A DNA stretch of 47,745 nt from Candidatus Bathyarchaeota archaeon (GTDB taxonomy: Archaea; Thermoproteota; Bathyarchaeia; Bathyarchaeales; Bathyarchaeaceae): positions 1 through 47,745 of the forward strand of contig JAUWDY010000010.1 of assembly GCA_030608565.1 (NCBI GenBank). Direction: 5' to 3'. Below, piece by piece: positions 1-47,745 of this stretch (its first letter is position 1; each line of letters opens with the position of its first letter). The notes under the pieces are model-generated. The model saw nothing but the letters and a program-made list of their open reading frames with translations. It was not told the DNA's origin and did no database searches. Both the position numbers and the translations under genes were made by a program.

Positions 1-2
1 TA

Positions 3-221
3 CTTGCTGAAGCACTCAAAAAAGCGGAGCTGAGGGAGTTCTTGCCTCGAAGAACCGACCGCCATAGCCAAGCAGACGCCGCAGAAGCTCTAATCGTATA
101 CGCTTGGACGCAGAATTTAATGAGTATTGAAGAAGGGGTTGACCTTTTAGGGCGACATGAAAACGTGATCGAAGCTTTCTGCTCGCTACTCCGCACTGCA
201 AGAAAAAGGCTGAAGCTATGA
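3..221 (+). CDS. C-terminal fragment of an unidentified protein (5' end outside window)
   Basis: An open frame runs in from the left edge and stops with TGA at 219-221, giving about 72 residues. It is charged and helical, with a basic stretch (PRRTDRH), an alanine-rich segment SQADAAEALIVYAW and a basic tail (ARKRLKL). The D-A-x-EAL pattern resembles the last helix of some RNase H-fold nucleases, but that similarity is too weak to name a family. Its stop overlaps the end of rpoL on the other strand by 6 bases, so the two genes converge. Absence of stops and the tight convergence support it as a real gene end. Function unknown. Confidence 0.55.
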   Translation, partial: LAEALKKAELREFLPRRTDRHSQADAAEALIVYAWTQNLMSIEEGVDLLGRHENVIEAFCSLLRTARKRLKL

Positions 222-557
222 GATTTTACTAGATTCCGCCAATTTAACAGAGACAGTCGAGGACAATTTTCGTTGCCATGCTTTCAACGCCTTCTCAAAG
301 GTCTTCCCGAATTCTTTGTTTTGCTTCCGCATTTTTTTCACCGCATTTCGAATTGCGGTTTCTGGTTTCAGCCCTTTCTTGGTTTTAACATAAATTATTG
401 GGTTTGATATTAGTGGATGTGGCAAATTGTAACCCGCCATTTCGATCGCATCGTCCTCGACGAGAGCTTTTTGCAGTACATTGCAGAACGTGTGACCTTC
501 GCCTTCAATTTCTATTTTTAGTTCGTCGGATGTTCTCTTTAATACCTTGATCTTCAT
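216..557 (-). CDS. rpoL: DNA-directed RNA polymerase subunit L (Rpo11)
   Basis: About 113 residues, slightly longer than the usual 90-100 for archaeal Rpo11. The signature region GEGHTFCNVLQKAL followed by YNLPHPL is the dimerisation motif shared with bacterial alpha-NTD and eukaryotic Rpb11/AC19, which pairs with Rpo3 to nucleate polymerase assembly. I chose the ATG at 555-557, where the family homology begins and a GAGGG ribosome site lies just upstream; an upstream in-frame ATG would add 19 unrelated residues. It is the last gene of the minus-strand group dph2-methyltransferase-csl4-rpoL, 10 bases after csl4, an arrangement seen in other archaea. The C-terminal helix is Lys-rich and extended. 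Confidence 0.93.
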   Translation of the reverse strand: MKIKVLKRTSDELKIEIEGEGHTFCNVLQKALVEDDAIEMAGYNLPHPLISNPIIYVKTKKGLKPETAIRNAVKKMRKQNKEFGKTFEKALKAWQRKLSSTVSVKLAESSKIS

Positions 558-567
558 TTTTATCCCT

Positions 568-1143
568 CTAACCAGCGTTTTGCCCATAATCTGAAGCAGC
601 TTTCCGTTTTTCAATTTTTCCGCACTTTGTACATCGCATTCTTTGTCTTTCTAAGAGTAACATGTACCCACACCGCGAGCAGAAGGCGTAGATGACTCCA
701 AGATTTTTTTCCACAGTTGACAGGTGATATGTTCTATTTTTGTTTACTATTACTTTGGCTCTCATAATGTCGCCTGGTTTGCACACTTCGAACATTGTTT
801 CAACGTAACCGAAGCTTGTATCAGAGATATGTAAAGTACCAGTGAAGAAACCTGACAGTAGTGTCTTTCCTATTTTAAATATGCGTAATGCCGCCATTTT
901 GTTTTGTACGCTTCGAACTCGGCCAATGATGGTGCTTCCTGCCAGAGGAACAGTTGCCTCGCGAACTATAGGATACACAGACATTTTTTTACTCAGTGTA
1001 TCTAGGAGCGTGCGTCCGGTGATGTTTGAGTATATTGTTCCGTGTTCTACGTATGTTCCAGAGTCTGGTATGAATTCTTCAATGACGCCTAAACGGTCTC
1101 CTGGCACGACAAACAGCCCACTTTTTCTTTCAGATTGTCCCAC
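568..1143 (-). CDS. csl4: Exosome complex RNA-binding protein Csl4
   Basis: 191 residues. Domains in order: N-terminal segment with FVVPGDRLGVIEEFIPDSGTYV (residues about 11-32), a central S1-like RNA-binding barrel (about 65-140), and a C-terminal zinc ribbon with CSRCG and CTKCG (about 155-175). Csl4 caps the archaeal RNA exosome (Rrp41/Rrp42 ring) and helps recruit RNA substrate and DnaG. The start is GTG, overlapping the end of the upstream methyltransferase gene by 14 bases, with AAGGGAAG upstream as ribosome site. Gene order with rpoL and dph2 is typical for archaea. Nothing is missing. Confidence 0.93.
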   Translation of the reverse strand: MGQSERKSGLFVVPGDRLGVIEEFIPDSGTYVEHGTIYSNITGRTLLDTLSKKMSVYPIVREATVPLAGSTIIGRVRSVQNKMAALRIFKIGKTLLSGFFTGTLHISDTSFGYVETMFEVCKPGDIMRAKVIVNKNRTYHLSTVEKNLGVIYAFCSRCGYMLLLERQRMRCTKCGKIEKRKAASDYGQNAG

Positions 1144-1774
1144 AAGTCTTCCCTTCTACTTGGTATAGATCAACTTCAACGGTGTACTTTCTTTTTGTGT
1201 GAAACTCGAAGAGTTTTGGAATTATCATCTGCATAGGAAATATGCTTGTAACCTTTCCTCCACACTTCTCAATAAACCTTTTGATAAACTCTCGGTTGCG
1301 TTTTCCACTTTTATGAAACGAGTAAATCCTTTGACCTAGCTCCAAAGATTTCTCGATGAATTTTCGATCAGCCCTTCGTCTTTGTACGCCAAATGGGGGG
1401 TTTTGTAAAACCGTGTCGAAAGAACCGTGCACAGCATCGATATCCGCCACAACCCAGCTTGTCTTTTCTTTTACACCCATTTTCTCTGCGTTTTTCAACG
1501 CGATTTTTACGGCTACTTTGTCTAGGTCGACGCCGACAGCTTCTTTTGCTCCAAGAAGAACCGCGCCAATCGCCAGCCTCCCAGTGCCGCAGCCCAGATC
1601 AATAATTGTTTTGTCAATAATATCGTCATAGATGTACGTCGCAGTGTAGAGAATTTCTGCAGCGACTTCGGGAGGTATCGTGTATTGTTCCAAGTACGCC
1701 TTAGGCGTCGGATGGGGTGTGATCTCTAACAATGCTTTTTCTAAGTCTAGCTTTCGAACCATCCTTTTCTGCAT
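1130..1774 (-). CDS. METTL5-like N6-adenine RNA methyltransferase
   Basis: 214 residues of a class I SAM methyltransferase. The SAM-binding motif IIDLGCGTGRLAIGA lies at about 56-70, the acidic motif VGVDLDK at about 79-85, and the catalytic NPPFG at about 125-129. NPPF is the motif of N6-adenine methyltransferases. Overall length, the N-terminal LEQYTIPPEVAAEIL and the family layout match the METTL5/archaeal predicted rRNA methylase group; human METTL5 makes m6A1832 in 18S rRNA, so small-subunit rRNA is the likely target here. ATG at 1774 overlaps the end of dph2 by 28 bases; an internal ATG at 1762, right after AAAAGG, is an alternative start. No Trm112-like partner is visible in the window. 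Confidence 0.85.
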   Translation of the reverse strand: MQKRMVRKLDLEKALLEITPHPTPKAYLEQYTIPPEVAAEILYTATYIYDDIIDKTIIDLGCGTGRLAIGAVLLGAKEAVGVDLDKVAVKIALKNAEKMGVKEKTSWVVADIDAVHGSFDTVLQNPPFGVQRRRADRKFIEKSLELGQRIYSFHKSGKRNREFIKRFIEKCGGKVTSIFPMQMIIPKLFEFHTKRKYTVEVDLYQVEGKTCGTI

Positions 1775-2748
1775 AATTTTTCCCAGCTTATTTCTCCTAG
1801 CATAACGAGTGTTTCGTTGAACGTTAGAACGGGTGTGCGAAAGCTCAGTGTGTCATCTAGAGAGATGCGGGGGCAAGCGGTATTTACGTATGCGTCTATG
1901 TCAAGGAACTGCATAAGCGCACTGGGTGTGATCTCTCTTACTGCAAGCAAGGTTGCCTTCTTCCCGTTCTTCTCTAGTTTTTCTTTCATTTCAAGGGCTT
2001 TTCTAACCCTTTTCTGACCAGTTTTTAGACCAATTAGCACTCCGAAGGTTTCGGCCTCTTTTGCTTTGCTAATGCTTGCCCATCGCTTTTTGAGTACCCT
2101 TGAAACTTCGTCGTGAACAGAATGGACTCTTTTTTCATAGGGATCAGCAATTATTGTGGGCTTTCCGGTGGTTAACTCTACACCGATAGCATGGAATCTG
2201 CCGCCTCCTACGAAAAGGAACGCGTCCACGTCTTTTGAAATCGATTGGGCGTTGCTGAAGTCACAGCCAATCACTTGTCCAGCGTATTTTGATTGCCCAG
2301 TATCTCCGATCACGACTGTTTTTCCTGCTTTCAGAAGCAACTCTCTTGCTTCGTTGAGCACATGAACGTGTTGAACTGTGGTTGTTAACCCGATGCTTGT
2401 ATAATCTTCAAGTAGTCGTGTTGCTTTTTTCACTGTGCCTTTGATGCTGATTTTTGCCCTCACTTCAATGTACAGCGTTTGCATCCGTTTCTGTTTCATC
2501 ATTTCACTGTGACCATAATGTACAATCAAGTCTACGTCTAGACTTTCAGCATCAAGCGTGGCTAAATCACATGCGCCATAACATGGATCAGCCGAAACAA
2601 TTGCAACTGCTCCAGCCTTTTCGACTACAGCTGCAAGTCTTGAACCTTCTTGCTTTAATCCTTCAGGAAGCTGAATAAGAACCCGCCTTGCTTCAAGCCT
2701 TTCTATTTCCTCCTTCACTCTCTCTTCTTCAAAATCGAAATTTTTCAT
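1747..2748 (-). CDS. dph2: Diphthamide synthase Dph2 (2-(3-amino-3-carboxypropyl)histidine synthase)
   Basis: 333 residues, full length for archaeal Dph2. It is a noncanonical radical SAM enzyme that transfers the 3-amino-3-carboxypropyl group of SAM to the target histidine of elongation factor aEF2, the first step of diphthamide synthesis. Three cysteine sites are spaced as in the family, one per domain: DPCYGACD (Cys56/Cys60), IGCDF (Cys162) and TACPRI (Cys292); together they hold the [4Fe-4S] cluster. LIQLPEGLK near residue 25 is the characteristic N-terminal motif. It is first in the minus-strand operon that continues through the methyltransferase, csl4 and rpoL. Confidence 0.94.
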   Translation of the reverse strand: MKNFDFEEERVKEEIERLEARRVLIQLPEGLKQEGSRLAAVVEKAGAVAIVSADPCYGACDLATLDAESLDVDLIVHYGHSEMMKQKRMQTLYIEVRAKISIKGTVKKATRLLEDYTSIGLTTTVQHVHVLNEARELLLKAGKTVVIGDTGQSKYAGQVIGCDFSNAQSISKDVDAFLFVGGGRFHAIGVELTTGKPTIIADPYEKRVHSVHDEVSRVLKKRWASISKAKEAETFGVLIGLKTGQKRVRKALEMKEKLEKNGKKATLLAVREITPSALMQFLDIDAYVNTACPRISLDDTLSFRTPVLTFNETLVMLGEISWEKLCRKGWFES

Positions 2749-2811
2749 AATAACACACTCAAATCATCAGGACGAAAAATATTCACTTGAAAGAAATAAA
2801 TGATATTGCAA

Positions 2812-3033
2812 TTAGGGACAATTGAGTGTAAGCATTTCACCACCATTCAGGGTTTTGGTTGAGTTTCCCACACCAAACCAGCTCGACTTGTTATATCCTC
2901 TCACAAGAGTTGTCAAACGACACAATGCATCACCCTCGTCAGCAATCACTACTGCAACTTTCGGCAATACCACACCATATTGTATGCATGCAGTTTTGTG
3001 CCGCCTCAAGCCTTCTATATTTTTCAATTGCAC
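2812..3033 (-). CDS. Possible small protein of unknown function downstream of PEP synthase
   Basis: A 73-codon frame starting with GTG 13 bases after the ppsA stop. The protein has a hydrophobic core (YGVVLPKVAVVIADEG) followed by a polar, glycine-rich tail ending in LTLNCP. Amino-acid composition and codon use look protein-like, and position suggests cotranscription with ppsA. Against it: no clear ribosome-binding site before the GTG, no recognisable family, and overlapping frames of similar length on the plus strand. A TATGCATGCA palindrome sits inside it at 2983-2992. I rate it as a coin toss. Confidence 0.4.
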   Translation of the reverse strand: MQLKNIEGLRRHKTACIQYGVVLPKVAVVIADEGDALCRLTTLVRGYNKSSWFGVGNSTKTLNGGEMLTLNCP

Positions 3034-3046
3034 TTACGCGATGAAA

Positions 3047-5641
3047 TTAACTTGTCTCAGATAATTTCTTTATCAAATAATTAGCATTGACTTCGCTTAT
3101 TACTAAATCCTTAGAAATCTTTACAGGATCTTTGTCATGTTTTTCTACAAGATCCCTCAAGTCATCTTCTATTTCTTTCACAACCAACAGAGTTTCAACA
3201 ACTTTGTCAGGGTTGACGCCGATTGAATCGAGATGTATTACGAGGAATTTTATGAAATCTTTTCCTAAATCGCTCGGTGCTTGTCCACAGATGCCAACAG
3301 AACGAACGGGTTCCATAGAATGGGCGCCCTCACACAGCATTTCTATAGCCTTCTTCACTGCAGGGTTTGACTCATCAAATTCCCATGCCAAGATCTCAGA
3401 ATCCCTGTCGATAGCTAGAGTCAGTTGGGTCAAATCATTACTACCTATGCTGAAGCCGTCACAATAGGCGCCAAACTTTTTGGGAGTGATACAAACGCTA
3501 GGAACCTCTGCCATGAAAATCATTCTTGGCATTTTCAAGTTAGCTTCTTCGAAGCCTTTTCTAATCATATTAGTGACTTTTTCAGCTTCGTCGATCGTCC
3601 TTACAAATGGAACCATTGGTATAGCATTAGTCAAGTTCGATTTATGAACTCCAGTGAAAGCTTTTAGTTCCAGATTGAATGCTTCAGCAAAAAGTTCACT
3701 GATGTATCTTGAAGCTCCTCTGAACCCGAGCATTGGGTTATTTTCCACAAACTCCAGCTCGATTTTATTACATTCAATCTTGTTTGAGTCGCAAATTGGG
3801 CATCTATCCTGTTTTAATAAAGATATACTTTTGCCACAATCACAAGTGATCTCATAATGCGAGGCTCCAGGGAGTCCGGAATACTCATTCGTCTTGAAAT
3901 CACTGAATCTAACTATTATATTTCTTGGATGAAATGCAGAAGCAATTATCGAAATTCCAGTCTTGAGTCTTTCTACGTATTCTTGAGAAAGAGATTTTAT
4001 GCCCGGATATTTTTGTTTCATATCATCGGCCCATCTATCGTAGCCAAGTCTGTCAGCCTTCAAAGCAAAAACAGGATGCATATCTGTACTAGCAACTATG
4101 AATTCTATTCTGACCAAAGAACTCCCTTTTGAAGGTAATTGACTTACCTTCAGGGCTTCACCTGGAGAACCTATATTCACCAGAACTTTAGTAATAGTCT
4201 CAGGGATTTCTTTCAACTCTACTTCTTGCACCTCGAACGGCAAAACTCTGCTGTAAATTCTAGCCTCTCCTAAAGAGCAGTCGAGAGTAATCTCGCCTCC
4301 ATCTTTTAGTTTGAGGGCGTTAGAAACGCTCACAGCACAGGGTATTCCCCTTTCTCTCGAAACGATAGCCGCGTGTGAGGTTCTGTTCCCCTTCTCACAT
4401 ATTATTCCAGAGACCTTTTCCAGATTCATCACGACTTCCCAATCAGGAGTAGTCATGGAAGTTACTAGTATAGGTCTTATTCCTTTCTCATTCTGGGTCT
4501 CAACTTGCCTTTTAGCTTCAATGTGATCCAAGGCTTTAACAACTGAGCCTATTGCAATTTTTGTCCCTACGGCTATACCAGTATAGGTCGGTTCTATTTT
4601 TGGCGTCCCTTTAAGTTTATACAGAGTTAGAGTTGTTCTCGTGGTATGAACGGTTTCAGGTCGAGCTTGGGTGATGTGCACTTTCCCATTCTCAACTGCA
4701 AACTCAATGTCCATCGGTTTGCCGTATGCCGCTTCAATCCTTGTTACAAACTCTGCAACTTGTTTTGCTTCATCTAATGTCAAGACTCTTGGATCATCGG
4801 CTTCTACAGGGACTTCTACATTCTTTCCAGTCTTAGAATCAAAAATGAGCATCTTTTTTTGCGGTTTTAGAGGAGCTATCGTACCGAGCACTTTCACTTC
4901 AGGTTTTTTAATGAAAGCTGTCCAAGGAGCATTCTCTTTTCCTTGAACTATCATTTCTCCAAGACCATAAACTGCTTGGATGACGCCAACGTTTCTATTA
5001 CCTGTATCAGGATCTATGGAAAAGGCAACTCCAGCCTTTTCAGAGTCAATCATAACTTGAATTATAACAGACAAGATTCCTTCCTTAACGAGTTCGACTT
5101 CAGAAATGTCTAGAAGTCGTTTTTTTCTCAAATCATTTCTGTAGTCCACAACCCTCCAACCATAAGCAGATGCAATGCATTTTAACACATATTTAATCAC
5201 GTTGGAGTCAAGTGGAACATTCAGGTAAGTTTCGAATTGACCGGCAAAGGCAGCAGTAGGTAAATCTTCAGTAACACCAGAACTCCTAACAGCAACTCTG
5301 TGTCTTTTTGTATCTTGTTTCATAGAGTTAACTCTGTCGATGAGAGCATTGGATAGTTCTTCGGGTACTTCCATGTTTTCAATTTCTTCTTCTAGTCTAG
5401 CTGCGATTTTTTCTGCAGTTTTCTCATCGCCTTCATTGAGTTTTTCGTCTAATTCTTCAACCGATTCAATTATTTTCTCATTATTCAGTAGAATTTTAGA
5501 GAATTTGGTGGTAACCATGATCGAGTGAGGCACATTTTCTTCGCCTACAATTCCCACTAGTTTAGCTAGGTTAGATCCTTTTCCACCCGTTACCCTCCCA
5601 TCAGAGGCAGATGGATCGTTAATATCTACAACGTAATTCAT
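3047..5641 (-). CDS. ppsA: Phosphoenolpyruvate synthase (pyruvate, water dikinase) with inserted zinc ribbon
   Basis: About 864 residues. PEP synthase makes PEP from pyruvate and ATP with AMP and phosphate as products, feeding gluconeogenesis. Seen here: N-terminal ATP-grasp domain with GGKGSNLAKL (about 21-30) and VRSSGVTEDLP; phosphohistidine domain with NRTSHAAIVSRERGIP (phospho-His about 425); C-terminal TIM barrel with DFKTNEY, NPMLGFRGASRY, FSIGSNDLTQL and the catalytic Cys in VGICGQA (about 787). Unusual: between the DFKTNEY and NPMLGFRG elements, residues about 600-626 carry CDCG...CPIC, a four-Cys zinc-ribbon-like insertion. ATG at 5641 follows the L10e stop directly; a GTG at 5647 overlapping that stop is an alternative. 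Probably cotranscribed with L10e. Confidence 0.93.
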   Translation of the reverse strand: MNYVVDINDPSASDGRVTGGKGSNLAKLVGIVGEENVPHSIMVTTKFSKILLNNEKIIESVEELDEKLNEGDEKTAEKIAARLEEEIENMEVPEELSNALIDRVNSMKQDTKRHRVAVRSSGVTEDLPTAAFAGQFETYLNVPLDSNVIKYVLKCIASAYGWRVVDYRNDLRKKRLLDISEVELVKEGILSVIIQVMIDSEKAGVAFSIDPDTGNRNVGVIQAVYGLGEMIVQGKENAPWTAFIKKPEVKVLGTIAPLKPQKKMLIFDSKTGKNVEVPVEADDPRVLTLDEAKQVAEFVTRIEAAYGKPMDIEFAVENGKVHITQARPETVHTTRTTLTLYKLKGTPKIEPTYTGIAVGTKIAIGSVVKALDHIEAKRQVETQNEKGIRPILVTSMTTPDWEVVMNLEKVSGIICEKGNRTSHAAIVSRERGIPCAVSVSNALKLKDGGEITLDCSLGEARIYSRVLPFEVQEVELKEIPETITKVLVNIGSPGEALKVSQLPSKGSSLVRIEFIVASTDMHPVFALKADRLGYDRWADDMKQKYPGIKSLSQEYVERLKTGISIIASAFHPRNIIVRFSDFKTNEYSGLPGASHYEITCDCGKSISLLKQDRCPICDSNKIECNKIELEFVENNPMLGFRGASRYISELFAEAFNLELKAFTGVHKSNLTNAIPMVPFVRTIDEAEKVTNMIRKGFEEANLKMPRMIFMAEVPSVCITPKKFGAYCDGFSIGSNDLTQLTLAIDRDSEILAWEFDESNPAVKKAIEMLCEGAHSMEPVRSVGICGQAPSDLGKDFIKFLVIHLDSIGVNPDKVVETLLVVKEIEDDLRDLVEKHDKDPVKISKDLVISEVNANYLIKKLSETS

Positions 5642-5643
5642 TT

Positions 5644-6147
5644 TCACTCTTCTTCTGGTCCCTTCTCAATAAGTACCTTACAGGGCGTTGGTAATTTGGC
5701 GCCCCCACGCTTTAACGCTTCTTTTGCAACTTCAAGGCCATCCTCATTTACATTTGCTATTATAACCGCCTGGTTTGGTTTCACTCGTGCAGCGGTTCCT
5801 ATGGGCTTACCGAAGGATCTTTTCATCCCATCTTGCAGTCGATCTGCGTGTGCTCCAAAGATCATTTTGTTTTCTCGAAGTACACAATGTGGGTACGGCA
5901 TGATTTGTAAGCAGTAGTTTTTCCCCAATTTTTCCGATAGCAAACGGTTGGTTGCTATACGGGCCGCTTCTAACGCGTTGTGGCGTACTTGGACTTCTCT
6001 TTGGGCGATCAAAGAGGCTTGATACTCAAAAGTACTTGCAGGGTCGCCCATGGTGAATTTGGTAATTTTCGGCGGGGGAAAGCCTCGCATATACTTCTTT
6101 CTCGTATAGGGTTGCCCTTTCACCCTTCGATAATTGCGTGCCTTCAT
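5644..6147 (-). CDS. rpl10e: 50S ribosomal protein L10e (uL16)
   Basis: 167 residues, normal length. The N-terminus MKARNYRR, then KGQPYTRKKYMRGFPPPKI, is diagnostic; PYPHCVLRENKMIFGAHADRLQDGMK and the conserved FGKPIGTAARV follow. uL16 sits near the A site and the central protuberance of the large subunit. The start has GAGGGGAAAAGCC upstream as ribosome site, and an archaeal TATA box lies about 35 bases upstream, so this gene heads a transcription unit that probably includes ppsA, whose start abuts its stop. Ribosomal protein plus PEP synthase is an unusual pairing but may only reflect compact packing. Confidence 0.96.
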   Translation of the reverse strand: MKARNYRRVKGQPYTRKKYMRGFPPPKITKFTMGDPASTFEYQASLIAQREVQVRHNALEAARIATNRLLSEKLGKNYCLQIMPYPHCVLRENKMIFGAHADRLQDGMKRSFGKPIGTAARVKPNQAVIIANVNEDGLEVAKEALKRGGAKLPTPCKVLIEKGPEEE

Positions 6148-6178
6148 GGCTTTTCCCCTCAGCTTACAAAGTCCGCGG

Positions 6179-6187
6179 TATTTAAAG
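6179..6187 (-). promoter_or_regulatory. TATA box of the L10e-ppsA transcription unit
   Basis: On the minus strand the sequence reads CTTTAAATA, an archaeal box A, centred about 36 bases upstream of the L10e ATG. Transcription would begin near 6155-6160, leaving a short leader that contains the GAGGGGAAA ribosome site. Assigned by spacing and match to the archaeal TATA consensus only. Confidence 0.55.
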
Positions 6188-6291
6188 AATTTGTTAGTAC
6201 CATTCTTTATTAAAATTATGAATCTATGATATTGTTGACTTATTTGTCATGCTAATAGATTTCTTTAGGATTTTATTTGTCTGGTAGTTTT

Positions 6292-6777
6292 TTATTGTCT
6301 GTCGTATTTTTCCACTTCGTCGCTCATTACAACGAGTTTGATCCCTGCGTCCTTGAACATTTTCACAGTATCTGCTTCAGCGTGATAATGTTTTTCTGCA
6401 ACCACGTGCTTGATGCCAGAATTGATTATCATCATTGCACAAGGCCGGCATGGAACCATTTTACAATAAAGTGTCGCTCCGTCTATAGATACCCCGAATT
6501 TTGCAGCTTGGATTATCGCATTTTGTTCTGCGTGTAATGTTCGTACACAATGTTGAGTAACGTTTCCAGCGTCATCAAAAACCTTACGCATGTCGTGCCC
6601 AATTTCATCACAATGGGGCAATCCTGCAGGCGAACCGACGTATCCTGTAGTTAGAATTCTTTTATCTTTTACGATTACACATCCGCTTCTACCTCTATCA
6701 CATGTCGCCCTTTTCGAGACAGCTTCACATAGATCAAGAAAATACCTGTTCCAACTTGGTCTCTTGCGCTCTTCCAT
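6292..6777 (-). CDS. dCMP deaminase family protein (ComEB-like)
   Basis: About 161 residues. The zinc-dependent cytidine/deoxycytidylate deaminase fold is shown by TLHAEQNAI (zinc His and catalytic Glu) and the two zinc cysteines in PCRPCAM. The N-terminus RPSWNRYFLDLCEAVSKRATCDRGRSGCVIV is characteristic of deoxycytidylate deaminases, which convert dCMP to dUMP for dTMP synthesis. Additional conserved Cys/His residues (LPHCDEIGH, TQHCVRTLHAE) match the second zinc site seen in phage T4-type dCMP deaminase. I chose the ATG at 6777; a second ATG four codons upstream is possible. No clear ribosome site, so the transcript may be leaderless. It stands alone. Confidence 0.9.
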   Translation of the reverse strand: MEERKRPSWNRYFLDLCEAVSKRATCDRGRSGCVIVKDKRILTTGYVGSPAGLPHCDEIGHDMRKVFDDAGNVTQHCVRTLHAEQNAIIQAAKFGVSIDGATLYCKMVPCRPCAMMIINSGIKHVVAEKHYHAEADTVKMFKDAGIKLVVMSDEVEKYDRQ

Positions 6778-6982
6778 GTTTCTGCACATCGATTTGGAGT
6801 TATTAATATTTTAGCGTGCGAGGATGCTGTTAACTAATTCGTGATGAAACTAATTGATGTAATATTTCGTTTTAATGATTGTGTGGAATGAGGGTTTCAC
6901 AGTGTCAATAATATGTACTCGTATTTATACTTCCTTTCAGAATGTTTAGGTCACTTTCGGGTTTTGCAGCTGACTATATGGT

Positions 6983-7429
6983 TCATTTTTGTTCTTTTTC
7001 TCTTTCTAACAACAAATGCTCCTTCAGGAAACCGTGTTTCTTGTACAGACGTATCGCCCGCTTGTTTTCTTTCTCGGTTCCTACATGGAGTTCTATGATT
7101 CCCATTTTATCAGTCTGCTTGATCACGTGTTTCAGCAGCTTTGAACCTATGCCTCTGTCTTGGTAGTCTTTGTGGATGAAAAGGTAGTTGATGGTTGCTT
7201 CGTTCCATTTCTCCCAAACCGACGGTAGAATGTAGTAGTCGATGAATCCGACGATTTTGCGGTCTAGCACAGCTACAAGGATCACGTAGTTTTCGGTTGC
7301 TAAAAGTTTCTCCAACGCTTTTCTAGCCCAAGCCTCATCTTGTAGATAAATTGTCTTTAATACCTCAATTATACCGTTAACATCATCGCTTGAGGCTTCC
7401 CGTATGACCAAGTTTTTTGTATGCTTCAT
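6983..7429 (-). CDS. GNAT-family N-acetyltransferase
   Basis: 148 residues, a single GNAT domain. The N-terminus VIREASSDDVNGIIEVLK is the first strand and helix; INYLFIHKDYQDRGIGSKLLKHVI holds the acetyl-CoA pyrophosphate loop (Q-D-R-G-I-G); ELHVGTEKENKRAIRLYKKHGF is the C-terminal strand-helix typical of the family. The substrate cannot be read from sequence. It starts 40 bases after the HemK-like methyltransferase stop on the same strand and may be the last gene of the DUF655-ksgA-hemK2 unit. Protein or small-molecule acetylation are both possible. Confidence 0.85.
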   Translation of the reverse strand: MKHTKNLVIREASSDDVNGIIEVLKTIYLQDEAWARKALEKLLATENYVILVAVLDRKIVGFIDYYILPSVWEKWNEATINYLFIHKDYQDRGIGSKLLKHVIKQTDKMGIIELHVGTEKENKRAIRLYKKHGFLKEHLLLEREKEQK

Positions 7430-7469
7430 AACCGTTCCTTCGAAAAGATGTTGTATTGTAACTTTAAGT

Positions 7470-8105
7470 TTATTTCATCGAGCGTTGTCTGGGCTGGCGC
7501 TCGGCGTGTATCACGACTATTGTTTCAAACGCAACCTTCTTTTTAGCCACAATCACGGCTATTAGCCCTTCTTCTTCAAGTTTTCGTATGGTCTCATCAA
7601 CGTTGGAAAGAGTTGATTGAACTAAGACAATTTTGCCTCTTTCCATCAAATAACCTGGTGCCTGAGAAATAAACCGATCAACAAGTTCCCTTCCAGATGG
7701 CCCCCCAGCCCAAGCTCGTTCCATCCACGTTTTCTGTTCGCTTCTTTCTGAGGGTAGATATGGAGCGTTGAAAACTATCACATTAAACTTTTCGTTTCCT
7801 TCTACGGGTTCAAAGAGGTTGCCCAGCCGTATGTCCATTTTATCTACGACGCCGTTGAGTTTTGCGTTCATTTGGGCACAGCTAACCGCGTGAGGGTTCA
7901 CGTCTATGGCGACCACTTTTTTCGCTTTTTTCGCCGCAAGAATCCCTAAAATTCCACATCCTGTCCCCACATCCAGCACAGCATCATTTTGGTTCACAAC
8001 GAGGTTTTCAGCCAAGAGAAATGAGTCCTCGGCAGGTTCGTAGACATCCTTCAAAACGTAAAAAACATAGTTATCGAAGAAAATTTTTTTCTTAGGCGAA
8101 CTCAT
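7470..8105 (-). CDS. HemK2/Mtq2-like class I SAM methyltransferase
   Basis: 211 residues. VYEPAEDSFLLAENL (about 21-35) is the N-terminal signature of HemK2/N6AMT1-type enzymes; the SAM loop is LDVGTGCGILGI (about 44-55), the acidic strand AIDVNPHAV, and the catalytic motif NAPYLPS. In eukaryotes and archaea this group methylates the GGQ glutamine of the class I release factor, normally with Trm112 as partner; lysine or arsenite methylation is also known in relatives. The motif is NAPY rather than the usual NPPY. The start overlaps the ksgA end by 14 bases, so translation is likely coupled. Confidence 0.87.
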   Translation of the reverse strand: MSSPKKKIFFDNYVFYVLKDVYEPAEDSFLLAENLVVNQNDAVLDVGTGCGILGILAAKKAKKVVAIDVNPHAVSCAQMNAKLNGVVDKMDIRLGNLFEPVEGNEKFNVIVFNAPYLPSERSEQKTWMERAWAGGPSGRELVDRFISQAPGYLMERGKIVLVQSTLSNVDETIRKLEEEGLIAVIVAKKKVAFETIVVIHAERQPRQRSMK

Positions 8106-8904
8106 CGGCTAGAGCCCCAAAATCTTCTGGCGTCAACTGCTGCACTCTTTTATCGTGAAAGAGTAGGGAATCTGCCAACTTTATCATGTCTTTTTTCTTT
8201 ATCCCTCGATTGCGCAGAAAAGGAACAATTGCATTTCTCACTTTTTTGTTTCGTTGGGTAAACAATGTCCGTACGAGCTCAAAAAAGATTTTTTCATCCC
8301 TCACTCGGAAAGGAGGCTTTCTCGGCTTCAACCGCACCACTATGGAATCTACGTCTGGAGATGGATAAAACATGTCTCGAGACACATAGTCTAGGAGCTC
8401 CACTTCAGCCCGATAATATGTAGAGACCGTTAGCCTCCCATAGTCTTTGCTACCAACACGACCTACCATCCTCTCCGCAAATTCCTTCTGAAAAGTCAAG
8501 ACGGCACAGTCAAACGCCCTTTCCAAAAGCCAAAACAAAATAGGAGATGAAATAGAATATGGAGGAGTTGAAACCATCTTGTTGAACGGAGGAACATTAA
8601 CGCTTAGTATGTCTCCTTCTATCAAGTCCACGTTCTGCAACCCATGAAGCTGATCTTTCAGTATCTTCACCAATCTAGAATCAACTTCGACAGCAACAAC
8701 TCTTTTGCATTCTTGAGAAAGAAGTTCGGTGAGAAAGCCTAATCCAGCGCCCACCTCTAAAACAACGTCCTCCTTGTTTATAGACGCGTAAGAAATCATT
8801 CTCTGCAAAAGGGCACGGTCCACTGCAAAGGTTTGTCCTAGGCGTTTTTTTGGCAAAAATTTGTGAAGGTAGATAAGTCGCTTTGTCCGTTGAAGGAGAC
8901 TCAT
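8092..8904 (-). CDS. ksgA: 16S rRNA adenine dimethyltransferase KsgA/Dim1
   Basis: 270 residues. It dimethylates two adjacent adenines in the 3' terminal hairpin of 16S rRNA (m6,2A) and acts in small-subunit maturation. Seen: KKRLGQTFAVDRAL (about 19-32), SAM loop VLEVGAGLGFLTELL (about 48-62), VAVEVDSRLV, motif IV STPPYSISSPILFWLL, and LTFQKEFAERMVGRVGSKDYGRLTV. One oddity: the motif IV asparagine (N in NLPY/NIPY) is Thr here. The gene is 11 bases after DUF655 and overlaps hemK2, the usual archaeal order DUF655-ksgA-hemK2. Confidence 0.94.
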   Translation of the reverse strand: MSLLQRTKRLIYLHKFLPKKRLGQTFAVDRALLQRMISYASINKEDVVLEVGAGLGFLTELLSQECKRVVAVEVDSRLVKILKDQLHGLQNVDLIEGDILSVNVPPFNKMVSTPPYSISSPILFWLLERAFDCAVLTFQKEFAERMVGRVGSKDYGRLTVSTYYRAEVELLDYVSRDMFYPSPDVDSIVVRLKPRKPPFRVRDEKIFFELVRTLFTQRNKKVRNAIVPFLRNRGIKKKDMIKLADSLLFHDKRVQQLTPEDFGALADEFA

Positions 8905-8915
8905 AGTTGTACCAA

Positions 8916-9527
8916 CTACGGTGCTCTCGTGAACAATCTATATTTGCTTTCGCCGGGCAGTTCCTCTATAATCCTCTTTGTCACGAGTTTAGCGGGGCTA
9001 GGTATGTTGGCGCGTTGCTGCAAGTCTTCAAAGTTTTCGAAGGGTTTTCTTTCTCGTTCATCAATAATTTGCCACATGTATTTCTTTCCAATGCCTGGAA
9101 TCAATTCTAACGCGTGCATCCTAGGCGTTAGCGCTTGAACCATGTTGAAGAAGTTGATGAACCAGCTTTCACGACTCAGCACAATTTTTTCCACTACGCT
9201 GAAGAGCTCCATTTTTGCACTAGATGTCAACTCGTCATAGTTAATTCTCCCGATGATGTATGTGATCTTTTCACGATTGCTTTTTCCAACATAGACTCTG
9301 TCATATGTCTTTAGGACAACACCTTCTTTTGCGATTGCTTCAAGAAGTGTGAAAAATTCTTCGCCAACTACCTGAACTAAGGCGCCTGCTCGATATCTAT
9401 GTCTGGCTTCCGCCCTTCCGTGAGGAAGATAGTCGAGAACGTATGCGTATTCTTCATAACGTTTTGAGAAATCGTATGCCCTCTCTCTCCTCTCTTCTCT
9501 ACGTCTTGAAAACTCGTGGCCCCGCAT
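8916..9527 (-). CDS. DUF655 family protein (helix-hairpin-helix nucleic-acid-binding)
   Basis: About 203 residues from the ATG I chose at 9527. RRREERRERAYDFSKRYEEYAYVLDYLPHGR and AYDRVYVGK-like elements (here KTYDRVYVGKSNREKI) are typical of archaeal DUF655. The C-terminus LELIPGIGKKYMWQIIDERERKPFENFEDL is a helix-hairpin-helix, suggesting RNA or DNA binding. DUF655 is nearly always next to ksgA and rpo4/L21e in archaea, pointing to a ribosome-related role that has not been shown. The frame stays open upstream to 9764, with other starts (GTG at 9584), but that extension looks unrelated and is rich in Lys/Asn, so the start is uncertain. Confidence 0.85.
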   Translation of the reverse strand: MRGHEFSRRREERRERAYDFSKRYEEYAYVLDYLPHGRAEARHRYRAGALVQVVGEEFFTLLEAIAKEGVVLKTYDRVYVGKSNREKITYIIGRINYDELTSSAKMELFSVVEKIVLSRESWFINFFNMVQALTPRMHALELIPGIGKKYMWQIIDERERKPFENFEDLQQRANIPSPAKLVTKRIIEELPGESKYRLFTRAP

Positions 9528-9823
9528 TTGAATTTCACGCCTTATATCAACTACTTTTTCGAAAAGTCTGTTCTGGATTCGCACTTGCGGATGGTTGTTT
9601 TGCGGGGTTTGCTTTCCAACGTTGCATCCTTCTTGTTGTATAATATCTTTTATGAGTTCGCGTTTATTAGTTTTCTTACTTTCTAATACATTATTTCTTA
9701 GGCACACTCGGTTTTTCCATAAAAATTTCCTTTTGATTGTTATGATAAGAGAAAGGCTTGACAAAAGATCGCGCGCTAAAAGCTTAATGTAATAGATTTG
9801 TAATTAATAATGGGGTCGTAACA

Positions 9824-10734
9824 ATGATAGGACAAATTCGAGACTTGAAAATCACAACCCTTGCTGAAAACTCAGTCATACCACGATATCTTGGACAATG
9901 GGGGTTATCCTTTCTTCTTGAATTGGTCGACATCAAGGGTAATAACCGGAAGATAGTCTTTGACACTGGCACTCATAAAGAATCATTGTTCCATAACATT
10001 AAAGAATTGAAAAGGATTTGAGCGATGTGGACTGTGTGGTCATTAGCCATGGACATCAAGACCATACAGCAGCTACAGTTGAAGTGGTAAAAGCCGCGCG
10101 AAGTCCAAAAGTTTATGCTCACCCTCATACTTTTTTGCCTCGTTTTTACGAAGATAAAACTGGAAAGCGGAGGAAACATGGCGTTCCAGAAGGAGAGGGA
10201 ATAGAGGAAATTGAACAAGCAGGAGGAGAGGTGTTTCTTAAAAAAGAGCCTGTAGAGATAGTGCCTGGAGTTTGGACGACAGGACAGATTCAAAGAGTAA
10301 CTACTTTTGAACACTCATTTCCTCTTGACAAAGGCAGAAGAGACATCATAGTTGTCGATCGAAACGAGGTTGACGATCATATCCTTGACGATCAAGCTCT
10401 GTGGATGGATGTCCACGAGTTCGGACCTATAATGATTACAGGTTGTGCACATGCAGGACCAGTAAACACAATCCTGCAAGTTCAAAAACTCAGCAACTTC
10501 AGAAAGATACACGGCCTAATAGGCGGTACACACCTAGTTGGGCGCTCTGAAGAGTATATTCAACAGACTATTAGTGAACTGAGAAAGGTCGGACTGAAAA
10601 TGATTTCACCGTGCCACTGCACTGGATTTAAGGCTATGACAAAACTTTGGCAAGCCTTCCCAAAATCGTTCATCCTTAACTCCTCTGGGAGAACAATCGA
10701 AGTAGGTAAAGAACCCAAAACCCGTTTGATCTAA
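9824..10734 (+). pseudogene. Metallo-beta-lactamase fold hydrolase, split by a one-base frameshift
   Basis: Two overlapping frames together make one full MBL protein of about 303 residues. The first (9824-10021) gives the N-terminal strands IRDLKITTLAENSV...LELVDIKGNNRKIVFDTGTH; the second (10018-10734) begins at the metal motif VVISHGHQDHT, then HTFLPRFYE, GCAHAGPVNTI, GGTHLVGRSEEYIQ and SPCHCTGF. This layout is the group annotated as 7,8-dihydropterin-6-methyl-4-(beta-D-ribofuranosyl)aminobenzene-phosphate synthase-like MBL proteins. Adding one A to the AAAA run at 10010-10013 joins the frames as KELKKDLSDVDCVV. All metal ligands are intact, so the shift is either a sequencing error or a very recent mutation. 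It is a plus-strand gene within an otherwise minus-strand region. Confidence 0.85.
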
Positions 10735-10877
10735 CAGTTGTATTTACAGAAAGGCGCGCGCTCTGGTTAGAGACAGCGGAAATGAGTTAAAAACTCATCT
10801 TATCCACATTCGCCCCATTACTTGAAACGTTTGAACGGTTAAAAGGTTTACTTGAGCATGCATGAAAACAAAATAAT

Positions 10878-11480
10878 TCAGAACCACACTAGTAAGTTCA
10901 GAATGAGAAGAGCAACACCTATCCCAATGAAGCTTGCAAATGTCACCACAGCCCATTGATTGTCACCCTTCCACTTTTTTTTCTCGATGAATTGCTCTGA
11001 ATGCTCGAAAGCTTTTCGAGACTCCCAGTAGTATTTAATCATGAAATTTTCGTCTTTTTCCCAAATCAGATCTCTAGGTCTTTTTTCCTTCTTAGTTTTG
11101 ACTTGACTATCTATTCCAAGCATATTTTCTATCTTCGCGACTAGTACAACCCTTCTCAGGAATGCACTATAGTATCGAGTTGTAGATTTAATCGCTAATA
11201 GTGATAGTACGATAACGGCTACTGGGAGCATAAGCAAAACCCAATGGAGCATCGACCATCTTATTACATTAATCCCTGCGATTACCAGTTGTATGATTCC
11301 ACCTGTATATAGACCTAACAACGCCGACAGCAGTACGGTGTAATAGTTCCTAACATTAAAATGACGATTAAGGCTTTTGCCCATGTAATCATGATATATC
11401 TTGTAAAGTGAAAGGAGAGTAACTTTGTCGAGTTCTCGACCTTTTTCATCAGAATACCATGATTCTTTCTTATTCTTCAT
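10878..11480 (-). CDS. Unknown membrane protein with three predicted transmembrane segments
   Basis: About 200 residues from the ATG at 11480, which has AAAGGA seven bases upstream; an ATG five codons earlier lies inside a GCATGC palindrome. Hydrophobic segments: TVLLSALLGLYTGGIIQLVI, HWVLLMLPVAVIVLSLLAI and, at the C-terminus, FASFIGIGVALLILNLLVWF. The N-terminus (YKIYHDYMGKSLNRHFNVRNYY) and the middle (SRKAFEHSEQFIEKKKW) are polar and face the cytoplasm or stroma-like side. The shape recalls small bacterial RipA/SLATT-type membrane proteins, but I cannot assign it. It lies in the accessory block that splits the L21e-Rpo4/DUF655-KsgA cluster. Confidence 0.7.
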   Translation of the reverse strand: MKNKKESWYSDEKGRELDKVTLLSLYKIYHDYMGKSLNRHFNVRNYYTVLLSALLGLYTGGIIQLVIAGINVIRWSMLHWVLLMLPVAVIVLSLLAIKSTTRYYSAFLRRVVLVAKIENMLGIDSQVKTKKEKRPRDLIWEKDENFMIKYYWESRKAFEHSEQFIEKKKWKGDNQWAVVTFASFIGIGVALLILNLLVWF

Positions 11481-11509
11481 GCGAATTCCTTTCATGCATG
11501 CATATGTCT

Positions 11510-11833
11510 TTAGGGACTAAATCTACCCGCTTTCCTGAGTTCAACGAAATTCTTGATATTCTCTGCCGTTAAAACTTCCCTTAACTTAGCAGAGTTTTTA
11601 GCGTATAATTTCTCCTGAGCAAAATGATGAAGGTCTATAAGTAATTCACCAATATTCTTGAATCCCTCCAGATTGCTCACAAAATCAACTTCAGCCCCCT
11701 TGGGTTTCCATTTGGGCTTGGACACTCTAATTATGTACTGAACTGGATACCGCTCTACAAACTTAGCTACAATTGATAAAGTATAGCCACCCCTGTTGGT
11801 TTCCCGCAATAGTATATTTTCGTTCTCGGACAT
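11510..11833 (-). CDS. Hypothetical protein, 107 residues
   Basis: A soluble, basic, mixed alpha/beta protein. The N-terminal half alternates as beta strands (YTLSIVAKFV, YPVQYIIRVSKP), then AEVDFVSNLEGFKNIGELLIDLHHFAQEKLYAKNS and a helical C-terminus. No family recognised. A weak GGAG lies before the ATG. It is 29 bases upstream of the unknown membrane protein on the same strand, so the pair may form one transcript and act together. A GCATGCATGCAT-type palindrome lies just after its stop. Confidence 0.6.
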   Translation of the reverse strand: MSENENILLRETNRGGYTLSIVAKFVERYPVQYIIRVSKPKWKPKGAEVDFVSNLEGFKNIGELLIDLHHFAQEKLYAKNSAKLREVLTAENIKNFVELRKAGRFSP

Positions 11834-11968
11834 ACTCAGTTACATCTCCACTCATTATTCTTTATACATTGCACTATTTAATGCATAAGATAGAGCCTTC
11901 TTTCTGAAACTGCATGCATGTATATGCATATATCTTATGCTAACATGCATTACTATAGGGAGAAAGCT

Positions 11969-12810
11969 GTGAAGAAAGCTTGGCTTGTGATAGGTATAGT
12001 AGTTAGTGTCTTGGGGCATTTTCGATTCTTTCTGAGTATTTTTATGTTGAAAGAGGCATCTCAAGGGAAGTTTCCTATTCCGTTCAGGTTCCTTATTCTG
12101 CTCAGGTTCCTTACACAATTGAGGTTCCGTACGAAGTGCAAGTTGAAGTGACGAAGACAAAAATCGTACTAGACCGCTCAGTAACTCTAAAAGCACTATT
12201 CACTATGGAAAATCAAGATTTCTTGGTGGAGACTGGTCGAATGATGCAGATCTCTTGGTCAAGTACCAGATCCGTTTTGCTGTTTTCTATCATGAAGGCG
12301 AGTACATGGAACGCGCTCTATCAAGCTTTAGTATTGGAATTTGGATTATTTATAGCAGTGGCTATTATCACTGGGGGCTCGCTAACTCCCGTGGTACTTG
12401 CAGCATTGCCCGCTTTCATAGTTTCGACCGCAACAACAATTCTGACTTCAGGTGATTATTATAGAACAAGTAGTGCTGGAGAAGTTGCAACAAAATACCT
12501 CGAGCCAAGTCTTTACAAGCTCGTGATTATTGATGTAAGCGATAGTGGTGGATCCCTGAATGCTGAAGTGCCCTATGAATACAACACAATGGAAACTCAA
12601 ACAAGGTATAGAACAGAGACAAGATACAGAGAAGAGATAGAGTATTACGATGAAACAAGATATAGAACAGAAGAGCAAAGTGTTGAGGAACCACTTCTTG
12701 CCATGCCACGCTTCAAAGGGATTGAATGGAATGTTTTGGGATATGCTACCTTCTTGAGTGGAATAATGGCCTTGGTAGCAGGTATCATCATGGGGAAGAA
12801 ACATAGTTGA
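11969..12810 (+). pseudogene. Membrane-anchored repeat protein, split by a one-base frameshift
   Basis: Start GTG at 11969 has AGGGAGAA six bases upstream and encodes a signal-anchor (KKAWLVIGIVVSVLG). The frame is then lost at the GGGG run 12013-12016; adding one G continues it as LGAFSILSEYFYVERGIS into the long frame that ends at 12810, making about 280 residues. The restored part has repeats VPYSAQVPYTIEVPYEVQV, a predicted extracytoplasmic beta domain with ISWSSTRSVLLFSI, a hydrophobic Gly/Leu stretch, a Tyr/Arg/Thr-rich repeat (TRYRTETRYREE, DETRYRTEE) and a C-terminal membrane helix ending GKKHS. It looks like an archaeal surface or stalk protein. Function unknown. Confidence 0.75.
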
Positions 12811-12880
12811 TGCGATGCATGCACTAATTTGTATTGAGACTGTAGGAAAACCAACATAATGAAGCTACAGAGACACCAAC

Positions 12881-12906
12881 GAGCGAAGCGAACGAAGTGA
12901 GCGAGC
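12881..12906. repeat. Short imperfect repeat of the GAGCGAAGCG / GAAGTGAGCGAGC type
   Basis: A 26-base GC-rich stretch made of repeated GAGCGAA/GAACGAAG/GTGAGCGAGC units in an otherwise AT-rich intergenic gap. Closely similar extragenic sequences are known from many prokaryotic genomes. It can fold weakly on itself. It lies in the gap between the membrane repeat protein and Rpo4, at the edge of the accessory block. No function can be assigned. Confidence 0.45.
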
Positions 12907-13019
12907 ACAACAATCGTTCGAGGAAGGAATAAAAAATTTATTCGAGCTTACGCAACGAGTCTTGTCATATGCACTTCTGGTTTGTTCGGCGAACCAGTTT
13001 TCACACCGTTGCGAAACTC

Positions 13020-13358
13020 TTACTCCTTTTTCCGGTACTCATCTAAGAAAGCGAGTATTGCTTCTAGTTTAGAGGTTTCCACAATCTTATGTCCGCCAGC
13101 CAAAAAAACTCGAACCTCCTGTATGCTTTCAGGCATGCAGTTGATGACTTGGACAGCTTCCTCCTCTTCCAATTCAAACTGCTCCATAAGTTTCTTCACG
13201 ATTTTTTCTGCAGTTTTAGCATCTACCTTAGAGAATTTTGCCGCGTAATCCAAGGATCTTCGTTGGAACTGATCAAGCTGTTCTTCGCCTATTGATTCTA
13301 GCATTTTTTTAACTTCGGGAACCGTGACTATATGCTTCTTCGTTGCTTTTCTAGGCAT
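13020..13358 (-). CDS. rpoF: DNA-directed RNA polymerase subunit F (Rpo4/Rpb4)
   Basis: 112 residues of archaeal Rpo4. Typical elements: TVPEVKKMLESIGEEQLDQFQRRSLDYAAKFSKVD (N-terminal tip-association and HRDC-like helices) and the C-terminal helices ending LAGGHKIVETSKLEAILAFLDEY. Rpo4 pairs with Rpo7 in the polymerase stalk. It begins three bases after L21e on the same strand, the order seen across archaea. In most archaea DUF655 would follow; here a 3.3 kb accessory block comes first. Confidence 0.94.
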   Translation of the reverse strand: MPRKATKKHIVTVPEVKKMLESIGEEQLDQFQRRSLDYAAKFSKVDAKTAEKIVKKLMEQFELEEEEAVQVINCMPESIQEVRVFLAGGHKIVETSKLEAILAFLDEYRKKE

Positions 13359-13361
13359 TTT

Positions 13362-13661
13362 TCATCCTCCTACATGAGGTTTTAGATGTTCTGGGCGCAC
13401 AATTATCTCTTTCACCGCTTTTCCCTGCGTGACGTTTACGATGTAGGCTCTGCCTCTTTTATCAGCTATGACGCCTATTCTTCCATGGAATCTTCGGTGA
13501 GGCATACCCTTATGAACGCTTGGATCAAGCTTAACTACCACTTTCTCTCCCGGCTTATACTCATAAAGTATTTTACTGAGCCCTGTTTTCCCCCGTTCTC
13601 GAGGTTTTCTCCTTAAAAGGGAACGAGTTTTCCTGCGATATCCTTTCGCTTTTCTTCCCAT
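13362..13661 (-). CDS. rpl21e: 50S ribosomal protein L21e
   Basis: 99 residues. MGRKAKGYRRKTRSLLRRKPRERGKTGLSKILYEYKPGEKVVVKLDPSVHKGMPHRRFHGRIG is the L21e pattern, with the KGMPH and HGRIG motifs. I chose the ATG at 13661, nine bases after GGAGGG; a TTG two codons upstream is too close to that ribosome site. The gene overlaps nothing and starts right after the Pus10 stop, so SRP54-Pus10-L21e-Rpo4 is probably one transcription unit. Confidence 0.95.
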   Translation of the reverse strand: MGRKAKGYRRKTRSLLRRKPRERGKTGLSKILYEYKPGEKVVVKLDPSVHKGMPHRRFHGRIGVIADKRGRAYIVNVTQGKAVKEIIVRPEHLKPHVGG

Positions 13662-13663
13662 TT

Positions 13664-15073
13664 TCAAGATCCCTCCATAACGACGTTTAAAACGTCTAAC
13701 TCGAGAGGTTTAGCCTTAGCGTTAACGATCTTAGTGACGTTGGGGTCGGTTCGACCTTCGTCGCCGGTTATTAATTCTTTAATGTAAAGTCCTCCTTGAC
13801 AACGGATTCTCAATTCCACACGGCTAGGCTTTAACCTCTTTATTTTCGTCGTATATATGTGCTTTTCTCGGATGCGGTCTGCTCTTCTGTGCAGGACACG
13901 TAGAGGAGTTTGCTGATGAACACCCAGATTGGTAAGCGTTTTCTCTAGGGCTTCTAACTCGTCATCAGAAATGTTTCTGTCAAACTCGACGATTACCTTG
14001 TAGATTTTTTGTGCTGCCTCCGCTTTCTTTAATTTTCTAACCATATCTCTATCAGCGACGCACAGATTCAGAACTTTCACTTTGCCCTCCGCCTGTTTAT
14101 TGATTGTTCGTGCAAGATTTTGTAAGTTTATAAATCGTTTTTTGGGCTTTTTGACTTCTATAATGAACGGTCTTCCAGATCCCAGCATGCGAGCGTCGAC
14201 GTCTTCTCGCCCAGCCGCATGAAATGCGGTCTCTTCTCCACGGGTTTTTTGTAATGTTGGTCCTGCGATGATTTCTTCGACCGATTCTGAGTACGTTTTT
14301 CCTGTCCCGTTGCATCGTGGGCACCCTTTTCCTCTGCATTCAGAGCAAAGCCATTTTGACTGTGGTATTCCTCGGATCAGTTTTTTGTATTTACCCATGA
14401 TATGCAGTGGGTTTACTTGGAGTGTGACTTGTTTGGTGAAGGGGTTGACGAGGACTACAACTTCTGGCTTTGTGTATTCTGCTGTTTTTTGTGTGATTTC
14501 TGAGAGTTTCTTGCCGATGTTACGGCTAAATTCGTTCCGCATGCTTTCTCCGTGTTTCACCGCAAACTCAGCCTTAAACTCGTCTTCCCTTTCCTCCACT
14601 TTGATTGGTAGTTCTATGCCGACTAGAAATGTGCCATACTCGTAGTCTTGCAATTTTTCCACTGAACTGTCTACTAGTTCTTGTAAGAGTTTAAATTGGC
14701 CCTCACAGAGATGACATTCCCGCCTTTTTCCGGCCCGTTTTTTCGTTTTTCTTAATATTTCGGCAGCCATATCGAAGGATCCATTTGTTGCCATTGTTTT
14801 GAGGAGCGAGACTCCTGCTTTTTCCCTTAGGAGTGCTAATTGATGGCCTTTCATGGTTAACATTAGCTTGAGGGTATCACCTCGTTTTTTGTTGTCTACG
14901 CCGTAGCCTAGCAGAGCAAATTGTCTCCCTAAGCAATGGTTGCAGAGGGGACGTTTCTCAAGCATTTTTCGCGCCCTTTCAAGTATCTCCGTGAAGAACC
15001 ATCCTCCTTTTACTTGAACATGCCACCGTGTTTTTAGATGTTTTTTATTACGGCATCCTAAGTTTTTTCCCAA
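13664..15073 (-). CDS. pus10: tRNA pseudouridine synthase Pus10
   Basis: Up to 469 residues. Pus10 makes pseudouridine 54 and 55 in archaeal tRNAs. Seen: N-terminal zinc-binding THUMP-containing part with PLCNHCLGRQFALLGYG (about 42-58) and CHLCEG; a second Cys pair cluster CSECRGKGCPRCNGTG (about 242-257, also close to typical CxxC knuckles); catalytic domain with AAGREDVDARMLGSGRPF, whose Asp is the nucleophile; and C-terminal GGLYIKELITGDEGRTDPNV. The only starts are TTG at 15073, overlapping SRP54 by 26 bases, or ATG at 14965. Family homology begins before the ATG, so I kept the TTG, but the true start is uncertain. Confidence 0.9.
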   Translation of the reverse strand: MGKNLGCRNKKHLKTRWHVQVKGGWFFTEILERARKMLEKRPLCNHCLGRQFALLGYGVDNKKRGDTLKLMLTMKGHQLALLREKAGVSLLKTMATNGSFDMAAEILRKTKKRAGKRRECHLCEGQFKLLQELVDSSVEKLQDYEYGTFLVGIELPIKVEEREDEFKAEFAVKHGESMRNEFSRNIGKKLSEITQKTAEYTKPEVVVLVNPFTKQVTLQVNPLHIMGKYKKLIRGIPQSKWLCSECRGKGCPRCNGTGKTYSESVEEIIAGPTLQKTRGEETAFHAAGREDVDARMLGSGRPFIIEVKKPKKRFINLQNLARTINKQAEGKVKVLNLCVADRDMVRKLKKAEAAQKIYKVIVEFDRNISDDELEALEKTLTNLGVHQQTPLRVLHRRADRIREKHIYTTKIKRLKPSRVELRIRCQGGLYIKELITGDEGRTDPNVTKIVNAKAKPLELDVLNVVMEGS

Positions 15074-16373
15074 AAAATGGAAGCTTCTTCCTTCTCAATG
15101 TTTTCATCATCTTCCTCATCATTGAGTGTTGTTTAAGAAGTTCTTTCACTTCTTTGTCGGTGGCGCCTGCCCCTCGGGCTACGCGTCGTATTCTGGATGC
15201 ATTGAAGATTTTTGGTTTTTCCCTCTCAGTTGGGGTCATTGATTCAATGATTACCTTCCATCTTTCTAGGCGGTCTTCAGCGATGTCCATTTGGTCTTCA
15301 GGTATGTCATAAGAAAAACCCGGAATCATCTTCAGAAGATGTCGAAGCGGTCCCATGCTTTTCATGGATTCGAATTGTTCGTACATGTCCGTGAGAGTGA
15401 ATCTTCCGCTCAGAAACGCTCGCATCTTCTTCTCTGGAGCCTTTATCTCTGCCTCGCGCACTTTTTCGATGAGTGTTTGGAGGTCGCCCATGCCTAACAG
15501 TCTGCCTACGAATCGTGATGGGACAAAGGATTCTATGTCGTTGATTTTTTCGCCTGTGCCGATGAATTTTATGGGTGCTCCTATTGCTGCGACGGCTGAG
15601 AGTGCGCCTCCTCCTCTCGCGGAGCCGTCTAGTTTCGCAACTAAAATTGATCCGATTGGTGTGGCTTCATGGAATGCCTTTGCCTGTACTGCTGCTTGTT
15701 GGCCTATGGTGCCGTCGACTACTAAGATCACTTCGGTGGGTTTGACTGCTTTTTCCATTTCTTTCATTTCTTTGATCAGGCTTGTCTCGTCTTTGTGTCG
15801 TCCAGCGGTGTCGATGAGGATTACGTCGTATTTAGGAAATTGTTTTAGTCCGTCTCGGGCAACTGTGACGGCATTTTTTGTTTTCGAGTCTCCGTAGACG
15901 GGAACGTTTATGCGTTTGGCTAGTTGTTCTAGTTGTGCGAGTGCGCCTGGTCTGTAGGTGTCTGTGCAGACGAGTGCTGTTTTTAGCCCTCTTTTTTGGA
16001 AGTATCTAGCAAGTTTTGCCGCAGCCGTGGTTTTGCCTGAGCCTTGTATTCCCACAAGCATGAGAGTGTTTGTTTTTCCAGTTTTTATCTTCAGTGGAGC
16101 GGGTTTTTCGCCTAAGAAGCGTGTTAGTTCTTCGTAGACCACTTTTATTACGTGTTCTCGTCTGGGGACTCCTGGTGGAAGTTTTTCTCCTAAAGCTCTG
16201 TCTTCTATTCGTTTTGAGATTTCAAGAACCAGTTTCACGTTAACATCCGCTTGGAGTAACGCTCGTTGAATGTCACGGGCCAACTCCTTTACAGTAGCCT
16301 CATCCACGATAGGAGCCCGGAAAATCTTCTTTAACGCACTGTATAGGCCTTTTCCCAGCGTTTGGAGTGCCAT
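15048..16373 (-). CDS. srp54: Signal recognition particle protein SRP54 (Ffh)
   Basis: 441 residues, full length. N domain helices (1-85), G domain with Walker A VGIQGSGKTTAAAKLA (108-116 core), DTYRPGALAQL, DTAGR and TKLDGSARGGGALS-like AKLDGSARGGGALS; then the Met-rich M domain with SMGPLRHLLKMIPG and RIRRVARGAGATDKEVKELLKQH, which binds the signal peptide and 7S RNA. It binds the signal peptides of nascent chains and, with FtsY, docks ribosomes at the SecYEG translocon. Minus-strand head of SRP54-Pus10-L21e-Rpo4. Confidence 0.96.
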   Translation of the reverse strand: MALQTLGKGLYSALKKIFRAPIVDEATVKELARDIQRALLQADVNVKLVLEISKRIEDRALGEKLPPGVPRREHVIKVVYEELTRFLGEKPAPLKIKTGKTNTLMLVGIQGSGKTTAAAKLARYFQKRGLKTALVCTDTYRPGALAQLEQLAKRINVPVYGDSKTKNAVTVARDGLKQFPKYDVILIDTAGRHKDETSLIKEMKEMEKAVKPTEVILVVDGTIGQQAAVQAKAFHEATPIGSILVAKLDGSARGGGALSAVAAIGAPIKFIGTGEKINDIESFVPSRFVGRLLGMGDLQTLIEKVREAEIKAPEKKMRAFLSGRFTLTDMYEQFESMKSMGPLRHLLKMIPGFSYDIPEDQMDIAEDRLERWKVIIESMTPTEREKPKIFNASRIRRVARGAGATDKEVKELLKQHSMMRKMMKTLRRKKLPFFGKKLRMP

Positions 16374-16692
16374 CGTTTATTCATTGCCCTCTTTGTTCTT
16401 ATGCTGTATCTATTTCTCTTCTCACACTTCTTTATTAAGTAAATTATTTGCTGGTAAAAAACCGAGATGTGAAATAACGCCATTTTTAAGATGCAACTTT
16501 GTGCTCTATTGTGCAAAAGTTTGAGACTACTAACCCAAAAGAATCTGAAAAACCCTACAAACAAAAAACAAAACCAAAAACAACCTACAGCACTTCACTA
16601 AAAATTCCTCTCAACTCTAAATACATATTTGATTCTCATTCACCATAACCCTTTTCTCCCACAGGAACAAATCTAAACAAAGGAAACAAATC
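16374..16692. other. Intergenic region between divergent SRP54 and PAC2 genes
   Basis: About 320 bases with no convincing gene. It must carry both promoters. On the minus strand CTTAATAAAG (about 16430) is a possible SRP54 TATA box; on the plus strand CTCTAAATACATA (about 16615) is a possible box for the PAC2 gene. Between 16560 and 16600 there is a strongly purine/cytosine-biased AAAACAAAACC tract. A 77-codon minus-strand frame here overlaps the SRP54 start and looks random. Confidence 0.5.
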
Positions 16693-17436
16693 ATGTCACA
16701 ACTCGTAAGAATCATAGAAAAAAAGCCTATACCTACTGAAGCATTGATGCTTCATGGACTTCCAGATGTGGGCCTAGTCGGACTCATAGCAACCTCCTAC
16801 ATAATATCTGAACTCGACCTAGACGAAATAGCATATGTAGACTCAGACCTCCTCCCGCCAGTGGTTGTATTACATGAAGGGCTCCCTCACGCTCCACTAC
16901 GAATCTACGGGGGCAAAAGCATAATCGCAGCAATCTCTGAGATGGCGATTCCCGCCGCGGCAATCCATCCCGTCATGCGGAAACTCACGGATTGGGCACA
17001 ATCAAAAAAAGTGAAGATGGTTCTGTCAATCGGGGGGATGCCATTGGAAAACAGACAAGATATTAAGGAGCCAAAGGTTTTTTGCGCCGCATCAAACAGA
17101 GACCTTCTTGATATGTTAGATAAGAAAGGATTGAACATTTTGAAGGAAGGCTACATGGTTGGACCTCAAGCACTTACCATGCGATATTGCGCCGAGAGAA
17201 AACTTTCAGCCATAGTCCTTCTAGCCCAATCGTTTTACAACTACCCTGACCCAGAAGCGGCAGCCGTTGCAATCGAAGAACTTGCCAAAATAACCGAACT
17301 CAAAATAGATGTCTCCAAACTGCTTGAGAAAGGAGAGGAAATTCGATTGAGAGCGAGAGACATCATGAAACGAACCCAACGCGAATTGACCCACATGAAA
17401 AAGTCGCGGGAATACGACCTTCCGCTATACGTTTAG
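16693..17436 (+). CDS. PAC2-family protein (proteasome assembly chaperone family)
   Basis: 247 residues. ALMLHGLPDVGLVGLIATSYIISEL near the N-terminus, HAPLRIYGG, and LSIGGMPLENR followed by GYMVGPQALTMRYC define the archaeal PAC2 family (structural relatives of the eukaryotic proteasome chaperone). Archaeal members are often linked to proteasome function, but direct evidence is limited. A C-terminal basic helical tail (RARDIMKRTQRELTHMKKSRE) could bind a partner. The Hsp20 gene begins 12 bases later, making a likely two-gene protein quality-control operon. Confidence 0.88.
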   Translation: MSQLVRIIEKKPIPTEALMLHGLPDVGLVGLIATSYIISELDLDEIAYVDSDLLPPVVVLHEGLPHAPLRIYGGKSIIAAISEMAIPAAAIHPVMRKLTDWAQSKKVKMVLSIGGMPLENRQDIKEPKVFCAASNRDLLDMLDKKGLNILKEGYMVGPQALTMRYCAERKLSAIVLLAQSFYNYPDPEAAAVAIEELAKITELKIDVSKLLEKGEEIRLRARDIMKRTQRELTHMKKSREYDLPLYV

Positions 17437-17448
17437 GAGGAAAATACA

Positions 17449-17901
17449 TTGACGCATAAAAGACAAAGAAAACGATCAATCTTCGATATAATGAGCGATT
17501 ACATAGAAGACTTCAAAACTTGGGCTGAAGAAATGATCGAGTCTGCCACCAGTGAGCGCCCTAGCTGGGACATCGAATCCTGTTCGCTTGAACCGCTATG
17601 CAACATTTTCGTCACAACAAAAGAGGTAGTGGTCACCGCAGATCTCCCTTACACAGAACCGAAAACGGTTAGGGTCGAGGCAATAGGCGAAGACCTGATC
17701 GAAATAGAGGCAAAGATGAAACGAAAGGTACATTTCGACGACTTCGGCATTACCCATCGGAAGGGTGAGTTCTCCTCATTCCTCTGCCAAACCCGCATCC
17801 CAGTGCCCATTAAGCCTGAACAAATGAAAGTCTCCCTCAAACACGGCATTCTAGAAATACGTCTACCGAGGAAAAAGGGTTACGAAATCAAAGTTGAATG
17901 A
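17449..17901 (+). CDS. Small heat-shock protein of the Hsp20/alpha-crystallin family
   Basis: 150 residues. The TTG start is set by GGAGG nine bases upstream. The alpha-crystallin domain covers about residues 50-145, with VVVTADLPYTEPKTVRVEAIGEDLIEI and the terminal LKHGILEIRLPRKK, where the last I-x-L is the groove-binding motif region of small heat-shock proteins. The N-terminal arm is short and acidic/aromatic (FDIMSDYIEDFKTWAEEM). It should act as an ATP-independent holdase. It follows the PAC2-family gene closely; both probably respond to stress together. Confidence 0.9.
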   Translation: MTHKRQRKRSIFDIMSDYIEDFKTWAEEMIESATSERPSWDIESCSLEPLCNIFVTTKEVVVTADLPYTEPKTVRVEAIGEDLIEIEAKMKRKVHFDDFGITHRKGEFSSFLCQTRIPVPIKPEQMKVSLKHGILEIRLPRKKGYEIKVE

Positions 17902-17915
17902 ACTGCGAAAACTGG

Positions 17916-18311
17916 TTAACCTTTCGTCCGCGATATTTTTGTCCTGCCCAAAATGCGCCAGAATTCAACCTCAACACCGGAGACAAGCTTTGACTTCAAT
18001 TTTTCCTCTTCAGGAAAGGGCACTTCAAATATTTCGTATGTTTCAAGATCCATAACCTGAACAGCCGAGGGCAACATCGCAACGACTTGACCTCCCTTTT
18101 TCTCGATCATGGGTACCTCAACTTGTGCACTAACCGGCTTGACGAACGTTCTTTTCGCTCCATCAAATGTGCCTATGGCTACGACTCTTGCCTTTGCAGA
18201 GCCGTGTTTTCCCGGCTTTGACTTTGTTAAACCGACGATGCGGCATGGTTCTCCGTCAAGTATTACGTAACTACCAACTCTCAAGTCTCCTACGTCCATG
18301 GGCTTGCTCAT
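17916..18311 (-). CDS. eif5A: Translation initiation factor aIF5A
   Basis: 131 residues. N-terminal SH3-like domain with [12 protein letters not shown], whose second lysine (about K35) is the residue modified to deoxyhypusine/hypusine, then [41 protein letters not shown] of the OB-fold C-terminal domain. aIF5A helps the ribosome pass stalling motifs such as polyproline. The ATG has GAGGTGAAAG upstream and a TATA box about 40 bases upstream. It converges with Hsp20 (15-base gap). Confidence 0.95.
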
Positions 18312-18348
18312 CTTTCTTTCACCTCGTCACACAGCAATTCTTACAACG

Positions 18349-18358
18349 TAATTTATAG
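18349..18358 (-). promoter_or_regulatory. TATA box for aIF5A
   Basis: Minus strand reads CTATAAATTA, about 42 bases upstream of the aIF5A ATG. With normal spacing transcription begins near 18325, giving a short leader containing GAGGTGAAAG. Assigned by consensus match and position. Confidence 0.6.
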
Positions 18359-18403
18359 ATTAAGGTATCGCTGTAACGTTATGAATTAACGGGTGAATTA
18401 ACC

Positions 18404-18413
18404 ATTTAAATAG
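18404..18413 (+). promoter_or_regulatory. TATA box for the NAD kinase-Nob1 unit
   Basis: Plus strand reads ATTTAAATAG, placing the transcription start near 18436-18440, about 15 bases before the NAD kinase ATG. It lies back to back with the aIF5A promoter. Assigned by position and consensus. Confidence 0.5.
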
Positions 18414-18453
18414 TTAGTTTTCGGCATTCTCTTATATCGGGTTTAAGCAGTAA

Positions 18454-19329
18454 ATGTTAGTTGTTGCGTTGGAGGAAATAGAACTGTTTAACGCCGTGGG
18501 TTTAGTTGCACGCGTTGACCGCAAAGCTGCGTTAAAATTTGCAACAAAACTAGTAACTCACCTTGAAGCTAAAGGACTGTCTATATTTCTTGAGCCAAAA
18601 CTAGCAAAGCATATCAACAAGACTGAAGCCGCTATGCCGCTGAAAAAAATGAAAGCTGACCTTATCGTCACAATAGGCGGCGACGGCACCATTCTGAGGA
18701 CATGCCTTCGGATTCCTAAGCCTGAGCCGCCCATTCTCGCCATCAACATGGGTGTGCGGGGCTTCCTAGCAGAAGTCAATCCCAAAGAAGGGGTAGACGC
18801 ATTGAACAAATGTTTGGAAGGAAAATTCACGCTTGAACGTTACATGAAGCTTGCATCTTCTATAGCAGGCACCCGACTGCCCGACGCTTTGAATGAAGTT
18901 TTCATCACGTCCCTCACACCGGCTAAGCTTTTGTACGCTAGAATATGGAAGGATGGTGAGGCGGTGGCAGAATGCCGAGCTGACGGAGTAGTGGTTGCGT
19001 CTCAGGCTGGGTCAACAGGATATTCATTGTCGGGAGGCGGCCCAGTGCTGGACCCAGAAGTTGACGCTTTCGTTTTAACTCCTATTTGCCCGCTCACCGT
19101 TTTTCATCCTATAGTTTTTTCTGCAAAATCTACAGTTAGCATCGAGCTTCTTAAACCTAAGAGGGCAGTTGTGGTGATAGATGGGGATTACCAAATGAAC
19201 ATGGACCCGAAGAATCCGCGCATTACAGTTAAAAAGTCAGAATACGAGTCCTCTTTCGTTCGATTTGAAGGCAATTTTTATCATCGTTTGAAGGGTAGGC
19301 TTCTTTTCTCTAGAGGAGGAAGGCTCTGA
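18454..19329 (+). CDS. nadK: NAD kinase
   Basis: 291 residues. It phosphorylates NAD to NADP. The GGDGT motif is at 75-79 within LIVTIGGDGTILRTC; NMGVRGFLAEV, the conserved NEVFIT (substrate site), RADGVVVASQAGSTGYSLSGGGPVL and TPICPLT are all in order. The ATG at 18454 lies about 15 bases after the predicted transcription start and has no ribosome site, so the message may be nearly leaderless; homology to other archaeal enzymes starts at about residue 14 (VGLVARVDR). The stop overlaps the start of Nob1. Confidence 0.93.
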   Translation: MLVVALEEIELFNAVGLVARVDRKAALKFATKLVTHLEAKGLSIFLEPKLAKHINKTEAAMPLKKMKADLIVTIGGDGTILRTCLRIPKPEPPILAINMGVRGFLAEVNPKEGVDALNKCLEGKFTLERYMKLASSIAGTRLPDALNEVFITSLTPAKLLYARIWKDGEAVAECRADGVVVASQAGSTGYSLSGGGPVLDPEVDAFVLTPICPLTVFHPIVFSAKSTVSIELLKPKRAVVVIDGDYQMNMDPKNPRITVKKSEYESSFVRFEGNFYHRLKGRLLFSRGGRL

Positions 19330-19859
19330 CGACCATTAAGAGGAAAGCCCTCGTCTTAGATGCTTCTGCGTTTATAGCAGGCTTTGATCCTCTTTCAGTT
19401 AATGATAGACAGTATTCGGTTCCTAGGGTGGGAGAAGAACTCTTTCCAAACTCGTTGCCTTCTGTGCGGTTTAACACAGCGGTGGAGGGTGAGAGATTAA
19501 GAGTTAGGGCGCCGAGCACATCTTTCCTAGAAAAGGTTGAAGAAGCTTCTAAAAAGGTTGGAGATGTGCTCCTTTCTAAGGCGGATAGGCAGGTTTTGGC
19601 TCTGGCTCTCGAATTGAAGGATGAAGGTTATGATCCGCGGATTGTGACGGATGATTATTCTATTCAGAATGTGGCTAATCTAGTGGGAGTAGAATTCGCT
19701 TCTCTCATGACCTTTGGCATACGGTATCGCTTATACTGGATCAAATATTGCCCCGCGTGCCATCGGAAATATCCTTCAGACTATAAACATAAACATTGTC
19801 AAGTCTGTGGCACTGAGGTTAAGAGAAGGCCCCTGAAAAGAAAACCGGTAAGAAAATAG
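19326..19859 (+). CDS. nob1: Nob1-like endoribonuclease (PIN domain plus zinc ribbon), probable CTG start
   Basis: About 177 residues. Nob1 cuts the 3' end of 16S rRNA. The PIN domain opens with ALVLDASAFIAGFDP, whose Asp is catalytic, continues with LSKADRQVLALALELKDEG and VTDDYSIQNVA, and ends with the zinc ribbon CPACHRKYP...CQVCG. The frame has no ATG, GTG or TTG between a TAG at 19311 and a GTG at 19428, and the GTG would remove the catalytic core. The best start is CTG at 19326, overlapping the NAD kinase TGA as CTGA and preceded by GAGGAGG at 19312-19318; ATT at 19335 is the alternative. Confidence 0.85.
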   Translation: MTTIKRKALVLDASAFIAGFDPLSVNDRQYSVPRVGEELFPNSLPSVRFNTAVEGERLRVRAPSTSFLEKVEEASKKVGDVLLSKADRQVLALALELKDEGYDPRIVTDDYSIQNVANLVGVEFASLMTFGIRYRLYWIKYCPACHRKYPSDYKHKHCQVCGTEVKRRPLKRKPVRK

Positions 19860-19875
19860 GGAAAAAGATAGGACC

Positions 19876-21342
19876 ATGAGCAAAGGAAATGAGCTTAGAA
19901 AGCTTCAAGGCTACTCGTTTTCAAGCCTTGCCTTAAACTTTTTGTGGAAATCGCTCGCGAAACATCTGACAGAAAAATGTCCAGACTGTGGAAAGGAACG
20001 TTTGCTTTCAGTTTTTGACGCTTACGCCGGAAAGTCGCATACAAGATGTGCGAGATGCTCGTTAACATATGCTTTTATGAAGCCGTTGATTTACACGCTT
20101 TTTCTAAAGCTCGGAGTGAGCCGCAAGACCGTTTGCCAACTATTTCAAGATCGCTTGACACGAAGAAGCATCTTGAACGCAGTAAAGGGCGTAGCTCATT
20201 TCGGCATAATGAAACCCCAACCTACTGGCGTTCCAGTTGTAATTGTTTGGAACTTTACCAACAAATGCAATCTCAACTGTTTGCACTGTCACCAAAACTC
20301 TTCGCCATATTCTTCTGACCCAGAGCTGACACCAAAACAAGTTTCTAAAGTCATAGACAAAATAGGTGAAGCTGGAGTTTCCGTTCTAACATTTTCGGGT
20401 GGTGAACCGTTACTGCGCTCAGATCTATATGATGCTATCAAAAGAGCTACAGACTGCGGTATGTTGTGTACTGTGGCTTCTAACGGAACTCTACTAACTT
20501 GGAAAGTGGCTGAGAAGTTAGTGAAAGCTGGTGTAAGACGTGTCGAGATTGGCCTTGACGGCGCTACGGCTGAAACTCATGATTTTTTACGAAACACCGA
20601 AGGGAGTTTTGACGCCACAGTACGGGGAATAAAGAACTGTGCAGACGTGGGATTCGATGAGTTGTGCACGACGATGACGCTTCACTCCAAGAACGTTGAC
20701 GAACTCGAAGGCACCATAAAACTCGCAGAACAACTGGGTGCAACAAGATTTTACCTAAACCGTCTAATCCCAGCAGGGCGAGGGATAGAATCTTCTTCGT
20801 ATTTAGACGCCCAGCCCCATGAAATAATAAAAGCTTTGGAAATACTGCACGACAAATTCACACAAAGCGTTGCAACTGGTCAAGGCATACAATGCTATTC
20901 GCGGGGAATGACTTACTACGCCAGACTCGGTTATGAACGTTCAAACGGTCAATTATTTACTGTAAGCGAAGCACTGTCAGGCTACAGCAGGATGTTCCAA
21001 GAAAAGTTCGGAACAGAGGTTTCAAAAATTGTCAGAAGACTCGCCACAGGCTTTGGAGGTTGCTCCGCGGGATTAACTTATTGCGGATTAACGGATTCTG
21101 GAGACTTGATTCCATGTGTACCAGCGCCCGTAAAGCTTGGCAACCTTCTTGAACAAGACTTGGAAGACATATGGGTTAACAACAAACTGTTAAATTACAT
21201 TCGAAACCGTAGAGCGTTAAAGGGTTCCTGTGGCAAATGCTCTTACAACGGTATATGCGGCGGATGCAGGTACACAGCTTACGTAATCAATGGAGACTGG
21301 TTAGGCCCCGACCCCTCATGCCCCTTCGGACCAAGCGTTTGA
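19876..21342 (+). CDS. Radical SAM/SPASM enzyme with N-terminal zinc ribbon
   Basis: 488 residues. N-terminal region has CPDCG (35-38) and CARC (58-61), a probable zinc ribbon, then a helical linker. The radical SAM domain carries CNLNCLHC (Cys131, 135, 138) and TFSGGEPLLR. The C-terminal SPASM region shows CGLTDSGDLIPC, NLLEQDLEDIW and CGKCSYNGICGGCRYTAY, ligands for one or two further Fe-S clusters. The overall pattern resembles AhbD-type haem enzymes and tungsten-cofactor/peptide-modifying enzymes. The reaction cannot be read from sequence, and no small peptide gene is next to it. It follows Nob1 by 16 bases. Confidence 0.88.
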   Translation: MSKGNELRKLQGYSFSSLALNFLWKSLAKHLTEKCPDCGKERLLSVFDAYAGKSHTRCARCSLTYAFMKPLIYTLFLKLGVSRKTVCQLFQDRLTRRSILNAVKGVAHFGIMKPQPTGVPVVIVWNFTNKCNLNCLHCHQNSSPYSSDPELTPKQVSKVIDKIGEAGVSVLTFSGGEPLLRSDLYDAIKRATDCGMLCTVASNGTLLTWKVAEKLVKAGVRRVEIGLDGATAETHDFLRNTEGSFDATVRGIKNCADVGFDELCTTMTLHSKNVDELEGTIKLAEQLGATRFYLNRLIPAGRGIESSSYLDAQPHEIIKALEILHDKFTQSVATGQGIQCYSRGMTYYARLGYERSNGQLFTVSEALSGYSRMFQEKFGTEVSKIVRRLATGFGGCSAGLTYCGLTDSGDLIPCVPAPVKLGNLLEQDLEDIWVNNKLLNYIRNRRALKGSCGKCSYNGICGGCRYTAYVINGDWLGPDPSCPFGPSV

Positions 21343-21394
21343 ATCTATCTTCAGTTGTCACTTTGATACTCGCTTTAAAGTTGTTTGGGTATTT

Positions 21395-21525
21395 TGGCGC
21401 CGGGGAAGGGATTTGAACCCTTGAGGCTCAAAGAGCCACTGGATCTCGACTCTGCCCCTTCTCTCTTAAGTTTCTATGATAGGAAAAAAGGGTGTCCAGC
21501 GCATTACCACTCTGCCACCCCATGC
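21395..21525 (-). tRNA. tRNA-Ser(CGA) with an intron; CCA encoded
   Basis: Type II tRNA on the minus strand. T arm AAGGG-TTCAAAT-CCCTT, long variable arm GGCTC-TTT-GAGCC, D arm with GCA/TGC stem and GAGTGG loop, anticodon stem CTGGA/TCCAG, discriminator G and a genomic CCA. After removal of the 44-base intron (21450-21493) the loop reads C-T-CGA-G-A, giving serine anticodon CGA. The acceptor 3' strand CCCCGGC expects GCCGGGG at the 5' end, but the gene has GCATGGGG: GGGG pairs with CCCC, T pairs with G, and one extra A is bulged. So the acceptor stem is imperfect and the 5' end may be misplaced by a base. Confidence 0.88.
21450..21493 (-). other. tRNA intron at position 32/33 with bulge-helix-bulge splice site
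   Basis: 44 bases starting ACCC and ending GCAGAG on the minus strand. Its ends form a ten-pair helix CCCTTTTTTC with GAGAGAAGGG. The splice sites fit two three-base bulges cut after the second base: AC|A at the 5' side and AG|T at the 3' side, separated by a short helix CTGG/GCAG (three pairs plus a G-G mismatch). That puts the intron between positions 32 and 33, not the usual 37/38. Would be removed by the archaeal splicing endonuclease. Confidence 0.75.
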
Positions 21526-21702
21526 TGAGACATAACATGTCTTGGCAACGGAGGACTAATACCCCGGCCCGAGTGTTTCCCAAACCCTCAAAGCCACTCT
21601 ACATCTAAAAGCATTTTGTTCCACACAACAAGTTACGACAAACCAAAACAACAAACAATGCTCACAAAAAAATAACCAGAAAGCGACTATAACAGAAGCC
21701 AT

Positions 21703-21726
21703 GACCCCCCCCTAGGTAGGGGGGTC
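21703..21726 (-). terminator. G/C hairpin, possible terminator after the PhoU-like gene
   Basis: Inverted repeat GACCCCCC/GGGGGGTC with an eight-base loop CCTAGGTA, in the AT-rich gap between the PhoU-like gene and the tRNA gene, both on the minus strand. It lies 47 bases after the PhoU-like stop. No T run follows directly, and T-rich sequence begins only about 30 bases later, so termination is one option and a protein or recombination site another. Confidence 0.35.
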
Positions 21727-21772
21727 TAATAAGAGAGAGACATACACAAAATAACGTAATAAAACATAAACC

Positions 21773-22753
21773 TTAAACAGGCTTAGGCATCACCAAATCA
21801 GCAATATCAACACTGTTATCATAAATCCGATTCATTAAAGAAGCCACAGCAAGGACATGTGTCGCAACTTCAACAGACAAACCACCCATAGCAGCCTCAA
21901 CCTCACCAAACACAGATAAAACATTCTCTCTTTCATTCCTCACAGACTCAGCCACCGAAACATTGCGAGAGAACACAGCCCTTAAAGCATTTTCATGGGC
22001 CTCATAAACCAACCTGTGAAAACGCAAAACAAGCTGCAACAACTCCTTCGGAAGCTTCACACCCTTCAACTTAATCACCTTACCAGCAATCTGAACAGAA
22101 CGATCACCAATCGACTCAACCAAACTCGCCATCAAACGATAATCCAAACAATCAATGGGAAGCACACCTAACTTCTCACTCAAACTTGGATTCTGAACAA
22201 CCGTCCGCAGACTACGCACCAAAAGAAAATACAACCGATTAACCTCATTGTCCCTCGCAATCACATTCTTAGCCAAATGCACATCACCCTCAACCAAAGC
22301 AGTCACAGCATCCCGATGCATATCAGACGCAATAGAATATTCACGACGAAGAACCTTCTCAGGCGGAAAAGTAGAAAGCTCCAAAAGACACTGCATAACA
22401 ATTCTGGAATAGTCTTCCTCAATAATTTCTAATCCAACCAAACGACTCGACGCCTGCTTAACACGCTCACGATCAACAGGGCTTATCCTATCCTTCGCCT
22501 CAACCCGAATAACATCATAACCCAACAGATACTTCCCAACAATCTCACGATCAAGATACACAGAAGGCTTAACCACCGCCACCTGCGGAACACGCTCCAC
22601 ATCATACTTCGGATCCACACAAAGCCGCCCATCAGCCATCTCAGAAACCGCAACAACAGAACTACGCTGAAGCCCACTTCGCTCAGCCCACTCTTTAGGC
22701 ACACAAACAAAAAAAGTCCCGCCACTTGTCCTCTGAACTTTCCGCAAATCCAT
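21773..22753 (-). CDS. PhoU-like phosphate uptake regulator with AbrB-type N-terminus
   Basis: 326 residues. The N-terminus (MDLRKVQRTSGGTFFVCVPKEWAERSGL) is a SpoVT/AbrB swapped-hairpin DNA-binding domain, followed by two PhoU-type helical repeats (RDAVTALVEGDVHLAKNVIARDNEVNRL and a second copy about 230-320). Archaeal proteins with this layout are annotated as phosphate uptake regulators. The start has GAGGG seven bases upstream. No phosphate transporter genes are next to it in this window, so its target is unknown. Confidence 0.85.
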   Translation of the reverse strand: MDLRKVQRTSGGTFFVCVPKEWAERSGLQRSSVVAVSEMADGRLCVDPKYDVERVPQVAVVKPSVYLDREIVGKYLLGYDVIRVEAKDRISPVDRERVKQASSRLVGLEIIEEDYSRIVMQCLLELSTFPPEKVLRREYSIASDMHRDAVTALVEGDVHLAKNVIARDNEVNRLYFLLVRSLRTVVQNPSLSEKLGVLPIDCLDYRLMASLVESIGDRSVQIAGKVIKLKGVKLPKELLQLVLRFHRLVYEAHENALRAVFSRNVSVAESVRNERENVLSVFGEVEAAMGGLSVEVATHVLAVASLMNRIYDNSVDIADLVMPKPV

Positions 22754-22819
22754 ATCAAACCCTCAATGCAAATATTAACTCATCTGAATAATAATCTATT
22801 ATTAAAAGATAGATGAACA

Positions 22820-23405
22820 ATGTCAGGATTGACGAAAAATATCATAATAGGTATAGACTTGACGGGAACAGAGACCAACCCAACAGGATGGACCCTGTGG
22901 AAAAACAAAGTTATCTCCACCTGCCACTTACATGAAAACAAACAAATCTTAGATCGCTCATTAACTCTTTCACCAACTCTCATTGCGATAGACGCCCCCC
23001 CCTCAGCCTGCCGATCAAAGGCGCTATGAGAAAGGTGGATAAAGAGATGCATAAACATGGATATCCTGTTCTCCCTCCACTCTTTCCAGCAATGAAAAAA
23101 TTGACCTTAAGAGCAAGAGAAATCACTAAAAAAATCATAAAAGAAGGATTCGACATAATTGAGGCCCACCCCGCAAGGCGTTAAAAATGCCCACAAAAGA
23201 CTGGCAAAAAATTCAACAGATTTTCATAAGCATAGGCTTAGAAGGAGACTTGACACATACATTGACGCCACACGAAACTGACGCCATGACTGCAGCCTTA
23301 ACTGGACATCTTCACCTACAAAGAAAAACAGAGCAAATAGGAGACGATAAAGAAGGCTACGTTGTTGTCCCAATAAAGAGTAATTGGAGAAAGTTGCAGC
23401 CTTGA
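22820..23405 (+). pseudogene. DUF429 family (predicted RNase H-like nuclease), split by two one-base frameshifts
   Basis: Three frames together make one DUF429 protein of about 195 residues. The first has IIIGIDLTGTETNPTGWTLW and ends at IAIDAP; the second, after the C run at 22995-23002, reads LSLPIKGAMRKVDKEMHKHG...FDIIEAHP; the third, after the CCCC at 23169-23172, reads RKALKMPTKDWQK and ends with HETDAMTAALTGHL. IDAPLSLP and EAHP-RKAL are family signatures and the final Asp-containing helix is intact. Each break is repaired by one extra C (the first alternatively by removing two). Divergent from the PhoU-like gene; its end overlaps the start of the PolD small subunit. Confidence 0.8.
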
Positions 23406-24949
23406 GCGACAAACTCCAAAGAGCAGTTTCCTTTACAATAGCGGCAGGATATCAACTAGATAAACAAGCCTTCGATTTTTTAAACACACTTTCCCAAACA
23501 GAAGACCCCGTTAAATTAATGGAAGAAGTGATCAAAAAGATAAAAAATCTCCCTCAGAAAACTTTGTTCATACAACGAAGCTTTCTAGAAGAGATTGTGG
23601 AAAAGGCTCTTCCAGAAGTGAAGGAAGAGAAATCTAGTTTAGTTACACCTCCGTCGCCAATTCTAGAGGCTAAGAAGGTTTTTCACGCATATGCGAAAGA
23701 CATCGACGCGGACATAAAAGTAATAGAAGACCCTACAGATGAAATATGTGAAACCGGGTCCATTGAAGAGTATTTAGAGTATTTTCAAGATCGCTTCCAA
23801 AGAATACAGAGATTTTTAAGAAGAAGAATGGATGTCAAAGATGCCACATCCATATCGGAGGCGCTTAAATCTTCAGTTAACTCAAAGGTGAAGGTTATTG
23901 GTATGGTCGCTGAGAAACGGCAACGCAAGCAAAGGGTATTCCTGACCGTTGAAGACTTGGAAGCCAGTGTCACTGTACTTGTGACCCCAAGCACAAGCCA
24001 AGAGGTCATAAAAAAGGCACACATGTTACTATTAGACCAAGTTGTTTGCATAAAAGCCATCAAAGGAAGAAACGACTTGTTTATCGCAGAAGACATTGTT
24101 TGGCCTGACGTGCCCAAAAGAAAACCCAACAAAGCCTCAATACCAGTCTATGCAGCACTCATATCAGACTTACATATCGGAAGCAAAATGTTTATGCGAG
24201 AAGAGTTTAGCCGGTTTGTGCTTTGGTTAAATGGGAAATTCGGAAATGAAAGTTTGAAGAATCTGGCAAGTCATGTCAAATATGTGGTGATTGCCGGCGA
24301 TCTTGTAGAGGGGATAGGGATTTATCCGGGGCAGTTAGACGAACTGGCGATAACAGACATTTATGAACAGTATGGAATGGTCTCGAAATTCATTGAACAA
24401 ATCCCAGATTATATCGAATTGATAATAATACCTGGAAACCACGATGCGTCCCGGAGGGCATTGCCTCAGCCCGCCATACCTAAAGATTATGCAGAGCCAC
24501 TCTGTGAAGCTAGAAAAGTATATTCCCTAGGAAACCCAAGCACTGTGAGGCTTCACGAAGTCGAACTGCTTCTGTATCATGGACGTAGCCTAGATGATAT
24601 TGTTGCGTCTATTCCAAACGTAAGCTTTCAAACGCCGGACAAAGCCATGAAACTTCTTCTACAAAGCAGACATTTAGCGCCTGTTTACGGGAAAAAAACG
24701 CCTATAGCACCAGAAAAAAGGGATTTCATGATTATAGAAAGACCCCCAGACATTTTCCACGCCGGGCATGTGCACGTAATAAAATATGACACTTATCGAG
24801 GAACACTTATCGTTAACTCGGGGGCTTGGCAAAAACGGACTGAATTCCAAAAGAAAATGGGAGTTACTCCCAACCCAGGAATCGCTCCAATCGTAAATCT
24901 CCAAACATTACAAGTTACACCCATCAATTTTACAGCATCCTATGTGTGA
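23384..24949 (+). CDS. polB: DNA polymerase II (PolD) small subunit DP1
   Basis: 521 residues. OB-fold domain (about 150-250; VKVIGMVAEKRQRKQRVFLTVEDL) followed by the calcineurin-like phosphoesterase domain with ISDLHIGS, VIAGDLVEG, IPGNHDASR, LYHGRS and FHAGHVHV, the Mre11-like 3'-5' exonuclease metal site; all ligands are kept, so proofreading activity is expected. Start is TTG at 23384, or TTG at 23402, which lies after GGAG. DP2, the polymerase subunit, lies 12 kb away on the same strand. The gene sits close to the probable origin. Confidence 0.94.
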   Translation: MEKVAALSDKLQRAVSFTIAAGYQLDKQAFDFLNTLSQTEDPVKLMEEVIKKIKNLPQKTLFIQRSFLEEIVEKALPEVKEEKSSLVTPPSPILEAKKVFHAYAKDIDADIKVIEDPTDEICETGSIEEYLEYFQDRFQRIQRFLRRRMDVKDATSISEALKSSVNSKVKVIGMVAEKRQRKQRVFLTVEDLEASVTVLVTPSTSQEVIKKAHMLLLDQVVCIKAIKGRNDLFIAEDIVWPDVPKRKPNKASIPVYAALISDLHIGSKMFMREEFSRFVLWLNGKFGNESLKNLASHVKYVVIAGDLVEGIGIYPGQLDELAITDIYEQYGMVSKFIEQIPDYIELIIIPGNHDASRRALPQPAIPKDYAEPLCEARKVYSLGNPSTVRLHEVELLLYHGRSLDDIVASIPNVSFQTPDKAMKLLLQSRHLAPVYGKKTPIAPEKRDFMIIERPPDIFHAGHVHVIKYDTYRGTLIVNSGAWQKRTEFQKKMGVTPNPGIAPIVNLQTLQVTPINFTASYV

Positions 24950-25107
24950 CAATTTGTGTAACAAGTTTAGTCATCTGGGTAAGTTCAGAAATGACTTCTC
25001 CATACTTGGATACCGCATAATGTATCCAGATAATTTATGAATTGAATTATGTTTTTTGAAGGCTCTCTGGCGAACTCACGAATCTTCAAACAGTGGTACC
25101 TTTGTCT

Positions 25108-26355
25108 TCAACGCCTACTCGAAATCTCTGCCAAATATTTAGGCGCATACTTGACTAAACGCTCAAGCCTATCATCCGTGATGAATGACGCTCTAATAAT
25201 ACTACGTGCTATGCTCAGACGAATCTTTTTTGTACGCCCGTACCGCCCCATGCTCACAACTCGTGCGTTCAATAACCCTATCACATCTAGTTCATTCACT
25301 AAACTACTCACCCGTCTTTGAGTTAACGGTGTAAGCCCTGACTGACCACAAAGCTCACAGTAAATTTCATAGATGTCACCAGTCACCGCACAGCTAATTT
25401 TTGCCTTGCCTAATAGATAGACGCTACATAAGACGAGTTTTGAGTGAAGTGGAAGGTTCTCTAGAGCTTCCGCAATCCGATCATGTTCAATCCTTTTTTC
25501 CGCCCGTCGTATGTGATCCTCTACAACAGCTTCAGAGCCTTCGCGCTCAGCCAACTCGCCAGCAACCCGAAGAAGATCCAAAGCTCGCCGTGCATCTCCA
25601 TGCTCCGCAGCGGCCAACGCGGCACACAAACTCAAAGCGCCATCAAACAGAACGCCATCATGAAATGCTGGTCGGGCACGGTCTAGAAGGATGTCCCGGA
25701 GCTCAGCTGCATCATATGGCCTAAATACGATTTCCTCCTCGCTTAGAGAACTCAAAACTCTGGGATCAAGAAACTCTTTGAATCTAAGATCGTTGGAGAT
25801 TCCCACAATTGCGGTTTTGCTATAATGAAGAGTTTCGTTTATTCTGGTCAATTCGTAGAGCAAAACATCCCCCCGCGTTTTTATGAGGGCATCGATTTCA
25901 TCAAGAACAATTATAAAAAGGATTTTACGTGAGTCTAAGCCAGTTTTAAATCGGTCAAAAACTTCTCCCACAGCTAGGCCGGTAAATGGAACCTTCACGT
26001 CCAAAGTAGCACATAAACTTGAGAAAATCCTGTACTCTGTACTCATTAGTCGACAGTTAATATAGCAGACCTTCACAGGTGCCCCAAGTTCACAAGCCTT
26101 ATGACCAAGTCTGCTCAACACATACTTTATAACTGCGGTTTTTCCTGTGCCTGTTTTTCCGTAAACCAAGACGTTAGAGCACCGGGAACCCTTCAAAACA
26201 GGGGCACATATTTCACCAAGGTAACGGATTTGCTCCCTACGATGTGGTAGCATGTCAGGGATATAGTCATGTCGCAATACCTCTCTATCCTGAAATATTC
26301 CGTTGCCTTTCAAAAAATGTTCAAATACCTTGTCTAACACGGTAGTTTTACTCAT
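25108..26355 (-). CDS. cdc6: Orc1/Cdc6 replication initiator
   Basis: About 415 residues. AAA+ domain with Walker A VYGKTGTGKTA, Walker B IIVLDEIDAL and sensor-1 AIVGISND; lid domain with HGDARRALDLLRVAGELAE (sensor-2 Arg); and C-terminal winged helix (about 320-410, with TQRRVSSLVNELDVIGLL). It binds ORB elements and recruits MCM. I chose the ATG at 26355 because GAGGG lies eight bases upstream; an ATG seven codons earlier is possible. The gene points away from the 0.7 kb intergenic region that carries three ORB-like repeats, one only 47 bases before its start, which suggests autoregulation. Confidence 0.95.
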   Translation of the reverse strand: MSKTTVLDKVFEHFLKGNGIFQDREVLRHDYIPDMLPHRREQIRYLGEICAPVLKGSRCSNVLVYGKTGTGKTAVIKYVLSRLGHKACELGAPVKVCYINCRLMSTEYRIFSSLCATLDVKVPFTGLAVGEVFDRFKTGLDSRKILFIIVLDEIDALIKTRGDVLLYELTRINETLHYSKTAIVGISNDLRFKEFLDPRVLSSLSEEEIVFRPYDAAELRDILLDRARPAFHDGVLFDGALSLCAALAAAEHGDARRALDLLRVAGELAEREGSEAVVEDHIRRAEKRIEHDRIAEALENLPLHSKLVLCSVYLLGKAKISCAVTGDIYEIYCELCGQSGLTPLTQRRVSSLVNELDVIGLLNARVVSMGRYGRTKKIRLSIARSIIRASFITDDRLERLVKYAPKYLAEISSRR

Positions 26356-26401
26356 AACATTGCCCTCAGATGTCAATTCATTGTTGAATGTTCACACTCA
26401 G

Positions 26402-26421
26402 ACCCCTACATTTCCTATGGA
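26402..26421 (-). repeat. ORB-like element 1
   Basis: Minus strand reads TCCATAGGAAATGTAGGGGT. It is the most divergent of the three copies but keeps TCCA, GGAA and TAGGGGT. It lies 47 bases upstream of the Orc1/Cdc6 start, so Orc1 binding here could also repress its own gene. Confidence 0.7.
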
Positions 26422-26487
26422 ATAGCCTAGAGATCTTTAGGTAATATTCTTCCTTCTTTAGAAGGAATAGCCTCTCACTGGTTAGCC

Positions 26488-26560
26488 ACTATTTTTTTAT
26501 TTAATAATTATGATAAAACACTTTGAAGTGTTTTTACAGATTTTTTTTGCTAAATAAAAT
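26488..26560. other. AT-rich stretch, candidate DNA unwinding element
   Basis: About 73 bases composed almost entirely of A and T, with T runs of seven and eight and the palindromic ACACTTTGAAGTGT inside. It lies between ORB-like elements 1 and 2. Such tracts next to ORB sites are where archaeal origins melt. The AT-rich stretch at 26745-26820 is an alternative. Confidence 0.5.
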
Positions 26561-26587
26561 CTACTCCCATTTTAACAGACTTGGCGG

Positions 26588-26607
26588 TCCAGTGGAAACT
26601 TAGGGGT
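26588..26607 (+). repeat. ORB-like element 2
   Basis: Plus strand reads TCCAGTGGAAACTTAGGGGT, matching the archaeal origin recognition box core (TCCAGTGGAAAC followed by a G string) very closely. Its G run faces that of element 3 across the inner AT-rich sequence. Confidence 0.85.
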
Positions 26608-26836
26608 TGGAGTCAAAGAAATAACCATGATTGTTAGCAATTGTAAGTGTGACATGCACTACATTTTCACTAGGCTGAAGTACGCCTTTACTAACACGTT
26701 AGATTGTATGAACTGTTTACTCGTTGAACACTTAACTTTTTGTGAACTATTGTGAAATTGATTTATTTAATGATTTACCAACGGTCCTATTTTATGAAAA
26801 TTTACCTTTTTCTGTCCTATAACGTGTAAAGAGCCG

Positions 26837-26856
26837 ACCCCTAGTCTTCCACTGGA
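26837..26856 (-). repeat. ORB-like element 3
   Basis: Minus strand reads TCCAGTGGAAGACTAGGGGT, differing from element 2 at three positions. It is inverted relative to element 2, the usual arrangement of ORBs flanking an unwinding site. Confidence 0.85.
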
Positions 26857-27053
26857 GAATTAAGCTTACTACGCCTTTTACGTCTATTTTGCAAACACTG
26901 CCTCTTGTGAAGTCTGTGAATCAAAAAAGATGCAAATTACGTTTATTTTTCAATTTTAAGACATAACTGTCCTTTTTACCCTTCTAATGTTCACCATAAC
27001 TTCTATAACCTGTGACATGTTAAGTTGTAAAGAGTTTTGTTTGGTGCTTAGGA

Positions 27054-27479
27054 ATGCCTGCTAGGAAAATGCGAGTGGAGGTCTTCGACGAAAATGGAAA
27101 CCGTTATACAATAACCTTTACGGGTCATGTTACTAGAGACAAGGCTCTTCGTCTATTAGATGTTGTCGAACTACTCGGTGGCATGCCTGGGCTTAACCCT
27201 GGAGTGGGTGACTTTCCTTCGGAGCTGTCAAAGTTTGATAAGGTTCGCTTGATTCTTGAGAAGAGTTTTCCAGTTGCGTGGTTTTCTTCTAAGGACGTTC
27301 AATCTGCATATGAACAGGAGTTTAAAAAACCAATCAGTTTGAGCACGGTTTCTACATATCTATCTCGGATGGCCCAGCGTGGCATTCTTGCAAATAGAAG
27401 TATGTCGAACCGCAAGCGTTATAGACGGATGACTAGAATGTCACAAAATACATTAAGTTACATGAAAGGTGATAAATAA
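27054..27479 (+). CDS. Winged-helix DNA-binding protein next to the origin, unknown role
   Basis: 141 residues. Residues about 1-45 form a small beta/alpha unit (MRVEVFDENGNRYTITFTGHVTRDKALRLLDVVELLGGM); residues about 60-130 form a winged helix (FSSKDVQSAYEQEFKKPISLSTVSTYLSRMAQRGIL) with a basic tail (NRKRYRRMTRMS). It is the first gene to the right of the probable origin and is followed by nurA and herA. It may regulate these genes or bind the origin, as WhiP does in Sulfolobus, but no sequence link to WhiP is claimed. No ribosome site is obvious before the ATG. Confidence 0.8.
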   Translation: MPARKMRVEVFDENGNRYTITFTGHVTRDKALRLLDVVELLGGMPGLNPGVGDFPSELSKFDKVRLILEKSFPVAWFSSKDVQSAYEQEFKKPISLSTVSTYLSRMAQRGILANRSMSNRKRYRRMTRMSQNTLSYMKGDK

Positions 27480-27558
27480 CAGTCATTTTTAAAGGATACT
27501 AGATGTTTCAGTTCCAGATTGTATGCAGGCTTTACATACTTCTTGGAGAGGAAGCTGA

Positions 27559-28587
27559 ATGACCAAAATCAGCGAAGATTTAGCAGAAATGAAGAAAAAA
27601 CTTGGTGAATACATTAACAAGGGACGCGCAATAGGTTTTCATGAAGCTAGGAAGGAACCTGTGATAGCAATTACCCCTGATAAGTCTAAAATAAAGCCTT
27701 TAAGAAAAATAGAAAATTGCGACGTACATTTCATCGCTGTAGACTGCTCAACCAGAACCTTGAAGAGAGCAAATAACTGGGGCATTTACCTCATGCGGGC
27801 AGCATATGCTTCTGTGGAGGGACGCAACGTGAATTGGGGTTATGAGGAAAGTATCGCCAGTGTAGTCGGAGATCGCCGAACACGTTCTAATTTCTTAAAA
27901 GATCGAAGACTGCAATTAGAAAGCGAAATGGCTTTGAAAATTCTTTACGAAGAGTCTAGTGATGATGTGGGCGTGGGTAGGAATGCTCTTCGTAGACTAA
28001 GTGAAGGAGATTATATTCTTCTGGATGGAGCTAGCTTCTTTGGCGGAAAAAGGGGGTTCTATACCTCACTATACGAAGAGGCTCTTCGTAAAAGGGTCAA
28101 TCTTCTTACTATAAGTAAACAGTCTCCGATGCTTCAAGATGAAAAGGGGCGAGATCTTATGGCAGCAACATGTATGCTTGCGCCTTATCCAATCTGGATT
28201 TACTACCCAGTTAGAGAAGCAAATAAAGATAAACATCTATACGGGGATGTGTCTATTGTGAAATTGTGTGAAGATGGCTCACACGCTTTCCGTTGTGACA
28301 TAATGGAATACTTAACTAATCGCGAAGTATCTGAGTTACTTTCCCCACTAACGACAATCTCAGAAGATCCAAGATGCCTAGGGTATCCGATCACCCTTTG
28401 GCTTGCTCATGATTTTTCTGCTTCATCTGACTCGAAACTCCTTCACTATCATGATCAAATTGAGGAGATGCTAGCTAACGCTGGGTTGTTAAATATACTT
28501 CGCGTTGAAGAACTCTCATGCAGTTTTCCAGATGAACTTCATGGTGTAAAACATCCATTTCACTGGGAGCGGATTGAACATGTCTGA
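27559..28587 (+). CDS. nurA: NurA 5'-3' nuclease
   Basis: 342 residues. The NurA fold is shown by HFIAVDCSTR (first metal Asp, about 57), LLDGASFFGGK (second Asp, about 155), the SKQSP motif, and the C-terminal PITLWLAHDFS with its conserved Asp/His region. NurA works with the HerA translocase to resect DNA ends for homologous recombination. The start has GGAGAGGAAG upstream. Its end overlaps the beginning of herA by eight bases, so the two are translated together. Confidence 0.9.
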   Translation: MTKISEDLAEMKKKLGEYINKGRAIGFHEARKEPVIAITPDKSKIKPLRKIENCDVHFIAVDCSTRTLKRANNWGIYLMRAAYASVEGRNVNWGYEESIASVVGDRRTRSNFLKDRRLQLESEMALKILYEESSDDVGVGRNALRRLSEGDYILLDGASFFGGKRGFYTSLYEEALRKRVNLLTISKQSPMLQDEKGRDLMAATCMLAPYPIWIYYPVREANKDKHLYGDVSIVKLCEDGSHAFRCDIMEYLTNREVSELLSPLTTISEDPRCLGYPITLWLAHDFSASSDSKLLHYHDQIEEMLANAGLLNILRVEELSCSFPDELHGVKHPFHWERIEHV

Positions 28588-30118
28588 GCCTGCAGGGTTT
28601 GTCCGTGAAGTAAAGGGAGATAAAGTTTCCTTCTTCCTCAACAAAGGAACTGACCTCTCATTTGGTCAGATAGTGAGAGTAGACTCGGGCAACAGAAGCT
28701 TCTACGCGCGTGTTGTGGATGCTGGAAGCTCCTCTACACTAAAAACGGACGAGCAACTTCGTGAAGCAGAAGGGAAGGAATCCTTTGGGCCATACTCCAG
28801 CTATAGGCATGTTGATGCGATTCTTTTCCTCGAAAAAGAGGTCGGGAAGATTCGTTCTCCAACTTTTAACCCGGATTATATGGACAAGGTGTACACGGCT
28901 ACTGATGAGGACTGTTCGGTTTTGAGGCTTGCAGGGGAGTTGGAGATAGGGCGCTTGCGTTCAGGGAAGCATGTACTTGGTCCTGTCGGCATAAGTGTTG
29001 AGGCTATACCTCTGATGATGGGAATGTTTGGAATGACAGGATGTGGGAAAACAAATTGTGAATTAATGCTTAACGCTCGGATTATAGATTCGAGTCCAAG
29101 GACTGTTGGTTTAATTTTTGACTTTGCAGGCCAGCTTCTTGAGGGAAAAGGGATAGCGCCTCAACGGGGCCTGAGGGATCATCCACTCTTTCACACAAAA
29201 ATTCGTTATTACTCGGCTAGAGAGCAGAAGATGCTTGTTGGTCTATATACAATTCGTCCTCAAAAACTTTCAACACTCTTTCCTGACATTACACATCATC
29301 AAGTTAGGCTTGCTCAAAAACTTTACAAGAGTTTGGGGAACACTTGGATAGAACAGTTGCAAGAAGCCTATAGTATAAATGGGCATAAGGGAGTGGCTGA
29401 GCTCACCGACTACAAGGGCAAAGCCGTGATAGATGCTCTTATGCTAAAGCTTTCAAGTTTGTCTCCACATCTTTTTCCGCCGTCTGACTACAGTTTCGTT
29501 GATGATGTAGTACAGAACGTGGGCCAAGGCGTCACTTGTCTCGTCGATATTTCAGGTCTCAGTTCTGAGGAGCAATATGATGTTACCTGTCTGACAGCTT
29601 CTAGTGTGGCCCTCCATTACAAGAGGTTGTGGGAGAGTGATTTTAATGCGTGGAAAAAGCTTCCAACCCTTTTGATAACTCTTGAAGAGGCCCATGAGTT
29701 CCTTGATCCAAACATGCCTAAAACAATATTCTCGGATATTGCGCTGACGTATCGAAAGTATCGGGTGGGACTGAATGCGGTGACACCGCGGCCTTCAAGA
29801 ATAAATCCTAATGTCTTCGCTGAGCTTTGGACCAAGGTTGTCATGAAGACGGAGTTGCGTCGTGACAGGGTCTACCTTACGGGCAACACGCCTTATCTTG
29901 AGTACAGTGACACTGAGGTAAAGATGCTTGATGTTGGGGAAGCTTTGCTTATCTCGGAGCCGAAAATCCGATTCGCAGTTCCGATAAAGGTTATTCATTA
30001 TCCTGAGTACATTGACGAGAGGGGAGAAGTTGATTATAAGCTCTCTGCGTCAAAGCCACTTTCTGAAATGGATGAAAGGCTCAAAAAGCTTCGTGAAGCT
30101 GGAAAAACGAATTTGTGA
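28580..30118 (+). CDS. herA: HerA DNA translocase/helicase
   Basis: About 512 residues from the ATG at 28580 (a TTG lies two codons upstream). N-terminal HAS-barrel (GFVREVKGDKVSFFLNKGT), Walker A FGMTGCGKTN (about 151-160), Walker B ITLEEAHEFL, and the FtsK/HerA arginine-region YRKYRVGLNAVTPRPSRINPNV, with the family's usual sensor elements. It forms a hexamer that pumps DNA for NurA. Usually paired with Mre11-Rad50, which is absent here; instead the pair sits next to the origin and Orc1/Cdc6. Confidence 0.93.
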   Translation: MSEPAGFVREVKGDKVSFFLNKGTDLSFGQIVRVDSGNRSFYARVVDAGSSSTLKTDEQLREAEGKESFGPYSSYRHVDAILFLEKEVGKIRSPTFNPDYMDKVYTATDEDCSVLRLAGELEIGRLRSGKHVLGPVGISVEAIPLMMGMFGMTGCGKTNCELMLNARIIDSSPRTVGLIFDFAGQLLEGKGIAPQRGLRDHPLFHTKIRYYSAREQKMLVGLYTIRPQKLSTLFPDITHHQVRLAQKLYKSLGNTWIEQLQEAYSINGHKGVAELTDYKGKAVIDALMLKLSSLSPHLFPPSDYSFVDDVVQNVGQGVTCLVDISGLSSEEQYDVTCLTASSVALHYKRLWESDFNAWKKLPTLLITLEEAHEFLDPNMPKTIFSDIALTYRKYRVGLNAVTPRPSRINPNVFAELWTKVVMKTELRRDRVYLTGNTPYLEYSDTEVKMLDVGEALLISEPKIRFAVPIKVIHYPEYIDERGEVDYKLSASKPLSEMDERLKKLREAGKTNL

Positions 30119-30125
30119 CATCACG

Positions 30126-30833
30126 TTAGGTTTTAGATTCCTTTTTTAGGATTTTTTGCATCTCTTTTTTGATGCTGTAAGCATATGGAATTTTTTGTAC
30201 GTTGCGTTCTAGGTACCCTTCTTCATACAGTTTTTTCATTAGGCGAGCGGTGTGCTCTCTTGTGAGTTTTACTCTTTCTCTAATTTCTGGGGCGGTTTTT
30301 CTCTCCTCTACCGCAAGAATCTCGAGCACGCTTAGCTCGGTTTGCGTCAACGGGGCCAACGCGCGTTCTCTCTTGATCGGAATCGCTGCCTCTATTTTCG
30401 CCTCAGGCGTTACTGTGGGTTTGCGTCTAGCTTTTTCAAACTCTTCAATTCTTTGCATAAGGCTCTCTTGTTTCGTGGATATTTCGTTCACTCTTTTGCC
30501 CATATTTTCAATTTCCGCTGAAACTTTCCGTTCAACTTCTGAAATAGGTTTCATTTTGGCGGTGAACGTTGCTAGCTGTCCCGCGTACTCCTTCATTCTC
30601 TTTGCCGTTTTTTCGCTCTGAGAAATGCTTACTTCGGTTTTGTGAGCAACAACGTTGAGCCTGTTTTCCTGTGTCCGCAACTGTTTATTGAAGCTTACAA
30701 TAACGTCATCTATAACACTCTTCGCTTCGTCATACTCTTCATATGCTTTCCTTATTCGCCTATAATACAAGACAGCGGCGCCCCCGGTCATGAGCAATAG
30801 GAGAATTGTGGCTACTAAGAGCAGGTCGTACAT
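30126..30833 (-). CDS. Membrane-anchored coiled-coil protein with C-terminal winged helix
   Basis: 235 residues. An N-terminal membrane helix (LLLVATILLLLMTGGAAVLYY, about residues 4-24), a long coiled coil (about 30-135, many Glu/Lys/Arg heptads), and a C-terminal winged helix of MarR type (LTQTELSVLEILAVEERKTAPEI, then HTARLMKKLYEEGYLERN). This layout suggests a membrane-tethered transcription regulator, a form that occurs in archaea but is little studied. It converges with herA. Palindromic GTGAtaTCAC-like sites lie upstream and may be its operators. Confidence 0.8.
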   Translation of the reverse strand: MYDLLLVATILLLLMTGGAAVLYYRRIRKAYEEYDEAKSVIDDVIVSFNKQLRTQENRLNVVAHKTEVSISQSEKTAKRMKEYAGQLATFTAKMKPISEVERKVSAEIENMGKRVNEISTKQESLMQRIEEFEKARRKPTVTPEAKIEAAIPIKRERALAPLTQTELSVLEILAVEERKTAPEIRERVKLTREHTARLMKKLYEEGYLERNVQKIPYAYSIKKEMQKILKKESKT

Positions 30834-31286
30834 GCTAAAGGTTCTCCAAACCGTTTAAGCATGTGAAGATGAAAGAGCCTATGACTTGTAATGTGAACCA
30901 GAAAAAGCGTGATTTAAACGTGATATCTGTGATTTGCATAAATATCACACATCACATTACGCTATGAACAAACTTAAGGATTATGGTGAAGGGAAGCGAA
31001 CAACGTTCATCTCTGTGACACGTGACATCACAAATGCCACGCTATTTTCAACTGATATAGATAGACAGTTGAATATGCTCTGTGGATTGATTCAAGACGT
31101 TTTTACTTACCGAATATTGTTAAATACGTTCCTTTTTTGGTGGATTCAATGTTGGCTAATGATAAGGATTAATGGTGTGGTCTGTAATTAACCAGAGGGC
31201 CTTGAAAGAGGAATTTTATGGATTGTAACTTTGGAAGATTGATGTATCGCTTGGGTGCCTTAGCATCATCGGTGTGATGTGTGATA
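30834..31286. other. Gene-poor region with TGTGAT/ATCACA palindromes
   Basis: About 450 bases without a convincing gene; an 85-codon plus-strand frame inside it has poor composition. Four related motifs stand out: GTGATATCTGTGAT (about 30920), ATATCACACATCACA (30942-30956), TGTGACACGTGACATCACA (about 31015-31034) and TGTGATGTGTGATATCACA (about 31273-31291). Repeated palindromes of this kind are typical operators; the winged-helix protein next door is the obvious candidate to bind them. Confidence 0.5.
30942..30956 (+). repeat. 15-base inverted repeat, left copy
   Basis: ATATCACACATCACA, exact reverse complement of 31273-31287. Together the two copies bound a 316-base segment. It lies 109 bases upstream of the membrane-anchored winged-helix gene. 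Confidence 0.8.
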
Positions 31287-31287
31287 T
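31273..31287 (-). repeat. 15-base inverted repeat, right copy
   Basis: Plus strand reads TGTGATGTGTGATAT, the exact reverse complement of the copy at 30942-30956; it continues as a local palindrome GTGATATCAC. It touches the stop codon of the following minus-strand gene. Confidence 0.8.
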
Positions 31288-31775
31288 CACATCTTTCCCG
31301 ACACGTTCTTCGGCTTAGATAATTGTTCTAGGCTAGTTTCTAGGTCCTTACGAAGCATACTTATCACTGTTAGATATTCTTTCATTGCCTTCCGTCCTCC
31401 TAAGGCTTCTCTGTAGGTGCTCATGTAGGTTTGCAGTTTGTTTGCGATTTCGATGTATGGATCTAGAAGTGTGCTTTCAAGGACTCCTAGGTAGCCGAGA
31501 AGAAGAATCGTGTAGACTGATTGAATGACATTCTTTTTGGCCTGCCTTAAGGTTCTGTTGAAAGCGCCGCGACTTACTGCTGATATTCGTAATTTGGCTT
31601 TTTCTTCGTATTTTAATGGTTTTTCAGCTATATTTTCTGTTAAAGCGTCGATTAAGAGGGTTTCAAGCTGTGTTTTGGTTAAATTACTGTTTTCTGCGAG
31701 TGTTTTCGCAATTGGGTCGTTTATGGAGCGTTTTAGCCATTTTTGGGTCTTTTCTTTTAGTCGCAATTGTTTCAC
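31287..31775 (-). CDS. Hypothetical helical protein with HTH-like segment
   Basis: About 162 residues from a GTG at 31775. The larger open frame runs on to 31958 but overlaps the aminotransferase start and reads as noise there, so I trimmed it. Helical throughout: LRLKEKTQKWLKRSINDPIAKTLAEN, then SRGAFNRTLRQAKKNVIQSVYTILLLGYLG, which resembles a recognition-helix unit, then a C-terminal coiled part. No family recognised. It is divergent from the aminotransferase. No strong ribosome site, so the start is uncertain. Confidence 0.65.
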   Translation of the reverse strand: MKQLRLKEKTQKWLKRSINDPIAKTLAENSNLTKTQLETLLIDALTENIAEKPLKYEEKAKLRISAVSRGAFNRTLRQAKKNVIQSVYTILLLGYLGVLESTLLDPYIEIANKLQTYMSTYREALGGRKAMKEYLTVISMLRKDLETSLEQLSKPKNVSGKM

Positions 31776-31941
31776 CGACAAGTTCTGTTTAAAGGATACA
31801 GTTTTGTATACGGAGTAGAAAAGACTTGTGGTCTTTGTCCGTACTATGCCTGAGTGGTTGATTGAACGTACTCTCCATCGAAACGTTGACAAACGTAAAC
31901 ATTTTATGCACAGAGGAGAATCATTGTGGTGAGGGTGCATA

Positions 31942-33114
31942 TTGGTAAAGCACTTCAAAACTGCATCGCGACTGAGGGGAATTAGTCCCTCTGATATTCG
32001 CCGCCTTTTTTCATTGGCACAGGGTATTCCTGGGGTTATTAGCTTAGGAATAGGTGAGCCAGATTTTGTGCCTCCTCCACATGTTCGAGACGCAGCTAAA
32101 CAGGCTTTTGATGAAGGTAAAACACACTATATGCATACCGCGGGTATTCCAGAACTCCGCGTAGCTCTGATGAAAAAAACAAAGCGTGACTACGGTTTGT
32201 CATATGATCCAGAGTCTGAGGTGTTAGTCACGATTGGAGGAACAGAAGCGATTTTCTTGGCTTTACTGACAGTGATAAATCCTGGCGATGAGGTGTTGGT
32301 TCCTGATCCGGGGTTTGTCTGTTATAGACCCAGTATTTTGATGTCGGAAGGGGTTCCAGTTTCTATGCCTCTGCTTGAGGAAAATAGTTTTACGCTTAAC
32401 GCCGAAACTGTGATGTCTTTGATCACAAAGAAATCACGTGTGATAATCATAAATTCTCCTAACAATCCAACAGGGTCTGTTCTCTCTCACGATGACTTGG
32501 CTGGGTTAGCAAAGCTTGCTGTGGAACATGATTTGATTGTGATTTCTGATGAGGTTTATGAAAAAATGACGTATGATGATGCCAAGCATTATTGTTTGCC
32601 TACTTTTCCTGGTATGCGTGAGCGGACGATAGTTGTGAACTCTTTTTCAAAGACGTATGCAATGACAGGTCTTCGCGTTGGCTACGCGTTGGGTCCTAAA
32701 GAGTTGATTGCTCCCATGATGCTGGCTCATCAATTTACCACAGCCTGCGTAAGTGGCCCAGCACAATACGCTGCGATTTCAGCCTTAGAAGGACCGCAAA
32801 ACTGCGTTAGAGATATGGTTCAGGAGTTTAAAAGGCGACGTCGGTTTCTTCATGCTAGGCTTAATGAAATTGAAGGTTTTAGATGTGGTCTTCCTAAAGG
32901 AGCGTTTTACATATTTTCAAATATCCAAGAGTTTGAGATGCCATCTAAAAAATTCGCTGCCCACCTTCTTAACAGAGCAAAAGTGGTGACTGTACCCGGG
33001 TCTTCATTTGGCGAATGTGGCGAGGGTTATCTGCGATTTTCGTATGCTACTGCTCATGAGAAAATCGAGGAAGCATTGGACCGAATAGAAAAAGCTGTGA
33101 AAGGTTTTAGATAA
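31942..33114 (+). CDS. PLP-dependent aminotransferase, class I (aspartate aminotransferase-like)
   Basis: 390 residues from a TTG with GTGAGGG upstream. Fold-type I: SLGIGEPDFVPPPHV (about 34-48), NSPNNPTGS, ISDEVYEKMTYDD, and the PLP lysine K237 in SFSKTYAMTGLRVGY; RFSYATAHEKIEEALDRI at the end holds the substrate-carboxylate arginine. Archaeal enzymes of this group use aspartate, aromatic or alanine donors, so the exact substrate is open. It overlaps the end of the next, convergent gene by eight bases. Confidence 0.92.
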   Translation: MVKHFKTASRLRGISPSDIRRLFSLAQGIPGVISLGIGEPDFVPPPHVRDAAKQAFDEGKTHYMHTAGIPELRVALMKKTKRDYGLSYDPESEVLVTIGGTEAIFLALLTVINPGDEVLVPDPGFVCYRPSILMSEGVPVSMPLLEENSFTLNAETVMSLITKKSRVIIINSPNNPTGSVLSHDDLAGLAKLAVEHDLIVISDEVYEKMTYDDAKHYCLPTFPGMRERTIVVNSFSKTYAMTGLRVGYALGPKELIAPMMLAHQFTTACVSGPAQYAAISALEGPQNCVRDMVQEFKRRRRFLHARLNEIEGFRCGLPKGAFYIFSNIQEFEMPSKKFAAHLLNRAKVVTVPGSSFGECGEGYLRFSYATAHEKIEEALDRIEKAVKGFR

Positions 33115-33439
33115 GGACTTCTGCCTTTTCTAGAAGTTCTTTTAATTCTTTTTCAATTTCCTTGTTCTTTCTATGTGTTTCGAGCAGTTGATGCGTTGCG
33201 TAGCCTTCTTTCCGCGACTCTTCTGTTAGAGGTTTCATTTTGAGTTCTTGAGCCTGAATATTCGGGTGGGTTTTCATGGTGATGTATGCTCGTGAGATGT
33301 TTGCTATAGTGGCTTCTTGAAAGATTATGATTGATCCGTTTTTGAGTTTCATGCAGACTCGCATGTGTTTATGGCCCTCAGGCGTTCCTATTAAAACTTG
33401 ATTTAAGTCTTGGTTTCGGATTACGTGGATTTTATTCAC
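33107..33439 (-). CDS. Conserved hypothetical archaeal protein
   Basis: 110 residues from a GTG. The N-terminal part alternates as beta strands (NQVLIGTPEGHKHMRVCMKLKNGSIIIFQEATIANISRAYITMKTHP), and the C-terminus is a charged helix (RKNKEIEKELKELLEKAEVL). The regular strand pattern and coding context support a real gene. It lies 10 bases after the C-N hydrolase gene on the same strand, so is probably cotranscribed with nadE and the hydrolase. Function unknown. Confidence 0.75.
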   Translation of the reverse strand: MNKIHVIRNQDLNQVLIGTPEGHKHMRVCMKLKNGSIIIFQEATIANISRAYITMKTHPNIQAQELKMKPLTEESRKEGYATHQLLETHRKNKEIEKELKELLEKAEVLI

Positions 33440-33449
33440 AACGTATGCC

Positions 33450-34283
33450 TCAAAGGTTTTCTGCTTGTTCTTTCAAGGAGTTGAAGAGTTCTGGTCTCAG
33501 GTCGCGGAGGGTTGGGACAAAAGCTTCTGTTCGTTCCAAGTCGGCGTAGTCGATGCTTCCTGTTGCCAAGTCTTCTTCGTCGTATTTGGCTTGTGTGATG
33601 ATGCTGCCGTTTGGGGCTACGAGTCTGCTTCCTCCCCAGAATTGTAGGCCGTTTTCCACACCGACAAGATTGACGTAGGCCAGAAAAACGGTGTTTTCAA
33701 TGGCTCTGGCGGCGGTTAGTACTTCAAAGAATTTGCGCCGTCTGGCTGGAGATGCTGATATGCAGATTATGAATTGGGCGCCTTTCAGTCTTAATAAGCG
33801 GGAGATTTCTGGAAAAAACACGTCATAACAGATTATTAACCCCAGTTTTCCGATTTCTGTCTCAAGCACTGGTGCTTGATATCCTAGTCTAAAATAGCGT
33901 TTTTCTTCGAAGACGCTGTGTGTTGGCAAGTGCATTTTTCGGTATTTGCCAATGAATCCTTTTGGGCTTAACAGAACTGCTGTGTTATAAAGGACTGCGC
34001 GTGCTTTTTCGCTTCGCTCCAGCATCCCGAAGATCATGTGGATGTTTTGTTTCTTTGCGGTTTCTTCTAAGAGTTTGACTGATGGTCCTGGGATGGGTTC
34101 TGCTAGTTCGTAGGCGAGGTCTCGGGTTGAATAGCCGGTTAATGAGAGTTCTGGGAAGATAATGATGTTTGCGTCTCTCTTTTTTGCTTCTTTAACCTTT
34201 TGCTTCATCTTGTTTATGTTATGTTTTTTGTCTCCGATTTTGCAACTTATTTGTGCGAGGACCGCGTTAATCTTCTTTAACAT
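33450..34283 (-). CDS. Carbon-nitrogen hydrolase (nitrilase superfamily)
   Basis: 277 residues from the ATG at 34283, which has GGAGAG seven bases upstream; the open frame runs further but overlaps nadE. The catalytic triad is complete: Glu45 in FPELSLTGY, Lys116 in KYRKMHLP and Cys152 in IICYDVFFPE, with the second family glutamate in the loop after the lysine (FEEKRYF). It lies 46 bases downstream of nadE. In Gln-dependent NAD synthetases this type of domain supplies ammonia to the synthetase domain, so the two may be a split version. Other amidase roles are possible. Confidence 0.9.
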   Translation of the reverse strand: MLKKINAVLAQISCKIGDKKHNINKMKQKVKEAKKRDANIIIFPELSLTGYSTRDLAYELAEPIPGPSVKLLEETAKKQNIHMIFGMLERSEKARAVLYNTAVLLSPKGFIGKYRKMHLPTHSVFEEKRYFRLGYQAPVLETEIGKLGLIICYDVFFPEISRLLRLKGAQFIICISASPARRRKFFEVLTAARAIENTVFLAYVNLVGVENGLQFWGGSRLVAPNGSIITQAKYDEEDLATGSIDYADLERTEAFVPTLRDLRPELFNSLKEQAENL

Positions 34284-34329
34284 TATTTTTCTCTCCATAA
34301 TCATTCTATTGCATTCATTGAGAAAAGGT

Positions 34330-35190
34330 TTAGTGTGGTGTGTAGGGAAGTCTAAAGTCGGCTCCAACCGTCCTATATCCAATTTTCGTTGTCAGGGGGG
34401 TCCGTCGCTTGTGCTCTGTTGCTAGCCATCGCTTCTTAATGCCGTTAACCCGTTTTATAGAGATGTTTAGCTGCTTTGCAATTTCCTCTGTTGTCATGAA
34501 GCGTTCTAAGCCGAATAGAATCAAGTCCAGCGTTTCATATTTGACGCCTAGTTCTTCCTCTGCTAGTTGGCCAGGCCAGAGTCCCGGTGTTGAAGGCTTC
34601 GTAACTATCTCAGTGGGGACGCCTATGTGCGAAGCTAGTTGCCTAACCTGCGTCTTGTAAATATCCATAAGAGGTGAAATATCCGCGGCTGCGTCTCCCC
34701 ATTTTGTGAAGTATCCTATCATGGTCTCGGACTTGTCTGAGCTGCCACACACTATTTTCTTGAGTTTATTAGCGTAATAATAAAGGTAAACCATTCGGAT
34801 TCTCGCCTTTACATTTCCCTTGCTAAGCTTATCTGTAGCGTCATAAATTGGGAGAGACTGAAAACAAGCCTTTAAGGCGGGGGAAATGTCAATGACCTCT
34901 AGTTTGAAACCAAATTTTTCCGCGACTAGTTTTGCATGCTGGGCATCTGTGGCGTTATACGTTTCTTCCTCTGGTAGTATAATGCCTAACACCTTGTGAC
35001 CCCCTAGAGATAGAGCGGCGAGAGCGGCTGTTGTGCTGCTGTCAATTCCACCAGATACTCCTAAGACTACGCCAGTTGCCCCGCATTTTTCTATGTAGTC
35101 CTTGATGAACCGTTTGATTCTAGTCTCAACCGATGGTGAATCTAATTTTAAGCGTTCTTTTGTCAGTTTCAATGTTAAGACTCCTTGCAT
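34330..35190 (-). CDS. nadE: NH3-dependent NAD synthetase
   Basis: 286 residues. ATP pyrophosphatase fold with the P-loop VSGGIDSSTTAAL (46-52), IILPEEETYNATDAQHA, KARIRMVYLYYYANK and VCGSSDKSETMIGYFTKWGDAAADISPL, all diagnostic of NadE. It amidates nicotinic acid adenine dinucleotide to NAD. There is no fused glutaminase domain. The C-terminus SIKRVNGIKKRWLATEHKRRTPL is the usual substrate-lid end. NAD kinase is also in this window (18.4 kb), though not adjacent. Confidence 0.95.
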   Translation of the reverse strand: MQGVLTLKLTKERLKLDSPSVETRIKRFIKDYIEKCGATGVVLGVSGGIDSSTTAALAALSLGGHKVLGIILPEEETYNATDAQHAKLVAEKFGFKLEVIDISPALKACFQSLPIYDATDKLSKGNVKARIRMVYLYYYANKLKKIVCGSSDKSETMIGYFTKWGDAAADISPLMDIYKTQVRQLASHIGVPTEIVTKPSTPGLWPGQLAEEELGVKYETLDLILFGLERFMTTEEIAKQLNISIKRVNGIKKRWLATEHKRRTPLTTKIGYRTVGADFRLPYTPH

Positions 35191-35337
35191 TCTGTTTCTA
35201 TGATTTCTTTTATAACTAAAGTTTACTCTTTCCTACTTCTCCGTTATGCGTTGAGAGAAATATTTAAGCGATAGTAATATAGTGGAGATGTGGCAAATCT
35301 TTAACCTCGGTTGCTACGTTCACGCAGAGGATTTGAC

Positions 35338-35580
35338 ATGGGTAGAAGAAAAAGAAAAGTAGTTCGCATTCCTAAAAAGCGGTTGCCCACGGTTTTCTTA
35401 TGTCCTAAATGCGGGAAAGAAGCTATTAGAATTGAATTCCTTGAGGGGCGTGAGCAAGCCACGGTGCGTTGTGGAAGTTGCGGTTTGAGTGAGGAGTTGC
35501 CTGCCAAACCATTCTTTCAAGAGATCGATGTCTATTGTAATTTCATTGATAAATTCTACTCTGGAATCATTGCCAAATAA
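35338..35580 (+). CDS. Elf1-like transcription elongation factor (zinc ribbon)
   Basis: 80 residues from the ATG at 35338; an upstream TTG would add nine unlike residues. N-terminal basic stretch [16 protein letters not shown], then a four-Cys zinc ribbon CPKCG...CGSCG and a C-terminal [21 protein letters not shown]. This is the pattern of archaeal/eukaryotic Elf1 (transcription elongation factor 1), which binds the elongating polymerase. GGGPS follows after 12 bases, so they share a transcript. Confidence 0.85.
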
Positions 35581-35592
35581 TGAGGATCGGTT

Positions 35593-36369
35593 ATGATTGG
35601 GCGAGTAGAAAAGTACCTACTAAACAAAATTAAGAAAGACGGGGCTATTCACTTAACTCTCATTGACCCCGAAAAAGTGTCTCTCAAATCAGCCTCTCGT
35701 ATAGCCCATGAAGCGGAGTCCAGCAAGACAGCAGCCATCATGATTGGCGGATCTACTTTTGTTTCCACTTCCCATTTAGATAATACTATAAAAGCAATAA
35801 AGAAGACAGTTGGCATCCCAGTGATTCTTTTCCCTAACAACGTAACAGCCATCAGCAAGCACGCCGATGCCATATGGTTTATGTCACTCCTCAACTCCCT
35901 AGACCCATACTTCATCGTGGGTGCACAAGTCTTAGGTGCTCCACTCGTCAAAAAATTTGGTTTAGAAGCCATCCCACTCGGTTACATAGTTGTTGGGCAA
36001 GGCGCCACAGTAGGCATTATAGGACGAGCCAGCCCGATTCCATATGATAAACCAGAACTTGCTGCTGCACATGCGCTGGCGGCGCAGTATCTGGGCATGC
36101 GGTTTGTGTATTTGGAGGCGGGGTCTGGAGCCAAACAACCAGTGCCAAACGAAACGATCAGGATAGTAAAGGATCTTGTTAGTGTTCCTTTGATTGTGGG
36201 TGGGGGCATAAGAAGTGGTGAGCAGGTGAAGGAGAAGGTGAACGCTGGGGCTGACATAATCGTCACTGGCAATGTTGTGGAAGAGTTTGAAGCTAAAGAC
36301 AAGGTTGAAGAATTGGTAAAACAGGTGAAATGGTATCGAAGGGCCATGAAGCGACCTAAACGTAGATGA
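35593..36369 (+). CDS. Geranylgeranylglyceryl phosphate synthase (GGGPS)
   Basis: 258 residues. TIM-barrel prenyltransferase that joins glycerol-1-phosphate and geranylgeranyl diphosphate, the committing step in archaeal ether lipids. Signatures: HLTLIDPEKV, MIGGSTFVS, VILFPNNVTAISKHADAIWFMSLLNS, YLEAGSGAKQPVP and VGGGIRSGEQVKEKVNAGADIIVTGNVVEE, which line the phosphate site. The start has GAGGATCGG upstream. Followed by the PolD large subunit on the same strand. Confidence 0.95.
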   Translation: MIGRVEKYLLNKIKKDGAIHLTLIDPEKVSLKSASRIAHEAESSKTAAIMIGGSTFVSTSHLDNTIKAIKKTVGIPVILFPNNVTAISKHADAIWFMSLLNSLDPYFIVGAQVLGAPLVKKFGLEAIPLGYIVVGQGATVGIIGRASPIPYDKPELAAAHALAAQYLGMRFVYLEAGSGAKQPVPNETIRIVKDLVSVPLIVGGGIRSGEQVKEKVNAGADIIVTGNVVEEFEAKDKVEELVKQVKWYRRAMKRPKRR

Positions 36370-36481
36370 TTAACCGTCTTTTATGAGTTCGCATGGAATA
36401 ATTCTGTTGCGTTCTCTTTGACTTGTTCATGTTAGAAAAGCTGAATATACACATTACAAACTCTACTGAGGGAAAACCGTT

Positions 36482-39400
36482 TTGAACGTCGCGATGAGCA
36501 AGGAACACCAGCAATACGTATCCACACTAGAGAACAAACTCGCGAGTATATACGAAACTGCGAAAAAGGCAAGAGAAAAAGGGTTTGACCCCTCCCTTCA
36601 CCCTGAGCCCAAAGTGGCCAAAGATCTAGCCGAACTTGTGGAGGGACTGGTTGGTCCCCAAGGCGTTGCTGAAAGCATCCGAAACTTAAGCAAGAAATTG
36701 CCACGAGAAGAACTTGCGTTCAAAATTGCCGAAGAGATTGTATACGGAAAATTCGAGCACATGGATGCAAGTGGAGCCGCTGAACAGGCGATAAGAACCG
36801 CCCTTGCCATACTGACCGAAGGCATAACCGCCGCGCCTCTGCAAGGCGTAGCACAAGTAGCCGTGAAGTATAACTCTGACCGAACGAAGTATCTAGCAAT
36901 TTATTACGCCGGCCCTATACGTTCTGCAGGCGGTACGGAACAGGCCTTAAGTTTGCTGGTAGGAGATTTTGTTCGTCGCTTGCTGGGGCTGGATCGTTAC
37001 AAACCAACTGAAGACGAGATTGGACGTTTCATCGAAGAAATGCGATTATTTGAGCGATCAGTAAGTCGGTTTCAATATCACGTGTCGGATGAAGAATTAA
37101 GAAGAGCACTTCAATTTCTCCCCGTGCAAGTTACCGGGCTGGAATCTGATCCAGTTGAGGTTTCTGCCTACCGCGATCTTCCTCGAATCGAGACAAACCG
37201 AGTACGAGGTGGTGCACTCCGTGTTGTAAACGATGGAGTTGTGGGGCGTTCTGCAAAAGTGTGGACGATTGTAGAAAAACTGGGAATTGAGGGCTGGGAC
37301 TGGTTGAAGAGCGTTCGAGAAATCGAACGGAAGAAGAATGCTGGTTTTATGGAGGACATTATTGCGGGGCGTCCCATCTTTTCGTTTCCTTCAAGGCGTG
37401 GAGGTTTTAGGCTTCGGTATGGAAGGTCTAGGAACACTGGTTTAGCTGCGGTGGGGGTTCATCCGGTGACCATGATGGTTCTTCAGAATTTTCTTGCAGC
37501 AGGCACTCAATTACGTATTGAAGGTCCTGGGAAATCTGGGGTTGTTCTTCCGGTAGATACGATAGAGCCTCCAGTTGTACGGTTGAGGGATGGGTCTGTT
37601 GTTCGTGCTTCACTTGAAAACTTTGCACAAATAAAGAACGTGGTTGACAAGATTCTATTTTTAGGCGATATCCTCATCGGGTTTGGGGACTTTCTGTATA
37701 CCAACAAACCTCTTCTCCCATCAGGGGTCACCGAAGAGTGGTGGTGTCAGGAGCTTCAGGCGGTTATTAAACAGAAATTTGGTGGGGATTTGAAGGAGGC
37801 CGCGACGAGGGCGAAGATTTCTACAGATTGCCTCGAGGGATTCCTCATAGACCCTTTTGGAAATAAGCCAACCGCCAAAGAAGCAGTATCATTAGCCTTG
37901 GTCCTCGGGGTTCCTCTTCATCCGTTTTTCACGTTCTTCTGGGCGTACATTTCTTCTGATGAACTCCGAATGTTACGGAAGTGGCTCTTGAACTCTCGAA
38001 GAGAGGTTGAGAACGAAAGTGTTCGTGAAATATCTGGCGAGATGAACGAATCAGTAAAGCAGGTGCTTGAAAAGCTATGTATTCCCCATAAAGTTGTGGA
38101 AGGCAGCATTAAGATAGAAGGGGATGAGGCCTACGTCTTTGCATTTTGTCTCGGATTAAACGACTCCAAAGCGAGAATAGTTAGTGCGAAATCTGTTCTC
38201 GAAAACATTAGGAAACTCTGCGGTGTTAATGTCAGAGACAAAGCTCCGACGTTTGTAGGCGCGAGAATGGGGCGTCCGGAAAAAGCGAAGAGGCGAGAGA
38301 TGAGACCTCTGGTTCACGTGCTTTTCCCAGTTGGGCTTGCTGGTGGTCCTCGACGAAACATTGTAAAGGCGTTAAACAGAGTTGCGATTGAAGTTGAGCT
38401 TGTGAAGCGGCGATGTCCTGACTGTCGAACGGAAACCCGTAGAATAAAGTGTCCTGAATGTGGGGCCGAGACGGTTTTGGTGAAGTGTTGTCCTCAGTGT
38501 GGCAAGGTTCTGAAACAGGATGTTTGTCCGATCTGTAAAGTTTCAACAAGGAACTACAGTAAACAATCAATCAACCTAAGGGAGTTGATGAACGAGGCGA
38601 GTGAAAGGCTGAACCTTCCTGTTCCAAAGCTTGTGAAAGGCGTAAAGGGTTTAATAAACGAAACAAAGACGGTTGAGACACTTGAAAAAGGGATTTTGCG
38701 AGCCAAATACGACCTCTCTGTTTATAAAGATGGAACAATTCGGTTCGACGCTACAAACGCGCCATTAACGCATTTCAAGCCAAAAGAGATCGGTGTCTCT
38801 GTTGAAAGGCTTCGGCAAATGGGTTATCTTCTTGACTGCTACGGAAATCCCTTAACCGATCCTGATCAGATATGCGAGCTTAAAGTTCAAGACGTAGTTA
38901 TCTCGGTGGGAAATGCGGAATACTTTGTTCGTGTGGCCAATTTCTTAGACGCTCTTCTTGAGAAGGTGTATGATCTTCCTCCATACTACAACGTTAAACA
39001 TATTGACGACCTAGTTGGACATTTAGTCGTAGGCTTGGCACCCCACACCTCAGCTGGCATTCTCGGCAGAATAATCGGTTTCACAAGTCACAGTATTTGT
39101 TATGCTCATGTCCTTTGGCATTCAGCGAAGCGTCGGGACTGTGACGGCGATGAGGATGCTTTGATGCTGGCTTTGGATACTATCTTGAACTTTTCTAAGG
39201 CTTACTTGCCAGCTCAGATAGGTGGAATCATGGATGCGCCACTTTTCATTATTCCGTTGGTGAACCCTGTGGAAGTGCAGCGGCAGGCTCATGAGGTGGA
39301 TGTTGCTGGGACGTATCCGCTGGTGTTTTATGAGAAGACTTGGCAGAAAGTTATGCCTCGTAAAATCGGTGAACTCATAGACCTAGTTGAGTATCGGCTA

Positions 39401-39895
39401 AACAGTGAAGCACAGTTTCAAGGCTTCAACTACACGATTCCTGTTTCAGATATTAACATGGGCAATCGTGAGAGTATCTACAAGAGGCTTGGGCGAATGC
39501 TTGACAAGTTGAGTAGTCAACTTACGCTGGCGGAGAAGATTGAGGCTGTAGATGCTGAGACCGTGGCGAGGAAGGTTCTGACCACGCATTTCATTCGTGA
39601 CATCATGGGTAATTTGCGGGCGTTCACCAGTCAAAGCTTTCGATGTAAGAAATGTAACAAACGTTTTAGACGATTGCCTCTTCGGGGTAAGTGTTCCGCG
39701 TGTGGCGGCGAGGTAGCTTTGACGGTTCATCGTGGTGGAATCGAAAAATACTTGGAAGCGGCGCGTCAGCTTGTGAAGAAGTATGGATTATCCAATTATT
39801 ATGCTCAGCGGCTTACGTTGGTGGAGGAGGAGATTAGGTCTTTGTTTGAAGGCGATAAGCCTAAGCAGGTAAGCCTCTCCGACTTTATAGCTTGA
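36482..39895 (+). CDS. polC: DNA polymerase II (PolD) large subunit DP2
   Basis: 1137 residues, no intein seen. Start TTG at 36482 lies nine bases after GAGGG; an ATG four codons later lacks that spacing. N-terminal YYAGPIRSAGGTEQALSLL, central two-barrel catalytic core with HSAKRRDCDGDEDALMLALD (the catalytic Asp motif), zinc modules RCPDCRTETRR, CPECG, CCPQCGKVLK, CPICK (about 640-690) and a final FRCKKCNKRF...CSACGG (about 1054-1083). With DP1 it forms the main replicative polymerase of many archaea. The C-terminal region should bind DP1 and PCNA. Confidence 0.96.
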   Translation: MNVAMSKEHQQYVSTLENKLASIYETAKKAREKGFDPSLHPEPKVAKDLAELVEGLVGPQGVAESIRNLSKKLPREELAFKIAEEIVYGKFEHMDASGAAEQAIRTALAILTEGITAAPLQGVAQVAVKYNSDRTKYLAIYYAGPIRSAGGTEQALSLLVGDFVRRLLGLDRYKPTEDEIGRFIEEMRLFERSVSRFQYHVSDEELRRALQFLPVQVTGLESDPVEVSAYRDLPRIETNRVRGGALRVVNDGVVGRSAKVWTIVEKLGIEGWDWLKSVREIERKKNAGFMEDIIAGRPIFSFPSRRGGFRLRYGRSRNTGLAAVGVHPVTMMVLQNFLAAGTQLRIEGPGKSGVVLPVDTIEPPVVRLRDGSVVRASLENFAQIKNVVDKILFLGDILIGFGDFLYTNKPLLPSGVTEEWWCQELQAVIKQKFGGDLKEAATRAKISTDCLEGFLIDPFGNKPTAKEAVSLALVLGVPLHPFFTFFWAYISSDELRMLRKWLLNSRREVENESVREISGEMNESVKQVLEKLCIPHKVVEGSIKIEGDEAYVFAFCLGLNDSKARIVSAKSVLENIRKLCGVNVRDKAPTFVGARMGRPEKAKRREMRPLVHVLFPVGLAGGPRRNIVKALNRVAIEVELVKRRCPDCRTETRRIKCPECGAETVLVKCCPQCGKVLKQDVCPICKVSTRNYSKQSINLRELMNEASERLNLPVPKLVKGVKGLINETKTVETLEKGILRAKYDLSVYKDGTIRFDATNAPLTHFKPKEIGVSVERLRQMGYLLDCYGNPLTDPDQICELKVQDVVISVGNAEYFVRVANFLDALLEKVYDLPPYYNVKHIDDLVGHLVVGLAPHTSAGILGRIIGFTSHSICYAHVLWHSAKRRDCDGDEDALMLALDTILNFSKAYLPAQIGGIMDAPLFIIPLVNPVEVQRQAHEVDVAGTYPLVFYEKTWQKVMPRKIGELIDLVEYRLNSEAQFQGFNYTIPVSDINMGNRESIYKRLGRMLDKLSSQLTLAEKIEAVDAETVARKVLTTHFIRDIMGNLRAFTSQSFRCKKCNKRFRRLPLRGKCSACGGEVALTVHRGGIEKYLEAARQLVKKYGLSNYYAQRLTLVEEEIRSLFEGDKPKQVSLSDFIA

Positions 39896-39947
39896 CGGCT
39901 AGTGGAAACCTTTTCTATGTGAACAGAGAATTTTGTTTTGAGGAACC

Positions 39948-40226
39948 ATGTTAAAAGGAGACTATCATCCTAAGGCTTTTCTATCTTTGAAGAGGAATGT
40001 TCGACCTGGGTTAGTTGCTAGAACAAAGATTCTTTTGTTTCTAGAGAAAGGATCGTCTAACACTAGGGATATTTTGAAGAAGAGTAAGCTTAGTTACGCG
40101 TCTGTTCTGCATCATCTTCATCTTCTTGAGGCTGAGAATATACTTGTGCACAGGGGTAAGAGGCTGTATGTTTGGGAGTTGACTGGTGCTGGGCAACAAA
40201 GATTAACGAATGTTACGGAGACTTGA
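39948..40226 (+). CDS. Small winged-helix DNA-binding protein (ArsR-like)
   Basis: 92 residues. A single winged helix: VARTKILLFLEKGSSNTRDILKKSKLSYASVLHHLHLLEAENIL (about 23-66) followed by the wing HRGKRLYVWELTGAGQQRL. It looks like a typical small archaeal HTH regulator. It follows PolD large subunit by about 50 bases on the same strand and converges with the MazG-like gene. Target unknown. Confidence 0.8.
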   Translation: MLKGDYHPKAFLSLKRNVRPGLVARTKILLFLEKGSSNTRDILKKSKLSYASVLHHLHLLEAENILVHRGKRLYVWELTGAGQQRLTNVTET

Positions 40227-40509
40227 AAGGACATTTGCAAGGTGACTGTTGACATTTGGGGCATCTGTCGCTATACTTTGCTAGTGCAGCCTTCTGTAGG
40301 TCTATGTTGACAACGTTTGCTAATGATGCCAGCCAAGCGAGAACATCAGCGAACTCGTCTTCCAGCGCCTTTCTATCTTTTCCTTTCAGGGCTTCTCCTA
40401 ATTCACCTATTTCTTCTACAAGCCACTCGTATGTTCCCACGGTTCCACGCTTCGAGTCTCGGTGAAAATAAATCCGCCGCATCATATCCTGAAATTCGTC
40501 AACATGCAT
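40213..40509 (-). CDS. MazG-like nucleotide pyrophosphohydrolase with Cys-rich tail
   Basis: 98 residues from the ATG at 40509, which follows GGAGGAAGGACAAGAAC; the open frame extends to 40593 without support. All-alpha NTP pyrophosphohydrolase fold with WLVEEIGELGEALKGKD and EFADVLAWLASLAN, the two metal-binding acidic motifs of MazG. It may hydrolyse non-standard or excess nucleotides. The C-terminal CPKCQQSPCKCP is a four-Cys tail, uncommon in MazG, which may bind zinc. Overlaps the end of the HTH gene by 14 bases. Confidence 0.85.
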   Translation of the reverse strand: MHVDEFQDMMRRIYFHRDSKRGTVGTYEWLVEEIGELGEALKGKDRKALEDEFADVLAWLASLANVVNIDLQKAALAKYSDRCPKCQQSPCKCPFKSP

Positions 40510-40737
40510 GTTCTTGTCCTTCCTCCGCTGTTTTTTTATTGTGTCTTTGAACTTCATAAGGCTTGTTTGTCCTTTCTCGAGTATGTGTGTCACGTTAATG
40601 TCTTGTCATGCAGACACACTCGTTGTTGTGTGGTTTTTCTATGGCTTTTGCACAACAACACGTGAGCCTACGAGGGTCCTAGATAAATGCATGCATAGAA
40701 TCCTGATTAGATGTCTTTCACTTGTTCCTTTTCAGTT

Positions 40738-41196
40738 TCATAAACGCTTTGACGCTAGTTCTTCTATACCGAAGAGCTTCGCATCGGGTATGGAATTAAT
40801 TTTTCTCGCGGTCTCTTCCATTTTCTTTGGATCTCCATGCAGTAGTTCCACTTTGAGGCTTTGAAAAACCTCCGTCTTCATTTTCACTCGAATGGTCTGG
40901 CGTTTTGCATGGAATACAGCTGAGATTTCGCTGAGATTTGTTACAGTTATGTTGCCTTTTCCAAGCGTGCACCCTGTCGCCACTTGTATGCCATCGACTA
41001 CACAGGATAAGGGCGGTTTATTCCCGGTATTAACAGTCACAGACAGGTCGCCGAATCCATTCGACTTGAGAGTTTTCTTTGCCAGCAACCCCATTCGAAC
41101 TCCGATGGTCAAGAACGGGCCGAGATGTCCATGAAATTCCGCTGCTTTATTCAGTATATCTTTCAGTTCTGTGTTCATGTTTTGTCCAGATGTCAT
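40738..41196 (-). CDS. FmdE-family protein (formylmethanofuran dehydrogenase subunit E-like)
   Basis: 152 residues. FHGHLGPFLTIGVRMG near residue 21 and SCVVDGIQVATGCTLGKGNI (Cys65, Cys76) are the FmdE signature; the His and Cys residues bind metal. FmdE-like proteins are tied to molybdenum/tungsten or other metal handling, but also occur outside methanogens. It overlaps the upstream membrane-protein gene by four bases (ATGA), so translation is coupled. With NikR divergent beyond it, this looks like a metal-homeostasis group. Confidence 0.88.
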   Translation of the reverse strand: MTSGQNMNTELKDILNKAAEFHGHLGPFLTIGVRMGLLAKKTLKSNGFGDLSVTVNTGNKPPLSCVVDGIQVATGCTLGKGNITVTNLSEISAVFHAKRQTIRVKMKTEVFQSLKVELLHGDPKKMEETARKINSIPDAKLFGIEELASKRL

Positions 41197-41753
41197 GGTA
41201 GTTTGCTCCTTGCAGTTTGTTTCGAGTGGCTTGGGATAGTTATTCTGGTTTTAAGGGCGTTGACTAGGATGAGTCCGAATATGCCTCCGATGATGCCGCC
41301 GATTGCGTGGTTTGCGGCGAATGTGATGACTGTCCAGATGGGGTTGAGGTTCATGAAAATGCTTCCGATGATTAGGCCGGCTGTGCCTGCGCATATTGTG
41401 GAGAATGAGATCATGCTTATGGTGCTGGGTATTGGTTTTTCGAAGCAGTTACTGTAGCCTATTGTTCTTGTTAGGATGTCGAAGAGGATGCTTGCTGCCA
41501 TGAAGCCGAGCATGTAGGAGCCGCCTCGTAGTGCGAACGTTAGCAATGTGACTATCAGTCCTGTGAGTGAGATTGCGCCAAACTTTCTTGTCCACCATGC
41601 AACTAGTATTAGTGATGTGAAGGCTAGGAAGTCGCATAGGAATGGTAGGTAGGTCATTCGCCAGAAAATTGGAGAGAATGTGTTGTTTAGAACTGCCCAT
41701 AAGGCGGCGCACATGATTATGGCGGTTATGTCTCGTGTGTTGAAGTAAGCCAT
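41193..41753 (-). CDS. Multi-pass membrane protein, possible ECF transporter S-type component
   Basis: About 186 residues, five or six membrane segments (for example IIMCAALWAVLN, YLPFLCDFLAFTSLILVAW, ISLTGLIVTLLTFALR, STICAGTAGLIIGSIF and AIGGIIGGIFGLILVNAL). The size and N-terminal TRDITAIIMCAALWAVLN recall substrate-binding S components of ECF vitamin/metal transporters. Its neighbours, NikR and FmdE-like, make nickel or cobalt a plausible substrate; no ECF ATPase or T component is in the window. ATG at 41753 has AAGGTG upstream; a GTG three codons earlier is possible. Confidence 0.7.
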   Translation of the reverse strand: MAYFNTRDITAIIMCAALWAVLNNTFSPIFWRMTYLPFLCDFLAFTSLILVAWWTRKFGAISLTGLIVTLLTFALRGGSYMLGFMAASILFDILTRTIGYSNCFEKPIPSTISMISFSTICAGTAGLIIGSIFMNLNPIWTVITFAANHAIGGIIGGIFGLILVNALKTRITIPSHSKQTARSKLP

Positions 41754-41839
41754 TAGTAACACCTTTTTTACAGAAAGTATTACTGTGCTTGATAAAAGCT
41801 TTATGGTAACGTGCCAAACAGTTTAACGGGGAAAATGAT

Positions 41840-42244
41840 ATGAGCAAAATTATTCGTGTCGGCGTTACTTTTCCTCCTGACCTGCTTAGAGAGCTTGATG
41901 AAGTGCTTGAGGAGACTGGTTATGAGAGTAGGTCTAAGGCGATTCAGGACTCTGTGAGCGCTTTTGTCAGTGAACATAAGTGGCTTCGGGAGCAGAAGGG
42001 AATGAGAGTTGGCGTCTTAGTGGTACTTTATGACCATGAAGTGAAGGGCTTAAATGAAGCTCTTATCGACACTCAACATGAGCATGCTGACGTGATCTAT
42101 TCCTCAATGCATATTCATCTAAGCGAACGAGACTGTCTCGAGGCCATAGCAGTAAAGGGCGAGGCTGAAGAGATTAAAAAATTAACCCAAGAATTGAAGA
42201 CAAAGAAAGGAGTGAAACAGGTCAAACTATCCATAGTTTACTGA
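41840..42244 (+). CDS. nikR: NikR-type nickel-responsive transcription regulator
   Basis: 134 residues. N-terminal ribbon-helix-helix (IIRVGVTFPPDLLRELDEVLEETGYESRSKAIQDSV) and C-terminal ACT-type domain with HADVIYSSMHIHLSERDCLE. The ligands match E. coli NikR with a constant offset of four: His80, His91, His93 and Cys99 correspond to His76, His87, His89 and Cys95, so high-affinity square-planar nickel binding is expected. Divergent from the membrane-protein/FmdE-like pair, which it probably controls through the 86-base gap between them. No operator palindrome is obvious there. Confidence 0.92.
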   Translation: MSKIIRVGVTFPPDLLRELDEVLEETGYESRSKAIQDSVSAFVSEHKWLREQKGMRVGVLVVLYDHEVKGLNEALIDTQHEHADVIYSSMHIHLSERDCLEAIAVKGEAEEIKKLTQELKTKKGVKQVKLSIVY

Positions 42245-42299
42245 CAATTCAGCAAAATGTTTCTTACTCCATCCGTTATTCTAAGCTTTGATGCCATTT

Positions 42300-42311
42300 T
42301 GCATGCATGCA
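42300..42311. repeat. TGCATGCATGCA palindrome
   Basis: A perfect 12-base palindrome in the 186-base gap between nikR and the secreted beta-helix protein. Eight more GCATGC-type octamers occur in the window, mostly at gene edges in accessory parts; see findings. Role unknown. Confidence 0.6.
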
Positions 42312-42430
42312 AAGATTATTTAAATTATGCGCGCGCTAGAATGTTCTTCCAGAACTTACTTTCTGAAATCTTAAGTGTACGCTTGGTTACAATGGAACAG
42401 TTTACAGAACGAGAGAAAGGAGGTGATAAG

Positions 42431-43492
42431 GTGAATAAGAGACTTCTGTTGACTTCATTCGTATTAGGGGTTATTGTAACTATAAACATAGGGCTACTTA
42501 GTGGGGCAGTGTGGGCAGAGCCTGATATCCTCTATGTTGATGACAACTATAACTCGTCAACGCCAGGCTGGGGAGTCGATCATTTCAACCAAATCCAAGA
42601 CGCTGTAGATGCTGCAACCGATGGCGACACCATCTATGTATACAAAGGCACCTACCATGAGTCTATAGAAGTGACTGAAAAGAACAATCTCGCGTTCAAA
42701 GCAGAAAAAGGCGGGAACCCAGTGAAATCAGTCGTAATCGACGCAGATGGGAACGATGGTTTCGAAATTGGGGAATCCAGTGGGTTGACAATTTCAGGCT
42801 TCAAGATTACTGATGCAAACGTTGGTATCGACACTTATCTCGTAAATTACTCCAATTTCAACAACAACCACATTGAAGATTGTTCGCAGGACGGTGTATA
42901 CATCGTTGGAAACTACAACAGCATTGCCCACAACTACATCAAAAATACAGGCGGAATCCATATTGCAATCGTCGGAGATGATATGATAGGAAATGTAATC
43001 TCAAAGAACACAATCTTGGATTCCGACGTGTGGGGGATTTACCTCTTCAACGGCGTAAACTGCTCTATCACCAAGAATTTCATATCTGACGCTTCTGTTG
43101 GCATAAATTTGCTCTATTACGGCGGGAATTGCTCTGGGAATGTGATTATGCACAATGAAATAAGCAACGTTGCAGGAGGCATCAAATTGGAACCACACGT
43201 ATATCCAGGCCTGCCTCCTCCAATGGAAGACAATATCATCGGTCACAACTATATCCATGACATAACTCCTTTCCCTGGATATTTAGGATACGGGATTGAT
43301 ATTCAATACTGGGGTGGAGGAGTGGTAGAGAACACACAAATCCTACATAACACGATCAAAGATTCCGACATAGGCATCAGAAACCACGGAAACTATGGAC
43401 AAGCCCACCATAACGAAGCGATCAACTGTGCAACTGACTACATTGATTCAGGAACAGCGAACAAAGATTTCAAGAACTCGTGGAACCCATAG
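42431..43492 (+). CDS. Secreted right-handed parallel beta-helix protein (NosD-like)
   Basis: 353 residues. The GTG at 42431 has a perfect GGAGGTGA five bases upstream, so I reject the longer open frame starting at 42257. A signal peptide (NKRLLLTSFVLGVIVTINIG, then VWAEP) precedes YVDDNYNSSTPGWGVDHFNQIQDAVDAATDGDTIYVYKGTY, the NosD/pectate-lyase-like start, and then repeated strands with Asn ladders (NVISKNTILDSDVWGIYLFNG, HNYIHDIT). It should be exported and may bind or cleave polysaccharide or act as a surface protein. It lies in an accessory part with GCATGC palindromes. Confidence 0.85.
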   Translation: MNKRLLLTSFVLGVIVTINIGLLSGAVWAEPDILYVDDNYNSSTPGWGVDHFNQIQDAVDAATDGDTIYVYKGTYHESIEVTEKNNLAFKAEKGGNPVKSVVIDADGNDGFEIGESSGLTISGFKITDANVGIDTYLVNYSNFNNNHIEDCSQDGVYIVGNYNSIAHNYIKNTGGIHIAIVGDDMIGNVISKNTILDSDVWGIYLFNGVNCSITKNFISDASVGINLLYYGGNCSGNVIMHNEISNVAGGIKLEPHVYPGLPPPMEDNIIGHNYIHDITPFPGYLGYGIDIQYWGGGVVENTQILHNTIKDSDIGIRNHGNYGQAHHNEAINCATDYIDSGTANKDFKNSWNP

Positions 43493-43585
43493 CGCGTGGT
43501 CTTTCCTTCACGACACTCTCAATCCATCCTAAAACTTCTCAACCCCTTTCTTTCAGTCTTTATGCATCAATAGGTTCCCGCGTTT

Positions 43586-43819
43586 TCAGTTTTTTCTCAG
43601 CTGAAAGCAAAACACATAGCAGGTGTCAGACTCTCCGTATGGTCCTGTCTCCTTGATGCCATAAGCCTCTCTGTATCCGCGTAGCATGCATGCAGTTATT
43701 TTGCAGGTTCTTCCATTAGCATCAACATCAACTCCTCCGCAAAAGCTGCAAAAATAATGTATATCTCTTTCCATGCATGCATCCGCAAGTGACATGACAA
43801 AAAACGTACACGTAGACAT
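43586..43819 (-). CDS. Cys-rich small protein coupled to SHMT, possibly DUF3795-like
   Basis: 77 residues. Its ATG overlaps the glyA stop as TAATG, which favours a real, translationally coupled gene. Eight cysteines include FCSFCGG, RTCKITACMLRGY and DTCYVFC; the C-x2-C plus CKI-x2-C pattern recalls DUF3795 proteins, though the match is weak. Metal or Fe-S binding is likely. Two GCATGC palindromes lie within the gene. No family assigned. Confidence 0.5.
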   Translation of the reverse strand: MSTCTFFVMSLADACMERDIHYFCSFCGGVDVDANGRTCKITACMLRGYREAYGIKETGPYGESDTCYVFCFQLRKN

Positions 43820-45135
43820 TAACGAATCTTAACATACTTATACGCTTCAGTCATATTCTCAAAGCAGAAATGAACCTTCTGGAAACCTCTCCGAAACTCA
43901 ACGACATCCTTCTTCACTTTGTTCACGTCTTCTTTGTCAATGACAACCCTTTTCATAAACTCCGCAATCTCAGCCATCTCATTCTCCTTCATTCCCAACC
44001 TCGTAACCTCGCTAGTTCCTAAACGAATACCGCCAGGATGCATAAAATGACGACCAGCCTTGATATCCCAAGGAAGCAGATTTCGATTCAAAATAACATT
44101 CGCCTTCTCTAATTCTCCTTCAATGGTACCCCCGTCACCATACTTCGTAATATCAACCAAAACCACATGTGACTCAGTGAAGCCCTTATGCTCAGCTAAA
44201 ACATCAAAACTACGCTCAAACAAAGCCTGACCCAAAGCTTTCGCATTCCTAACAACCTGTTTAACATACTCCTTACCAAACTCAAGCAACTCAGCACACG
44301 CTATAGCAACTCCAGCCACGGCGTGAAGATGATGATTACTCGAAAGCCCAGGAAAAGTCGCCCGCTTAATCCTATCCGCATACCGGTCCCAAGACAAAAC
44401 GCCACCATGCTGGGGACCAAACAAAGTCTTGTGCGTACTTAACGTAACAACATCAGCCCCTTCCCTCAAGGGATCCTGAAAACACCCTCCAGCAATCAAA
44501 CCAGCCACATGAGCTGCATCATACGCCACTGTTGCTCCCACATCGCGAAACGTGTCAGCCAACTCCCGCACAGGGTGTGGAAACGGAAAAACACTGGCAC
44601 CAAACATCACCAGCTTAGGAGCCTTTCCCTTCTCTACGAGCTTCTTAACCCTCTCCTTCGTCCTATCAACATCAATATTCAACTCCTTATGATCTAAGGC
44701 AAGATATTCCACCACCAAGTCGCGAACAGCCCCAGCAGTTCCCCCAAACTTCTTCTTCCCCGTGCTAATGTGGCCCCCACAAGGAATAGGCAAGGCCATC
44801 ATAACATCACCTGGGTCAGTGAACGCCGTATAAAGCACCAAGTTCGACATAACACCTGAGATGGGGCGGACATCAACAAACTCCGCCTTGAACAATTTCT
44901 TCATCAATTCAATACAAAGTAGCTCCACTCGATCAATGTACACGCATCCAGCGTACACACGCTCTTCAGGCCAGCCTTCCGCATATCGATTTCCAAAATC
45001 GGTTACTAATGCCTCACGCACAGCCGGGCTTGGCACATTCTCACTTGCAATCAGTGGAACCGCCTCTCTGAACAATCTATGATGTTGCTGAAGGAACCCA
45101 AACGTTTGATCATAATACTCACGAGCAGATGTCAT
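43819..45135 (-). CDS. glyA: Serine hydroxymethyltransferase (SHMT)
   Basis: 438 residues. It interconverts serine and glycine, giving one-carbon units to a folate or methanopterin carrier. PLP lysine K236 in LSTHKTLFGPQHGG, plus LIASENVPSPAVREAL, NRYAEGWPEERVYAGC, AYDAAHVAGLIAGG and RLGTSEVTRLG near the end. ATG has GAGGTGCGCTT upstream. A small Cys-rich gene follows, overlapping its stop. Divergent from secG. Confidence 0.95.
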   Translation of the reverse strand: MTSAREYYDQTFGFLQQHHRLFREAVPLIASENVPSPAVREALVTDFGNRYAEGWPEERVYAGCVYIDRVELLCIELMKKLFKAEFVDVRPISGVMSNLVLYTAFTDPGDVMMALPIPCGGHISTGKKKFGGTAGAVRDLVVEYLALDHKELNIDVDRTKERVKKLVEKGKAPKLVMFGASVFPFPHPVRELADTFRDVGATVAYDAAHVAGLIAGGCFQDPLREGADVVTLSTHKTLFGPQHGGVLSWDRYADRIKRATFPGLSSNHHLHAVAGVAIACAELLEFGKEYVKQVVRNAKALGQALFERSFDVLAEHKGFTESHVVLVDITKYGDGGTIEGELEKANVILNRNLLPWDIKAGRHFMHPGGIRLGTSEVTRLGMKENEMAEIAEFMKRVVIDKEDVNKVKKDVVEFRRGFQKVHFCFENMTEAYKYVKIR

Positions 45136-45256
45136 AAGCGCACCTCAACATCATATCAACCTTAACAAAAATAAAACCTTTGGAATGGACATAACTTTAA
45201 TTAAAGGGTAGCCATCCAGCTTATAACCAAAAGGACCAAGCCTGAGGCCGTCATTG

Positions 45257-45451
45257 ATGAGTAGCGGACGAAAGAAAAAACGCGAGAAAAAGGCGCCTAT
45301 GCCGATGCAAAGCGCTGGCTTACTTCGATTCTTTGAAGAGGAGACTCATGGTGTAAAAGTAAGACCCGAGATAGTTATGATCTTAACAGTAGCATTGATA
45401 GTGTTTTGTATTTTGCTGAAACTAGGTATTGTTCCAGGTCTTCCTCCTTAG
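45257..45451 (+). CDS. secG: Preprotein translocase subunit SecG/Sec61-beta
   Basis: 64 residues from the ATG at 45257 (a TTG one codon earlier is possible). Basic cytoplasmic N-terminus (RKKKREKKAPMPMQSAGLLRFFEEE), then GVKVRPEIVMILTVALIVFCILLKLGIV, a single C-terminal membrane helix. AGLLRFFEEE and VRPEIV are the conserved contact region of archaeal Sec61-beta. It binds SecYE in the translocon that SRP54 (15 kb) feeds. Confidence 0.93.
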   Translation: MSSGRKKKREKKAPMPMQSAGLLRFFEEETHGVKVRPEIVMILTVALIVFCILLKLGIVPGLPP

Positions 45452-45505
45452 TGTTTGTAACGTTTCACAGTCTAGAAAATGAGATAAAATGAGATAGTAC
45501 TGAAA

Positions 45506-45796
45506 CTATTTACTTTTGTGCAAAACTTCGATACGTTGAACAGAGTTCAAATTGACAAATATCTCGCTTCTTTTCTCTTTGCTCACAACCCGCGGTACTG
45601 GTTGTGCAATCGTGGACCGCAGTATTACCACGTCGGCGTCCGAAAGCCAAATCCCAGGCGGTTGACGCGTAACTGCAACTAGCGTTCCTTCAAATCCATA
45701 TGAAGTATCTAAAATTGCCACCATTCGCCGACCTATGTTTCGTTCAAGCATGTGAAATATCGTTGGGGGTAGTCCAGTCTGAGGCATTGCAACCAC
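45506..45796 (-). CDS. Sm-like (LSm) domain protein
   Basis: About 96 residues from a GTG (ATG three codons later). Sm1 region MLERNIGRRMVAILDTSYGFEGTLVAV and Sm2-like FVNLNSVQRIEVL are separated by a linker, the layout of archaeal LSm proteins, though the linker PPGIWLSDADVVILRSTIAQPVPRVV is longer than in classic SmAP. LSm rings bind U-rich RNA. It is distinct from the short SmAP1 usually next to L37e. Confidence 0.8.
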   Translation of the reverse strand: MVAMPQTGLPPTIFHMLERNIGRRMVAILDTSYGFEGTLVAVTRQPPGIWLSDADVVILRSTIAQPVPRVVSKEKRSEIFVNLNSVQRIEVLHKSK

Positions 45797-45890
45797 TATA
45801 AGGTTGTGATATTCAAGAATAAAACTTTATCCTACCTTCTCGGCTGTTAAGCATCAGGGGCTTGCTGTAAATAATGAAGAGTTTATCAGA

Positions 45891-46136
45891 TCACAGAAAT
45901 ATTCGTCTAATGTATCCAGCGTAGATGTTAAAAGTGATTACTCCGTTTACTGAACGTGTTCTAATTCCTGTCATTTCACTAATCTGTCTAACCGTCAAAG
46001 GCTTTTGTGATCCATGCAATGAACGAAAGATTTTTTCCGTGTAACCCTTATACGTCGTAGTGTCTTGTAAATAGAATTCACTCTTAATGCATCTCCTTTC
46101 TCCTGTTTTCGTTAAAGTATACTTATACCTTAACAT
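45891..46136 (-). CDS. Small winged-helix-like protein
   Basis: 81 residues. The C-terminal half, KIFRSLHGSQKPLTVRQISEMTGIRTRSVNGVITFNIYAGYIRRI, reads as a helix-turn-helix with a following wing. The N-terminal part is strand-rich and basic (MLRYKYTLTKTGERRCIKSEF). Looks like a small archaeal regulator; target unknown. Confidence 0.7.
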   Translation of the reverse strand: MLRYKYTLTKTGERRCIKSEFYLQDTTTYKGYTEKIFRSLHGSQKPLTVRQISEMTGIRTRSVNGVITFNIYAGYIRRIFL

Positions 46137-46325
46137 ATCTAGACCAGCTTGGGAGCCTGTCTACATAATAATAATGCCCGAGTTTATTTAAGAGTTATGA
46201 AGAAAACTTCTACGTAGGGGCTGAACATGTAAAATTTCGGCATTGAATACTTTCTAGATTACCGCTTTGCAACCCCAATCTTTTTGAACTCATATTTCAA
46301 CAAATTTATGAACACGTTACTAGGC

Positions 46326-47745
46326 GATGCTCAAGATGGCTTCTGATAAGTCACTAGATGTGTACATAGGTAAGGCAGCTAAGCGCTATTCATCATTGTT
46401 TACGCTTCCATCTCGAAGAAAGATTATTCTTTCACTATGTACACTATGCATATTTGGCGGCGTTCTAGCAATTCTACCACTGTCTTCTTCCTACCATGGG
46501 CTTACGCTAGGCTTGATGTTTGGTGCATCTATCTTTTCCATCGTAGTATTATCCGATTCTATAATTACTCATAGTTGTATGAAAACAGACCATGTTTTCA
46601 ATTTAAGACGTTGCTTGGGCCTCTCTTTTTTTTCCAGCCTATTATGGTTTGGATTGATTTTTCTCGGCGATATCATCAGCGTTTTTTTTGGAAATCCGGC
46701 TCTTTGGATCAAGTTTTTCCTTTTCGGCTATTGCGCAGCGATGATTCTTCGTTTGCTAGTCTTTTTCACAGCTTCATTTGCTGACCGTGGAAGAGCGGTT
46801 CTTTCTTCTCTTCTGCAGCCCACATTATGTATTGTCCCTATTTTTTTCATGAATTCGGTGATAAAGTATGATTTAGCTTCCCTTTTCATCTTCTTCTCGC
46901 TTTCCATTCCAATCGCTGTGCTGACGGTTTTTCTTTTCACTTTCCTTTTGGACAATGTTGGCAAAAAAACTCTGGGGATGCCTTCTCTTTCTCTCTTCAA
47001 GGCATTTTTAGTAAATTGGACAGAAAATATGAACGCACCTCTTGAAATTTTCCTTGAGAGGCTTGGCGATGAAATGGACATAAAACTTTCTTTGCTGGCG
47101 TTCAGAAGCGGTGAAAGAGTAAAGGCGGTGATTGTTGTTCCAGAGTGTCATCCGGGGCCATTCAGAAATGTTGGTAGCAGTCTCCTCCCATGTATGATTC
47201 AAGATGCGCTAGAAGATAAATTACAGTGCGTAGCTTCTGTACCTCACGGATTGATTGGGCATGGTTTCGACCTTTCCTCCCAGTTTCAAAGTCAAAAAGT
47301 TGTGGCCGGTGTTCTATCTTGCATGGACTTTTCTCACTTCAATTCTGAGGTTACTCCTTTCATTCGAACCCGAAAAAACGGAGCGACTGCAAGCTGCCAA
47401 ATATTTGGGGATTGTGCTTTTGTTACGTTGACCATGGCGCCTAAAACTATGGAAGATTTGCCTCATGAATTAGCCTCACTTATTGTCAGCGAGGCTGAAA
47501 ACCAAGGTTTGTCTTCTACGATAGTCATTGATGCCCATAACAGTATAAATGGGCCCTTCAAACTTGACGAAGCAACACGGTCTCTTAGAAAAGTCGCGGT
47601 GACGAGTCTTGAGGAAGCGCTTTCAGCTAAGCGTTCTCCATTCGAAGTGGGCGCTGCAAAGATTGTTCCTAAAGAGTTTGGAATTAAAGAAGGCATGGGC
47701 CCCGGGGGAATAAGCGTGATCGTAACGAAAGTAGGTGACCAGAAA
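46326..47745 (+). CDS. DUF2070 family membrane protein (3' end outside window)
   Basis: At least 473 residues, open to the right edge; ATG at 46326 or 46335. The N-terminal part has about six membrane helices (IILSLCTLCIFGGVLAILPL, TLGLMFGASIFSIVVL, FFSSLLWFGLIFLGDIISVFF, and others). The soluble part starts near residue 240 and carries VVPECHPGPFRNVGSS and IVIDAHNSINGP, the acidic/His motifs of archaeal DUF2070, whose C-terminal domain resembles a metal-dependent hydrolase. Function unknown. Confidence 0.88.

Follow-up and report, generated by a model that had tools for sequence, protein, structure and literature searches.

Among the described systems closest to the locus reported here is oriC1 of Sulfolobus, which has an Orc1-1-type initiator beside the origin, three ORBs with a TCCA..GAAA core and a GGGGT G-string, and an inverted ORB pair around AT-rich DNA. 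The common ORB motif in DoriC is TCCA[CG]T[TG]GAAA[TC][GA]AAGGGGT (PMC4164010), and the AAA+ domain contacts the G-string (PMC3936714). Where origins have been characterised, the duplex-unwinding element (DUE) lies between ORBs of opposite polarity (PMC6742236), which direct the loading of MCM in the interval that they enclose (PMC6742236; PMC12141716). In S. islandicus, the unlinked nucleoid protein UBP binds an essential site within the DUE, ucm, and the study of UBP leaves open whether divergent archaea possess analogous origin proteins (PMC12141716). The oriC of Pyrococcus also has repeated ORBs and lies directly upstream of cdc6 (PMC4010727). At Sulfolobus oriC3, the initiator is WhiP, a winged-helix protein described as a distant Cdt1 homologue (PMC5333045). 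Nitrosopumilus maritimus has one origin, which has been mapped (PMC5333045).

We analysed 47,745 nucleotides (hereafter the window) from the MAG of an uncultured Bathyarchaeia archaeon, whose close relatives by Orc1 comparison are Bathyarchaeia MAGs as well. The first-pass annotation of this DNA had proposed an oriC beside orc1/cdc6, and we consider it very likely that the window does hold a chromosomal replication origin, of the oriC1 type (Table 1). The main reason is comparative: a triplet of ORBs with strands -,+,- is kept in all 28 origins whose sequence could be used (that of the window and those of 27 relatives, which are non-independent samples), and ORBs are nearly absent elsewhere in 61 genomes. 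The reading is further backed by the Orc1-1-type initiator, the gene for the small subunit of DNA polymerase D, and unstable AT-rich DNA between inverted ORBs. Of the gaps in the window that lack an open reading frame of at least 80 amino acids, 26356-27053 is the longest, in line with the annotation, which had called it the largest gene-free gap. Its further remark that coding direction flips here is correct at the gap itself, with orc1 on the minus strand and the next gene on the plus strand, but farther out the strands are mixed. No Rfam families or tRNA genes were found in the window. Our literature search, with subscription papers outside its scope, returned nothing on a Bathyarchaeia origin, on the winged-helix protein described below or on its pairing with TGTRAA repeats, and the Bathyarchaeia genome papers that we examined do not mention replication.

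Table 1. Features of the predicted origin and its flanking genes (window coordinates)
Feature	Position	Strand	Remarks
orc1/cdc6, Orc1-1 type initiator	25108-26355	-	ATG at 26355; mechanical ORF reaches TTG at 26376
ORB1	26402-26421	-	TCCATAGGAAATGTAGGGGT; exact match; kept in 28/28 origins
Predicted duplex-unwinding element	26490-26569		Least stable 80 bp of origin; holds AT block 26498-26524
ORB2	26588-26607	+	TCCAGTGGAAACTTAGGGGT; exact match; kept in 28/28 origins
TGTRAA site A	26735-26761	+	TTGTGAACTATTGTGAA; half-sites 10 nt apart; conserved block
ORB3	26837-26856	-	TCCAGTGGAAGACTAGGGGT; exact match; kept in 28/28 origins
TGTRAA site B	26902-26926	+	TTGTGAAGTCTGTGAA; half-sites 9 nt apart; conserved block
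TGTRAA site C	26987-27037 (26987-27024 in footprint)	+	At TATA-like CTATAAC, just upstream of winged-helix gene
Unnamed 141-aa winged-helix protein	27054-27479	+	Divergent from orc1; AlphaFold winged helix
NurA-like nuclease	27559-28587	+	Pfam NurA 23.2 bits (cutoff 21); next downstream gene
HerA-like ATPase	28574-30118	+	Pfam DUF87/HerA 32 bits (cutoff 23.2); overlaps NurA-like gene

All three 20-base ORB-like elements were found exactly as first written. They closely fit the DoriC common motif (PMC4164010) and have the TCCA..GAAA core and the GGGGT G-string; the annotation had given a core plus a G string as known for archaeal ORBs. At up to 3 mismatches there are 4 ORB matches in the window, against 0.69 expected, and 0 of 100 shuffles reached 4. 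Across the organism's own assembly (1,758,308 bp in 45 contigs), these three are the only copies with 0 mismatches, and three further places match with 2 mismatches. The repeats are therefore not scattered widely through the genome, a pattern that the annotation had named as speaking against an origin.

Across the 28 origins, the median start-to-start distance is 186 bp (137-216) from ORB1 to ORB2 and 227.5 bp (143-272) from ORB2 to ORB3. The weakest box in a few distant origins matches 10-12 of 13 core positions. When 61 genomes were searched for exact matches to a relaxed ORB pattern, 98 were found, 93 of them within 1 kb upstream of orc1-1; the reversed pattern, used as a control, gave 4 in total. 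One more match (genome G030) lies beside a winged-helix gene at the start of a contig. Three genomes from other families of the same class (G084, G099, G241) and one from another family of the phylum (G096) likewise have the -,+,- triplet in the interval from orc1 to the winged-helix gene, and the cultivated relative Bathyarchaeum tardum (strain M17C, orc1 locus at about 1,747.5-1,748.3 kb of G015 C1) has the same arrangement on its contigs. Haloarchaeal plasmid origins were tried for ORB polarity, and their ORBs failed to fit the pattern.

Two irregular cases turned up in these searches. The relative G012 has two exact relaxed-pattern matches distant from orc1-1 (G012:C9:2365 and G012:C12:4780), which could come from contamination, from a plasmid or from a second origin. 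At locus L040 (CP070749.1), the origin of another relative breaks off after ORB2; unrelated sequence follows, and ORB3, the TGTRAA repeats and the winged-helix gene are missing, through either rearrangement or misassembly.

The initiator gene adjoins the gap on the minus strand, as annotated, and its product matches the NCBIfam ORC1-type family above cutoff (E=1e-155). Its nearest PDB chains are 2qby_A (Cdc6-1 of S. solfataricus) and 2v1u_A, a Cdc6 homologue from A. pernix. The motif RRVS...ELD...GRYGxT is common to all three proteins, and the winged helix of the window's Orc1 carries the conserved form QRRVS...NELD...GRYGxTK. On the far side of this Orc1-1-type gene lies the gene for the small subunit of DNA polymerase D (DP1), with DP2 about 10 kb off; in Pyrococcus, PolD genes cluster with cdc6 too. 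The assembly also encodes a second, divergent Orc1 with 28% identity (locus L008, G000:C21:27397-28503), with an ABC-transporter gene on one side and small molybdopterin-type genes on the other. We rejected this locus as a second ORB-type origin because it has no ORBs nearby on contig C21 and its upstream gap is only 119 bp.

The ORBs are not the only conserved repeats in the gap. Direct repeats of TGTRAA form a second, non-ORB class that the first-pass annotation had overlooked, as it had the linked winged-helix gene. Between ORB2 and the next gene, the 28 origins hold 134 forward and 18 reverse copies; dinucleotide shuffles give 17.8 +/- 3.8 forward copies, and the strand asymmetry serves as an internal control, though relatedness inflates the counts. 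On the orc1 side of the origin, TGTRAA is near expectation. Half-site pairs are mostly spaced 9, 10 or 15 nt apart, and their positions relative to the start of the next gene are conserved. Of the non-coding blocks in the 28-origin alignment, site C is the best conserved, with the highest information content (1.78 bits), and in many relatives its half-sites lie ~28-48 nt upstream of the winged-helix start codon. The paired TTGTGAA pattern of site A occurs once in the organism's own genome. Genome-wide, the TGTRAA pair pattern is not far above its reversed control; since it is too short for specificity by itself, our case is built on position, strand and conservation. We know of no report of these repeats, or of the winged-helix gene, for the Pyrococcus oriC.

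The AlphaFold model of the 141-aa protein (mean pLDDT 77) has a beta hairpin at the N terminus, together with a winged helix. The protein had no NCBIfam match at E<=0.1, and its Pfam scores were all below cutoff: Penicillinase_R at 20.4 bits (cutoff 22.6), FUR at 19.4 (23.1) and Cdc6_C at 18.8 (25.1). A PDB fold search with the model returned general winged-helix matches only, none at E<=0.001. Like WhiP, it has a winged helix and is tied to an origin, but WhiP is the initiator at oriC3 (PMC5333045), and here the initiator is Orc1.

Throughout much of the phylum, the winged-helix gene stays near orc1. In the order, 48 genomes have the two genes on the same contig, and in all 48 they diverge from the origin between them, with a gap of 613-885 bp; the cases without the gene at this place are mostly at contig ends or assembly gaps. 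Of the 299 genomes sampled from the phylum, 189 (63%) carry the family, each with a single copy. In family f18, the gene is again divergent, ~470-800 bp from orc1 (non-wrapped cases, compared by eye), and some other families have it 15-60 kb away or more. Families f23 and f37 mostly carry it 6-60 kb from orc1 on the same contig. The NurA-like and HerA-like genes come after it in most relatives. The HerA-like ATPase also has a weak match to the DNA-translocating ATPase CedD (51.5 bits, cutoff 600).

What the TGTRAA repeats do can be read in more than one way. They may be mere promoter or operator elements of the winged-helix-nurA-herA genes, with no role in replication, and we put the chance of this a little short of even. 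Every repeat points toward the winged-helix gene, and the best-conserved one, site C, is located at a TATA-like box directly upstream of it. On the other hand, site A keeps a conserved position ~300 bp ahead of the gene, in the interval from ORB2 to ORB3, and in nearly all relatives the repeats and the gene are found together with oriC. A promoter role and a replication role can also coexist. Somewhat less probable is binding by another factor, such as the second Orc1 paralogue, a nucleoid protein or an MCM-associated factor. UBP sets the precedent of an unlinked nucleoid protein at an origin (PMC12141716), and this genome does carry a second Orc1 gene. We nonetheless lean toward the winged-helix protein as an autoregulator, because the directional repeats run to the gene's own promoter, as an autoregulator would show, and because the gene keeps its linkage to oriC.

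On the orc1 side of ORB2, the DNA itself is the prominent feature. The segment at 26490-26569, with a core of 81% AT, is the least stable of the origin (nearest-neighbour stability value 3.7 sd above the window mean), and footprinting of the 28 origins marks its AT block as conserved. The annotation had drawn attention to two ORBs facing each other across about 230 AT-rich bases; the G-strings of ORB2 and ORB3 do face each other over 229 bp (67% AT), but the AT-richest segment is elsewhere. The unwinding element is probably located between ORB1 and ORB2 and not in that interval, because the least stable 80 bp fall there in 25 of the 28 origins. ORB1 and ORB2 are inverted, with their G-strings directed outward, and so flank the AT-rich element. 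By analogy with known origins, we infer that ORB1, the element and ORB2 form the core for MCM loading, with ORB3 as an accessory. The 166 bp between ORB1 and ORB2 exceed the 130-bp ORB3-DUE-ORB2 region of S. islandicus (PMC12141716). The window further differs from Sulfolobus oriC1 in having no ucm-like site above chance (the best matches to ATTATACAAAC in all 28 origins were no better than in shuffles, P ~0.2-1.0); what it has are the TGTRAA repeats and, linked to them, the winged-helix gene. It is very improbable that the ORBs are merely Orc1 operators autoregulating the orc1 promoter, with replication beginning elsewhere: in the window's genus ORB1 does lie close to the orc1 start (~47 bp here) and the conserved AT block might serve as the TATA region of orc1, but other genera have ORB1 ~100-200 bp from orc1 with the triplet geometry unchanged, the locus with its three spaced and inverted sites around unstable DNA looks like known origins, and an ORB cluster elsewhere is absent in nearly all relatives.

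The annotation had also pointed to a change in skew as a check on the origin, and here the outcome was mixed. Cumulative GC skew across the window has its minimum at the gap. For a genome-wide view we used G022, a one-contig relative, in which 60 sampled 20-kb blocks covered 1.2 of 2.2 Mb. Contrasts across orc1 (at 990 kb) were significant for TA (P=0.0008), keto (P=0.0006) and gene strand (P=0.0056) by permutation, which ignores autocorrelation, but not for GC skew (P=0.23). An initial test with 40 blocks was not significant, and the 60-block test had its contrast fixed at orc1. The best TA and keto position was 920 kb, and for the TA, keto and strand contrasts, 8-10% of positions do as well as that of orc1. 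Because of this and the ignored autocorrelation, we count the skew of G022 as weak support for the origin. Another relative's single record (G001:C1, 1,497,384 bp) contains 9,800 N and probably consists of concatenated contigs; order-based analyses on it are unsafe, and it was rejected for skew.

In the model that we propose, Orc1 from the adjacent gene would bind the three ORBs in fixed polarity, as expected from its family. ORB1 and ORB2 would flank the AT-rich unwinding element, where MCM would most likely be loaded for bidirectional replication, and ORB3 would be an accessory or regulatory third site. The array of three TGTRAA sites, which extends from the origin interior to the divergent promoter, probably binds a regulator. 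Most simply, this would be the adjacent winged-helix protein, which would thereby tie its own expression to the state of the origin. We judge the chances about even that this protein binds TGTRAA and couples its own operon to the origin. That the family is a dedicated origin-binding factor, acting through TGTRAA repeats within oriC, we suggest more tentatively. The conserved repeats and the linked winged-helix gene give the open question of the UBP study (PMC12141716) a concrete candidate. If the suggestion is true, divergent archaeal lineages would have in the winged-helix family an origin protein besides Orc1, and a counterpart of UBP.
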